Below, piece by piece: positions 1 to 45,753 of a stretch of 45,753 nucleotides of DNA. The stretch lies in assembly GCA_024278975.1 (NCBI GenBank), contig JAJRSD010000034.1:1-45753 (forward strand), read 5' to 3'. The position numbers and the translations under genes were made by a program. Numbering within the stretch: the stretch's first letter is position 1; each line of letters opens with the position of its first letter. This DNA comes from Bacteroidota bacterium. Lineage in GTDB: Bacteria; Bacteroidota; Bacteroidia; Bacteroidales; Prolixibacteraceae. The notes below the pieces were generated by a model, which was not told the DNA's origin, ran no database searches, and worked only from the letters and a program-made list of their open reading frames with translations.

Positions 1-11
1 ACCTAACCGTT

Positions 12-112
12 TTGACTTGTTCTTTTGCACGCTAACTTCGTTAAAAAGCCTCACCGTATCTATGCTATGCCTGCGTTTTTTGCCTTGTTATCGCACAAAA
101 TAACTTCGTCAA
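12..112. repeat. Imperfect 33-bp direct repeat
   Basis: Two related 33-bp segments lie at 12-44 and 80-112. Both begin TTGxCTTGTT, carry GCAC in the middle and end AACTTCGTyAA. The 35 bp between them are unrelated. No convincing reading frame covers them on either strand, so this looks like a non-coding dispersed-type repeat at the window edge. It could also be the tail of a feature that continues outside the window. Confidence 0.5.
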
Positions 113-436
113 TTCCAGTCATATTATTTCTTCATAATCCCAAAGTAAAAATACAGAAATGCAAATAATAAGGTTAATAAGATTGTTTTTCTGATTTGTA
201 ATATTTTTCTAAGAAGGTTTAAAATTTAAGATAAGAGTCCTCTCCGAGAAGTAAATACATGGACTTTTAGTCATCTGATGAGTTTGTAACCAACTGATTG
301 CCAGGTTTGAATTTCCTGTGTTTTATGCTAAATGATTCATCTGATGACTTTTCAGAATGGACTTAAATAGTCTCAGCACTTTGTCAAAACCAGACTAGTA
401 ACAAATTTATCACTAATCGTTTTCATATAAAATTAA
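113..436. other. Non-coding leader upstream of the T9SS protease
   Basis: No protein-like open frame is present. The stretch holds two copies of the 11-bp palindrome TCATCTGATGA (271-281 and 337-347), 66 bp apart, and otherwise AT-rich sequence running up to the promoter of the protease gene. Confidence 0.45.
271..347. repeat. Paired 11-bp palindromes TCATCTGATGA
   Basis: The dyad TCATC-T-GATGA occurs identically at 271-281 and 337-347, centre-to-centre distance 66 bp. It lies 90-170 bp upstream of the protease -7 box. Paired identical dyads in a promoter-proximal spacer are what a dimeric regulator site would look like, but no regulator is identifiable here. Confidence 0.35.
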
Positions 437-444
437 TATATTTG
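437..444 (+). promoter_or_regulatory. Putative -7 promoter box (TATATTTG) of the protease gene
   Basis: TATATTTG matches the Bacteroidota primary-sigma -7 consensus TAnnTTTG exactly, 15 bp before the ATG at 460. No clean TTTG -33 element is present at the expected distance. The box overlaps the TTG codons at 442-447, which argues against translation starting there. Confidence 0.45.
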
Positions 445-459
445 TTGAAAATATTTCTT

Positions 460-2640
460 ATGCGCGCTTCTATACTTTTAGTTTTTTTATCTCTGTTCTT
501 ATACGGAAATGTTTGGAGTCAGATTTCTCAGGGAGGTTTCCCGAAAGGTGTTGTACAGTTGAAAAGTACTGTAACACCAGTGATAGAAATGCCTTCTTTC
601 GATCTTGAGTCGGCAATAAAGAGTGTAACAGTTGAACAATCCGGAACAAATAAATTAAAGCCTTTTAAATTTGCTCACGCTTTCGAGGTGAGTCTAACTC
701 CTGAAAACTCGGGCGAATGGTTTGTTACAAACGATGGTAATTATTGCTGGAAACTTAAAATACGTTCAGAAGGAGCAAAGTCGATAAACTTAATTTTCGA
801 CAGTTTTAAGTTACCCGAAAATACTCGCCTGTTTATTTTTAATGAAAGTAAAAACTATGTTCTTGGTGCGTTTACATCGGCAAACAATAAAGTATCAGGT
901 AAATTTGCTGTATCGCCGGTTGCCGGAGACGAAATTACAGTTCAATACGAAACAACTTCTGACCTATTAAATAAAATACCTTTTGAAATAGTTAGGGTGA
1001 ATCATGATTATATCGGAATTCTAAAGTCAGACGATCGTCGTCCGCTCGGGAAAGCGGGGGAGTGTAATATCGATATTAATTGTGAATTAGGAGACAAGTG
1101 GGATGATGTTAAAAACTCAGTTTGCCGATTGATTGTTGATGGTGTCGAAATTTGCACGGGATCGTTAATAAATAATACTAACGAAGATCAAAAACCATAT
1201 ATAATTTCGGCGGCACATTGTTACGATAAATGGGAATATGCCGAAACTACAGTTTATGTTTTTAATTACGAAAGTCCGTTTTGCGCTCCTCTGGATGGCG
1301 ATCCTGTTAATTCTATATCGGGGGCAATAATGAAAGCACAGTTTGACAGTATGGATTTTTCGTTGGTAGAATTAAGTTTGATACCACCTCCCGATTTTCG
1401 ACCATATTATGCGGGGTGGGAACGTTCTGTGGAATTGCGCGATTCAAGTGTAAGTATTCATCATGCAATGGGTGATATAAAAAAAATTGCGATTGATAAT
1501 GAAGCACCTGTTATTTCTAGCTTCAACAGAGGATATACAAAAAATGGATTTCTGAAAATATTACGATGGGACAATGGTGTTACCGAAGTTGGCTCTTCAG
1601 GAGGTCCGCTTTTTGATAAAAATAAAAATTTAATAGGAACTCTTACAGGTGGTCAGGCTGCATGTGGAAATCCTATAAACGATTATTTTGAAAGATTTGC
1701 TTTATCGTGGGATTACAGGTCGGAAGATACTTTGCAGTTAAAACATTGGTTAGATCCATTGGATTCGAATGTACAGACATTAAACGGAAAACAGTTTTAT
1801 GAGGGTGAGGATATTTGTGGGGCTTTTACAAATCTCGACGATGATGATAATTACGAATTGGTTACCATAGATATTACCGGCGAACCATTTACAGGTTATT
1901 GGGGTGGTACAAATAATGCTGATATTACCGAGTTCGTTGAACAGTTTTCGATTGATGGTAACGAACAACTTGCAGGGGTTTCGCTGGGAGTTGGTATCTT
2001 GAAAAAGGTAAATAGCGAAACAACAAGTGCAATTACAATAAAAGTTTATAATGGAGGCAAACTACCGGAAACACAAATCTATTCGAAGAAAATACTGATA
2101 AAAGATTTGGTTGAGGATGCCATGAATTTTATTGGTTTCGGTGAAATTATTGAACCTGCCGACACTTTCTTCGTGGGATTTGAGTTAAGCGATATGCAAC
2201 CACTCGATTCATTTGTTGTATATCAATCATTACGCCCAGCGAATACCGAAAACTTTTTTTACTTTAAACAAAACGATAATTGGCAAAATTATAAAGAGTT
2301 TAGTAAAGGATATAATTCAATTGCGAATGTTTTTGAGTTGGTAGCTTGTAATTTAGACGACACACCGAGCGATACGCCAATTATTGATAATCCGATGGAA
2401 ATTTTTGTGTTCCCAAATCCTGCACATTCAGTCGTTACAATGGCTGCCGGTCAGGATATTTCGGTTGAAAACATATCGGTAATTAATTTAATCGGGCAGA
2501 GTGTTGCAGTTAAAATATCGAAAATCCACGAGCGAAAAGTAGAAATAAATTTTGAAGGAAATGTACCGGGTGTATATTTTATCCGCTTTAATAACGGCGA
2601 AAATTTTGTATCTAAAAAAGTTTCTTTTGTTCCCTGGTAA
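460..2640 (+). CDS. Secreted trypsin-like serine endopeptidase with T9SS C-terminal sorting domain
   Basis: The predicted role is extracellular proteolysis. Counting from the ATG at 460 (726 residues), the first 21 residues form a Sec signal peptide ending near NVWSQ. A chymotrypsin/lysyl-endopeptidase-like domain follows with a complete triad: His253 in SAAHCY, Asp299 in MDFSLVEL and Ser380 in GSSGGPLF. A long middle region resembles a beta-sandwich accessory domain. The last ~80 residues form a type A T9SS sorting domain (FVFPNPAHS, then GVYFIRFNNGE, ending in Lys-Lys-Val-Ser), so secretion through the outer membrane and surface attachment or release are likely. An in-frame TTG at 442 would add six residues, but it sits inside the probable -7 box, and starting at 460 gives a cleaner signal peptide. 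The gene stands alone and converges on the next minus-strand gene. Substrate specificity cannot be read from the sequence. Confidence 0.85.
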   Translation: MRASILLVFLSLFLYGNVWSQISQGGFPKGVVQLKSTVTPVIEMPSFDLESAIKSVTVEQSGTNKLKPFKFAHAFEVSLTPENSGEWFVTNDGNYCWKLKIRSEGAKSINLIFDSFKLPENTRLFIFNESKNYVLGAFTSANNKVSGKFAVSPVAGDEITVQYETTSDLLNKIPFEIVRVNHDYIGILKSDDRRPLGKAGECNIDINCELGDKWDDVKNSVCRLIVDGVEICTGSLINNTNEDQKPYIISAAHCYDKWEYAETTVYVFNYESPFCAPLDGDPVNSISGAIMKAQFDSMDFSLVELSLIPPPDFRPYYAGWERSVELRDSSVSIHHAMGDIKKIAIDNEAPVISSFNRGYTKNGFLKILRWDNGVTEVGSSGGPLFDKNKNLIGTLTGGQAACGNPINDYFERFALSWDYRSEDTLQLKHWLDPLDSNVQTLNGKQFYEGEDICGAFTNLDDDDNYELVTIDITGEPFTGYWGGTNNADITEFVEQFSIDGNEQLAGVSLGVGILKKVNSETTSAITIKVYNGGKLPETQIYSKKILIKDLVEDAMNFIGFGEIIEPADTFFVGFELSDMQPLDSFVVYQSLRPANTENFFYFKQNDNWQNYKEFSKGYNSIANVFELVACNLDDTPSDTPIIDNPMEIFVFPNPAHSVVTMAAGQDISVENISVINLIGQSVAVKISKIHERKVEINFEGNVPGVYFIRFNNGENFVSKKVSFVPW

Positions 2641-2750
2641 ACTTCTTTTTTACTTTTCTCCACAAATCACATAAATTACTTTTTCAACCAGATTATCAGC
2701 AGGTTTTGGCTCATTGTGAATAGTTGACACATTCCCTTTGCAATAATAAA

Positions 2751-4145
2751 CTATTTTAGTCTTTCCCCAATTATATGTTCCGCTTGCTCTACCGAAATAT
2801 CTTTTGCAATTATCTTTTTATTCTCATCTAAAATATATATTCGGGGTGTTTTCCTTACGTCGTACAAAATTTTAAACCTCGAAATATGCTCTTTGTCCCA
2901 AACATTTATCCATTCCCATAAATTGTGCTTATCCAGAAATTCAATCCACTCCTCTTTTTTATCCATCGAATAAATAGCAAAAACTTCCAATCCTTTGTCT
3001 TTAAATTTCTTGTAAACTTTTTTATTAAACTCTGGAACAAACACTTTACAATGCGAGCAGTTGGGTTCGTAAATAAGTACAACCGTTATTTCTTTATCTA
3101 TTTGATGGAGGTTAAAAAACTCTCCGTCAGCACTTTCTAAAGTTAGATCGGGAGCAACTTCACCAATTAAATTTCTTTCCATAAACATCACATTTTCTCT
3201 AATTTTTTTCATCGATTCGTCGGTTGCCCAAAATGCTTCGCCGCTTAAATAATAGGTTTTTGCCAAATCAACAAAAAGTGCATCCATTCCCATGATTTTA
3301 CTATTTATACTCGAATTTAGAAACCACGATGTTGCAAACTGAAATATTCGTTTGCTTGGTTTTACATTTTCAATAAACTTGAAAACCGGCTGTCTAACCG
3401 AATCGTAATTCTGATAAAGCACCTTTGTAAACCACGTTTCCATTTTTGGTTTCAGAAGCGGCGTATATAAAAATCGTTCGTCGGTGTAATCGAAATAGTC
3501 CCAATAATGTTTTTGTTGATAGTAAAATTTCGCCAATAAAAGTAACGAATCATTTTGCTGAATTTCTATCGGCAGGGTAGATTTGTCAATCTCAGGAACA
3601 TAATTCGACATTAAAAATGCAGCAAGAAAAGTGTCGGGATATTTTTTGTCTATGTTTTCCCAATAATTATGTAACCGGAGAGTAAGTTTAGATAACTCTT
3701 TTTGCAAGTTCCCCTTTTCATCTCCTGTGGCAGTTTTAAGTTTATTTTTAATCTCTGCCCCCTCTTTTTTAAGTTTGTTTAAAAATGTTGCATATTTTAC
3801 AAACTGCTCGGTTTCAACTGCACCACTCGCTTGCATTTCGGCACCAATAAAAGATTTATTGCTGATTGAAAAATCCTGATCGGCTCCCAGAAGAAAATCA
3901 AAATGATTATTCTTATCCTTATAAATTTTATATAATCCTTGTGGTAGCAGTGTGTCGCCGGTTAACATTCCTGTTCCGCCGGCATCGAGCAAGAGCGTAT
4001 CGTCAACATAAATATTACCAAGATAATAATGAGCCAAAAATACCTGCTCGTTAGGTACCGATTCTAAATTAAGTTGAATTTTATATCCTTGCGAAAATGC
4101 AACGTTCGAAATAAAAATTAAAAAGGGGAAAATATATTTTATCAT
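2751..4145 (-). CDS. Secreted thioredoxin-fold protein (DUF5106/TlpA-like)
   Basis: A 464-residue exported protein with a signal peptide (about 1-19, ending VAFSQ). Residues ~20-100 form an N-terminal beta-rich region of the DUF4369 kind. A helical middle part ends in the segment WATDESMKKIRENV, typical of DUF5106 proteins. A C-terminal TlpA-like thioredoxin domain covers ~328-464. The redox motif is Cys363-Ser-His-Cys366 and the cis-proline loop reads KTPRIYIL. Such proteins act as periplasmic or lipid-anchored thiol-disulfide reductases or maturation factors in Bacteroidota; the client is not evident. No Cys follows the signal peptide, so it is probably soluble rather than a lipoprotein. 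It has a plausible own promoter (4167-4174) and is divergent from the glycosyltransferase. Confidence 0.82.
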   Translation of the reverse strand: MIKYIFPFLIFISNVAFSQGYKIQLNLESVPNEQVFLAHYYLGNIYVDDTLLLDAGGTGMLTGDTLLPQGLYKIYKDKNNHFDFLLGADQDFSISNKSFIGAEMQASGAVETEQFVKYATFLNKLKKEGAEIKNKLKTATGDEKGNLQKELSKLTLRLHNYWENIDKKYPDTFLAAFLMSNYVPEIDKSTLPIEIQQNDSLLLLAKFYYQQKHYWDYFDYTDERFLYTPLLKPKMETWFTKVLYQNYDSVRQPVFKFIENVKPSKRIFQFATSWFLNSSINSKIMGMDALFVDLAKTYYLSGEAFWATDESMKKIRENVMFMERNLIGEVAPDLTLESADGEFFNLHQIDKEITVVLIYEPNCSHCKVFVPEFNKKVYKKFKDKGLEVFAIYSMDKKEEWIEFLDKHNLWEWINVWDKEHISRFKILYDVRKTPRIYILDENKKIIAKDISVEQAEHIIGERLK

Positions 4146-4166
4146 TTATTTGCAAATTTTGAAATT

Positions 4167-4174
4167 CAAAAATA
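4167..4174 (-). promoter_or_regulatory. Putative -7 box of the thioredoxin-like gene
   Basis: Read on the minus strand this is TATTTTTG, an exact match to TAnnTTTG, 22 bp upstream of the ATG at 4145. No TTTG -33 element is seen at a suitable distance. Confidence 0.35.
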
Positions 4175-4271
4175 TAATATTTTATTTAATTCGAAGTTTT
4201 AATAAATATCATTCAAAAACCGATGGATAAAAATCTTTCTGTAAATTTAACCGATTTTAAAAGATAATTTA

Positions 4272-5168
4272 ATGCTGTCGATAAACATTCCGGTTTATAA
4301 TATTGAAGTTAGCAATTTGGTTTTGCAATTAATTAATCAAGCTAAAAATCTTGGTATCTCATACGAGATAAGGGTTTACGACGATTGTTCGGATTTTGAT
4401 TATAAAAAAAGGAACCGTATAATTTCCAAATATTCGAATGTTATCTATCTCGAATTGGAAAAGAATCTGGGGCGGTCGGCAATCCGGAATAAAATGGGAA
4501 TCGATTCAAAATTTGATTATTTGCTTTTTATAGATGCCGATTCTAAAATTGTAAAAGATGATTACCTCGAAATGTTTTTGAACAACATTAAACCAAACCG
4601 GGTTCTATGCGGTGGAACTGCTTATCAGAAAGAGAAACCTATTGAATCTGAAAAACTTTTACGCTGGGTTTACGGAATAAATCGCGAGGCTGTTTCGGCA
4701 GAAATAAGGAATAGCAAAAAGGGGTTTATTATAACATCTAATAATTTTTTAATCGAAAAAAAGCTCTTTCAAAAAATACATTTTCGCGAAGAGATAAATA
4801 AATACGGCCACGAAGACACTTTGCTGGGTTACGATTTATTTATGGGAGGAATTGAGATATTTCATATCGATAATCCGGTTGAGCACACGGGTTTAGAAAG
4901 TTCGGAGCAGTTTGTTGAGAAAATAAAAATGGCACTAAAAAGTCTTTATCAAATAACCAACGAATTATTGAAGAACGAAAATATATTTGTTGAACAGGTT
5001 CATTTTTTGAATAAGTATTCGCAAATCACAAAATATATTCCGGCTATGGTTTTTAGGTTGTTTTATAAGAATTGTCATTCTATAATAGTGCGAAATTTAT
5101 CCGGTAAAAATCCTCGCCTTTTTTGGTTCGATATTTATAAACTTGGTTTCTATTCAACTTTAAAATAA
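4272..5168 (+). CDS. Family 2 glycosyltransferase
   Basis: A 298-residue cytoplasmic GT-A fold transferase that would move a sugar from a nucleotide-sugar donor to an acceptor. The start LSINIPVYN is the first strand of the GT2 nucleotide-binding fold. Further motifs are DDCS at 37-40, the segment EKNLGRSAIRN at ~63-73, and the metal-binding DAD at 88-90 within LLFIDADS. A later YGHEDTLLGYDL region resembles the acid/base (ED) motif of inverting GT2 enzymes. There is no signal peptide or clear membrane helix. It is a lone gene, divergent from the thioredoxin gene and not inside a recognisable glycan-assembly cluster, so donor and acceptor are unknown. Confidence 0.85.
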   Translation: MLSINIPVYNIEVSNLVLQLINQAKNLGISYEIRVYDDCSDFDYKKRNRIISKYSNVIYLELEKNLGRSAIRNKMGIDSKFDYLLFIDADSKIVKDDYLEMFLNNIKPNRVLCGGTAYQKEKPIESEKLLRWVYGINREAVSAEIRNSKKGFIITSNNFLIEKKLFQKIHFREEINKYGHEDTLLGYDLFMGGIEIFHIDNPVEHTGLESSEQFVEKIKMALKSLYQITNELLKNENIFVEQVHFLNKYSQITKYIPAMVFRLFYKNCHSIIVRNLSGKNPRLFWFDIYKLGFYSTLK

Positions 5169-5172
5169 AAAA

Positions 5173-5207
5173 AAGCGAGGGCTTCGTTTATAACGAAACC
5201 CTCGCTT
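5173..5207 (-). terminator. Intrinsic terminator of the sigma/DUF4097 operon
   Basis: A long hairpin: AAGCGAGGG (5173-5181) pairs with CCCTCGCTT (5199-5207). After one C/A mismatch, TTCGTT pairs with AACGAA around a 3-nt loop. Read on the minus strand the stem is followed by a T-rich run (complement of the A-tract at 5162-5174). It lies 16 bp past the stop of the DUF4097 gene. The same stem may also stop the convergent glycosyltransferase transcript, though the T-tract on that side is poor. Confidence 0.8.
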
Positions 5208-5223
5208 GCAAAACTGATATTTA

Positions 5224-6261
5224 TTAATATCTTAATTTAATATCACCATATTTACTACGAATCATAACCTTTCCTCCAACTCCCGAACCAATTTTTCCGT
5301 TAATGGTTTTTGTGTTATTCTCTTTTATTTTGTTTCCAACAAATTCATCTTCCGGGTACGAAATTCCACAATAATTACAACTTGCATCAATAGAATAATT
5401 TGCATCATCAAATCCGAGCGAAATTTGTCCATAACTATTTGTAATAGAAATAAAATCGAAATCTGCTGCCACCTTATCAACTTTTACACTTCCATAACCC
5501 GCTTCAATTTTCAAGCTTTTTGCCAACTCATCAATTCGTAAATGACTGTATTTTGTATCGGCTGTAACCGATTGAACTTCTTCGAATTTTAGCTCATCAT
5601 ATTTCGATTGAACTTCCATATTTTTTCCCTCTTCAACTGTAATATCAGAATATTTTGATTCGAGTTTAAGGTTTTTAATCTCCCCAAAACTTATTGGCGA
5701 ATATTTTACTTGCGCTTGTATATTTCCACCCGAAACAATATCTGCATTCCCGTACGCAAGTGCTATTTTTACTTTTTCGCCGGTTAGTTTATTTGCCGAG
5801 AAATTTCCATATTGAATATCAAAATATCCATCTCCTGTCAATTCATTTACAAATGTATTTCCATATTTATTTGTAATTTTCAGGTTCTTGTCCACCGGAA
5901 TATTCACAACATAATCTATACTAAACTCTCTCTGACTTTTAAAATTACTGGCAATTGTTGTAGTAGCTTTTGCCACAGTTCCGCTTTTTCTGAATGTTAC
6001 ATTAATTTTATTCAAAAGGTCGTTGGCTCTTTTTTCGTCGCGGGCATTAACAGTAATAACAACATCGATTGTAATATCGTTACCTCCACTGTTTACCACT
6101 TTTATTTCGCCAAATTTGTTGGCAATTTCCAATGTTTGAATGCTACTTGCAGCCCATATTTGGTTATACTCTTTTGTTTTTTCTTCTGCAAGCAAAGTTG
6201 TTCCGGCAGATAAAAAACCGATGACAAATAGTGCAGCAATTAATTTAAATGTTTGTTTCAT
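5224..6261 (-). CDS. Exported DUF4097-like beta-repeat protein
   Basis: A 345-residue exported protein with a signal peptide (~1-25, ending TTLLAE). The rest is a run of short beta-strand units with recurring patterns such as NKFGEIKV, NKYGNTFV, IQYGNFSA, AGYGSVKV, NSYGQISL and SKYGDIKL. This is characteristic of DUF4097/adhesin-like beta-solenoid proteins. It is the last gene of a three-gene operon: its start overlaps the end of the upstream anti-sigma-like gene by 17 bp, and a strong terminator follows. The position suggests an envelope protein tied to the output or sensing of the sigma/anti-sigma pair. No enzymatic motif is visible, and its molecular role is unknown. Confidence 0.72.
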   Translation of the reverse strand: MKQTFKLIAALFVIGFLSAGTTLLAEEKTKEYNQIWAASSIQTLEIANKFGEIKVVNSGGNDITIDVVITVNARDEKRANDLLNKINVTFRKSGTVAKATTTIASNFKSQREFSIDYVVNIPVDKNLKITNKYGNTFVNELTGDGYFDIQYGNFSANKLTGEKVKIALAYGNADIVSGGNIQAQVKYSPISFGEIKNLKLESKYSDITVEEGKNMEVQSKYDELKFEEVQSVTADTKYSHLRIDELAKSLKIEAGYGSVKVDKVAADFDFISITNSYGQISLGFDDANYSIDASCNYCGISYPEDEFVGNKIKENNTKTINGKIGSGVGGKVMIRSKYGDIKLRY

Positions 6262-6832
6262 GATTATTATTATTTTGTTTTACCTCTTCTAATTTATTAA
6301 CTATCATATTTATAACACTAAGTTTTGTCCGGTAATATTCCAACATTGCATTTACCACCCGCTCGTCTTTCGGATTTGCAGCCAAATCTTTTTGAAGTGC
6401 TTTAAACCTCTCCTCAAATTCGGCAAGTTCGTTATCCATCATCTCTTGTTCCTCTGCTGAAATATAACCATCGTCGTTTAAAGCGTTCCACTGATTTAGA
6501 CCAACATTAATAGCATTTGAAAAATAAAACTCAACCTCTTCGTACTCTGCAGAAACCGATGCCAAAGTAACTTGATTACTACTGCGAGAATTAAAAAACA
6601 GGTTTTGTTGATTTGGCGAAAAATAGATAAACGCCTGATTTGTAGCAAGTAATACAAAAATTACTGCTACAGCCACTTTCCAAATCACATTAAAAGTAAT
6701 TCTCCTTTTTTTATGCTGAGATTTTAATTTCTCTTCGAAGCGTGCGAAATGCCCGTCCATGGGTCCATTTTCGTTTAATCCTTCCCTATTATTCAAAATT
6801 AATTCTTCTATGTTGTCTCTCTCTTTCATCAT
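6245..6832 (-). CDS. Single-pass membrane protein, probable anti-sigma factor
   Basis: 195 residues. An N-terminal cytoplasmic part (~1-45, rich in charged residues) is followed by one transmembrane helix (~47-66, within VIWKVAVAVIFVLLATN). The periplasmic part is predominantly helical and acidic, with a possible coiled coil at ~120-195. The arrangement (short cytoplasmic segment, one helix, placement 4 bp after an ECF sigma gene) is that of an anti-sigma factor. I cannot see a clear zinc-binding HxxxCxxC ZAS motif, so the assignment rests on context and topology. It starts with two consecutive Met codons and overlaps the DUF4097 gene by 17 bp, implying translational coupling. Confidence 0.65.
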   Translation of the reverse strand: MMKERDNIEELILNNREGLNENGPMDGHFARFEEKLKSQHKKRRITFNVIWKVAVAVIFVLLATNQAFIYFSPNQQNLFFNSRSSNQVTLASVSAEYEEVEFYFSNAINVGLNQWNALNDDGYISAEEQEMMDNELAEFEERFKALQKDLAANPKDERVVNAMLEYYRTKLSVINMIVNKLEEVKQNNNNHETNI

Positions 6833-6836
6833 ATTT

Positions 6837-7391
6837 TTAGTTATACGAAAAAACTTCTTTATCTTTTAAAATCAACCTCAACTTATTTTTTGCCCGTAAA
6901 AGTTGTGTTCGCGATGATGAGTTTGAAATTTCCAAAATCTGGCTAATTTCATCGTGGTCGTAACCTTCAATAAGGTATAAACTTAACACAACGCGATAAC
7001 CGTTTGGCAATTCCCTGATTGCATCTTTTATCATCTGCACATCAATCTCTTTTGTTTCAATTTGAGAATCGCTAATTTGAGTGGTTTTTTCGTTTACCTC
7101 CTCAAACTTAACTTTGCGTTTTTTTAAATAATCCAACGAACGGTTTATAACAATTTTTTTTAGCCACGCCCCAAAGCTAACTTCGCCTTTGTATGTTTCT
7201 ATTTTTTTGAAGGCACTTAAAAACGCCTCCTGCATAACATCTTCGGCTTCCATATCATCGTTAATTATTCTGACACAAACACTGAACATTGCTTTGTAGT
7301 ACAATTTGTACAGATGGAATTGCGCCTTTTGGCTGCCGTTCTTACACTGGTCGATAATCTCCTGATGGATATTTTTATAAAGTGTATTCAA
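6837..7391 (-). CDS. ECF-type RNA polymerase sigma factor
   Basis: 184 residues with the two-domain ECF layout. Region 2 (~20-95) includes EDVMQEAFLSAFKKIETYKG and the following AWLKKIVINRSLDYLKKRK. A linker separates it from region 4 (~120-175), with LPNGYRVVLSLYLIEGYDHDEI and the helix-turn-helix ending SRTQLLRAKNKLR. The start is a TTG at 7391: no ATG or GTG precedes it in frame back to a stop, and the next Met is inside region 2. It would direct polymerase to a small regulon, probably including its own operon with the anti-sigma-like and DUF4097 genes. An ECF-like promoter (7411-7438) lies just upstream. A TTG start may keep levels of the regulator low. Confidence 0.88.
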   Translation of the reverse strand: MNTLYKNIHQEIIDQCKNGSQKAQFHLYKLYYKAMFSVCVRIINDDMEAEDVMQEAFLSAFKKIETYKGEVSFGAWLKKIVINRSLDYLKKRKVKFEEVNEKTTQISDSQIETKEIDVQMIKDAIRELPNGYRVVLSLYLIEGYDHDEISQILEISNSSSRTQLLRAKNKLRLILKDKEVFSYN

Positions 7392-7410
7392 ATTCTCAAA
7401 TTCTGTGTTA

Positions 7411-7438
7411 ATGACGCAATCATTTTTTTAATGTTGCA
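7411..7438 (-). promoter_or_regulatory. Candidate ECF-type autoregulatory promoter
   Basis: On the minus strand TGCAAC (7438-7433) is separated by 16 nt from CGTCAT (7416-7411). This resembles the general ECF pattern of an AAC-containing -35 and a CGTC-containing -10 at 16-17 nt spacing. It ends 20 bp before the TTG start of the sigma gene, and no TAnnTTTG box is found here. Autoregulation is inferred. Confidence 0.35.
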
Positions 7439-7541
7439 TCGCGACTGTTTAAAAACTATCCTTTACTTTATTATTGCGTGAAAATTACAAAATACAACAA
7501 CCAAATTTCTTTTTGTTATTTGGTGCTTAGGGATTATGCGT

Positions 7542-8234
7542 TTATAACGAATTGTAATATCGAACCAACTCTTTTAGTTTATCGGGTTTGTTGGTTTTCA
7601 CTTTATTCTTTTTTATGAATGTAGATATTTCGCTGTGATGGTCAGGGAAAATCTCAACAACTTCCTTTTTGCTACCAACTTTTTTTGCCGCTTCCAATCC
7701 TATTCGAATATAAAATGAATCAGATTTCTTTACAAACTTTGCAGGCTCAGCTTCTTTATATCCACCGGGTTCTTCAGCTGCTACAAATGCTACTCCCAAT
7801 CTGGAATACAACGAAGCAGCTCCCTCCTCTTCAATTATAAAAAAACCATATCGTATTTTTTTTGTACCGGAATATTGTAAATAAACCATTTTGTAGTCTC
7901 CAAATGCCACAGTTGCTACAATTTCGGGAGTCGACAAAGCCAAGACCTCGTTGGTTGGAGTTTTAAACTCAATCTGGTCGTTATAAATATTGTATCGTAA
8001 TGGAATATCTACAAATTTATATTTTGATTTCGTATAAATTGTACCGTTAATAAACTCATCATTTAAATAGGGCGAACCTTTTATATCGTTCTCTGTCAAT
8101 GTATTTTTCCAATCGCCACTGTTAACTTTGCTTGTTCTGTATAAATCCATTGCATCACGAATTTGGTAGTCTTGCGAATAAGAAAAACTGATGGTGGCTA
8201 ATAAGATAATAACCGTGAAAAAGTGTCGTTTCAT
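7542..8234 (-). CDS. Exported protein of unknown function
   Basis: 230 residues with a clear signal peptide (~1-20, ending ISFSYSQ). The mature part is of mixed alpha/beta character. It includes an N-terminal DAMDLYRTSKVNSGDW segment, a run of beta strands (KFVDIPLRYNIYNDQIEFK), and a basic C-terminus (KKNKVKTNKPDKLKELVRYYNSL). I recognise no enzymatic motif or named domain; similar small periplasmic proteins are common in Bacteroidota. It is 150 bp upstream of the ECF sigma gene on the same strand, so co-transcription is possible, but the ECF-like promoter between them suggests separate units. Its upstream flank carries three heptamer repeats (8241-8261). Confidence 0.6.
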   Translation of the reverse strand: MKRHFFTVIILLATISFSYSQDYQIRDAMDLYRTSKVNSGDWKNTLTENDIKGSPYLNDEFINGTIYTKSKYKFVDIPLRYNIYNDQIEFKTPTNEVLALSTPEIVATVAFGDYKMVYLQYSGTKKIRYGFFIIEEEGAASLYSRLGVAFVAAEEPGGYKEAEPAKFVKKSDSFYIRIGLEAAKKVGSKKEVVEIFPDHHSEISTFIKKNKVKTNKPDKLKELVRYYNSL

Positions 8235-8240
8235 TTCTGT

Positions 8241-8261
8241 AATTTACAATTTACAATTTAA
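8241..8261. repeat. Short heptamer array (AATTTAC-type), 3 units
   Basis: Units AATTTAC, AATTTAC, AATTTAA follow one another without gaps just upstream of the start at 8234. It is a short member of the 7-nt-period arrays found in several spacers of this window. Confidence 0.5.
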
Positions 8262-8343
8262 ACAATCTCTAAATATACAAAACATTGTGGTCTGGCAAAA
8301 ACAAGTTGGAGTTTGCTAAAAACTATTTTACTGTACAAAAAAA

Positions 8344-8378
8344 AGACTGTTCATTCATTTTAAATGAACGAACAGTCT
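8344..8378 (-). terminator. Intrinsic terminator of the large T9SS surface-protein gene
   Basis: AGACTGTTC (8344-8352) pairs perfectly with GAACAGTCT (8370-8378). After one mismatch the inner TTCATT/AATGAA continues the stem to a tiny loop. On the minus strand it is followed by a run of T (complement of the A-tract at 8338-8344). It lies 25 bp beyond the stop at 8404. Confidence 0.8.
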
Positions 8379-8403
8379 CATTGATTGAGTATATAACGAA
8401 TAA

Positions 8404-11400
8404 TTATTTAATAACCGCCGATTTACTCAACACTTTATTTCCCGATCGGAGTACTGTTTTATATAGTCCGGCCGGTAAACTGCCTACATTTATTTGAGTA
8501 TTATGAACACCGGGTATAACATGTCCTTCATCCATAATTTTAATTGTCTGACCCAAATAATTTACGATTTGAATTTCAATATCCATATCCTGACCGGTTA
8601 CATAAGTTATTGTAAATACACCTTCAGAAGGATTTGGATACAAGTTGACAAAATCAAATAATCCTGATTTTGGTTCAGCTACATCAATTACTGCAGTTAT
8701 AACAGTATCCACTTCAGTAACATCAATTTCTCCTGCTGCAATAATATTTCCATCTGTATCAAACAGCACACAACCCAACGTTGGAAGACCATTTGCAAAA
8801 ACCATGTTGAAAATCCCTATGTTTTCTTTAGCATGCACAGGAGGTGATAATTCGTAGAAAGCACTATGTTTTCCCATATAAGCAGACGAAGTCAACGCTA
8901 ATCCATCTGGCAATTTTTCTCCTTCGGCAGATGCTGCTGAAATTGCAAAGAACTGTAGTTCATCTAATTTAACCTGTTCTTTGTCCGATAGCCCGAATGA
9001 AACATATTTTATCTGAACATCATCATCTGTTTTTAATTTAGGACTTATGCTTATTCCAACCAATTGTCCAGCCGGATTGAATTCCTTTATTGGAATTTCA
9101 GTATGGCCCCACCATTTTTTATTCCATTTAAACTCGAAACAGCAACGTGTTCCATCGCATTTTACAACACAAACTGTTACAACTCCATTGTAACTTGATG
9201 CTACCAGATTGAATTTAATATCGTTTACTGCTGCAGGAGAAAGATTGCCTGTAGCAGGAATTCTTGTCGGATTCCATGACTGAGTGGACACCACTCCATC
9301 AATATAAAGATTTCCGGTTGTCATAGTTACAGAAGGCGAATAAGCAAGTTCGACATAGCAAATAGGAACTGAAGGATCGAGGTTTGCTATATTAAATACA
9401 CCGTTTAAAGTATTCCACCAAGGCCATTTAGGTTTTAATGTAAGTTCTACCTCGGCACAACATGGATCGTTTACCGGTGGCGGGCACTTGATCTCTATTC
9501 CCTTTTCGCATTTCTCGCCGTTGGCAAAGTATATCTGGTAATTTACCGAAACACTCCCGGATTGGTCAGCATCAAAACAATTAACCATATTAACCACGCA
9601 ATTATTTGCTACAAACATGTAACTACTTTGGCCAATTGCCGCCGCCGGAATTGGAGTTGCACAATTCCAGGTATTTGAACTAAATGTTCCGTTTGAAATA
9701 TTGACAAGCACTGAATCTACTTCACAATCAGTAATAAGTTCGGTACAACATTGTGCAACGCCTGCAGCATCAACAACCTGTTGGACTACAATACTGTCAC
9801 AGCAGTTTTTTTCACCACACTCAAGTTTTATGTATTTCTCACATTTTTCACCATTACTAAAATAAACCATATATGCTATTGAAACATCTCCGGTTTGATC
9901 AGGATTTACACAAGTTACCAAATCAATGGGACAAAGATTAGCATCAAAAGTATAACTGCTTTGTCCAACATATCCGGGAGGTATTGTACCACAATTCCAT
10001 GATGCGGATGCAAAAGTTCCATTAGTTATGGTAACCAAAACGGAATCAACTTCACATTCCGAAACCAGACGGGCACAACATTCTCCATCTAAATCAGGAT
10101 TGTTATATGGTTCAACTATTAAACTATCGCAACAATCGGTTTGAATATCACCACAATCGAGCTCAATAGTTTCCTTGCATACTTCACCATTATCAAAATG
10201 TATTGTGTAGGTTACTGTCACAGTTCCGGGCTGATCGGGTGTAAAACAGTTTGTCATATCTACCACACAGCCACTTGCAGGGAAAGTAAAACTACTTTGG
10301 CCGATGAAACCTGATGGAAGAGTTCCACAATTCCAGGAGGCAGAACTAATTGTTCCATTAGAGACAGAAACTTCAATTGCTTTAACTTTACAATCTGTTA
10401 TTATTCTAACGCAACATTCTCCTTGTCCGGTTGGATCAGAAACCTGTTCAACTTGTACACTGTCGCAGCATAAAGAAGAAGTTGAATCTACCGTAATACA
10501 AATTGGAGGTGCTGCAATTGGCGTTAAAGAAATTGATTGCGGTGTTCCATCCAAAAGGAAATCTGTTGTTGAAATAGCAGCAAAATCGTTGCATGCAGTT
10601 TGTTGCACGGCTGCACTTGCAGGAATCAGCACATCAAATTCTTCCATTAATTTAACATTTGATCCTAAAATCAAAGAACTGTAATCAATTTTAATATTCT
10701 GATCCGGAGAACCACTCCAGGCCGGAGGAGTACATCCTCCCGGACTATATCCAAAAATAGGTAAACAAATACTATTTCCTGGTGAATAATCGGGTGTTGG
10801 CGACGTTATAGGTCCTCCCGGCAATAAGGCAGTACTGTGGGTATTATTATAAACAACTCCAAATGAACTTCCCCGGGTAACTGTTCTGTTTAAAATCAAC
10901 CAATCGTCTGTTGGCCCGTCGTTTAATGGAAGAAGGTCAACCAGATTAACTGAAGTTACAGGTACATTCGAAGTATTTTTATAATTTAAACGATAGCGGG
11001 CTGATCCTCCGGGACTAACAATTCCGCTCGAGCTAAATGTTGTTCCTCCATCTGTACTTACTTGTTTTTCAACTTCCTGCCCAAATGAAGCAACAACCAA
11101 CACATTCACAATATTCGAAGTAACTGTTGATGATACATTACCACCACTTATATTGTAACTATTTGGAGTAACTCCCGGCAATGCTGTACTATCTACCTCA
11201 ACATCAAATTCAATAAAATAATAAGGCAATGCCGATGTTCCGTAAGTTCCACAATAAGCCGAATAAAACAATTGACAATCTGAAGGGATATCAGGTAAAA
11301 CCCACGATAAATTATTGCCAGTATGCACAGGATTAACGCCAGTCCATGGTGTTGTACCAGAAGGAATTCCACCTCCGCTTGAACACGATGGATTGTAATT

Positions 11401-13089
11401 TGTGGCAACATAATAACTTTCGTTACCTATATAATTAAAATTACTATGTAATATATCCTGAAATGTTGCGCCTGATAAATCTGCACTTCCAATATTCTGA
11501 ACGCGAATTCTGAATCTTAAAATATCTCCGGGTTCATAATCGGTTTGAGGTGAACAGATATCTTTTATTAAACAAGGTTTAGGTGTCCCGGCCTCAACAG
11601 TAAATGATGCACAGGCATCTGGTAATGTAAGCGCATTTGTCAAGCCATCAAACGAAGCACAATTTGTTACAACTGTTCCCGTTGGGTTTGAATTTACTGT
11701 AAAATAAACATACATATACAAACAGTTGCCTACCGGGAGAGTCCCGGTCATCTGTAACTGAATATCATTAACAGAAGTCAGTGCGCCAGAATCATAGTAA
11801 CCGGTTATTCCTGTTGCTAATGGCGATGCGTTTATATTCAGATCTACCGTAGTAGTTGCATTTGCATTAAAAATTTTAATTTGATCTACAGTAACTCCCG
11901 ATGGAACCGCATCGTTTATATCGAAAGCTGACAATGGACCGGTTCCATTATTGCAAAATACAATTGTATATATACCTGTGCAACCCGGCACCCTGTTTGC
12001 CAAAGAGATATATTTTTGAAAGTTTGCACTAAGATTAGGCGTGTAATCAATTACCTCAACACAGGTTTGATTGCTATTATGTGTCACAGATTGATTACAA
12101 ATATCGCCACTTAATGTAGCGTCGTTGTATATAAATGTACCTGCCGGAAAACTTGCAGCCGGATAATAAACCTCAATATCGCAATAATAGTATTCATACG
12201 GATTAGAAGCATCGAGAAGATAACTTGTTGGGTTTACATTCCATGTGATAGTATTACCTGTTTGGGTTGCTCCACAAGTGCTGCTCACCATTGTTGCACC
12301 AGTCGGGAGAATATCTGTTACAACCGCACTCGACATATTCATTTGTCCGGTAACATTACCCATGTATGGACTGTTTTTCATAACATACAATCTATATTTG
12401 GCCGTACCATCAGGTTCTATCATATAACCGCAGCTCCCTCCATTCGGATTAACCACTGCCCCCGATAAAATTGACTTTGAGATTTTCCAGGGATCTACCG
12501 CAGTTGCCATTGTGCTAACATACGGAGTATAGTGCCAATCGTCAGTTAAAATAGCCGCCCTGTTTCTAGCAGATGCACCATCGCACGTTGTACCAGCAGG
12601 AAACTGTACAACAATTGTAAACGAGCCAGACGAAGCACTACCCGAGGGTAATCCTGTTAAAGAATAATTAACTACTTCATTTGCCTGAGGAGTTCCAGTA
12701 GTTGTTACTGTTGGTGTAACTCCATTTACGGATGCCGGAGCCGGTACATTTACCACAACCAACGATGTTGGAATTTCGTCCCTAATTTCGATAGTAGTAG
12801 CACCTGCCGGAGCCGAAAACATAATTGTATAACTAAAATTAACACCGCTTGGAATTGTGGTATTACTCGTAATTTTTTTGAGTGAATATCCTCCTCCCGA
12901 CCATTCTGCTTCATTTGGAATGGGTGCTTGCCCAAAATTTATTTTTGGCAAGATTAAAATCAACAAAAATATTAAGCTGTATTGCAGGCTATTTTTAAAA
13001 CTGTTGTTACTCGTTTTAAAAGCTTTTAACTCTTTTTTATTAGCTCTCTTTTTAATTATGGGGAATACGTTTTTTCTAAAATTTGTCAT
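8404..13089 (-). CDS. Giant secreted surface protein with DUF11-like domains, Cys-rich tandem modules and T9SS tail
   Basis: 1561 residues. The signal peptide sits after an unusually long basic N-terminus (hydrophobic core ~38-52, ending KINFGQ). Residues ~60-860 contain repeated DUF11/isopeptide-type beta-sandwich domains with recurring phrases such as GTAKYRLYV, GDILRFRIRVQN and GSARYRLNYKNTS. Residues ~874-1203 are three tandem ~110-residue cysteine-rich modules, each beginning CCDS and containing a downstream paired Cys, a TDCxVxxxxV-type strand and an NGTxxSxxWNC core. After a CCAEVELTLKP segment (~1204-1380), the last ~80 residues are a T9SS type A sorting domain (NLYPNPSEGVFTI, then LPAGLYKTVL and SKSAVIK). 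No catalytic motif was found, so an adhesive or structural surface role is likely. The gene is monocistronic with its own terminator. Confidence 0.83.
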   Translation of the reverse strand: MTNFRKNVFPIIKKRANKKELKAFKTSNNSFKNSLQYSLIFLLILILPKINFGQAPIPNEAEWSGGGYSLKKITSNTTIPSGVNFSYTIMFSAPAGATTIEIRDEIPTSLVVVNVPAPASVNGVTPTVTTTGTPQANEVVNYSLTGLPSGSASSGSFTIVVQFPAGTTCDGASARNRAAILTDDWHYTPYVSTMATAVDPWKISKSILSGAVVNPNGGSCGYMIEPDGTAKYRLYVMKNSPYMGNVTGQMNMSSAVVTDILPTGATMVSSTCGATQTGNTITWNVNPTSYLLDASNPYEYYYCDIEVYYPAASFPAGTFIYNDATLSGDICNQSVTHNSNQTCVEVIDYTPNLSANFQKYISLANRVPGCTGIYTIVFCNNGTGPLSAFDINDAVPSGVTVDQIKIFNANATTTVDLNINASPLATGITGYYDSGALTSVNDIQLQMTGTLPVGNCLYMYVYFTVNSNPTGTVVTNCASFDGLTNALTLPDACASFTVEAGTPKPCLIKDICSPQTDYEPGDILRFRIRVQNIGSADLSGATFQDILHSNFNYIGNESYYVATNYNPSCSSGGGIPSGTTPWTGVNPVHTGNNLSWVLPDIPSDCQLFYSAYCGTYGTSALPYYFIEFDVEVDSTALPGVTPNSYNISGGNVSSTVTSNIVNVLVVASFGQEVEKQVSTDGGTTFSSSGIVSPGGSARYRLNYKNTSNVPVTSVNLVDLLPLNDGPTDDWLILNRTVTRGSSFGVVYNNTHSTALLPGGPITSPTPDYSPGNSICLPIFGYSPGGCTPPAWSGSPDQNIKIDYSSLILGSNVKLMEEFDVLIPASAAVQQTACNDFAAISTTDFLLDGTPQSISLTPIAAPPICITVDSTSSLCCDSVQVEQVSDPTGQGECCVRIITDCKVKAIEVSVSNGTISSASWNCGTLPSGFIGQSSFTFPASGCVVDMTNCFTPDQPGTVTVTYTIHFDNGEVCKETIELDCGDIQTDCCDSLIVEPYNNPDLDGECCARLVSECEVDSVLVTITNGTFASASWNCGTIPPGYVGQSSYTFDANLCPIDLVTCVNPDQTGDVSIAYMVYFSNGEKCEKYIKLECGEKNCCDSIVVQQVVDAAGVAQCCTELITDCEVDSVLVNISNGTFSSNTWNCATPIPAAAIGQSSYMFVANNCVVNMVNCFDADQSGSVSVNYQIYFANGEKCEKGIEIKCPPPVNDPCCAEVELTLKPKWPWWNTLNGVFNIANLDPSVPICYVELAYSPSVTMTTGNLYIDGVVSTQSWNPTRIPATGNLSPAAVNDIKFNLVASSYNGVVTVCVVKCDGTRCCFEFKWNKKWWGHTEIPIKEFNPAGQLVGISISPKLKTDDDVQIKYVSFGLSDKEQVKLDELQFFAISAASAEGEKLPDGLALTSSAYMGKHSAFYELSPPVHAKENIGIFNMVFANGLPTLGCVLFDTDGNIIAAGEIDVTEVDTVITAVIDVAEPKSGLFDFVNLYPNPSEGVFTITYVTGQDMDIEIQIVNYLGQTIKIMDEGHVIPGVHNTQINVGSLPAGLYKTVLRSGNKVLSKSAVIK
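9480..10470 (-). repeat. Three tandem ~330-bp coding repeats (Cys-rich modules)
   Basis: Inside the large surface-protein gene, three successive units start with codons for CCDS at about 10470, 10138 and 9806, with the last ending near 9480. Each encodes about 110 residues with matching Cys pairs, a conserved WNC motif, a Gly-Gln-Ser-Ser-[FY] strand and an Asp-Gln-[PTS]-Gly turn. Nucleotide identity is only partial, so the duplication is not recent. Confidence 0.75.
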
Positions 13090-13462
13090 ACTTATTATAT
13101 TAATTTAATCTAAATAAAGAACCAATTTACAACATTGAAGTCAAAAAAAAAGAGTTGAGGCATATTTTTCATAGTTAAAGTAACCTTTTTTTAAATTATG
13201 AAAAAAATAAAGATAAAATAAGTAATGTTATTTAGGCATCTCCCGAACAGAACAACCACAACTTTTTAATATTCGAAAATATGTTTTATAATGAAAACTA
13301 TGTGCAGGTTACAATTCAATTGTTTTTTAAAAAACGCTGAGTAGCATTAAAAAAACACAATAGCCAGTCAGTAAAATTAAAGCATTGTAATTTGCACTTT
13401 GGCACTTCGCAGGGGGGGGTAAAAATTAAAAATAAAATGGATTAATAACTAATGAATTACAA
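13090..13462. other. Non-coding spacer upstream of the surface-protein gene
   Basis: This AT-rich stretch of 373 bp has no protein-like frame. It contains a G8 run at 13412-13419 and the perfect palindrome GTTTTTTAAAAAAC at 13322-13335. I could not find an exact TAnnTTTG box for the surface-protein gene, and no terminator is obvious for the pmbA gene that ends at 13463. Confidence 0.4.
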
Positions 13463-14779
13463 TTATATTCCGCTAAAATCAACATCTTCGAATAAAACAG
13501 AAGGTGTTAACCACGAAGAATTTTTATTTACATCATTACCAATCTCCCCGATGTTCGACCACAGGTCTTTCATATTCCCTGTTATATTCATCTCTGAAAC
13601 CGGTTGTGTGAGTTTTCCATTTTCAATTAGAAATCCTTCAACTCCATAAGAGAAATCGCCCGTACTTCCGTTGCTGTTACCGCCGTTAAACCCGGTAACT
13701 AAAATACCTTTTTTCACCGATGTAACAAGCCCTTCAATATTTTTGGTTCCTGTTTTAAAGACCAAATTTGTGGTGCCACCACCGGTTGGATCCATTTTCA
13801 GCTTTTTACCATAATATGTGTCGATAAAGTAGGTTTTTAAAACTCCCTTATCAAATATTTTACGCTCTTTTGTTGCCAAACCTTCTCCATCGAAAAGGCG
13901 CGACCCACGACCGCTAACAATAAACGGGTCGTCGATAAGAGTTAGTTTATCTGATATAACTTTCTCGCCCAGTTTATCAATTAAAAAAGAGTTCTTTTGC
14001 TGAATTGCAGAACCGTTCAATGCCGAAATAAGTGGGCCAAAAATACGTCCCACCTGACGATTTTCCACAACCATCGACATTTTATCCGATTCTAATTTTT
14101 CCTGACCAATTTTGTCGGTTGCCCGTTTCAATGCAATTTTACCAATCTCTTCTTTTTTAAGTTTATCGAAAAATATGGCACTTTCGCCCCAGTATGATTC
14201 TGGTCTGGCATCGCCACTTTTTACAGAAACAGAAGCATTTAAACCATAATAAGAACTCGAAGTGTCGCCTTCAAATCCATTGCTGGTAACCATAACTCTT
14301 TCATTCAACCCATCGTAATAACTTGCCGAAACAGAAATAATTCTTTCATCTTTACCAAGAACCTCTTTTTCGATAGCAAAAGCCAAATTAATTTTTTCCT
14401 GCGGATCAATTTTGCTGAATTCAGAATCGAGAGTTTTTAACGATTTGCCTCCTCCTTTGTAATATAATTCAGGCGCCGGCAAAGTTCGGAATTCGTCTTC
14501 CGTTAAGTATTTTGTACCTTCAATTGCCTCTTCAATAAAACGTGCCAGACCTTCCTTTTTTATTCGGTTAGTAGAGTGTGCCGAATATTTTCCATCAACA
14601 AAAAGGCGGATATAAAGACCACTTTGAGTTGCTTGTTCCAGTTTGTCAATTTTTTCGTCGCGCACTTCAACACTGCTACTCTGGCTGTTCGAAATACTTA
14701 CACTTGCTTGCTGGGCACCATTTTCAAGAGCATGATTCATCGCCCATTTTGCTAAACTATATTTTTCTTCTTTTGTCAT
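13463..14779 (-). CDS. pmbA: PmbA/TldE-family metalloprotease subunit
   Basis: 438 residues of the TldD/PmbA family. The N-terminus (LAKWAMNHALENGAQQASVSIS) and the segment SSVEVRDEKIDKLEQATQSGLYIRLFVDGK match the usual first domain. The C-terminal half carries GRGSRLFDGEGLATKER and the GGNSNGSTGDFSYGVEGFLIENGKL region, which is the PmbA-type end. It lacks the HExxxH zinc motif, as expected for the non-catalytic TldE partner; the catalytic partner is encoded immediately upstream. In Escherichia coli TldD/TldE form a heterodimeric protease that processes peptides and unfolded proteins. There is no signal sequence here, unlike its partner. The start ATG is 84 bp after the tldD stop, across a heptamer repeat array. 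Confidence 0.88.
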   Translation of the reverse strand: MTKEEKYSLAKWAMNHALENGAQQASVSISNSQSSSVEVRDEKIDKLEQATQSGLYIRLFVDGKYSAHSTNRIKKEGLARFIEEAIEGTKYLTEDEFRTLPAPELYYKGGGKSLKTLDSEFSKIDPQEKINLAFAIEKEVLGKDERIISVSASYYDGLNERVMVTSNGFEGDTSSSYYGLNASVSVKSGDARPESYWGESAIFFDKLKKEEIGKIALKRATDKIGQEKLESDKMSMVVENRQVGRIFGPLISALNGSAIQQKNSFLIDKLGEKVISDKLTLIDDPFIVSGRGSRLFDGEGLATKERKIFDKGVLKTYFIDTYYGKKLKMDPTGGGTTNLVFKTGTKNIEGLVTSVKKGILVTGFNGGNSNGSTGDFSYGVEGFLIENGKLTQPVSEMNITGNMKDLWSNIGEIGNDVNKNSSWLTPSVLFEDVDFSGI

Positions 14780-14780
14780 A

Positions 14781-14857
14781 ACTTTAAACTTTGTACTTTA
14801 AACCTGAAACTTTGAACCTGAAATCTTGAACCTGAAACTTTAAACTTTAAACCTTAA
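14781..14857. repeat. Heptamer tandem array in the tldD-pmbA spacer (11 units)
   Basis: Eleven consecutive 7-nt units fill nearly the whole spacer: variants of ACTTTAA, ACTTTGT, ACCTGAA, ACTTTGA, ATCTTGA and ACCTTAA, with no break in phase. The array lies inside a presumed operon and is therefore transcribed. It begins right after the pmbA start codon region and ends just before the tldD stop codon. Confidence 0.8.
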
Positions 14858-14863
14858 ACTATC

Positions 14864-16390
14864 TTACCCATTTGTTCCTCCAACAGTAAGTTTTTTAATC
14901 AGCACTGTTGGTAAACCTAACGACACAGGCACAGTCTGACCATCTTTACCACAGCTCCAAGTACCTTTATCAATTTTAAAATCGCTGGCAGCCATCGAAA
15001 TATCGGCGAGTGCCTGCGGCCCGTTACCAATAATATTAATGTCTTTTATTGGTTGTGTGAGTTTCCCTTTTTCTATAAGGTAACCCGATTTTACAAAAAA
15101 GGTAAAATCTCCGGCACCAATTTGCACCTGTCCGTTACTGAAATTATCAACATAAACGCCATAATCAACATTTGCAATAATATCAGATTTTGAATGTGGC
15201 CCCGCTTCCATGTACGTTGAACGCATTCGTGGCAGAGGAATATTTCTAAATGATTCTCGTCTGCCGTTTCCTGTGGGATCAACATTGTAAAACTTCGAAC
15301 TTATTCTATCGTGAATATAACTATTTAAAACCCCGTCTTTTACTAAATATGTTTTTTGCGCATCGTTTCCTTCATCATCAATATTTATGGCACCGCGGTC
15401 ATTGGGGAGTGTACCGTCATCAACAATATTTATAAAACTCTCGGCAACTTTTTTACCCATTTTATCGCTAAAAATAGAAGTTCCTTTACGGTTAAAATCG
15501 GCTTCAAAAGTATGCCCAATTGCTTCGTGAAGTAAAATTCCGGAACCCCCGGCTCCCATTACAACAGGCATTTCGCCGGCTTTTGGTTTTGTTGCTTCAA
15601 ACAGAATATTAGTTTTATCGACTGCCTCTTTTGCAAGTTCATCAACCAAATCCTCATTTAACCACTCGAACCCTTTTCTGAAAGAGTGAGCTGAATAAGC
15701 ATTCTCGATTTGATCGCTATTTTGCATAACACAAACAGCCCCAAAAATAATCATCGGCCGGTAATCATAAGTTAACCTGCCCTCCGAATTATAAAACAGA
15801 ACGTAGCTGGTATCGTCGTTTAAAAAGGCATTTACTTTTATTACCTTTTCGTCGAGCGCAAATATTTTATCGTTTATTTGCTGAACAAATGGCACTTTGT
15901 CTTTTACAGAAACATCGCTCCATTTTTTTGTAATGTTATAATAACTCGCTGGAACTTTTTCGTTTACTGCTCCCACATTAAATTCTGCATTACTATTCGC
16001 AATATTTGCAGCCATTTTCGCGGCATTCAGCATGTCGTTTAAAGTAATATTTTCAGAGTAGGCAAACCCGGTTTGGTCGCCTTTTAACACTCTTATTCCT
16101 ACACCAAAGTCGATATTCGAATATGCACGGTTTACTTTCCCGTCTTCAAGTCCAATACTATTCGATGTTTTGTGTTCGAAAAACAGATCGGCATAATCGC
16201 CGCCTTTACTCATTGCAGTTGCAATAACTTTTTGCAACATTTCGGTCGAAACCTCAAAGTGGTCTAGATAACTTTTCACGCTTTCAGAAATTTGTATGTA
16301 TTGGCACGATTGCATAAACGGAGGCAAAATAATACTTCCGACAGCAGCCACACTCCCTGCTTTAATAAAACTACGTCTGTTAACTTGCAT
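14864..16390 (-). CDS. tldD: TldD-family metalloprotease with twin-arginine signal
   Basis: 508 residues. The N-terminus VNRRSFIKAGSVAAVGS is a Tat-type signal, so this TldD is probably exported folded, with its metal. The zinc motif is His288-Glu289-Ala-Ile-Gly-His293 within GSGILLHEAIGHTFEAD. The third ligand expected from the E. coli structure is Cys480 in TWSCGKDGQTV. The metallopeptidase core is therefore intact. It is followed by the PmbA/TldE partner gene (84-bp spacer), an order typical of Bacteroidota. The predicted Tat signal on TldD but not on PmbA is odd for a heterodimer, although PmbA could hitch-hike or the two may act apart. A candidate promoter lies at 16477-16484. Confidence 0.88.
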   Translation of the reverse strand: MQVNRRSFIKAGSVAAVGSIILPPFMQSCQYIQISESVKSYLDHFEVSTEMLQKVIATAMSKGGDYADLFFEHKTSNSIGLEDGKVNRAYSNIDFGVGIRVLKGDQTGFAYSENITLNDMLNAAKMAANIANSNAEFNVGAVNEKVPASYYNITKKWSDVSVKDKVPFVQQINDKIFALDEKVIKVNAFLNDDTSYVLFYNSEGRLTYDYRPMIIFGAVCVMQNSDQIENAYSAHSFRKGFEWLNEDLVDELAKEAVDKTNILFEATKPKAGEMPVVMGAGGSGILLHEAIGHTFEADFNRKGTSIFSDKMGKKVAESFINIVDDGTLPNDRGAINIDDEGNDAQKTYLVKDGVLNSYIHDRISSKFYNVDPTGNGRRESFRNIPLPRMRSTYMEAGPHSKSDIIANVDYGVYVDNFSNGQVQIGAGDFTFFVKSGYLIEKGKLTQPIKDINIIGNGPQALADISMAASDFKIDKGTWSCGKDGQTVPVSLGLPTVLIKKLTVGGTNG

Positions 16391-16476
16391 CCTATTATTT
16401 TATAGATTAATAACTGATTTATTCAATTTACTATCCAGTTAAGTTTTTAATACAAGATAGGTATTTAATAAACGAC

Positions 16477-16484
16477 CAAAATTA
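16477..16484 (-). promoter_or_regulatory. Putative -7 box of the tldD-pmbA operon
   Basis: Read on the minus strand it is TAATTTTG, an exact TAnnTTTG match, about 87 bp upstream of the tldD ATG. No clear -33 TTTG was found. Confidence 0.3.
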
Positions 16485-16646
16485 CACTAAATTTATTGAT
16501 ACTTTATAATTTAACACATCATTTTTCAGTCTTTCTATTTTTCATGTTTTCCACAAATCCACCTAACTTCAGAGGGCTTTGTTAATATAATAACAATAAA
16601 AAATGAATACACCCCCCTTATTTATGACCATTTATGTGAATTTTTA

Positions 16647-16654
16647 TATTTTTG
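16647..16654 (+). promoter_or_regulatory. Putative -7 box of the glutamine synthetase gene
   Basis: TATTTTTG matches TAnnTTTG exactly and lies 25 bp before the ATG at 16680. The -33 position shows only TTTA. A run CACCCCCC just upstream (from about 16610) is the only other distinct feature. Confidence 0.4.
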
Positions 16655-16679
16655 AACCGGAAATAATAAAATAAACAAA

Positions 16680-18869
16680 ATGGCACAATTCAGATTTAAA
16701 GCACTTGAAGAGGTAATGAACCGCATGGCGGTTGAAGTTATAAGAGAGGACAATTTAACGTCAGATTATTACGGGATGTATGTTTTCGATAGGCCTAAAA
16801 TGAAAAAATATCTATCGCGCGAAGCATACAAAGCAGTAGTTGACGCAATTGTAAATGGCACAACAATCGATAGAAGAATGGCAGATCAGGTTGCACAGGG
16901 AATGAAATCGTGGGCAATTGAAAACGGAGCTACTCATTACACACACTGGTTTCACCCGTTAACCGATGGAACGGCAGAAAAGCATGATGCTTTTATCGAG
17001 CACAATTCAGATGGTGGAGTTGTTGAAGCATTCTCAGGGAAACTGCTGGCACAGCAAGAACCCGATGCATCTTCTTTCCCAAGTGGTGGAATTCGTCAAA
17101 CTTTTGAAGCACGTGGTTACACAGCATGGGATCCTTCATCGCCAGCTTTTATTAGTGGAACAACACTTACAATTCCTACTATTTTTATTTCGTACACCGG
17201 CGAGGCACTCGATAATAAAACTCCCCTGTTACGAGCATTGCATAAAGTTGATAAAGCTGCAACAGCAGTTTGCCAGTATTTCGATAAGAATGTAAGCAGT
17301 GTAAAAGCAAACTTAGGTGTCGAGCAAGAATATTTTTTAATTGATGATGCATTGTATCAGGCACGCCCGGATCTGATGTTAACAGGGCGTACTTTAATGG
17401 GGCACGCTTCGTCGAAAGACCAGCAGTTAGACGACCACTATTTTGGTTCAATTCCTTCGAGAGCAAATGCTTATATGATTGACCTGGAAAATGAAGCTTA
17501 TAAATTGGGTATTCCGTTAAAAACACGTCATAACGAAGTGGCTCCAAACCAGTTTGAATTTGCTCCAATTTTCGAGGAAGCAAACCTTGCAAACGACCAC
17601 AACCAGTTGCTAATGGATTTAATGAAAAGAGTAGCCCGGAAACATAAATTACGCGTTCTTTTTCACGAAAAACCATTTGCCGGAATTAACGGCTCTGGAA
17701 AACATAATAACTGGTCGCTAACATCTAATACGGGAGTGAACTTATATTCACCCGGGAAAAATCCAAAATCGAATTTACAATTCCTTACATTCGTAATTAA
17801 CACTTTAAAAGCTGTTTACGACAATCAGGATTTGTTACGTGCAAGTATTTTAACTGCGGCTAACTCGCATCGCTTGGGAGCCAACGAAGCACCTCCATCA
17901 ATTCTTTCGGTATTTTTGGGAACAGAGGTTTCAAAAATGCTCGATTTAATGGAAGAGGCCGTGGTTGACAGAAAAATGACACCTGACGAAAAAACAGCTC
18001 TGAAACTAAATATTGGTCGTATTCCCGATGTTCTTTTAGATACTACCGACCGTAATCGTACTTCGCCTTTTGCATTTACCGGAAACCGTTTTGAGTTCCG
18101 CGCGGTTGGTTCTTCAGCAAATAATGCACCTGCAATGATTGTTTTAAACTCAATTATGGCAAACCAGTTAACTAAATTTAAAGAGTGCGTTGATAACCGT
18201 ATTGAAGAGGGTGTTAAAAAAGATGAAGCGATTTTCCAGATATTGAAGCAATTGATAATCGATTCGAAACCAATTCGGTTTAATGGTGATGGGTATAGCG
18301 ATGATTGGGTTAAAGAAGCAGCCAAGCGAGGTTTAACTAATATCAATAGTGTTCCGGAGGCATTATCAGCATATTTACGTAAAGAGAACATGGAGCTTTT
18401 CGATAAACTTGGTGTTTTCAATAATGCAGAATTGGAAGGTCGTACTGAAGTTGAATACGAAAAATTCATTATGAAAATTCAGATTGAAGCGCGTGTTCTT
18501 GGCGACATGGCACTCAATCATATTGTACCAACAGCAGTTCAGTACCAAACTATGCTACTCGAAAATGTAAAGTACTTAAAAGAGGTATTTTCGGCAAAAG
18601 AGTATGAGCAGTTAGCAAAAGGACGTTTGGAGTTAATCAGAGAAATTGGCAGCCATATTTCGGCTATTAAAATAAAATCGAAAGCCATGGTTGAAGCACG
18701 GAAAAAATCCAATATTATTGATAATATAGTTGAAAAAGCACATTCTTACGATAAAACTATCCGACCATTTCTTGATAATGTTCGTTTCCATATCGACAAA
18801 CTGGAACTTATTGTTGACAACGAAAAATGGCCATTGCCAAAATATCGTGAACTACTATTTGTAAGATAA
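16680..18869 (+). CDS. glnN: Type III glutamine synthetase
   Basis: 729 residues, the usual length for GSIII and far longer than GSI. It makes glutamine from glutamate, ammonia and ATP in the cytoplasm. Recognisable GSIII segments are FRFKALEEVMNRMAVEVI at the start and ATHYTHWFHPLTDGTAEKHD (~92-111). These are followed by GVEQEYFLI, NEVAPNQFEFAPIFEEAN and the ATP/glutamate-site region around 335-346 (GINGSGKHNNWSL). A further match is HRLGANEAPPSI with the adjoining NRTSPFAFTGNRFEFRAVGSS. The C-terminal part is helical, as in other GSIII dodecamers. It is a single-gene unit bounded by its own -7 box and a strong terminator. No PII or GlnR-like gene is adjacent. Confidence 0.96.
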   Translation: MAQFRFKALEEVMNRMAVEVIREDNLTSDYYGMYVFDRPKMKKYLSREAYKAVVDAIVNGTTIDRRMADQVAQGMKSWAIENGATHYTHWFHPLTDGTAEKHDAFIEHNSDGGVVEAFSGKLLAQQEPDASSFPSGGIRQTFEARGYTAWDPSSPAFISGTTLTIPTIFISYTGEALDNKTPLLRALHKVDKAATAVCQYFDKNVSSVKANLGVEQEYFLIDDALYQARPDLMLTGRTLMGHASSKDQQLDDHYFGSIPSRANAYMIDLENEAYKLGIPLKTRHNEVAPNQFEFAPIFEEANLANDHNQLLMDLMKRVARKHKLRVLFHEKPFAGINGSGKHNNWSLTSNTGVNLYSPGKNPKSNLQFLTFVINTLKAVYDNQDLLRASILTAANSHRLGANEAPPSILSVFLGTEVSKMLDLMEEAVVDRKMTPDEKTALKLNIGRIPDVLLDTTDRNRTSPFAFTGNRFEFRAVGSSANNAPAMIVLNSIMANQLTKFKECVDNRIEEGVKKDEAIFQILKQLIIDSKPIRFNGDGYSDDWVKEAAKRGLTNINSVPEALSAYLRKENMELFDKLGVFNNAELEGRTEVEYEKFIMKIQIEARVLGDMALNHIVPTAVQYQTMLLENVKYLKEVFSAKEYEQLAKGRLELIREIGSHISAIKIKSKAMVEARKKSNIIDNIVEKAHSYDKTIRPFLDNVRFHIDKLELIVDNEKWPLPKYRELLFVR

Positions 18870-18896
18870 TTTATAACACACAAATATTTTTAAAAG

Positions 18897-18929
18897 AGAC
18901 TCTTTATCATTTGATGAAGAGTCTTTTTT
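18897..18929 (+). terminator. Intrinsic terminator after glutamine synthetase
   Basis: AGACTCTTTATC (18897-18908) pairs with GATGAAGAGTCT (18913-18924), with a single wobble and a 4-nt loop, followed by six T. It lies 28 bp after the stop codon. Confidence 0.85.
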
Positions 18930-18933
18930 GTTA

Positions 18934-18967
18934 TTTGATTTTTTTCCAAAATGATTATGTACATTTA
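18934..18967 (+). promoter_or_regulatory. Candidate promoter of the PIG-L deacetylase gene
   Basis: A TTTG at 18934-18937 is followed after 22 nt by TACATTTA (18960-18967), one mismatch from TAnnTTTG. The ATG at 18992 is 25 bp further on. It begins immediately after the glutamine synthetase terminator. Confidence 0.35.
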
Positions 18968-18991
18968 TACAAATAATTAAAACAAATTTAA

Positions 18992-19861
18992 ATGAAACCA
19001 AATATTTTGTTTCTCGCATTTTTGCTCCTCGCTCAATTTTCGTTTTCACAAGAAAAAATTAATGTAGTAGTTATCGGGGCGCATCCCGACGATTGTGATG
19101 TTGATGCTGGTGGAACGGCATCTCTTTTTTCAAAAGCCGGACACAATGTCCTTTTTATTTCGGTAACAAATGGCGATGCGGGACACTACAAAAAAGGTGG
19201 TGGTGCTTTAGCAAAAATCAGAATGGCAGAAGCACAGGAAGCCGGAAAAAGAGTTGGAGCTAAATATATAGTTCTCGATCATCATGATGGAGAATTAATG
19301 CCAACTCTCGATATTCGGCTGGAGATTATCAGGCTGATTAGAAATTGGGATGCCGATATTGTAATTGGTCCGCGCCCCAATGATTATCATCCCGACCACA
19401 GGAACACGGCAATTTTAGTACAGGATGCTGCGTATATGGTAATTGTTCCGAATATTGCACCCGACACCCCTCCATTAAAAAAGAACCCTGTATTTTTATT
19501 TACTGAAGACGGATTTCAAAAACCGAATCCTTTTGAGCCGGATATTGCCATAGATATTACGGAAACTTTAGATCAAAAAATTTATGGAATGGCGGCACAC
19601 GAATCGCAGTTTTTTGAATGGCTGCCATGGTTAACGGGAAAACTTGATAAGGTTCCGGAAACAGAAGAGGGGCGTTTGGAATGGTTAAAAGAGTGGCGAA
19701 AACCCCGAATAAATGAAGATGTAAAACAGTCGTTAATAAAGTGGTACGGAGCCGAAAAAGCTAATAAAATAAAATATGCAGAAGCATTCGAGATTTGCGA
19801 ATATGGAACTCAACCTTCTGACGAAGAGATTCGAAAACTTTTTCCGATGTTAATGAAGTAA
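18992..19861 (+). CDS. Secreted PIG-L (LmbE-like) N-acetyl sugar deacetylase
   Basis: 289 residues. The signal peptide covers 1-20 (ending QFSFSQ). The PIG-L fold begins at INVVVIGAHPDDCDVDAGGTA; the metal/catalytic motif His31-Pro-Asp-Asp34 and the second motif His133-Pro-Asp-His136 (NDYHPDHRNTA) are both present. The family hydrolyses N-acetyl groups from GlcNAc-type sugars with a zinc ion. Export indicates an extracytoplasmic glycan substrate rather than the cytoplasmic thiol or inositol substrates of other PIG-L enzymes. The gene ends one base before the end of the convergent DUF5009 gene. It opens a neighbourhood of glycan-active genes (acyltransferase-like, GH53, oxidoreductase, sulfatase). 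Confidence 0.88.
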   Translation: MKPNILFLAFLLLAQFSFSQEKINVVVIGAHPDDCDVDAGGTASLFSKAGHNVLFISVTNGDAGHYKKGGGALAKIRMAEAQEAGKRVGAKYIVLDHHDGELMPTLDIRLEIIRLIRNWDADIVIGPRPNDYHPDHRNTAILVQDAAYMVIVPNIAPDTPPLKKNPVFLFTEDGFQKPNPFEPDIAIDITETLDQKIYGMAAHESQFFEWLPWLTGKLDKVPETEEGRLEWLKEWRKPRINEDVKQSLIKWYGAEKANKIKYAEAFEICEYGTQPSDEEIRKLFPMLMK

Positions 19862-19862
19862 A

Positions 19863-21047
19863 TTACAATTTCAACCGAATACCAATTTTGGATAATAACG
19901 CGGCAAATCCTATCATAAAAAATGCCCAAACAATTGAACCTAAAACAACAATTATTGCATGTTCCGATTGTTTGTAGAAAAGAATTGTAAAACCAAACAT
20001 CCAAATTATATAATATAATATATTGGGAGCGAGGTAAGTTGTAAGTGAGTTTTGCCCGGCAGGTTTAAAAATAACAGCCCACTTTTTTTTACCAAAAATA
20101 TCTATTACAGTATATAAAGTTATAAAAAGTAAAATACTAATTCCATTGCAAATCATTGCCCAACTTGGCGTGCCCTTAATTTTTGAAATTATAAACCAGT
20201 TCCGAAAAATAAATCCTGATGCTAAAACAAGCCCCCCAAGAACCACCGCAATGGTTACAAATTTAAGTAGATTTTCTGTGCTGTACTTTCTAAGAATCAA
20301 ACTAAAAAACAGACCTGCTAAAACGATGGAAGGAGTACTTCCACTAAGAATTACTCCAAATGCAGAATCGATAAAACCCGGAAAACTCAACATTCCCAAT
20401 TGAGATAATACATTCAGCAAAACAAAAAACAGCCATACAATTCCGGTTACAATCAAATTATCTTTTATTGCTAAATAGGTTAAAGATGTAACTAAATAAC
20501 CCCAGCCAATTAATCCGAGAATACCCCACCAACTAGTTTGCAGCCAGGTAATTTCTTCGGGTGTGCCTGCTCTGAAGACTGTAATTAAAATCAGTAACCC
20601 AACAAAACCCAATCCTTTCAGTAAAATAACATAATTACGTTTTAGTTTTTCGTATTGATTCCAAATCAGGAAAATAGAAATGTAAACCAAAATTGCCCAG
20701 AGATATTTGTGCATCCCTGTTAACTCGGGGTTTACACGAGAAACATTCAACATTAAAACTCCTATTACAAGTAAACTTATTGTGCGGATAATTATATGAA
20801 TTAAAAGCCGGGAAGTTGAATCACCTTTTTTTAACCTACTTTTAATTGCGTACGGAACAGCAAGCCCAACCATAAATAAAAAGCCGGGGAAAACCCAATC
20901 GGCAAGTCCCATCCCATCAAAATCGACAGCCCGGTGAGTTAACCATGAAGGAACTCCCGGTGCATATAAATCGTTAACAAAAAGCATTAAAAAGAGGGTT
21001 AATCCACGCATCACATCGATGGTTAAAATTCGGTTTTTTTTCTGCAT
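19863..21047 (-). CDS. Multi-pass membrane protein, DUF5009/HGSNAT-like acyltransferase
   Basis: 394 residues and about ten predicted membrane helices. The start ILTIDVMRGLTLFLMLFVNDL matches the DUF5009/DUF1624 family, related to the membrane domain of heparan-alpha-glucosaminide N-acetyltransferase. The next loop, HRAVDFDGMGLADWVFPGFLFMVGLAVP, is typical and carries the conserved polar residues expected around the acyl-transfer path. The likely role is moving acetyl groups across the inner membrane to sugars, but the substrate is not shown by the sequence. It converges on the deacetylase gene (one-base gap) and is divergent from the GH53 gene (60 bp). Confidence 0.78.
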   Translation of the reverse strand: MQKKNRILTIDVMRGLTLFLMLFVNDLYAPGVPSWLTHRAVDFDGMGLADWVFPGFLFMVGLAVPYAIKSRLKKGDSTSRLLIHIIIRTISLLVIGVLMLNVSRVNPELTGMHKYLWAILVYISIFLIWNQYEKLKRNYVILLKGLGFVGLLILITVFRAGTPEEITWLQTSWWGILGLIGWGYLVTSLTYLAIKDNLIVTGIVWLFFVLLNVLSQLGMLSFPGFIDSAFGVILSGSTPSIVLAGLFFSLILRKYSTENLLKFVTIAVVLGGLVLASGFIFRNWFIISKIKGTPSWAMICNGISILLFITLYTVIDIFGKKKWAVIFKPAGQNSLTTYLAPNILYYIIWMFGFTILFYKQSEHAIIVVLGSIVWAFFMIGFAALLSKIGIRLKL

Positions 21048-21107
21048 GCAACAATTATTTAAAAAGTAAATGTAACATTTTAGTTTTATCCCGAAAAGAT
21101 AATTTCT

Positions 21108-22244
21108 ATGAATTTACTATCTTTCAAAAAAAAACAGGACGTGAAAATTACAGGCTATCTCATATTTTTAATGCTGCTACTTTTTTCTTGCTCGCTAAAC
21201 AATAGCGATAATCAAGGAAATAGGGTTGTATTGGAATTTGGTGGAGACTTTTCTATCATGAAAAAGATGGAAGATGCCGGAGGGTTATACAAGATTGATG
21301 GCGTAGTAAAAGAGGGGTTCAAAATTTTTAACGACAATGGTTATACCTGGGCCCGGCTTCGTATTTTTCACACTCCTGAAATGGATGGTTCGGTTTGTAA
21401 CGATTTGGATTACACTATAAAACTGGCACAAAAGGCTAAAAAATTTGGATTTAAAATTTTGTTAAACTTTCATTATTCCGATACCTGGGCAGATCCCGGT
21501 CATCAGATAATTCCGGCAGCCTGGCGCAATTTGTCGTTCGAACTTGTTCAGGATAGCCTTTACAACTACACAAAAAGTGTGATTGATGCAATGGATAATG
21601 CAGGTGTTTTGCCCGACATGGTGCAAATTGGAAACGAAATAAATAACGGGATGATGTGGCCTCACGGAAAACTCTGGGTTGATGCGAATATCACAAATTG
21701 GGACAATTTATCGGAATTGTTACAAACCGGAATTCGCGGAGTAAAAGAGGCAAAAAATGGAGCAGGAATATCAATAATGATTCATGCCGCAAACGGTGGA
21801 GATGTTAACTCGTCGTATAAGTTTTACAAAAATATTATCGATAGAGGAGTTGATTTCGATGTTATCGGGTTGAGCTATTATCCGTGGTGGCACGGAACAT
21901 TTATAGAACTTGAAGCGAATATTTTATACCTCTCGAAAAAGTTCTACAAAGATTTTTCCATTGTCGAAACCGCCTATTATTCAAACGATTGGTATCCGGA
22001 ACCAACGCCGTGGATTTATAGCGACCCACCATTTCCGCCAACCGAACAAGGACAATATGACTATTTATTTACACTGGCTCAGATTATAAAACAGCATCCC
22101 CGTGTAAAAACTATATTTTACTGGAAACCTGATGCCCTGGATATTCCAAAAACAAAAGTTAACTATTTAGACCGAAGTTTATTCGATAAAGATGGTAATG
22201 CATACTCAGGAATTTCGGCACTTAAAGATGCTTTAAAAAATTGA
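21108..22244 (+). CDS. GH53 endo-beta-1,4-galactanase, lipoprotein
   Basis: 378 residues. It hydrolyses beta-1,4-galactan (arabinogalactan type I side chains of pectin). The N-terminus has a lipobox (LLLFSC, lipidated Cys28), so it is anchored in the membrane, probably surface-exposed as in other Bacteroidota. The (beta/alpha)8 barrel shows the GH53 features: ARLRIFHTPE near the start, NFHYSDTWADPGHQ, acid/base Glu177 in QIGNEINNGMMWP, GLSYYPWWHG, and nucleophile Glu287 in IVETAYY. The C-terminal PFPPTEQGQYDYL is also family-typical. Length is normal. It is divergent from the acyltransferase-like gene and followed by the oxidoreductase locus. Confidence 0.92.
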   Translation: MNLLSFKKKQDVKITGYLIFLMLLLFSCSLNNSDNQGNRVVLEFGGDFSIMKKMEDAGGLYKIDGVVKEGFKIFNDNGYTWARLRIFHTPEMDGSVCNDLDYTIKLAQKAKKFGFKILLNFHYSDTWADPGHQIIPAAWRNLSFELVQDSLYNYTKSVIDAMDNAGVLPDMVQIGNEINNGMMWPHGKLWVDANITNWDNLSELLQTGIRGVKEAKNGAGISIMIHAANGGDVNSSYKFYKNIIDRGVDFDVIGLSYYPWWHGTFIELEANILYLSKKFYKDFSIVETAYYSNDWYPEPTPWIYSDPPFPPTEQGQYDYLFTLAQIIKQHPRVKTIFYWKPDALDIPKTKVNYLDRSLFDKDGNAYSGISALKDALKN

Positions 22245-22298
22245 TTTACTTCTTTATTTTTAACTGGCATTTACCGGTATCTTTAAATAGAATAATTT

Positions 22299-22306
22299 TA
22301 TCTTTG
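22299..22306 (+). promoter_or_regulatory. Putative -7 box of the oxidoreductase locus
   Basis: TATCTTTG is an exact TAnnTTTG match, 29 bp before the ATG at 22336. Its position supports 22336 as the original start of the frameshifted oxidoreductase gene. Confidence 0.4.
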
Positions 22307-22335
22307 TTAATAATATAAATCAATTAATACATCCT

Positions 22336-22434
22336 ATGAAATCTATTACAAGAAGGAATTTTTTGCGATCGGCTTCAGCCGTTACTGTGGGAGCTGCAAT
22401 AATTCCAAATTTTATTAGTTTGTTCTCCGAATAA
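22336..22434 (+). pseudogene. N-terminal Tat-signal fragment of the oxidoreductase, cut off by a frameshift
   Basis: A 32-codon frame from ATG 22336 encodes a Tat signal (TRRNFLRSASAVTVGAAIIP) and stops at TAA 22432-22434. The body of the oxidoreductase continues in the next frame, which is open from 22403 and reads C-S-P-N-K-K-INIAVIGVGGRG from 22421. Together they make a normal exported Gfo/Idh/MocA protein. One extra base, or two missing ones, around TTTGTTCT (22419-22426) would explain the break. A real mutation and a sequencing or assembly error cannot be told apart from this sequence alone. Confidence 0.7.
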
Positions 22435-22477
22435 GAAAATTAACATTGCAGTTATTGGCGTTGGCGGCAGAGGAGCC

Positions 22478-23689
22478 GTGAACTGGAAAGCCAGTGCAGC
22501 AGAGAATATTGTTGCACTTTGCGACGTGGACAAAGTGCGTGCAAAAGAGGGTTTTTTAGCTTATCCTGATGCTAAACATTATACTGACTATAGAAAAATG
22601 TTTGATGAAATGGCAAGTAAAATTGATGCTGTTTTAATCTCGGTACCCGATCATTCACATTTCCCGGCAACCATGGCAGCCATGCAATTGGGCAAACATG
22701 TTTTTGTTGAAAAACCACTGGCACACAACATCTGGCAGTTACGTACCCTTAAAAAAGCTGCGAGTTACTACAATGTAATTACCCAAATGGGAAATCAAGG
22801 ACATGCCACTGATGGAATCCGCAGGGTAAAAGAGTGGTACGATGCCGGAATTATTGGTGAAGTAAAAGAGATATTTGCCTGGTTCAACGGTCCCAGTTTT
22901 GGTCCTAATAAATACTTCAACAAACCTGAACAGTTTCCGCCAATTGGCGAAGCCGTTCCTGAAACTCTCGACTGGGATTTATGGTTGGGACCAACTGCAA
23001 GGCGTCCATACAGTCATTACTACTTGCCAAAAACATGGCGTGGTTTTTATGATTTTGGAAATGGAGAATTAGGCGACTGGGCTTGTCATACTTTAGACGC
23101 TCCGTTCTGGTCGTTGGAATTGGGAATGCCAGAGGTTGTTAATACTGAATTTCACTCGGGAGCTCCGGCAGGATTTTTACCCGACCAATCGATAATCAGG
23201 TTCGAATTTCCAAAAAGGGGAAGCAAACCAGCAACAACTTTAAAATGGTACGAAGGTGGATTAAAACCGGAAAATCGCCCGGAATGGAAATTGGATAAAT
23301 TACCTGATTCGGGAATGATAATGATTGGCGAGAAACAGAATATTATTACCGGTGGTCGTCCCAACAACGCACAATTAATGATGCCAAAAGATGAATGGGA
23401 AAACTGGGTTGCCAATGAAATGCCCACGCCAACAATTGCAAGAATTAAAGGTGGTCCTGTAAAAGAGTTTTTAGATGCAATAAAAAACGACGGCCCCCTA
23501 CCCGGCTCAAACTTTAATTACTCTGCCGAATTAACAGAAATGGCAGCAGTTGGTGTTTTGTCGCAACGATTTAATGCCAGAATTGAATACGATGCAAAAA
23601 ATATGAAAGTAACCAACCATCCTGAATTTGATAAATATATTAAAGAACCGGTTCGGAAAGGTTGGAAATATGGCGAAGAAGTTTGGTAA
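22478..23689 (+). CDS. Gfo/Idh/MocA-family oxidoreductase (body; frame broken upstream)
   Basis: 403 residues from the first available start, a GTG at 22478. The frame is actually open from 22403, and the coding-like sequence includes the Rossmann loop IAVIGVGGRG before that GTG. The family uses NAD(P) to oxidise or reduce sugars and related compounds; many Bacteroidota members are exported and act on glycosides. Typical motifs follow: SVPDHSHFPATMAAMQLGKHVFVEKPLAHN (Glu-Lys-Pro at 78-80, counted from the GTG), TQMGNQGHA, and GNGELGDWACHTLDAPFWSLEL. If translation truly began at 22478 the dinucleotide-binding loop would be lost, so the product is probably inactive unless the frameshift is an artefact. 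The 3' end lies 21 bp from the convergent sulfatase gene. Confidence 0.8.
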   Translation: MNWKASAAENIVALCDVDKVRAKEGFLAYPDAKHYTDYRKMFDEMASKIDAVLISVPDHSHFPATMAAMQLGKHVFVEKPLAHNIWQLRTLKKAASYYNVITQMGNQGHATDGIRRVKEWYDAGIIGEVKEIFAWFNGPSFGPNKYFNKPEQFPPIGEAVPETLDWDLWLGPTARRPYSHYYLPKTWRGFYDFGNGELGDWACHTLDAPFWSLELGMPEVVNTEFHSGAPAGFLPDQSIIRFEFPKRGSKPATTLKWYEGGLKPENRPEWKLDKLPDSGMIMIGEKQNIITGGRPNNAQLMMPKDEWENWVANEMPTPTIARIKGGPVKEFLDAIKNDGPLPGSNFNYSAELTEMAAVGVLSQRFNARIEYDAKNMKVTNHPEFDKYIKEPVRKGWKYGEEVW

Positions 23690-23710
23690 AATCTAATTTT
23701 TTAAATGCTT

Positions 23711-25186
23711 TTATTTTCTATCCGGATGAATTCCCCATTCGTAACGTTTTGTCTTATCGAAATTTGGATTTGGTGCAGGAAATTCGGCACCAACATCTTT
23801 TTGCCAGGCTTTTAATAATTGGGTTAATTCGTCTGTTTTCGAGGGATATACTTCTGACAAATCCATCGCTTCGCTAATATCTGCACGCAAATTGTACAGA
23901 CTGAATTTTCCGGTTACAAAATTCTCAATCAATTTCCATTCGCCTTTTCTAATTGCTCCCATCGGCTGGCTGTGATGATAAACAGGATAATGCCAGTAAA
24001 TTGCCCGCTCCGGATCAAAATTATTTTCTAATAATTCCGGCAAAATAGATTTGCCGTCTAAAATCTGATTTGGTTTTTCGACTCCTGCCAGTTCTAAAAA
24101 TGTTGGATAAAAATCGACACTTGTAATTATTGCATCACTTGTTTGTGCAGGTTTAATTTTTGCAGGCCATTTAACAATTAGCGGCTCACGAATTCCTCCT
24201 TCGTAAACAGTCCCTTTTTCAGCTCGCAGGGGTGCATTCGACGAGGCAATAAATTTTAAAGGACTATTTTCGTACACGGGTAAACTATTTTCAGCAAGTA
24301 GTGGAATTTTGTCAAATCGTCCGATTAAACCTCCATTGTCGGAATAAAAAATCACAATGGTATTTTCATCCAAATTCAGATCTTTAAGTTTTTTTACTAC
24401 ACGTCCAACACTATTATCAACATGTTCAACCATTGCTGCATAAACAGCATTTCCCGGATATTCATCCACTCGCTTTTTCTTTAAATATTTATCGATTAAA
24501 TTCTTATCCCCATCCAACTGAACATGAACATCGTAATGAGCTAAGAACAGGAAAAATGGCTGATTTTTATTCTCTTCAATAAAATCTAAACTCATGTCGG
24601 TAAGTATTTTACTCAGCCGTCCCACGTATTTTTTTTCGGGTTGAGGACTAAATTTTGAGTTGTAAAAACCACCACCTCTATAAACATGTACTTTATCGTA
24701 ACCTTGACTCTCAGGTATTGTTTCGGGTGAATATCCCAAATGCCACTTCCCAAAATAACCTGTTTTGTACCCGGCTTTTTTTAGCGATTCAGCAAGGGTT
24801 TCAATCTCTCCGGGCAAATATTGCGTGCGGTTTTTGGGTACAATTACCTCTTCAAAAGGTCGCCAATGACCGGTTATAAAATCTGTAACACCCACCCGTG
24901 CCGGATACTGACCACTTTGGATGCTTGCCCGCGTTGGACTACAAACCGGACACGCTGCATACGCATTTGTAAAACATATTCCCGAATTTGCCAATTCATC
25001 AATATTTGGAGCTTCGTTAAAAGTGTTTCCGTAGCTTGGCAAATCTGCCCAACCCAAATCGTCAGCCAAAATAAAAACGATATTTGGTTTACTACTATCG
25101 GTAATTTTACTTTTATTGTTAGCACAAGAATTTAGCAGAAATACAAGTGAGAATAAATAAAAAGTTATACGTGTAGTTTTTTTCAT
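23711..25186 (-). CDS. Sulfatase (formylglycine-dependent), lipoprotein
   Basis: 491 residues. The lipobox LLNSC gives lipidated Cys21. The alkaline-phosphatase-fold sulfatase domain starts NIVFILADDLGWADL, with metal ligands Asp42 and Asp43. The formylglycine site is Cys82 in VCSPTRAS, the C-x-P-x-R signature of type I sulfatases matured by an anaerobic or FGE-type enzyme not found in this window. The second signature is GYKTGYFGKWHLGYSPE. IFYSDNGG and GGIREPLIVKWP are also family-typical. It removes sulfate esters from a glycan or small molecule outside the inner membrane; the exact substrate is unknown. It lies 38 bp after the M23-like gene in a probable two-gene operon. Confidence 0.93.
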   Translation of the reverse strand: MKKTTRITFYLFSLVFLLNSCANNKSKITDSSKPNIVFILADDLGWADLPSYGNTFNEAPNIDELANSGICFTNAYAACPVCSPTRASIQSGQYPARVGVTDFITGHWRPFEEVIVPKNRTQYLPGEIETLAESLKKAGYKTGYFGKWHLGYSPETIPESQGYDKVHVYRGGGFYNSKFSPQPEKKYVGRLSKILTDMSLDFIEENKNQPFFLFLAHYDVHVQLDGDKNLIDKYLKKKRVDEYPGNAVYAAMVEHVDNSVGRVVKKLKDLNLDENTIVIFYSDNGGLIGRFDKIPLLAENSLPVYENSPLKFIASSNAPLRAEKGTVYEGGIREPLIVKWPAKIKPAQTSDAIITSVDFYPTFLELAGVEKPNQILDGKSILPELLENNFDPERAIYWHYPVYHHSQPMGAIRKGEWKLIENFVTGKFSLYNLRADISEAMDLSEVYPSKTDELTQLLKAWQKDVGAEFPAPNPNFDKTKRYEWGIHPDRK

Positions 25187-25224
25187 TTGTTGATATTTTA
25201 ATTTTAAAATTATTCTACCCCAAT

Positions 25225-26100
25225 TTATTTCTTTTTACCAATAATTTTCCGCTTCTCCTTTTTACTCATTTCCAATCCGCGTACCGAATTTGGGTGAACA
25301 ACAAGATACTCCTTTGCAACATTTACAATTTCCAATTCATTTTCGGCAACCACAAATTGCGGAATAATAAAACGTAAATCATCGGTTCCTAAACTATTCT
25401 GATAAATGAGTATTTTCAAAATGTTTGCTGAAGGAGCAATCTCTCCAATCAATTGTCCGGCATAAATTTTCTGATTCAGTTCCAATGAGTTACCAACTAC
25501 ATTTCGATAGCAAATAAGAGTGCCGTCGGGTTGTAAAAGTGTTATCGCATTATTCCATGTGTTATACCAATATAATGGTTCTTCTCCTTTAATTTGCCCG
25601 GCAATTTCAACAACTGTTCCATTCCGGCTGGCATAAACTTTATCGCCGGGCTGTGCAACAAAACCAATGGCAGTCCACGATTTCAACTCTCCTGAACCCC
25701 AAAAACCTTTAATACTTTTTACCTCTTTCGCGTGCACTTTTGTTCCCGGCTCGAAAGGAATTAAATATGGGAAATCGAGATTTATTATGGAAGTTGGGTC
25801 AGAACGGAAAGTTTTAATCTGATAATTAAACTTCGGGACATCGGCATCTAAATAACGCTCAAGCGTAAATAAGCTATTAAAACCGGGGTCAAGTTTTTTT
25901 ACATACGGCAAGGTTTCGTTAAACGTAGTATTTTGCAAATCGGCAAAATCCATATTTAAAAACATCGGTGTTTTTGCATTGTTTGTAGCACTAAAAATGC
26001 AATCTCCAATACTATTGTAGTCTGCCCTAACTTCAACTAATTGTGCACTAACTCGTTCAAATAAAAAAGAAAAAATAATCAGGATTACAAATTTATTCAT
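25225..26100 (-). CDS. Exported M23/LytM-like protein lacking catalytic residues
   Basis: 291 residues with a signal peptide (~1-19, ending RVSAQ). The central part resembles the LytM/M23 beta-barrel: FVAQPGDKVYASRNGTVVEI, then NAITLLQPDGTLICYRNV, then LNQKIYAGQLIGEIAPSAN. The expected zinc ligands are not there: YRNV replaces the usual YxHL, LKILIYQN replaces the HLHFE motif, and no HxxxD precedes the barrel. It is therefore probably a non-enzymatic LytM-like domain, as in divisome activators, or a binding module. The C-terminus is strongly basic (KKEKRKIIGKKK). It is upstream of and likely co-transcribed with the sulfatase gene, an unusual partner. A -7 box lies at 26124-26131. Confidence 0.68.
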   Translation of the reverse strand: MNKFVILIIFSFLFERVSAQLVEVRADYNSIGDCIFSATNNAKTPMFLNMDFADLQNTTFNETLPYVKKLDPGFNSLFTLERYLDADVPKFNYQIKTFRSDPTSIINLDFPYLIPFEPGTKVHAKEVKSIKGFWGSGELKSWTAIGFVAQPGDKVYASRNGTVVEIAGQIKGEEPLYWYNTWNNAITLLQPDGTLICYRNVVGNSLELNQKIYAGQLIGEIAPSANILKILIYQNSLGTDDLRFIIPQFVVAENELEIVNVAKEYLVVHPNSVRGLEMSKKEKRKIIGKKK

Positions 26101-26123
26101 GGTAACGATTTTTGATTTCTTCC

Positions 26124-26131
26124 CAAAAATA
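26124..26131 (-). promoter_or_regulatory. Putative -7 box of the M23-like/sulfatase operon
   Basis: Read on the minus strand it is TATTTTTG, an exact TAnnTTTG match, 24 bp upstream of the ATG at 26100. Confidence 0.4.
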
Positions 26132-26696
26132 AAAATAAACTTGTGTATTTCCCTATTTTTGGTTTATTTGAATTATATATTCTATCGGGGAGAAGAAAAA
26201 ACTTACTGCTGATTTTTTGGCTGCTTTATAAACAGAGATGCGAAGTTCATCCTGATTTAAAGAAGAAAAAGTGGATACTGCATCGAACTAAAACTAATGG
26301 CCAGATATTTATAATTTCTTTATTGAAAACATGATGAGACAGGAGGAGAATTTCATGCAGGTACGCGATGTTTCAGAAGCAGAATTAAGTGGAAGTTGAT
26401 GGTCAAATATTAACTAATATATGAATCTACTTGTTGGCGGGTGTTGGTATATTCGTAAATAAAATGGGTGATAAACTTTTTCGGGTCTTTTTAATTTTAT
26501 AGTAACCCAATAATATTATTGGGCCGGTTAACAAGGTTTAGCCGTGTGTAAAGTTGGGTTGCCTAAAAATAGTTACTGTTGCTGCCAATTGCGTAATCAA
26601 GGTCGGCAGCAACTTTAACAAACGAATTGCTATCGTTAAAAAAGTGAGAGCCAGCAGCATTTATTTCCGAAATATTTAAATACAAGTTATCTGTTT
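26132..26696. other. Large spacer with a possible gene remnant
   Basis: No intact gene is supportable in these 565 bp. Points of note are a perfect 18-bp palindrome at 26506-26523, a GGAGG-containing stretch before a 14-codon frame near 26355, and a minus-strand frame of 44 codons ending at a TAG at 26563-26565. That frame has protein-like composition (GSHFFNDSNSFVKVAADLD) but no ATG. It abuts, in another frame, the stop of the outer-membrane protein gene and may be decayed coding sequence. Confidence 0.4.
26506..26523. repeat. Perfect 18-bp palindrome
   Basis: CCCAATAATATTATTGGG reads identically on both strands, in a spacer without genes. No T-tract adjoins it, so it is not a typical terminator. 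A protein-binding dyad or element remnant is possible. Confidence 0.4.
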
Positions 26697-27512
26697 CTAT
26701 TTGCCAAAAGGTAAATACTCTTGAATTGATGATCTTTTATTTCTGCCTTTTCCTGGTTTAGAAAGTGAGAGGCTATAAAAAATACCGACTTTAAATTCTA
26801 CAAAAGTTCCAATTATATCCAATTTTTCTCCTGATTCGTCGTAGTTGTGAACAACATCGAGAAAACCGTATGGAACCAATTTTGCATCCATAGATGCTAT
26901 CATATAAAATTTAGATGAAAATGAAGTTTTAATTCCGCCTCCAATTTTAAAAACAGCGGTAGATAGTATAGTAAAACCATCATATCCCTTGCCAAATATC
27001 ACACCACCATCATCAGGATCTATATATTGGAATTTTGATTTGTATTTTAAAAATCCGACACCGGCATTAATAAACGGATATATGTTAACATTTCCGTCTT
27101 GCTTATCCAGCGAAGCTAAATATAATCTAAAGAATATATTTGCTCCCGTAAGTTTATTGTTATACTCAACTGGTGCAGTAATAGGTTCTATATGGGCAGT
27201 ATGATTTCCTTCGGCTGAAAAGGATGCGTTTTGAGATTCGCCATTTAAGATAGTATAGTTAAACTCTATTGCAACTTCCCAATGATTTGAAAGATATTTC
27301 GAGAGTTCTGCATCGATGGCAAAACCAAATTTATTGTCGAATTCGATAATTTTATGCGAAAAATTGTTTGGAACTTCTAATAGCAATTGCGATGCACCCG
27401 CTTTAACACCAATGTTTATTCCGTCAGAAAAAAAATCCTGCGCATAGCTTTTTAAAGGCATAAAAGAGATGACTAAAAAAGCAATAAAGTATTTTGAAAT
27501 TAATTTCGACAA
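26697..27512 (-). CDS. Outer-membrane beta-barrel protein
   Basis: 271 residues with a signal peptide (~1-24, ending KSYAQ). The remainder alternates hydrophobic/aromatic strands and turns (INIGVKAGASQLLLE, WEVAIEFNYTIL, YPFINAGVGFLKY, FVEFKVGIFYSLSL), as in small porin-like barrels of Bacteroidota. After the last strand a polar tail carries KPGKGRNKRSS and ends EYLPFGK. It shows no enzymatic motif and no SusC/TonB-dependent features. It is a lone gene between the leuB terminator and a gene-poor spacer. The strand just past its stop codon stays protein-like in another frame, so a C-terminal frameshift is conceivable. Confidence 0.75.
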   Translation of the reverse strand: MSKLISKYFIAFLVISFMPLKSYAQDFFSDGINIGVKAGASQLLLEVPNNFSHKIIEFDNKFGFAIDAELSKYLSNHWEVAIEFNYTILNGESQNASFSAEGNHTAHIEPITAPVEYNNKLTGANIFFRLYLASLDKQDGNVNIYPFINAGVGFLKYKSKFQYIDPDDGGVIFGKGYDGFTILSTAVFKIGGGIKTSFSSKFYMIASMDAKLVPYGFLDVVHNYDESGEKLDIIGTFVEFKVGIFYSLSLSKPGKGRNKRSSIQEYLPFGK

Positions 27513-27617
27513 TTAATTTTTGTTTGATTTAATGAACGACAAAATAAGTTAATTATATTATCTAATTAACTATTATTCATGTTTATTATTGTAATATTTT
27601 AACAGAATTATGTGGAT

Positions 27618-27659
27618 AAAAAAAGAACCACTCTATAAAAAGAACAGTTCTTTGTGTGG
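27618..27659 (-). terminator. Intrinsic terminator at the end of the leu operon
   Basis: On the minus strand an outer CCAC/GTGG pair (27656-27659 with 27628-27631) encloses an AAAGAAC/GTTCTTT hairpin (27639-27653). A T7 tract (complement of 27618-27624) follows. It lies 15-56 bp past the leuB stop. Confidence 0.65.
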
Positions 27660-27673
27660 ACAAAATTCAATAT

Positions 27674-28738
27674 TTATTTTTTAGAAATATAGTTAGCAAT
27701 CCAATCTCCAACCTCCGAAGTTTTGAATGCTTGTCCTTCAGCAATATCTTCAGTTACAATATTTTCGGCTATGGAAGCTGCAACAGCATCGCGAATTATT
27801 TTTCCCTCTTCTTTTAAATCGAAAGCATATTCGAACATCATTGCTGCCGATAGAATTGTTGCAATTGGGTTTGCAATATCTTTACCTGCTGCTTGTGGAT
27901 ACGAGCCATGAATAGGCTCGAACACTGATGTGTGAATTCCCATTGAAGCAGAAGGAAGCAACCCCAACGAACCGGTAATTACGCTTGCCTCATCGGTAAG
28001 AATATCGCCAAACATATTTTCAGTTACCATCACATCGAAGTTTTTAGGCCACTGTATAATTTGCATTGCCGCATTATCAACAAACATATATTCAGTTTTG
28101 ATATCGGGATAATTTTGCTCCATTCCCTGTGCAACTTCGCGCCACAAACGCGAGCTTTCCAAAACATTTGCCTTGTCAACAACTGTAAGTTTTTTATTTC
28201 GTTTTGCAGCAAATTCGTAACCCAGTTTTAAAATACGCTCAATCTCTGCGCGTGTGTATGTGCAAGTATCAAAAGCAGTATCACCATTATCTTTTCTGCC
28301 CTTTTCACCAAAATAGATACCACCGGTTAGTTCACGGATACAAACAAAATCGGCTCCCTCAACCAACTCGCGTCGAAGTGGCGATCTGTGCAACAGCGAG
28401 TCGAAAGTTTCCACCGGACGAATGTTGGCGTACAAACCTAACTTTTTACGCATGGCAAGCAATCCCTGCTCGGGACGGACTGTTGCTTTCGGATTATTAT
28501 CGAATTTCGGGTCGCCAATTGCACCAAACAAAACGGCATCCGATTTCATACAAAGCTCGTGCGTTTCCGGCGGGTACGGATCGCCGACTTTATCGATTGC
28601 CACAGCTCCTGTTAAAGCATATTCGTACTCTAACTCGTGATTAAATTTTTTGGCAACAGCTTTAACTGTTTTCATCGCTTGTTCAACTATTTCCGGTCCG
28701 ATTCCGTCGCCGGATAAAATTGCAATATTTAGTTTCAT
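27674..28738 (-). CDS. leuB: 3-isopropylmalate dehydrogenase
   Basis: 354 residues, normal length. It catalyses the NAD-dependent oxidative decarboxylation of 3-isopropylmalate in leucine synthesis, and can act on methylmalate when citramalate synthase feeds the pathway. Visible family motifs: [13 protein letters not shown] near the start, [14 protein letters not shown] (~67-80), the VVDKANVL segment with the catalytic Lys189, and the metal/NAD signature [12 protein letters not shown] at 241-252 followed by [10 protein letters not shown]. It is the last gene of the leu operon, 59 bp after the citramalate synthase-like gene across a four-unit heptamer array, and is followed by a terminator. 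Confidence 0.96.
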
Positions 28739-28753
28739 ATTAAAAAAAATGTA

Positions 28754-28781
28754 GGAAGTCAGAAGTCGGAAGACCGAAGAC
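28754..28781. repeat. Heptamer array between cimA and leuB (4 units)
   Basis: GGAAGTC, AGAAGTC, GGAAGAC and CGAAGAC follow one another in phase inside the transcribed spacer. The unit type (nGAAGwC) differs from the other arrays, but the period is again seven. Confidence 0.7.
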
Positions 28782-28797
28782 TGATTTCCAAAGTTTG

Positions 28798-30384
28798 TTA
28801 TTTTGAAGTTGTATTATTTGTTTTATTCAGAGTTTCCTTGCTAAAATCATTTTCAATAATGTTTAACATCCGAATTGTAGCTTTCATTGCAGCAGTATTT
28901 TGATCCGGATCCAGTCCTTTCGTTTTAAATTCGTGATCACTTTTCCATGTAATAATTGTTTCAACCAAAGCATTGGTTTTTCCACCCGGAGGAATAGTTA
29001 CAACGTAGTCAACAAGTTTTGGAAGTGGTTTTCCCAGCCGATCGTAGATTTTTCGAATCGATTTTACAAAAGCATTATATTGTCCATCGCCATCACTAAA
29101 TTCCTCATAAAATTTACCGTCAATTTCCAGAGAGACATTGGCAACCGGGCGTAATCCCATGGTATGATTTACCGAATAATTTACAACGTGTATTTTCTGT
29201 TCAAAGTGATCGTTCTCTAAAGCATCGGCCACAATATACGGTAATTCGTCGCTGGTAACTGTCTCTTTTTTATCCGCTAAATCGATAACTCGCTGTGTAA
29301 CTTTTTTTAACGACTCCGCATCAAGTTCAATTCCAAGGTCTTGTAAATTCTTTTTAATATTGGCTTTACCCGATGTTTTTCCCAGCGCGTATTGTCTGAT
29401 TCGACCAAAACGTTCGGGCAGCAATTCATTAAAATAGAGATTATTTTTGCTGTCTCCATCGGCATGAATTCCGCTACATTGTGTAAATACGAATTCGCCG
29501 ATAAGAGGTTTATTGGTTGGAATCCGAATACCCGAAAAAGTTTCGACTAACCGGGAAGCTTTATTTAGCTCGCTTTCGATTACATTAGTTTCCATTTTCA
29601 GATGATCCTTAATTGTAGCAATTACACTCGACAGAGGTGCATTTCCGGCACGCTCGCCCAAACCGTTTACAGTTGTATGAACGCAGCGAATACCAGCTTT
29701 TATTGCATGAAAAACATTTGCAATTGCCAAATCGTAATCGTTGTGAGCATGAAAATCAAACTCAACATCGGGAAACGAAAGAATCATCTCTTTACAGAAA
29801 TCATAAGTTTGATCCGGATCTAAAAGTCCTAAAGTATCGGGAAGCATAAAACGATCTATTCTCTCATCTTTTAATTCTGAGATCATAAAATGAACGTACT
29901 CTTTCGAGTTGCGCATTCCGTTAGACCAGTCTTCGAGATAAACATTTACCCGGATACCCATTTCGGTGGCATTGGCAATCACATTTTTAATGTCAGCAAC
30001 ATGTTGCTCGGGGGTTTTGCGCAACTGTTCGGTAACATGTTTTAGAGATCCCTTACAAAGCAGATTTAAAACTTTGCCTCCCGCATCGGCAATCCATTGC
30101 AACGAAATTTTATCATCAACAAAACCAAGAACCTCAACTTTATCGAGATATCCTTTTTCCGAAGCCCATTTCATCACACGCTTAGTACCTAAAAATTCAC
30201 CTTTTGAAACTCTTGCCGAGGCAATTTCAATACGATCTACTTTTACATCTTTAAGTAATATTTTCGCGACACTCAATTTTTCCAGTTCGCTAAACGAAAC
30301 GCCTGATGTCTGTTCACCATCGCGAAGAGTGGTGTCCATAATTATCAATCGTTTTCCTTTTATATCAACTGTTTCGCCAGTCAT
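28798..30384 (-). CDS. cimA: Citramalate synthase-like / second alpha-isopropylmalate synthase paralogue
   Basis: 528 residues of the DRE-TIM acyltransferase family. [16 protein letters not shown] (17-32) carries the metal-site Asp and the conserved Arg, and HAHND at 212-216 supplies the metal-binding histidines. The [17 protein letters not shown] segment is typical. The C-terminal LeuA-type allosteric domain (~400-510) includes [15 protein letters not shown]. It belongs to the CimA-like clade encoded inside Bacteroidota leu operons. That clade condenses acetyl-CoA with pyruvate to give citramalate, from which LeuCDB make 2-oxobutyrate for isoleucine. The substrate assignment (pyruvate rather than 2-oxoisovalerate) is inferred from operon context and divergence from the canonical leuA at the operon head. 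Confidence 0.82.
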
Positions 30385-30405
30385 CTTATTATTGTTTTTT
30401 TCATT

Positions 30406-30996
30406 TTAATTGTCTTTCTCGAAAGCAGCAATTTCCTCTTTCATATCAACCAGGTAATCAATATCGTCTAAACCATTTTGCAAGCAGTGCTTTTTATATG
30501 AGTTTATTTCGAAATCGATTGTATCGTTTGTTGCTGAAATAGTAAATATCTGTTTTTCCAAATCTACTTCAAAAGTCGTATTTACATCTTTTTCTATTGT
30601 CGTAAATATTTTTTGAAGGAATTCAGGAGTTACAACAACCGGAAGCAGTCCGTTGTTCAGTGCGTTACCTTTAAAAATATCAGCAAAAAAACTGGATACT
30701 ACTACACGGAAACCATAATCGTAAATTGCCCAGGCTGCATGTTCGCGACTTGAGCCGCTGCCAAAGTTTTTCCCGGCAACAAGTATTTTGCCCGAGTAAA
30801 TATTGTTGTTAAGCGGAAAATCACTTTTTGGACTGCCATCTTTTTCATATCGCCAGTCGCGAAAAAGGTTATCACCAAATCCTTTTCGCTCAATTGCTTT
30901 TAAAAAGCGAGCTGGAATAATCTGGTCTGTATCCACATTCTCGATAGGAAGTGGAACCGCGGGTGATGTTATTTTTGTAAATTTATCGTATGCCAT
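30406..30996 (-). CDS. leuD: 3-isopropylmalate dehydratase small subunit
   Basis: 196 residues, the usual size. With LeuC it isomerises 2-isopropylmalate to 3-isopropylmalate. The start has [20 protein letters not shown], the swivel-domain signature. [15 protein letters not shown] (from ~78) is the conserved glycine-rich substrate loop. [24 protein letters not shown] completes the fold. It lies 21 bp before the citramalate synthase gene and is separated from leuC by the gene for a four-helix-bundle protein, which breaks the usual leuC-leuD adjacency. Confidence 0.95.
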
Positions 30997-31002
30997 TTTA
31001 TA

Positions 31003-31023
31003 TTTATTATTTATTATTTATTA
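31003..31023. repeat. Heptamer array upstream of leuD (3 units)
   Basis: TTTATTA occurs three times in perfect tandem immediately upstream of the leuD start, in the spacer from the four-helix-bundle gene. Confidence 0.6.
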
Positions 31024-31057
31024 TTTCGTGTTCCCAATAATAGTAATCTTTTACACC

Positions 31058-31411
31058 TTATTTTTTTGATTGAATTGTCTTTCTCGATGCTACAAAAATT
31101 GCAGTTAGTTCTTTTGCTTCTTTCATCAAAGAAGAGGCAATTTCTTTTGAAACAATTTTTTCATCTAAAGCAAATTCTAACCAGAAATCACATTCATCCA
31201 CTTCTTCAATAACTATTGATAATTTTGCTGCAAAAGCAGCAGTTGAATGTGCTAAATTTACTGCTCTGTAATTTGCTGCAACAGAAGTTGCACATCTGAT
31301 AAGTTGTCCTTCAATATGAGAACCTAATTTATTTTTAGGTAGAGAAATTGCAACTTTTACACATTTATGCGCAAAAACTTTTGTCCTTTTAATAAGTTCA
31401 TATTTATTCAT
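31058..31411 (-). CDS. Four-helix-bundle protein (23S rRNA intervening-sequence type)
   Basis: 117 residues, all helical by appearance. Typical segments are KVFAHKCVKVAISLP at the start, HIEGQLIRCATSVAANYRA, and the later EEVDECDFWLEFALDEKIVS, matching the small S23/IVS four-helix-bundle family. Members form ring-like multimers, and some genes sit in 23S rRNA intervening sequences; the function is unknown. This copy lies between leuC (30-bp gap) and leuD (61-bp gap), on the same strand, so it is co-transcribed with leucine biosynthesis. Both its flanks are short heptamer arrays. It has no evident biochemical link to the operon and may be a cargo insertion. Confidence 0.88.
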   Translation of the reverse strand: MNKYELIKRTKVFAHKCVKVAISLPKNKLGSHIEGQLIRCATSVAANYRAVNLAHSTAAFAAKLSIVIEEVDECDFWLEFALDEKIVSKEIASSLMKEAKELTAIFVASRKTIQSKK

Positions 31412-31414
31412 AAT

Positions 31415-31435
31415 TAATCAATAATCAATAAAAAA
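31415..31435. repeat. Heptamer array between leuC and the four-helix-bundle gene (3 units)
   Basis: TAATCAA, TAATCAA and TAAAAAA in tandem fill most of this 30-bp spacer. Confidence 0.5.
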
Positions 31436-31441
31436 TATTTT

Positions 31442-32836
31442 TTATTTTCGGGGATCTGAAATAACTCCCGAAATTGCGGCTGCTGCTGCTGTTATGGGAC
31501 TTGCAAGCAGTGTTCGCGCACCCGGTCCTTGTCTTCCTTCAAAGTTTCTGTTCGATGTTGAAACAGAATATTTGCCTGCCGGAATTTTATCGTCGTTCAT
31601 TGCTAAACATGCCGAACACCCGGGTTGACGTAACTGAAATCCTGCATCTTCGAGTATTGAAATTAGTCCTTCGGCACGAATTTGATTTTCAACTTGTTTA
31701 GAACCCGGAACCAACCACGCGGTAATATTTGGTGCTTTTTTCTTGCCCTTTACAAATTCAGTAAATTCTCTAAAATCTTCAATTCTACCATTTGTACAAC
31801 TTCCAAGAAACACATAATCAACAGGTTTTCCTTCAATTTTATCACCTGCACCAAAACCCATGTATTGTAGCGATTTTTCGAACGATGATTTGTCGCTGCC
31901 TTCCATTCCTTCGGTGGTGGGGATATTTTTAGAAATTCCAATTCCCATTCCCGGGTTTGTTCCAAATGTAATCATCGGTTCAATGTCTGCTGCATCGTAA
32001 ATTAATTCCGTATCAAAAACTGCATCATCATCTGTTTTCAGTTCTTTCCATTTTGCAACTGCTTTATCCCAGTCAGCTCCTTTTGGTGCAAACTCGCGAC
32101 CTTTTACATATTCGAAAGTTATTTCGTCGGGGGCAATCATTCCACCCCGTGCACCACATTCAATACTCAAATTACAAAGTGTCATTCTACCTTCCATCGA
32201 AAGTCCGGTTATTGCCGAACCTGTATATTCAATAAAATGCCCGGTTCCACCGCTTGTCGATATTTTTGATATTATATAGAGTGCAATATCTTTTGCAGTA
32301 ACTCCTTTCGCAAGAGTACCGTTAACAGTAATTTTCATCTTTTTTGGTTTGGGCTGCATAATGCACTGGCTTGCGAAAACCATCTCCACTTCGCTGGTGC
32401 CAATACCAAAAGCAATTGCACCAAACGCACCGTGTGTTGAAGTATGACTGTCGCCACAAACAATTGTCATTCCCGGTTGGGTAAGTCCCATTTCGGGGCC
32501 AATAATATGAACAACACCGTGTCCTTCGGTTCCCAAATCGTGGTGTACAATTCCGTTTTCAGTACAATTTGTTTTTAGCATTTCGAGCTGATGCCGCGAA
32601 AGCTCATCTTTAACAGAAAGATGCTGGTTAATTGTGGGAACGTTATGATCTGGTGTGGCAGTGGTTTTTTCAGGGCGTAGAACTTTTAATCCCCGGTTTT
32701 TCAAACCTAAAAATGCCACCGGACTTGTTACTTCATGGATTAAATGTCTGTCGATATATAATACATTTGGGCCACCTTCAACTTTTTTCACAACGTGTGC
32801 ATCCCAAATTTTATCGAATAATGTTTTTACTGTCAT
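31442..32836 (-). CDS. leuC: 3-isopropylmalate dehydratase large subunit
   Basis: 464 residues, full length. This is the aconitase-family catalytic subunit, partner of LeuD, with a [4Fe-4S] cluster. The cluster ligands are visible as Cys347 (FLGSCTNGR) and Cys407/Cys410 (QPGCSACLA). Active-site segments [20 protein letters not shown] (127-146) and GGMIAPDE are intact. It is second in the operon, 336 bp after leuA. That spacer is unusually long and consists mainly of heptamer arrays and a 18-bp palindrome. Confidence 0.97.
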
Positions 32837-32907
32837 AATTATAATCTTCTTGTTCCGAAGTTATTTTAATGTCTATTCTTCGAAAAATAATTTTTGTTAA
32901 TGGTATT

Positions 32908-33012
32908 AAGTTTAAAGTTTAAAGTGTTCTAACTCTGAACTTAAACTTTTTTATTTTTGACTTTATACTTATTACTCAGTACTTTTCTACTCTCTTACTT
33001 TCTACTTTTTAC
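32908..33012. repeat. Degenerate heptamer array in the leuA-leuC spacer
   Basis: Starts with AAGTTTA, AAGTTTA, AAGTGTT, then CTAACTC, TGAACTT, AAACTTT. It continues with ACT-containing units (TTGACTT, TATACTT, ATTACTC, AGTACTT and others) in a 7-nt phase that slips once near 32985. Confidence 0.6.
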
Positions 33013-33059
33013 TAACTGCTTTCTTCTTTATATTTACTTTACCCCTCTGTCTTCGACAT

Positions 33060-33077
33060 CTCCCCTCATGAGGGGAG
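33060..33077. repeat. 18-bp palindrome within the leu operon
   Basis: CTCCCCTCATGAGGGGAG is perfectly self-complementary and is preceded by CCCCTCTGTCTTCGACAT on the plus strand. In the leu transcript it would form a very stable hairpin with an ACAGAGGGGT-type tail and no U-tract. It resembles dispersed REP-like elements of Bacteroidota rather than a terminator. Confidence 0.55.
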
Positions 33078-33129
33078 AACTTTTAAATGAGCATTTATAC
33101 TTAAATTATAAATTGTTTACTTTTTGTTC

Positions 33130-33178
33130 TTGACTTTATACTCACTACTAATTACTCACTACTTTCCTAACTCTACTC
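33130..33178. repeat. Heptamer array overlapping the end of leuA
   Basis: TTGACTT, TATACTC, ACTACTA, ATTACTC, ACTACTT, TCCTAAC and TCTACTC, in phase. The last unit runs over the leuA stop codon (33173-33175). Confidence 0.6.
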
Positions 33179-34678
33179 CGCCACTGGCAATTTATTGATA
33201 GCATCTAGAAATGCTTCAACCGAAGCTGTAATAATATCGGTGTGTGCTCCAAAACCATGAAAGATATTGTCTTCGTAAACCACTTGCATGTGTACTTTTC
33301 CAATATCGTCGCTGCCTCGTGTAATTGCCTGCACCAAAAACTCTTCGATAATAACCTGACGGTGGATAATCTGTTTTACAGCTTTTATTGCTGCGTCAAC
33401 AGGACCGTTACCCGACGAAGTTGCATCGAATTTTTCACCCGAAATATCTAACCGAATAGTTGCCATTGGTTTCAGATCTTTACCCGAAACTACCTGTAAA
33501 TAATTTAATTTTATACGGCGTTCTTTACGTGTTGCATCGCCAACTAACAATGCAATATCGTCGTCGCGAATATCTTTTTTCTTATCAGCCAGATTTATGA
33601 AATCTTCATAAATTTTATCTAATTTTTCTTTGTCAACTTCAAACCCAAGCAACTCTAATCTGTGTTGTAACGCGGCACGGCCACTTCTTGCAGTCAACAA
33701 AATTCCCGATTCGTTGATTCCCACATCTGTTGGATCCATAATTTCGTAATTCTCGCGGTTTTTCAGAACGCCGTCCTGATGAATTCCTGAAGAGTGCGCA
33801 AATGCATTTCGACCAACGATTGCTTTATTTGGCTGAACCGGCATATTCATCAGAGTTGAAACCATGCGGCTGGCGCCATATATTTTTTTTGTGTTAATTC
33901 CTGTATCAATATTTAAAACAGCGTAACGACTTTTCAGAATCATCACAATCTCTTCCAGCGAAGTATTTCCGGCACGTTCGCCAATTCCGTTAATCGTAAC
34001 TTCTGCCTGGCGGGCACCGTTCATAATCCCGGCAATGGTATTTGCGGTTGCCATTCCAAGGTCGTTGTGGCAGTGTGTTGAAAGAATAGCGTTATGAACA
34101 CCGTTTACATTTTCCATCAGGAATTTAATTTTATCACCAAATTCATTGGGAAGTGTATAACCGGTTGTATCGGGAATATTTACGACAGTTGCGCCAGCTT
34201 TAATTACAGCTTCAACAACTTTTGCCAGATATTCGTTTTCTGTTCTCCCGGCATCTTCGGCATAAAACTCGACATCTTCAACATATTTTTTTGCATATTT
34301 TACGGCTGCAACAGCACGTTCAATAATTGCATCGGGGTTTGAGTGCAGCTTATGGAAAATATGAAAATCGGAAGTCCCGATTCCGGTATGAATACGACCT
34401 TTTTTCGCATATTTTAGTGATTCTGCTGCTACGTCGATATCCTTTTCAACTGCGCGGGTAAGGGCGCAAATAGTTGGCCAGGTTACCGCTTTTGATATTT
34501 CAACCACCGATTCGAAATCGCCCGGACTCGAAATTGGGAAGCCGGCTTCAATAACATCAACTCCCAAATCTTGTAACGTTTTTGCAACTTCAATTTTTTC
34601 TACTGTGTTTAACTGACAACCGGGAACCTGTTCGCCGTCCCTCAAAGTTGTATCGAAAATGTAAAGTCTGTCGCTCAT
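33173..34678 (-). CDS. leuA: 2-isopropylmalate synthase
   Basis: 501 residues. It condenses acetyl-CoA with 2-oxoisovalerate, the committed step of leucine synthesis. [17 protein letters not shown] (7-23) gives the metal-binding Asp and substrate Arg. [12 protein letters not shown] and [12 protein letters not shown] (HxH at 202-204) complete the TIM-barrel site. The linker carries [18 protein letters not shown]. The C-terminal regulatory domain (~385-500) includes [13 protein letters not shown], so leucine feedback is expected. It is the first structural gene after the leader-peptide attenuator (34768-34908), with start ATG 90 bp past the attenuator's T-tract. Confidence 0.96.
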
Positions 34679-34683
34679 GATAA

Positions 34684-34767
34684 TTTATTATTTGTTATTT
34701 CTTAATCCTTATTTTAAACTTTGAAGTTCCGGGTTCCGGATTTCGAGTTCCGGTTTTCGGATTCTTC
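34684..34767. repeat. Heptamer array between the attenuator and leuA (12 units)
   Basis: Twelve units in unbroken 7-nt phase: TTTATTA, TTTGTTA, TTTCTTA, ATCCTTA, TTTTAAA, CTTTGAA, GTTCCGG, GTTCCGG, ATTTCGA, GTTCCGG, TTTTCGG, ATTCTTC. The array begins six bases from the leuA start and runs exactly up to the T-tract of the attenuator. Confidence 0.75.
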
Positions 34768-34801
34768 AAAAAAAAAGCCACCCTCTTTTCTGAGAATGGC
34801 T
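34768..34801 (-). terminator. Intrinsic terminator of the leu attenuator
   Basis: On the minus strand AGCCATTCTC (34801-34792) pairs with GAGGGTGGCT (34785-34776). This gives a 10-bp stem with two G-U pairs and a 6-nt loop AGAAAA, followed directly by nine T (34776-34768). It lies upstream of leuA, so it stops transcription before the structural genes unless the alternative structure forms. Confidence 0.88.
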
Positions 34802-34836
34802 CTATTTTTTCAAATATTTTTTACTACACACCATTC

Positions 34837-34908
34837 TCACTTTTTCTGTAACAGAAGAAGGATACCAATAATCAGGTTAAGAATAGAAATGTTGATAATG
34901 CTTTTCAC
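34837..34908 (-). CDS. Leu-operon leader peptide (LeuL-like)
   Basis: A 23-residue frame starts at GTG 34908 and ends at TGA 34837; an in-frame stop lies four codons upstream, so no longer version exists. It begins M-K-S-I-I-N and contains seven Ile and six Leu among 23 residues, finishing with Ile, four consecutive Leu codons (CTT CTT CTG TTA), Gln-Lys-Lys and stop. It is followed by overlapping antiterminator and terminator structures. Its job is to sense charged tRNA-Leu (and perhaps tRNA-Ile) by ribosome position, not to make a functional protein. It resembles enteric LeuL in logic but not in sequence. The GTG start without a Shine-Dalgarno sequence is usual for this phylum. Confidence 0.82.
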   Translation of the reverse strand: MKSIINISILNLIIGILLLLQKK

Positions 34909-35026
34909 TTTATTTACTTACGATTTGATGCAAATATCAAAATATTTTTTTAAAATGAAAATATATGGCAGCTTTTTATTGGAATACTTTAGATTGAGAT
35001 AATAAACTCTGTTATTTTTTATTACA

Positions 35027-35081
35027 GTCATGCTCTCACTTCTTATTCTGGTCATGCTCTCACTTCCCGTGAGAGTATGAC
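35027..35081. repeat. Direct and inverted repeat (REP-like hairpin) between ostA-like gene and leu leader
   Basis: GTCATGCTCTCACTTC occurs at 35027-35042 and 35051-35066. The second copy also forms a hairpin: GTCATGCTCTCAC (35051-35063) with GTGAGAGTATGAC (35069-35081), 13 pairs with one mismatch and a 5-nt loop. It sits past the end of the ostA-like gene and could stop its transcript, but no T-tract adjoins it. Confidence 0.6.
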
Positions 35082-35113
35082 TATTTTCAACTAAAAGCCA
35101 ATCAAATTAATAA

Positions 35114-36694
35114 CTACTTTTCTAAGACACCTGATTTTTCATCAATTATTATTTCGCCCCGTGGAAAAATATCGTATTTAGAGAGTGGGCGCAGCCTTAT
35201 TTTCCAGTCGAAGTCTTTTAGTTTTTTATCTGCCTCTGTTAATTCTAACAGTGGTTTTAATTCACCTTCAGGAGATTTAATAAAAATAATCTGATGAATT
35301 TTTCCATCTAAAAACCGAATAGATATTTTACTGCTTTCGGCGCGGTTAATACCAATAATTTCATCTTTTTCGCGGGCATAATAAAGTGTTTGCCCGTTGC
35401 CGTTTACATTAATCTTTTTAAGCTCCTGGTTAACAATATAACCAATCATCTCTTTTCCTTTTATCTGGTCGAACTGCCCGGTGTCTTGTTTCGAAATAAT
35501 AAAACTTTTTTTTGTAAGCCGTAGTTCGTCGGGACCATTGCTAATTTGTCGCATCTCAATTTTTTCTGCCGAAAGCTGGTGGTTTTCCGACCAAATTACA
35601 GGATTCTGATACATTTGAATAATCGAGTCTTTTGTAAAATATACCAGCGAGTCGCAGAGTCCCTGCATATCGGTTCTAAAAAAGCGCACTCCATAATAAG
35701 CTGATACAATCTTTTCGCCCTCAACTGTATCGGGAACGGTGCGAAGTGTATCGGCATGTAAAAACAACGAATCGGTTGAAGTATAAGTTATAAAAACTGC
35801 CGAGTCGGTAACAACTGTAGTCTCCTTCGCCTTGTTAAAATCTGCTGAATTACCAAGAATAATCGATCGGTTTTCCATATCCTCGAACCGAACCGAACCG
35901 AGTGCTTTTCCCGCTCCGTTAACTTTATTGTATTTTATGTATTTGGCATCAAGCTTTTGAGTATTGTTATAAATACTTGCTTTCCGTTTTAGCTCAGCCT
36001 CTCCGGTTTTAGAGTCGTACCAACCGCCTTCGGTATAAAGTGTATTTGCCGAGTCGCGGATTGTAGTTGGTCCTTCAACAAACATTTTACCGGTTTCGGT
36101 ATTATATTTTACAGTGTCGCTTTTTAACGTAAAATCTTCGTTATAACCATCCACATCTTTATAAAAATAGATGTTATTTTCGTCGATTAAATATTTACCA
36201 ATTATACTTGTTAATGTTGTTGTGCTGTCTTCTATACGTCCAAAATTATTGTAATAACAGATATTATTTTCCAGATCGTAGTCGAGTGTATCGGAATACA
36301 GTTTAACATCTTTATTAATCAATACCACGTTGTTCCAGGCTTGGGCAAAACTTATATCGCCATCGTAAAAAACATTGTTTGCATATAAGTGCAGAGTGTC
36401 GCCTTTTTTAATATGAACATGTCCGATGGCATCTACTTTATTGGTTCCGGAATAAATAATGGCAGTATCGCACCACATTAAAATTTCCTGGTGACGGATA
36501 AAAACGCTGTCAACAAGTCGTTGTGCATTGGCAGGCAAACTTTCGTCTGATTCGCCATAACCAGATTTTAAAATTTCAATCCTCTTTTTTTCTTGCGAAT
36601 ACGAGAGCGATGAAATTAAGAGCAATACAAAAACAATCTTCAAAGTGAGAGATTGGGAGGTAAGAAAAATTCTATTGAAAGAGAGAGAGTGCAT
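35114..36694 (-). CDS. OstA-like (LptA/LptD-type) envelope protein
   Basis: 526 residues with a signal sequence after an extended N-terminus (core ~19-31, ending SLSYSQ). The mature part is a run of beta strands of the OstA/LptA jellyroll kind, with recurrent phrases such as SGTNKVDAIGHVHIKKGDTLHLYANNV, VKLYSDTLDYDLENN, KSDTVKYNTETGKMFVEGPT and VNGAGKALGSVRFEDMENRS. The family is linked to lipopolysaccharide transport to the outer membrane. It is the last gene of the envelope string: its ATG shares one base with the stop codon of the MoxR gene, so translation is coupled. Its end is followed by a REP-like hairpin at 35051-35081. Confidence 0.85.
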   Translation of the reverse strand: MHSLSFNRIFLTSQSLTLKIVFVLLLISSLSYSQEKKRIEILKSGYGESDESLPANAQRLVDSVFIRHQEILMWCDTAIIYSGTNKVDAIGHVHIKKGDTLHLYANNVFYDGDISFAQAWNNVVLINKDVKLYSDTLDYDLENNICYYNNFGRIEDSTTTLTSIIGKYLIDENNIYFYKDVDGYNEDFTLKSDTVKYNTETGKMFVEGPTTIRDSANTLYTEGGWYDSKTGEAELKRKASIYNNTQKLDAKYIKYNKVNGAGKALGSVRFEDMENRSIILGNSADFNKAKETTVVTDSAVFITYTSTDSLFLHADTLRTVPDTVEGEKIVSAYYGVRFFRTDMQGLCDSLVYFTKDSIIQMYQNPVIWSENHQLSAEKIEMRQISNGPDELRLTKKSFIISKQDTGQFDQIKGKEMIGYIVNQELKKINVNGNGQTLYYAREKDEIIGINRAESSKISIRFLDGKIHQIIFIKSPEGELKPLLELTEADKKLKDFDWKIRLRPLSKYDIFPRGEIIIDEKSGVLEK

Positions 36695-37656
36695 TAAAGC
36701 AATTTATCAATAATTTGTTCCACTGAAATCTTTTCTGCTTCGGCTTTGTAATTTTTTATTACTCGGTGTCGTAAAATAGAGTGTGCAATAGCCTTAACAT
36801 CTTCAATGTCGGGCGAATATTTTCCGTGTAAAACGGCATGAGTTTTTGCACCCATAACAAGGTACTGCGAAGCACGCGGTCCGGCTCCCCACTTCAAAAA
36901 CTGGTTTGAAATATCGGCTGCCCTATCGGTATCCGGACGGGTTTTTGCAGCAAGTTCGACTGCATATTTAAGAACATTATCGTTTATGGGGACTTTGCGA
37001 ATTAACTCCTGATAGTAGCGAATCTCTTCTCCTGTAATAACAGGTTTCAATTCAACTTCCAATGTCGATGTTGTATTTTTTACAATGGTTAATTCATCTT
37101 CAAATTTCGGATAATCTAACCAAACCGAAAACATAAACCTGTCTAATTGCGCTTCGGGAAGCGGGTAAGTTCCTTCTTGTTCTATTGGGTTTTGTGTTGC
37201 CAGAACAAAAAATGGTTTATCAAGTTCGAAATGCTGACCTGCCGCAGTTACCGCCCTCTCCTGCATGGCTTCCAACAGTGCTGCCTGCGTTTTTGGAGGT
37301 GTACGGTTTATCTCGTCAGCCAAAATAATATTGGCAAACAGAGGACCTTGAATGAATTTAAAATTTCGTTCGTTATCGAGTATTTCTGTACCAATAATAT
37401 CTGACGGCATTAAATCTGGTGTAAACTGAATACGATTATATTTCAGACCAAGAATTTGAGCGATAGTAGTTACTAAAAGTGTTTTTGCCAAACCCGGAAC
37501 CCCGATTAACAAAACATGCCCACGACTAAACAACGAAATCAGAACCTGAGTTATAACCTCGTCTTGCCCATAAATTACTTTCGAAATTTCTGATTTAAGT
37601 TCATCGAATTTTGCACGCAAATTATCGAGTGCTTCCACATCGTTTTTAAAATTCAT
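36694..37656 (-). CDS. MoxR-family AAA+ ATPase
   Basis: 320 residues, normal length. Walker A is GVPGLAKT at 52-59, Walker B ILADE at 111-115 (IILADEINRTPPKTQAALLEAMQE), sensor 1 is FFVLATQNPIEQEGTYPLPEAQLDRF, and the lid domain contains GAGPRASQYLVMGAKTHA. MoxR ATPases work as chaperones for metal insertion or membrane complexes, usually with a DUF58/VWA partner. No such partner gene is next to it here; it is coupled instead to the OstA-like gene, suggesting envelope duty. A promoter candidate with both boxes lies at 37745-37776. Confidence 0.93.
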   Translation of the reverse strand: MNFKNDVEALDNLRAKFDELKSEISKVIYGQDEVITQVLISLFSRGHVLLIGVPGLAKTLLVTTIAQILGLKYNRIQFTPDLMPSDIIGTEILDNERNFKFIQGPLFANIILADEINRTPPKTQAALLEAMQERAVTAAGQHFELDKPFFVLATQNPIEQEGTYPLPEAQLDRFMFSVWLDYPKFEDELTIVKNTTSTLEVELKPVITGEEIRYYQELIRKVPINDNVLKYAVELAAKTRPDTDRAADISNQFLKWGAGPRASQYLVMGAKTHAVLHGKYSPDIEDVKAIAHSILRHRVIKNYKAEAEKISVEQIIDKLL

Positions 37657-37744
37657 ATATTTTTATTTTCGATATTATACTTATTTAATTCCCACTATAT
37701 TTTTGTTGATTCCTCTCCGTTTAGATATTTAGGATTGGCTTTTG

Positions 37745-37776
37745 CAAAATTATTTTACCCAGTCTTTAAAATCAAA
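37745..37776 (-). promoter_or_regulatory. Candidate internal promoter for moxR-ostA-like
   Basis: Read on the minus strand there is TTTG (37776-37773), a 20-nt spacer, then TAATTTTG (37752-37745). Both boxes match the Bacteroidota pattern TTTG-N19-21-TAnnTTTG. It overlaps the end of the SurA-like gene, about 90 bp upstream of the MoxR start. Confidence 0.4.
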
Positions 37777-39111
37777 ATTACAATTTGCATAAGTTGCATC
37801 AATACGAATGTATGTTTCCGATTGACGTGTTGAAATCCATTCATTTAAAACCCGTTCTTTTTTCGATACCAAATACATATCAGAAAGCTTTTGGTAGTCG
37901 TTTTGAAGGTCCGCCTTATGCGAATCTACTTTTTTTAACAGCTTTATAATTTTATAAATAGATTGTTGGGTTTCAGGATCGATTGTTTCAAATGGTTTCG
38001 AAATTTCATTCAATTCCATTTTTGTAAGTATTTTACTAATGTCTCCATCTAAATCTTCAACCGAAAACTTCGATGACATTGTATTGGCATTTATCGCGAC
38101 ACCACCATTATTCCTGGTATTTTTATCAAACGAAAACATCATTGCAGCTTGTTCGTACGATATCTCATCTTTACGAATCATATTTGCCATACTATCTAAT
38201 CGTTCGATAGCCTCCTCTTTTGCTTCCACCGAAACTTTGGGTTTCATTAAAATATGTCGGGTATTAATCTTTTCGCCTTTTTTATCTACAAACTGAATAA
38301 TATGATAACCGAACGAACTTTTTACAACGTTGGAAACTTTCCCCGGTTTTAAATTAAAGGCAACAGACGCATACGCAGGGTCTAACTGTCCACGCCCCAA
38401 ATACCCGATTACACCACCCTCTTTTGCCGATGGCCCTTCGGAATAAAGAACTGCCATTGTCGCAAAACTAGAACCATTTTCAATTCTCTTTTTTAGTTCG
38501 CGTAGTCGTGCTTTTACCCGGTTTTGCTCTTCTAGCGCAACTTTTGGTTGAAATGTAATTTGTGCATATTCGTATTGTGTTGGCATTGTTGGTATCTCGT
38601 CTTCGCTCAAAGTTTTAAAATGATGCCTCACTTCGGAGGGTGTTACCGTTACATCTTTTACAATCTGTTGGCGCATTTGCTGGCTTAACAACTGGTTTCG
38701 GATTCCTTCCTGCATCTCAGATTTTATTGTCGTTATCGGCTTTTTAAAATACTCCTCAACAGCTTTCTCTGAACCCATGTAAGATATGTACATTGCCATT
38801 TGCTGATCCATCTGACCGTTAACCTGACTCGGTGTTACCGAAATTAACGTGTCTTGCTCGGCTTCGGCAACCAGTAATTTATCGATAAGGAATTGCTCTA
38901 AAATTTCGCATTTCATATCGCCGTCGGAAGTAATTCCCTGCGCTTGCTGGTCGATGTGCATCCGTTCAATATCCGATTTCAAAATTATATTACCACCAAC
39001 CACTGCTACAATCTGGTCAACCATTTTATCCTGGGCAAATCCAAACATTGTAATAAACAATGCCAGAATTAATACTCCTGTGCGTTTCGTTATTTTATTC
39101 TGTTTCTTCAT
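37750..39111 (-). CDS. SurA-like periplasmic peptidyl-prolyl isomerase/chaperone
   Basis: 453 residues. The signal peptide is ~1-27 (ending MFGFAQ). A SurA N-terminal chaperone domain (~28-170) starts VDQIVAVVGGNIILKSDIE. A parvulin domain (~180-277) includes GSSFATMAVLYSEGPSAKEGG and the SSFGYHIIQF signature. A second, more divergent parvulin-like domain (~283-390) starts NTRHILMKP. It would assist folding of outer-membrane beta-barrels. Its start overlaps the preceding lipoprotein gene by 17 bp, and the whole PPIase trio is presumably one transcript with guaB. Confidence 0.9.
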   Translation of the reverse strand: MKKQNKITKRTGVLILALFITMFGFAQDKMVDQIVAVVGGNIILKSDIERMHIDQQAQGITSDGDMKCEILEQFLIDKLLVAEAEQDTLISVTPSQVNGQMDQQMAMYISYMGSEKAVEEYFKKPITTIKSEMQEGIRNQLLSQQMRQQIVKDVTVTPSEVRHHFKTLSEDEIPTMPTQYEYAQITFQPKVALEEQNRVKARLRELKKRIENGSSFATMAVLYSEGPSAKEGGVIGYLGRGQLDPAYASVAFNLKPGKVSNVVKSSFGYHIIQFVDKKGEKINTRHILMKPKVSVEAKEEAIERLDSMANMIRKDEISYEQAAMMFSFDKNTRNNGGVAINANTMSSKFSVEDLDGDISKILTKMELNEISKPFETIDPETQQSIYKIIKLLKKVDSHKADLQNDYQKLSDMYLVSKKERVLNEWISTRQSETYIRIDATYANCNFDFKDWVK

Positions 39112-39979
39112 TTATAATATTGTTATATATTCTGAATTTGTTTTGTCTGATTCCTTCCTTATAAATATTGTTTTCAACCTCTTTTAGAAACCTAATTTTA
39201 CGCTTATTTAGTATGAGTTTCTTTATATTATTTTCCACAAATTCCACGGGAGCTAAATTGTTTTTCAACTTATAATCCTGAATTTTGACAAGATAATAAT
39301 AATTTGAATCATTCAATTCTATTGTATTATTACGGGCAAGAAATCGTGTGTCGTCCTCAATTTCTTGTGGAATATTATTTTTTACTGTCTCAAAATCAAC
39401 CCAGTTATCCATAAAAATATCGAAGCCTTTGGCGTACTGCAAACAGTATTCTTTTAACTCCGATATTCCTTCTTCGCTGGTATTGGCAGTTAAACTTTTT
39501 AGCAACGACGGGTTTGCAACTTCGTTGGGTATTTTAATAAAAATTGCTTTTACAATGTTTTTATTCAAATTAAAGTTTTCGAGGTTCGAATTGTAAAAAT
39601 CCATAATTTGATCTTCGGTAACCATTGTATCCATTCTCTGCTTTATCAATTCGTTTTTATATTTATAAATGATTAACGAATTTCTGTACTCGCGAAGTTC
39701 GCGGGTTACATTTTTTTGTGCGGGTGTTAAATTATCATTCGCTTTTTGAATAAGTAGCTCCTGTTTTACCCATTTCTCAATGTAATCGGCAGCCATCATC
39801 GAACTATCTTTTGCCCCAATACCCGTGGGAATAATCGTAGATAGATCGCTGGCAAAAAGCAACTCTTCTCCTACTTTTGCCACAATCAATTGCTCCGGAT
39901 TACTATTGTTTGTACAACTTAAAACAGACAACCCTACAACAACCATAAAACAATATTTTATAAACTCTTTAAATACCAT
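39095..39979 (-). CDS. SurA-N-like lipoprotein without recognisable PPIase domain
   Basis: 294 residues. The N-terminus FMVVVGLSVLSC is a lipobox, so Cys22 would be lipidated. What follows (VAKVGEELLFASDL, DYIEKWVKQELLIQKANDN, VTRELREYRNSLIIYKYKNELI) matches the helical N-terminal chaperone part of SurA/PpiD proteins. The region where the parvulin domain should sit (~130-230) lacks the GYH-type signature. It is therefore probably a chaperone-like lipoprotein working with the neighbouring PPIases. It overlaps both neighbours: 11 bp with the upstream gene and 17 bp with the SurA-like gene downstream. It starts at ATG 39979. Confidence 0.75.
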   Translation of the reverse strand: MVFKEFIKYCFMVVVGLSVLSCTNNSNPEQLIVAKVGEELLFASDLSTIIPTGIGAKDSSMMAADYIEKWVKQELLIQKANDNLTPAQKNVTRELREYRNSLIIYKYKNELIKQRMDTMVTEDQIMDFYNSNLENFNLNKNIVKAIFIKIPNEVANPSLLKSLTANTSEEGISELKEYCLQYAKGFDIFMDNWVDFETVKNNIPQEIEDDTRFLARNNTIELNDSNYYYLVKIQDYKLKNNLAPVEFVENNIKKLILNKRKIRFLKEVENNIYKEGIRQNKFRIYNNIINEETE

Positions 39980-41867
39980 CTATTGTTTTCAGCAACTTTT
40001 TGTCTATTACAATCACATATTTTGCGCGTAACTCTTCTATCCACTTTTGCTCCAGATAATTCTGGTAATCAGAAATATATAACCCTCGTGCTTCATTTAA
40101 ACTTTTTGATTCCGGCGGTATTTTATCGCCTCTTACAAAAGTAATTTCATCATCAAAATTGGCAGGTTTTTCTTTGTTCCATATATAATAATCAACAACC
40201 GGATTACTTCCTTTCTCCCAGGCTCCCTCTTCAATTGTTATCATTTTCTCATTCGTATTAAGCTGGTCAATAACCTCTTCGTTTGTCATTCCTGCCTCAA
40301 AGAATTTATCCACTTCCTCTTTTGTAGCTTTGTCTTTACATTTTATTACACTCCCTTTAAATCGCTCTTCCCACGAATATTTTTTACTATTTTTTTCGTA
40401 AAATGTTTCCAGTCCCACCGAGTCTTCAACCGCGCGATTCCATATTTTATCTTCCGAAATATTAAAAAGCAAAATACCATCGTGATACTCTTGCATCAAA
40501 TATCTAAAATCGGGATATTTATCCTCCAGCCTCGAATCTTCGAGATTGGTTATTTCATCGGCTACCCATTTACTAAAGTTTGCAGTATAAGTGCCTTTGG
40601 TTATATTATTGTTTTGAATGTATCGTCGTAATCCCCCGAAGTTATAGGTTTTTCCGTTTAAAATAAACAGGTCAAAAATTACATTCTCGAATCTGTCACC
40701 AATTTTTTTACCTTTTAAATTTTCAATTCCAGCACTATTTTCGCTGAAGTTATACTCTGCTTTTAACTTGTTTGTAAAAGCAGTTTTGCTTGTAATACTT
40801 CTTGCCGGGTCGCGTTTAATACGGTTTTCGATATCCTCTTTCGACTCTTCGAACGATTCAACTCCCCGCTCATCAAGTTTTTTAATTATATGGTAACCAA
40901 ATTTTGTCTCAATCGGTTTTGTGAAATCTCCTTTTTCTTTAATATCAAAAGCTGCATTGGCAAACTCCTTTATCATTCTACCGTTTGCAAACCACGGCAT
41001 TTCGCCTCCTTTTACTGCCGAACGTTTATCGTCTGATTTTGCTTTTGCCAGCTCTGCAAAATCGGCACCCGCCAGCAATTCTTTGTAAATACCATTGATT
41101 TCGGTTTTTAGCTGAGCTTTTATTTCGGGAGTTGCTCCTCCTTGCGGAAACATTTTCATAATGTGCGCTACTAAAATCTCACCACGGTTCTCTCGAATGT
41201 CGTACACTTTTAAAATATGATACCCAAAAGAGCTACGAATCGGTTCGCAAACTTCTCCCACCGGAGTAGTAAATGCCGCGTTTTCGAAAGGTACAACCAT
41301 TTGAAAAGCTGTAAAATATCCCAGGTCGCCTTTATTCGTTTTTGCTGATGGATCTTCAGAATAATTAGCAGCCGCCTCACCAAAATCTTTACCTGCAATT
41401 ATCTCATCTCTGATTTTTTGTATTCTTTTCAAAACAGCCAAATCTTCCGCTTCGGTTGCATTTTTGTCAACTTTTAAAAGAATATGACTTGCGTGTACCT
41501 CTTTTGTAGTTCGGTCGTACAGCTCCTTAACCATCTGCTCGTTATACTTTACATCGGTTAAATACGGAGCTGCCAACTCGGCCCGGTAACCCGCCAATTC
41601 ATTTATAAAAACCGAATTAGTATCCATTTTTAAAGCTTCCGCCTCTATAACTTTCAACTTGAAATTGATAAACAGATCTAAATATTCCTCGGGTGATTTT
41701 TTATCCGAATCGTTGTATAAATTGTTATTATTCTTTTTATAAATGCGTTCGAATTCGGCTATGCTAACTTTGGTTTCGCCAATTCTAATTAGCGTTTTCT
41801 CGCCTTGAGCCAAACCATTAAATGCTAAGCTACATACAATTATGAATGAAAATAAAATACGTTTCAT
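39969..41867 (-). CDS. Periplasmic PPIase with two parvulin domains (PpiD/SurA-like)
   Basis: 632 residues. Signal peptide ~1-21 (ending FNGLAQ). An N-terminal helical domain is followed by two consecutive parvulin domains at ~123-222 and ~231-331. Each has the typical ends (ASHILLKVDK to SSFGYHILKVYD; VAHIMKMFP to TKFGYHIIKKLD). The long C-terminal half (~340-632) has no motif I recognise and may bind clients; it includes KYSWEERFKGSVIKCKDKA. It belongs to the outer-membrane protein folding machinery. It is the first of three tandem PPIase-type genes, 57 bp after guaB, with an 11-bp overlap into the next gene. Confidence 0.88.
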   Translation of the reverse strand: MKRILFSFIIVCSLAFNGLAQGEKTLIRIGETKVSIAEFERIYKKNNNNLYNDSDKKSPEEYLDLFINFKLKVIEAEALKMDTNSVFINELAGYRAELAAPYLTDVKYNEQMVKELYDRTTKEVHASHILLKVDKNATEAEDLAVLKRIQKIRDEIIAGKDFGEAAANYSEDPSAKTNKGDLGYFTAFQMVVPFENAAFTTPVGEVCEPIRSSFGYHILKVYDIRENRGEILVAHIMKMFPQGGATPEIKAQLKTEINGIYKELLAGADFAELAKAKSDDKRSAVKGGEMPWFANGRMIKEFANAAFDIKEKGDFTKPIETKFGYHIIKKLDERGVESFEESKEDIENRIKRDPARSITSKTAFTNKLKAEYNFSENSAGIENLKGKKIGDRFENVIFDLFILNGKTYNFGGLRRYIQNNNITKGTYTANFSKWVADEITNLEDSRLEDKYPDFRYLMQEYHDGILLFNISEDKIWNRAVEDSVGLETFYEKNSKKYSWEERFKGSVIKCKDKATKEEVDKFFEAGMTNEEVIDQLNTNEKMITIEEGAWEKGSNPVVDYYIWNKEKPANFDDEITFVRGDKIPPESKSLNEARGLYISDYQNYLEQKWIEELRAKYVIVIDKKLLKTIDGI

Positions 41868-41924
41868 TGTTAATTTTATAAATGATAAAAAGTTAAAGTT
41901 TGCAAGATAGTTTGAATATGAAGA

Positions 41925-43400
41925 CTACTGACGGATGCTGTAATTAGGAGCTTCGCGTGTGATACTTACATCGTGCGGATGACTCTCCTGCACACCGGCA
42001 CTTGATATTTTTGTAAATTGCGCCATTTGCAACATCTCAATATTTTGCGCCCCACAATATCCCATTCCTGCACGTAAACCACCAATAAGCTGATAAAGAA
42101 CTTCGTATAAACTCCCTTTGAATGGAACCCGCGCTGCAATTCCTTCAGGTACAAGTTTTTTTATATCTTCTTCCATATCCTGAAAATAGCGGTCTTTAGA
42201 ACCTTTTTGCATTGCTTCAATGGAACCCATTCCACGGTACGATTTAAATTTCCGTCCCTGATATAAAATAGTTTCACCTGGCGATTCTTCAACTCCCGCA
42301 AATAAACCACCTGCCATAACAGAATTAGCACCGGCAGCAATTGCTTTTACTATATCGCCAGAATACCGAATTCCGCCATCGGCAATAACCGGCACGCCAG
42401 AATTTTTTATTGCATTTGCAACACTGTAAATTGCAGAGAGCTGCGGAACACCCACGCCCGCAATAATTCGGGTTGTACAAATAGACCCGGGACCAATACC
42501 GACTTTAACAGCATCAGCACCGGCTTTAACTAAAGCAATTGCAGCTTCGGCAGTACCAATATTTCCGGCAACAATATCTTTTTCGGGATACTTGGCTTTA
42601 ACTTTTTTAAGCAGTTCTAAAACTCCTTTTGAATGACCATGCGCCGTGTCGATTACCAAAGCATCAACCTGAGCTTTTATCAATTCGTCAATCCTGTCCA
42701 TTGTATCGCCGGCAACGCCAATCCCGGCAGCCACTCGCAAACGTCCTTTTTCGTCTTTGCATGCCAACGGTTTATCTTTTGCTTTTGTAATATCTTTATA
42801 AGTTACCAGCCCAATTAATTTGTTGTCTTTATCAACAACCGGTAATTTTTCAATTTTATATTTCTGTAGAATATCCGCAGCACTCTCCAAATCGGTCGAT
42901 TCTTTGGTTGATATCAGATTTTCTTTGGTCATCACCTCACTAATCGGACGATTCATATTTTTCTCGAAACGGAGGTCGCGATTCGTTACAATTCCCACCA
43001 GAAATTTATTCTCATCGACAACCGGAATTCCACCAATTTTATATTTCGACATTAACCCCAAAGCATCACTCACCTTCTTTTCGGCAGTAATTGTAATCGG
43101 GTCATAAATCATCCCGTTCTCTGCTCGCTTAACAGTTGTTACCTGGTGCGCTTGCTCAACTATTCCCATATTTTTATGAATAACGCCAATCCCTCCTTCG
43201 CGGGCAATAGCAATTGCCATTTGATATTCGGTAACTGTATCCATCGACGCAGAAACGATGGGAGTATTTATTGTTATTAAGCGAGTAAACTTAGAAGAGA
43301 GATCTACTTCGCGAGGCAAAATCTCTGAGTATGAGGGAACTAAAAGGACATCGTCGAAAGTTACGCCTTCAAATTGAACTTTATCAGAAAGAAACGACAT
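41925..43400 (-). CDS. guaB: Inosine-5'-monophosphate dehydrogenase
   Basis: 491 residues, standard for bacterial IMPDH. It oxidises IMP to XMP with NAD, the first committed step to GMP. The N-terminus [20 protein letters not shown] is typical. Two CBS domains lie at ~98-205 ([35 protein letters not shown]). The catalytic loop [11 protein letters not shown] has nucleophile Cys308. The flap region follows ([17 protein letters not shown]). The C-terminal [12 protein letters not shown] is intact. It heads the envelope-gene string and is divergent from recQ. A -7 box is present at 43434-43441. Confidence 0.97.
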
Positions 43401-43433
43401 GTTTTATTATTTTTATGTTTTTTTATAATTGCG

Positions 43434-43441
43434 CAAAACTA
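43434..43441 (-). promoter_or_regulatory. Putative -7 box of guaB
   Basis: Read on the minus strand it is TAGTTTTG, an exact TAnnTTTG match 34 bp upstream of the guaB ATG, in the divergent guaB-recQ spacer. Confidence 0.4.
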
Positions 43442-43537
43442 CAAAAAAATAGTAGATTACAGTCTAATAATTTAGCGTTACAAATGTTTTGAACAATAAA
43501 AATTGTTAAACCTGAAAAGGAATTCTTAAATTGTGTT

Positions 43538-45442
43538 ATGGAAGATTTTCGGCAGATATTAATCCGTTACTGGGACTACCCCGATTTCCGACCCCTGCAA
43601 CTGGATATTATAAATTCGGTGGCAGGCGGCAAAGATACGCTGGGCTTGATGCCGACCGGCGGAGGAAAGTCTATCACTTTTCAGGTTTATTCGCTTTCGC
43701 AAAAAGGAATTTGCATTGTAATAACGCCATTAATTGCTTTAATGAAAGACCAGGTGGAAAGCCTGAATCGAAGAGGAATTAAAGCACTTGCCGTTCATAG
43801 TGGAATGTCGCCACGCGAAATTAAATTAACATTAGACAATGCAGTTTGGGGCGATTATAAGTTCCTGTACATTTCGCCCGAAAGATTAAATTCGGAAAGG
43901 TTTCGCGAACGTTTGGAGCAGATGAATGTGAATTTAGTTACCGTTGACGAAGCACATTGTATTTCGCAGTGGGGTTACGATTTTCGTCCAAGTTATTTAA
44001 ATATTATACAACTTCGTAGGATTTTACCAAAAGTTAAATTTCTTGCATTAACAGCAACTGCCACTACAAAAGTTGCCAACGATATTCAGGAAAAACTGGG
44101 ATTTCAGGAAAAGAATATTCTAAAAATGTCGTTCGAAAGAGAAAACCTGAGTTATTTGGTTCGGCATGTTGAGAATAAAACCGGCTACTTATTAGATACC
44201 ATAAACAGAGTAAAAGGCTCGGGTATTATTTATGTGCGAAGTAGAAAAGCGACCCGCGAAATTGCTAACGAATTGAGAGCCAGTAATATTTCGGCAGATT
44301 TTTATCATGCGGGGTTAAGTAATTTTGTGCGAAGCAGAAAACAAGATAGCTGGCTTGAAGGAAAAACACGTGTAATAGTTGCTACCAACGCATTTGGGAT
44401 GGGAATAGATAAAGCGAATGTACGTTTTGTTATTCATATTCAACCACCCGATTCGCTGGAGGCATATTATCAGGAAGCGGGACGCGCCGGGCGCGATGGG
44501 CGAAAATCGGCAGCAGTTTTACTTTATAATAATACCGACACTACTAAACTAAAAAAGCATGTAAAAGTTGCTTTCCCCGAGGTTGTAAATATTAAAAGGA
44601 TTTACGACGCGCTCTGTAACTTCCTGCAAATTGCACAGGGATTTGGGAAATCGCAAATATTCGAATTTCATTTACAGGAGTTTGCCCAGGCTTTTAAATT
44701 TCAGCAGGCGATGGTTTACAGCAGTCTTAAAATTTTGCAACGCGAAGGATATGTAGAATTTACCGAGGAAGTTGATAGTCCTTCGCGTGTTTATTTCACA
44801 GTTTCGCGCGACGATTTGTATAAATTTCAGGTTGCAAATGTTGATTTAGATGGTTTTGTAAAGCTGATTTTACGCTCATACACCGGGTTGTTTACCGGTT
44901 ATGTTTCTATTGATGAAGAGTTGCTGGCAAAACGTTCGGGGTTCGACAGAGATCAGGTTTACAATTATTTGAAACATTTAAGAAAATCAAATGTAATCGA
45001 TTATGTCCCTCAAAACAGGGCTCCATTTATCTATTTTGTAAAAGAGAGAGTTAGTGTTGAGAGATTGAAAATTTCGAGAGATAATTACGATTTACGCAAA
45101 AAAGAGTTGACAAACAGAATTGGTTCGGTTATCGATTATGCTACGAGTTCAACCAAATGCCGGAGTCAGGCTTTGTTGGAATATTTTGGTGAAACAGATT
45201 CTTCGCGGTGCGGAGTTTGTGATGTTTGCAAATCGTTAAAAACTCTTGAGTTGAGTGCGTTTGAATTTGAAACTATCGGGAAAGAGGTAAAAAAAATATT
45301 GAAAACCCCAATTACTTACGAAAAACTTCTTTTAAAACTTAAAGGCGACCAGCAGAAAATGCGGCAGGTAATTAAATGGTTAATCGATAATAACAAAATT
45401 ATTTACCGGGTCGATAATTTGTTGGAGTGGAGAGGGGAATGA
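43538..45442 (+). CDS. recQ: ATP-dependent DNA helicase RecQ
   Basis: 634 residues. A 3'-5' DNA helicase of recombination and repair. The Q-motif region FRPLQLDII is at ~17-25, Walker A LMPTGGGKS at 37-45, and the DEAH box at 137-140 (TVDEAHCISQWGYDFRPSY). Motif III is LALTATATTKV, and motifs V-VI include ATNAFGMGIDKANVRFVIH and YYQEAGRAGRDG. The RecQ-Ct zinc site has four cysteines (Cys541, Cys558, Cys561, Cys564). The short C-terminal region after it appears to lack an HRDC domain, which is common for a second, shorter RecQ type in Bacteroidota. It is divergent from guaB. Confidence 0.96.
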   Translation: MEDFRQILIRYWDYPDFRPLQLDIINSVAGGKDTLGLMPTGGGKSITFQVYSLSQKGICIVITPLIALMKDQVESLNRRGIKALAVHSGMSPREIKLTLDNAVWGDYKFLYISPERLNSERFRERLEQMNVNLVTVDEAHCISQWGYDFRPSYLNIIQLRRILPKVKFLALTATATTKVANDIQEKLGFQEKNILKMSFERENLSYLVRHVENKTGYLLDTINRVKGSGIIYVRSRKATREIANELRASNISADFYHAGLSNFVRSRKQDSWLEGKTRVIVATNAFGMGIDKANVRFVIHIQPPDSLEAYYQEAGRAGRDGRKSAAVLLYNNTDTTKLKKHVKVAFPEVVNIKRIYDALCNFLQIAQGFGKSQIFEFHLQEFAQAFKFQQAMVYSSLKILQREGYVEFTEEVDSPSRVYFTVSRDDLYKFQVANVDLDGFVKLILRSYTGLFTGYVSIDEELLAKRSGFDRDQVYNYLKHLRKSNVIDYVPQNRAPFIYFVKERVSVERLKISRDNYDLRKKELTNRIGSVIDYATSSTKCRSQALLEYFGETDSSRCGVCDVCKSLKTLELSAFEFETIGKEVKKILKTPITYEKLLLKLKGDQQKMRQVIKWLIDNNKIIYRVDNLLEWRGE

Positions 45443-45452
45443 AGAGAGTTTA

Positions 45453-45557
45453 CAGTTGCAGTTTGCAGTCGCAGTTACAGTCGCAGTCGCAGTCGCAGTT
45501 ACAGTCGCAGTCGCAGTTGCAGTTTACAGTCGCAGTTGCAGTTTGCAGTTGCAGTTT
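45453..45557. repeat. Hexamer microsatellite (CAGTCG/CAGTTG/CAGTTA)
   Basis: About 17 units of CAGTyG-type hexamers run for 105 bp right after recQ, with occasional 7-nt units (CAGTTTG, CAGTTTA). Any reading frame over it gives only low-complexity Cys/Asn/Leu/Arg strings and is not a gene. Confidence 0.85.
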
Positions 45558-45561
45558 TTAT

Positions 45562-45579
45562 TTTCAGCCCTGAAAGGGC
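45562..45579. repeat. REP-like hairpin after recQ
   Basis: TTTCAGCCCTGAAAGGGC can fold two ways: GCCCT/AGGGC around GAA, or TTTCAG/CTGAAA around CC. Such GCCCTGAAAGGGC elements resemble dispersed REP sequences of Bacteroidota. It may end the recQ transcript. Confidence 0.5.
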
Positions 45580-45753
45580 GATCGGCAAAAGAACAGTTCG
45601 AAGCGCTGTGAAGGCTGTGAAACTTAAAAAGATGTACCCCTGGTTACCATTGTAAATAAAAAGGGACAAACAAAACAACAACGGTTTAAATGGATAAACA
45701 ATATTAATTACTGTGGTTTCAGCCTGTCGGTAATAGAGTGTAAAGAAACTACT
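45580..45753. other. Right edge, no gene recognised
   Basis: After the REP-like hairpin there is no protein-like frame. The phrase GCTGTGAAGGCTGTGAAAC (from about 45604) is a short imperfect repeat. The sequence may be the flank of a repeat element or the start of a feature beyond the window. Confidence 0.3.

Follow-up and report, generated by a model that had tools for sequence, protein, structure and literature searches.

A predicted leader-peptide attenuator ahead of leuA in Prolixibacteraceae and related Bacteroidales

Immediately upstream of leuA on a Prolixibacteraceae contig (JAJRSD010000034.1, of which the window, the whole stretch analyzed, spans 45,753 nucleotides) a short frame crowded with isoleucine and leucine codons runs into a pair of alternative hairpins. 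Is this a ribosome-mediated attenuator, and if so, which amino acid would it sense? An attenuator calls for an intrinsic terminator ahead of the first gene, an antiterminator exclusive with it, a short frame in which codons for the regulated amino acid cluster, and control codons spaced so that a stalled ribosome frees the antiterminator arm. We take these in turn.

The leader and its alternative hairpins

All elements lie on the minus strand (Table 1). The first-pass annotation had described a 23-codon frame with seven Ile and six Leu codons, and direct reading of the minus strand returns the same frame, encoding (V/M)KSIINISILNLIIGILLLLQKK. The four consecutive Leu codons are also present, but they do not directly precede the stop as had been claimed; "just before the stop" was loose wording, because three codons (Gln-Lys-Lys) intervene. 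The arm starting at the stop codon matches a stretch inside the 5′ arm of the terminator perfectly over 9 bp, as first reported, or over 10 bp counting the next U-G. The terminator likewise re-reads as a 10-bp stem, a 6-nt loop and T9. It is formed by AGCCATTCTC (34801–34792), the loop AGAAAA, GAGGGTGGCT (34785–34776) and T9 (34776–34768), the first T of which doubles as the last paired base; two of the ten stem pairs are G-U. An intrinsic terminator of predicted activity thus stands ahead of the first gene, leuA, which starts about 90 nt past the predicted terminator end.

Table 1. Coordinates of the leader elements and operon genes in the window
Feature	Position	Strand	Details
ATATTTG motif	34931..34937	-	present in the 45 nt before 31 of 32 genus leaders
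Leader peptide frame (putative)	34837..34908	-	GTG start 34908, TGA stop 34839-34837, 23 codons; homologous frames in relatives
Control-codon run Ile-Leu-Leu-Leu-Leu (ATC CTT CTT CTG TTA)	34849..34863	-	12-24 nt ahead of arm
Antiterminator arm (segment 2) TGAGAATGG	34831..34839	-	overlaps leader stop codon
Segment 3 CCATTCTCA	34791..34799	-	common to antiterminator and terminator
Intrinsic terminator (predicted)	34768..34801	-	10-bp stem, 6-nt loop, T9
leuA, 2-isopropylmalate synthase	33173..34678	-	first operon gene; NF002086, 742.7 bits (cut-off 532)
leuC	31442..32836	-	TIGR00170, above its cut-off
Four-helix-bundle protein gene	31058-31411		between leuC and leuD; TIGR02436
leuD	30406..30996	-	TIGR00171, above its cut-off
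Citramalate synthase-like (CimA/LeuA2) gene	28798..30384	-	best model NF042433 CimA, 660 bits (curated cut-off 950)
leuB	27674..28738	-	TIGR00169, above its cut-off

Judged by pairing, the antiterminator and terminator are predicted to be mutually exclusive. The terminator segment has a predicted fold of −16.8 kcal/mol and the antiterminator segment one of −14.0 kcal/mol, neither equaled in 200 shuffles. A 69-nt piece containing both hairpins is predicted to adopt the antiterminator together with a weak 3′ helix, at −17.1 kcal/mol (1/200 shuffles as good), and the bare 189-nt leader to adopt the terminator, with the arm paired to the coding part of the leader (again 1/200). A trp-like 1:2 hairpin also appears in the predicted leader fold, but 72 of 200 shuffles do as well (z −0.29).

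The ATATTTG motif ends 17–25 nt ahead of the leader start in genus leaders, and by the Bacteroidota consensus it is a possible −7 promoter box. Within the operon, the CimA-like gene is assigned tentatively, its best model scoring below the curated cut-off, and it may represent an isoleucine branch. One genome (G040) has a leader, MNKTIIILSIILLA, that keeps its Ile codons while the cimA-like match lies on another contig; this bears neither way on a link between Ile codons and CimA. Window positions 35027–35080, downstream of the gene ending at 35114, contain CTCTCAC/GTGAGAG as an inverted repeat and GAAGTGAGAGCATGAC as a direct repeat of 16 bases, with no T-run.

Recurrence and pairing among relatives

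Counting the window, 33 of 35 genus loci have this layout before leuA; a usable leuA start was available in 35 of 37 genomes. One exception (L004) is truncated by a contig end. The other (L036), from a genus relative with a 2.2 Mb genome (G024), has kept a terminator-like hairpin while its frame and antiterminator arm have decayed, a natural loss. In two groups of loci from other families of the order the layout stands before leuA in 6/13 and 7/8 (13/21 together), and among named records in 48/80, some of which are genus members again. Prolixibacteraceae, Draconibacterium, Maribellus and Mariniphaga head the named records; lower-ranked ones with a detected layout include Bacteroides, Parabacteroides, Prevotella and Tannerella. 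None of 32 class-level leuA regions outside the order has the layout, leuA not necessarily being the first gene there. The upstream-region sample took 40 of 61 non-own regions. The first-pass annotation had staked its reading on conservation of the Leu run and the exclusive stems in relatives, and this is borne out: leader, terminator and antiterminator are conserved across the genus, and the same elements recur in other Bacteroidales families with different sequences and compensatory changes.

These counts depend on a detector that requires a hairpin with a T-run, a complementary arm and a nearby Leu/Ile-rich frame; its limits and the arm choices were set after looking at data, and its initial versions missed short T-runs. 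Applied to the window, it returned candidates in 3 of 422 tiles, one being this locus (score 77) and the remaining two a single Leu/Ile-poor frame at 5265 (score 59). A score of at least 66, a limit fixed after inspecting detector results, was reached in 99 of 168 leuA upstream regions, among which some genomes occur twice, and 94 of those 99 had at least six Leu/Ile in eight residues. No dinucleotide shuffle out of 672 reached both limits, and only one gave any candidate. The element is visible by eye in five further regions (L102, L104, L120, L150, L166), and at class level two (L074, L077) carry a hairpin and arm behind Leu/Ile-poor frames; all seven were excluded from the group counts.

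Within the genus the arms are, by eye, nearly fixed, with GAGAATGG, GAGAGTGG or GAGGATGG opposite CCATTCTC in 34 of 35 loci, and covariation is absent from genus-type arms because they are near invariant. An alignment of this type (A1; 58 candidates reduced to 37 rows at 97% redundancy, with L004, L028 and L115 too short and L102 without a T-run) was selected with GAGRRTGG...CCATTCTC as the search pattern, which builds in the near-100% pairing and the A/G-only variation of arm 2, so that neither is a test. Other families show a shifted antiterminator helix, with a common TGAG/CTCA core retained and the extension on its other side (GGAAGTGAG pairing with CTCACTTCC). Outside the genus, in an alignment of 31 of 33 hand-picked arms (A2; L170 and L127 left out), compensatory changes occur at 4/8 antiterminator and 6/11 terminator pairs, which 0/500 shuffles reach; one terminator pair is unpaired in 18 of the 31 rows. 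Sliding the antiterminator partner by +1 also yields 4 pairs and 9 doubly changed cells, compared with 4 and 8 observed, but only 46.6% of cells are then paired versus 94.4% observed, and the covariation score drops to 0.049 versus 0.241.

Because these arms were picked by complementarity, a separate arm test was run without leader or arm filter. The 168 regions were reduced to 90 by dropping 53 that lacked a terminator, 22 near-duplicates and 3 short ones, and each terminator's own upstream 85 nt was shuffled. The best arm per terminator beat all 60 shuffles in 49/90 cases and was matched by at most three in 66/90; eight of the 90 terminators had no uninterrupted arm. Four of these eight terminators (L125, L126, L138, L155) follow Ile/Leu-rich frames ahead of leuA, where the arm may be gapped or a different mechanism may operate.

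Codon spacing and codon content

Counting back from the stop, codons −5, −6, −10 and −11 encode Leu or Ile in every one of 43 distinct window-type leaders. Pairwise differences among 27 distinct 23-codon leaders fall at codon positions 3, 1 and 2 in 212, 147 and 72 cases, a tally of leader pairs with up to 14 differences that are not independent events. The short frame with its clustered Leu and Ile codons is therefore conserved as a frame and in its codons, its translation being putative.

The spacing between codons and arm was measured in 68 distinct leaders with an arm score of at least 17 and a Leu/Ile run of at least six in eight. Distances start at the first base of the run's last codon, defined for this purpose as the second of the last two neighboring Leu/Ile codons. 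The distance to the arm is 14.7 ± 2.8 nt (median 15), whereas that to the stop is 20.5 ± 10.3 nt (range 6 to 48), the detector admitting a stop only within about 40 nt around the arm. The median of 15 nt holds both for leaders with the arm at the stop (46) and for those with the arm more than 10 nt before it (19); four outliers, at 20–26 nt, all belong to the latter class. An overlap of arm and stop codon, noted in the first-pass annotation, is thus present at the window locus but is not general, as the arm lies inside the leader end in 19 of 68; leaders with the stop well beyond the arm include some from Bacteroides and Prevotella. A nearly constant run-to-arm and a variable run-to-stop distance in these sequences point to stalling, rather than stop-codon position, as what sets the design. 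A ribosome with a codon in its A site reaches about 12 nt ahead, so one held at the last run codon would leave the arm just free. With this footprint, the median of 15 nt in 68 leaders places the control codons where a stalled ribosome would free the arm.

A covariance model built from genus-type leaders matched in 81 of 295 genomes of the order. Of 123 matches listed, 46 distinct places were considered, with leuA downstream in 17, ilvD in 19, ilvB in 1, hisG in 2 and gltB in 3; three (L231, L245, L248) have no leader and one (L225) was left out. Twenty of the stretches were chosen as second or tandem matches, and downstream genes were named by eye from their first residues, seven proteins being confirmed by family search. 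Val makes up 7/164 of the Leu, Ile and Val residues in 16 leuA leaders versus 74/193 in 16 ilv leaders, and is missing altogether from 11/16 versus 0/16; these 32 leaders, the window's among them, were compiled by hand from part of the leaders read and are not a random sample. The two hisG leaders are His-rich.

In the window's own genome, ilvD is preceded by a leader, MKFLSVNILVLLVVVLGLSERG, that has an arm and a terminator of its own, and hisG by a leader, MTTEQRHRGHHWNNQPSGRL, with three His and an 8-bp arm that includes G-U pairs; no such element was seen by eye in the 420 bases before the match to this genome's gltB. Among 30 ilvD upstream regions, six (L171–L175, L199) have a detector match with a branched-chain-rich leader, one (L186) a match without such a leader, and 23 no match. 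By eye, three class-level ilvD regions outside the order (L189, L190, L200) hold Ile/Val-rich short frames followed by hairpins that the detector missed.

Proposed mechanism, rival readings and known systems

Taken together, the sequence evidence argues strongly for ribosome-mediated transcription attenuation of the leuA-leuC-leuD-cimA-like-leuB operon by this element. The classical logic of ribosome stalling, invoked in the first-pass annotation, gains support from the conserved leader, the exclusive stems and the compensatory changes. The promoter, the operon, translation, stalling, termination and the amino-acid response are inferred. RNA polymerase would start a little downstream of 34931, followed by a ribosome translating the leader. 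A shortage of charged tRNA-Leu, and probably of tRNA-Ile, would stall this ribosome on the Ile/Leu run, leaving arm 2 bare to pair with segment 3; no terminator would form and the operon would be transcribed. With both charged tRNAs plentiful, the ribosome would reach the stop and cover arm 2, segment 3 would pair with segment 4, and transcription would end at the T-run near 34768. If the switch works as proposed, leucine and isoleucine would be made only when short.

The best reading of the codons is that the attenuator senses charged tRNA-Leu, with tRNA-Ile probably sensed too. Sensing of leucine alone by the same attenuator, with the Ile codons explained by the one-change proximity of ATT and CTT or by RNA reasons, is the less probable account, though one with points in its favor: the operon is a leucine operon, and the three codons nearest the arm (−5, −6 and −7) are Leu in 39, 35 and 29 of the 43 leaders of the window's type. 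Against it, Ile is as frequent as Leu in the 16 leuA leaders (88 Ile, 69 Leu), residue −8 is Ile in 37 of 43 while Val, found there once, is rare, and the operon's CimA-like gene could, tentatively, feed isoleucine. The original description as a leucine leader therefore stands as regards the conserved Leu run and falls short as regards isoleucine; the leader is as much an Ile leader as a Leu leader.

Two readings would do without attenuation by a translated leader. The frame resembles a short membrane helix, and a hydrophobic peptide with its own job, membrane or type I toxin-like, whose small RNA ends at the terminator, would produce a free-standing terminated transcript, which is expected under either reading. 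Such a peptide would leave the arm complementarity and spacing unexplained, and since equivalent leaders carry runs of His ahead of hisG and of Val ahead of ilvD, residue type tracks the operon, which favors control codons and disfavors a membrane peptide; we regard this reading as extremely improbable. A riboswitch or T-box-like element, in which the RNA itself recognizes a ligand or protein and the frame is incidental, would account for the strong mutually exclusive hairpins and for some bases that are conserved between the arms of genus-type leaders. It is nonetheless very unlikely, given that the frame varies as coding sequence does and stays at a set distance from the arm, and given the lack of an Rfam match at gathering score in the window or in 11 other loci.

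Attenuation by leader peptides is textbook biology, and Vitreschak in 2004 reportedly predicted attenuators in Bacteroidetes/Chlorobi. One of the nearest counterparts is Leu_leader (RF00512), the enteric leuABCD attenuator, with a Leu-codon leader, exclusive antiterminator and terminator, and a position before leuA. The window element has these features in common with it, but also has Ile codons, lacks a supported 1:2 hairpin and belongs to another phylum; the RF00512 covariance model gave no match at this locus even up to E 10. A permissive Rfam search of 351 bases, also up to E 10, returned 17 sub-threshold matches, the two strongest being RalA (36.4 bits against 170 required, and on the opposite strand) and FuFi-1 (23.9 against 59.6). 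Thr_leader (RF00506) and Phe_leader (RF01859) align weakly over the whole window element and are alike in general layout, but membership is rejected at 22.7 and 15.1 bits versus gathering scores of 55. Bacteroid-trp (RF01692), whose context is trp, matched neither the window, nor 11 further loci, nor this locus in the permissive search.

In Weinberg 2010 (PMC2864571), Bacteroid-trp RNA is presented as a candidate cis-regulatory RNA of Bacteroidetes. The S. aureus attenuator peptide that controls branched-chain synthesis (PMC5794164) is, by its description, leucine-rich and branched-chain like the window leader, and comes from another phylum. A Flavobacterium psychrophilum map reports strong clues for leader-peptide attenuation before amino-acid operons, the same phylum and idea as here, and names no leu leader in the part covered (PMC9723704); a B. 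thetaiotaomicron map describes short frames reminiscent of attenuation-mediating leader peptides (PMC7366714). Across the passages surveyed, no leu leader of Bacteroidota is named. Attenuation here is thus known in kind and has been proposed before in the phylum, and the leu element scores below the gathering thresholds of Rfam. The attenuator set spans the order, from Bacteroides, Parabacteroides and Prevotella records to Prolixibacteraceae, with no Rfam family found.

We tentatively propose, judging it nearly as probable as its opposite, that Bacteroidales use one attenuator architecture with a codon-to-arm ruler, its codons switched to suit leu, ilv, his and perhaps gltB operons, and that two such attenuators stand in series at some ilv operons (L237, L238, L241). 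The ruler and the codon swaps among leu, ilv and his leaders would make translation-transcription coupling in Bacteroidota directly testable.

The less expected part is the tandem ilv copies and the gltB leaders. Before ilvD, ilvB and ilvD, respectively, L237, L238 and L241 hold two complete leader-peptide attenuators in tandem, each copy with a branched-chain-rich leader, an arm and a terminator; such pairs, if true, would act as a serial two-input gate. L239 also has two such leaders, with hairpins that the arm scan did not return. Before gltB, encoding the glutamate synthase large subunit, L233, L235 and L250 have a TGAGAATGG-type arm and a terminator, and their leaders hold Lys and His, not a branched-chain run.
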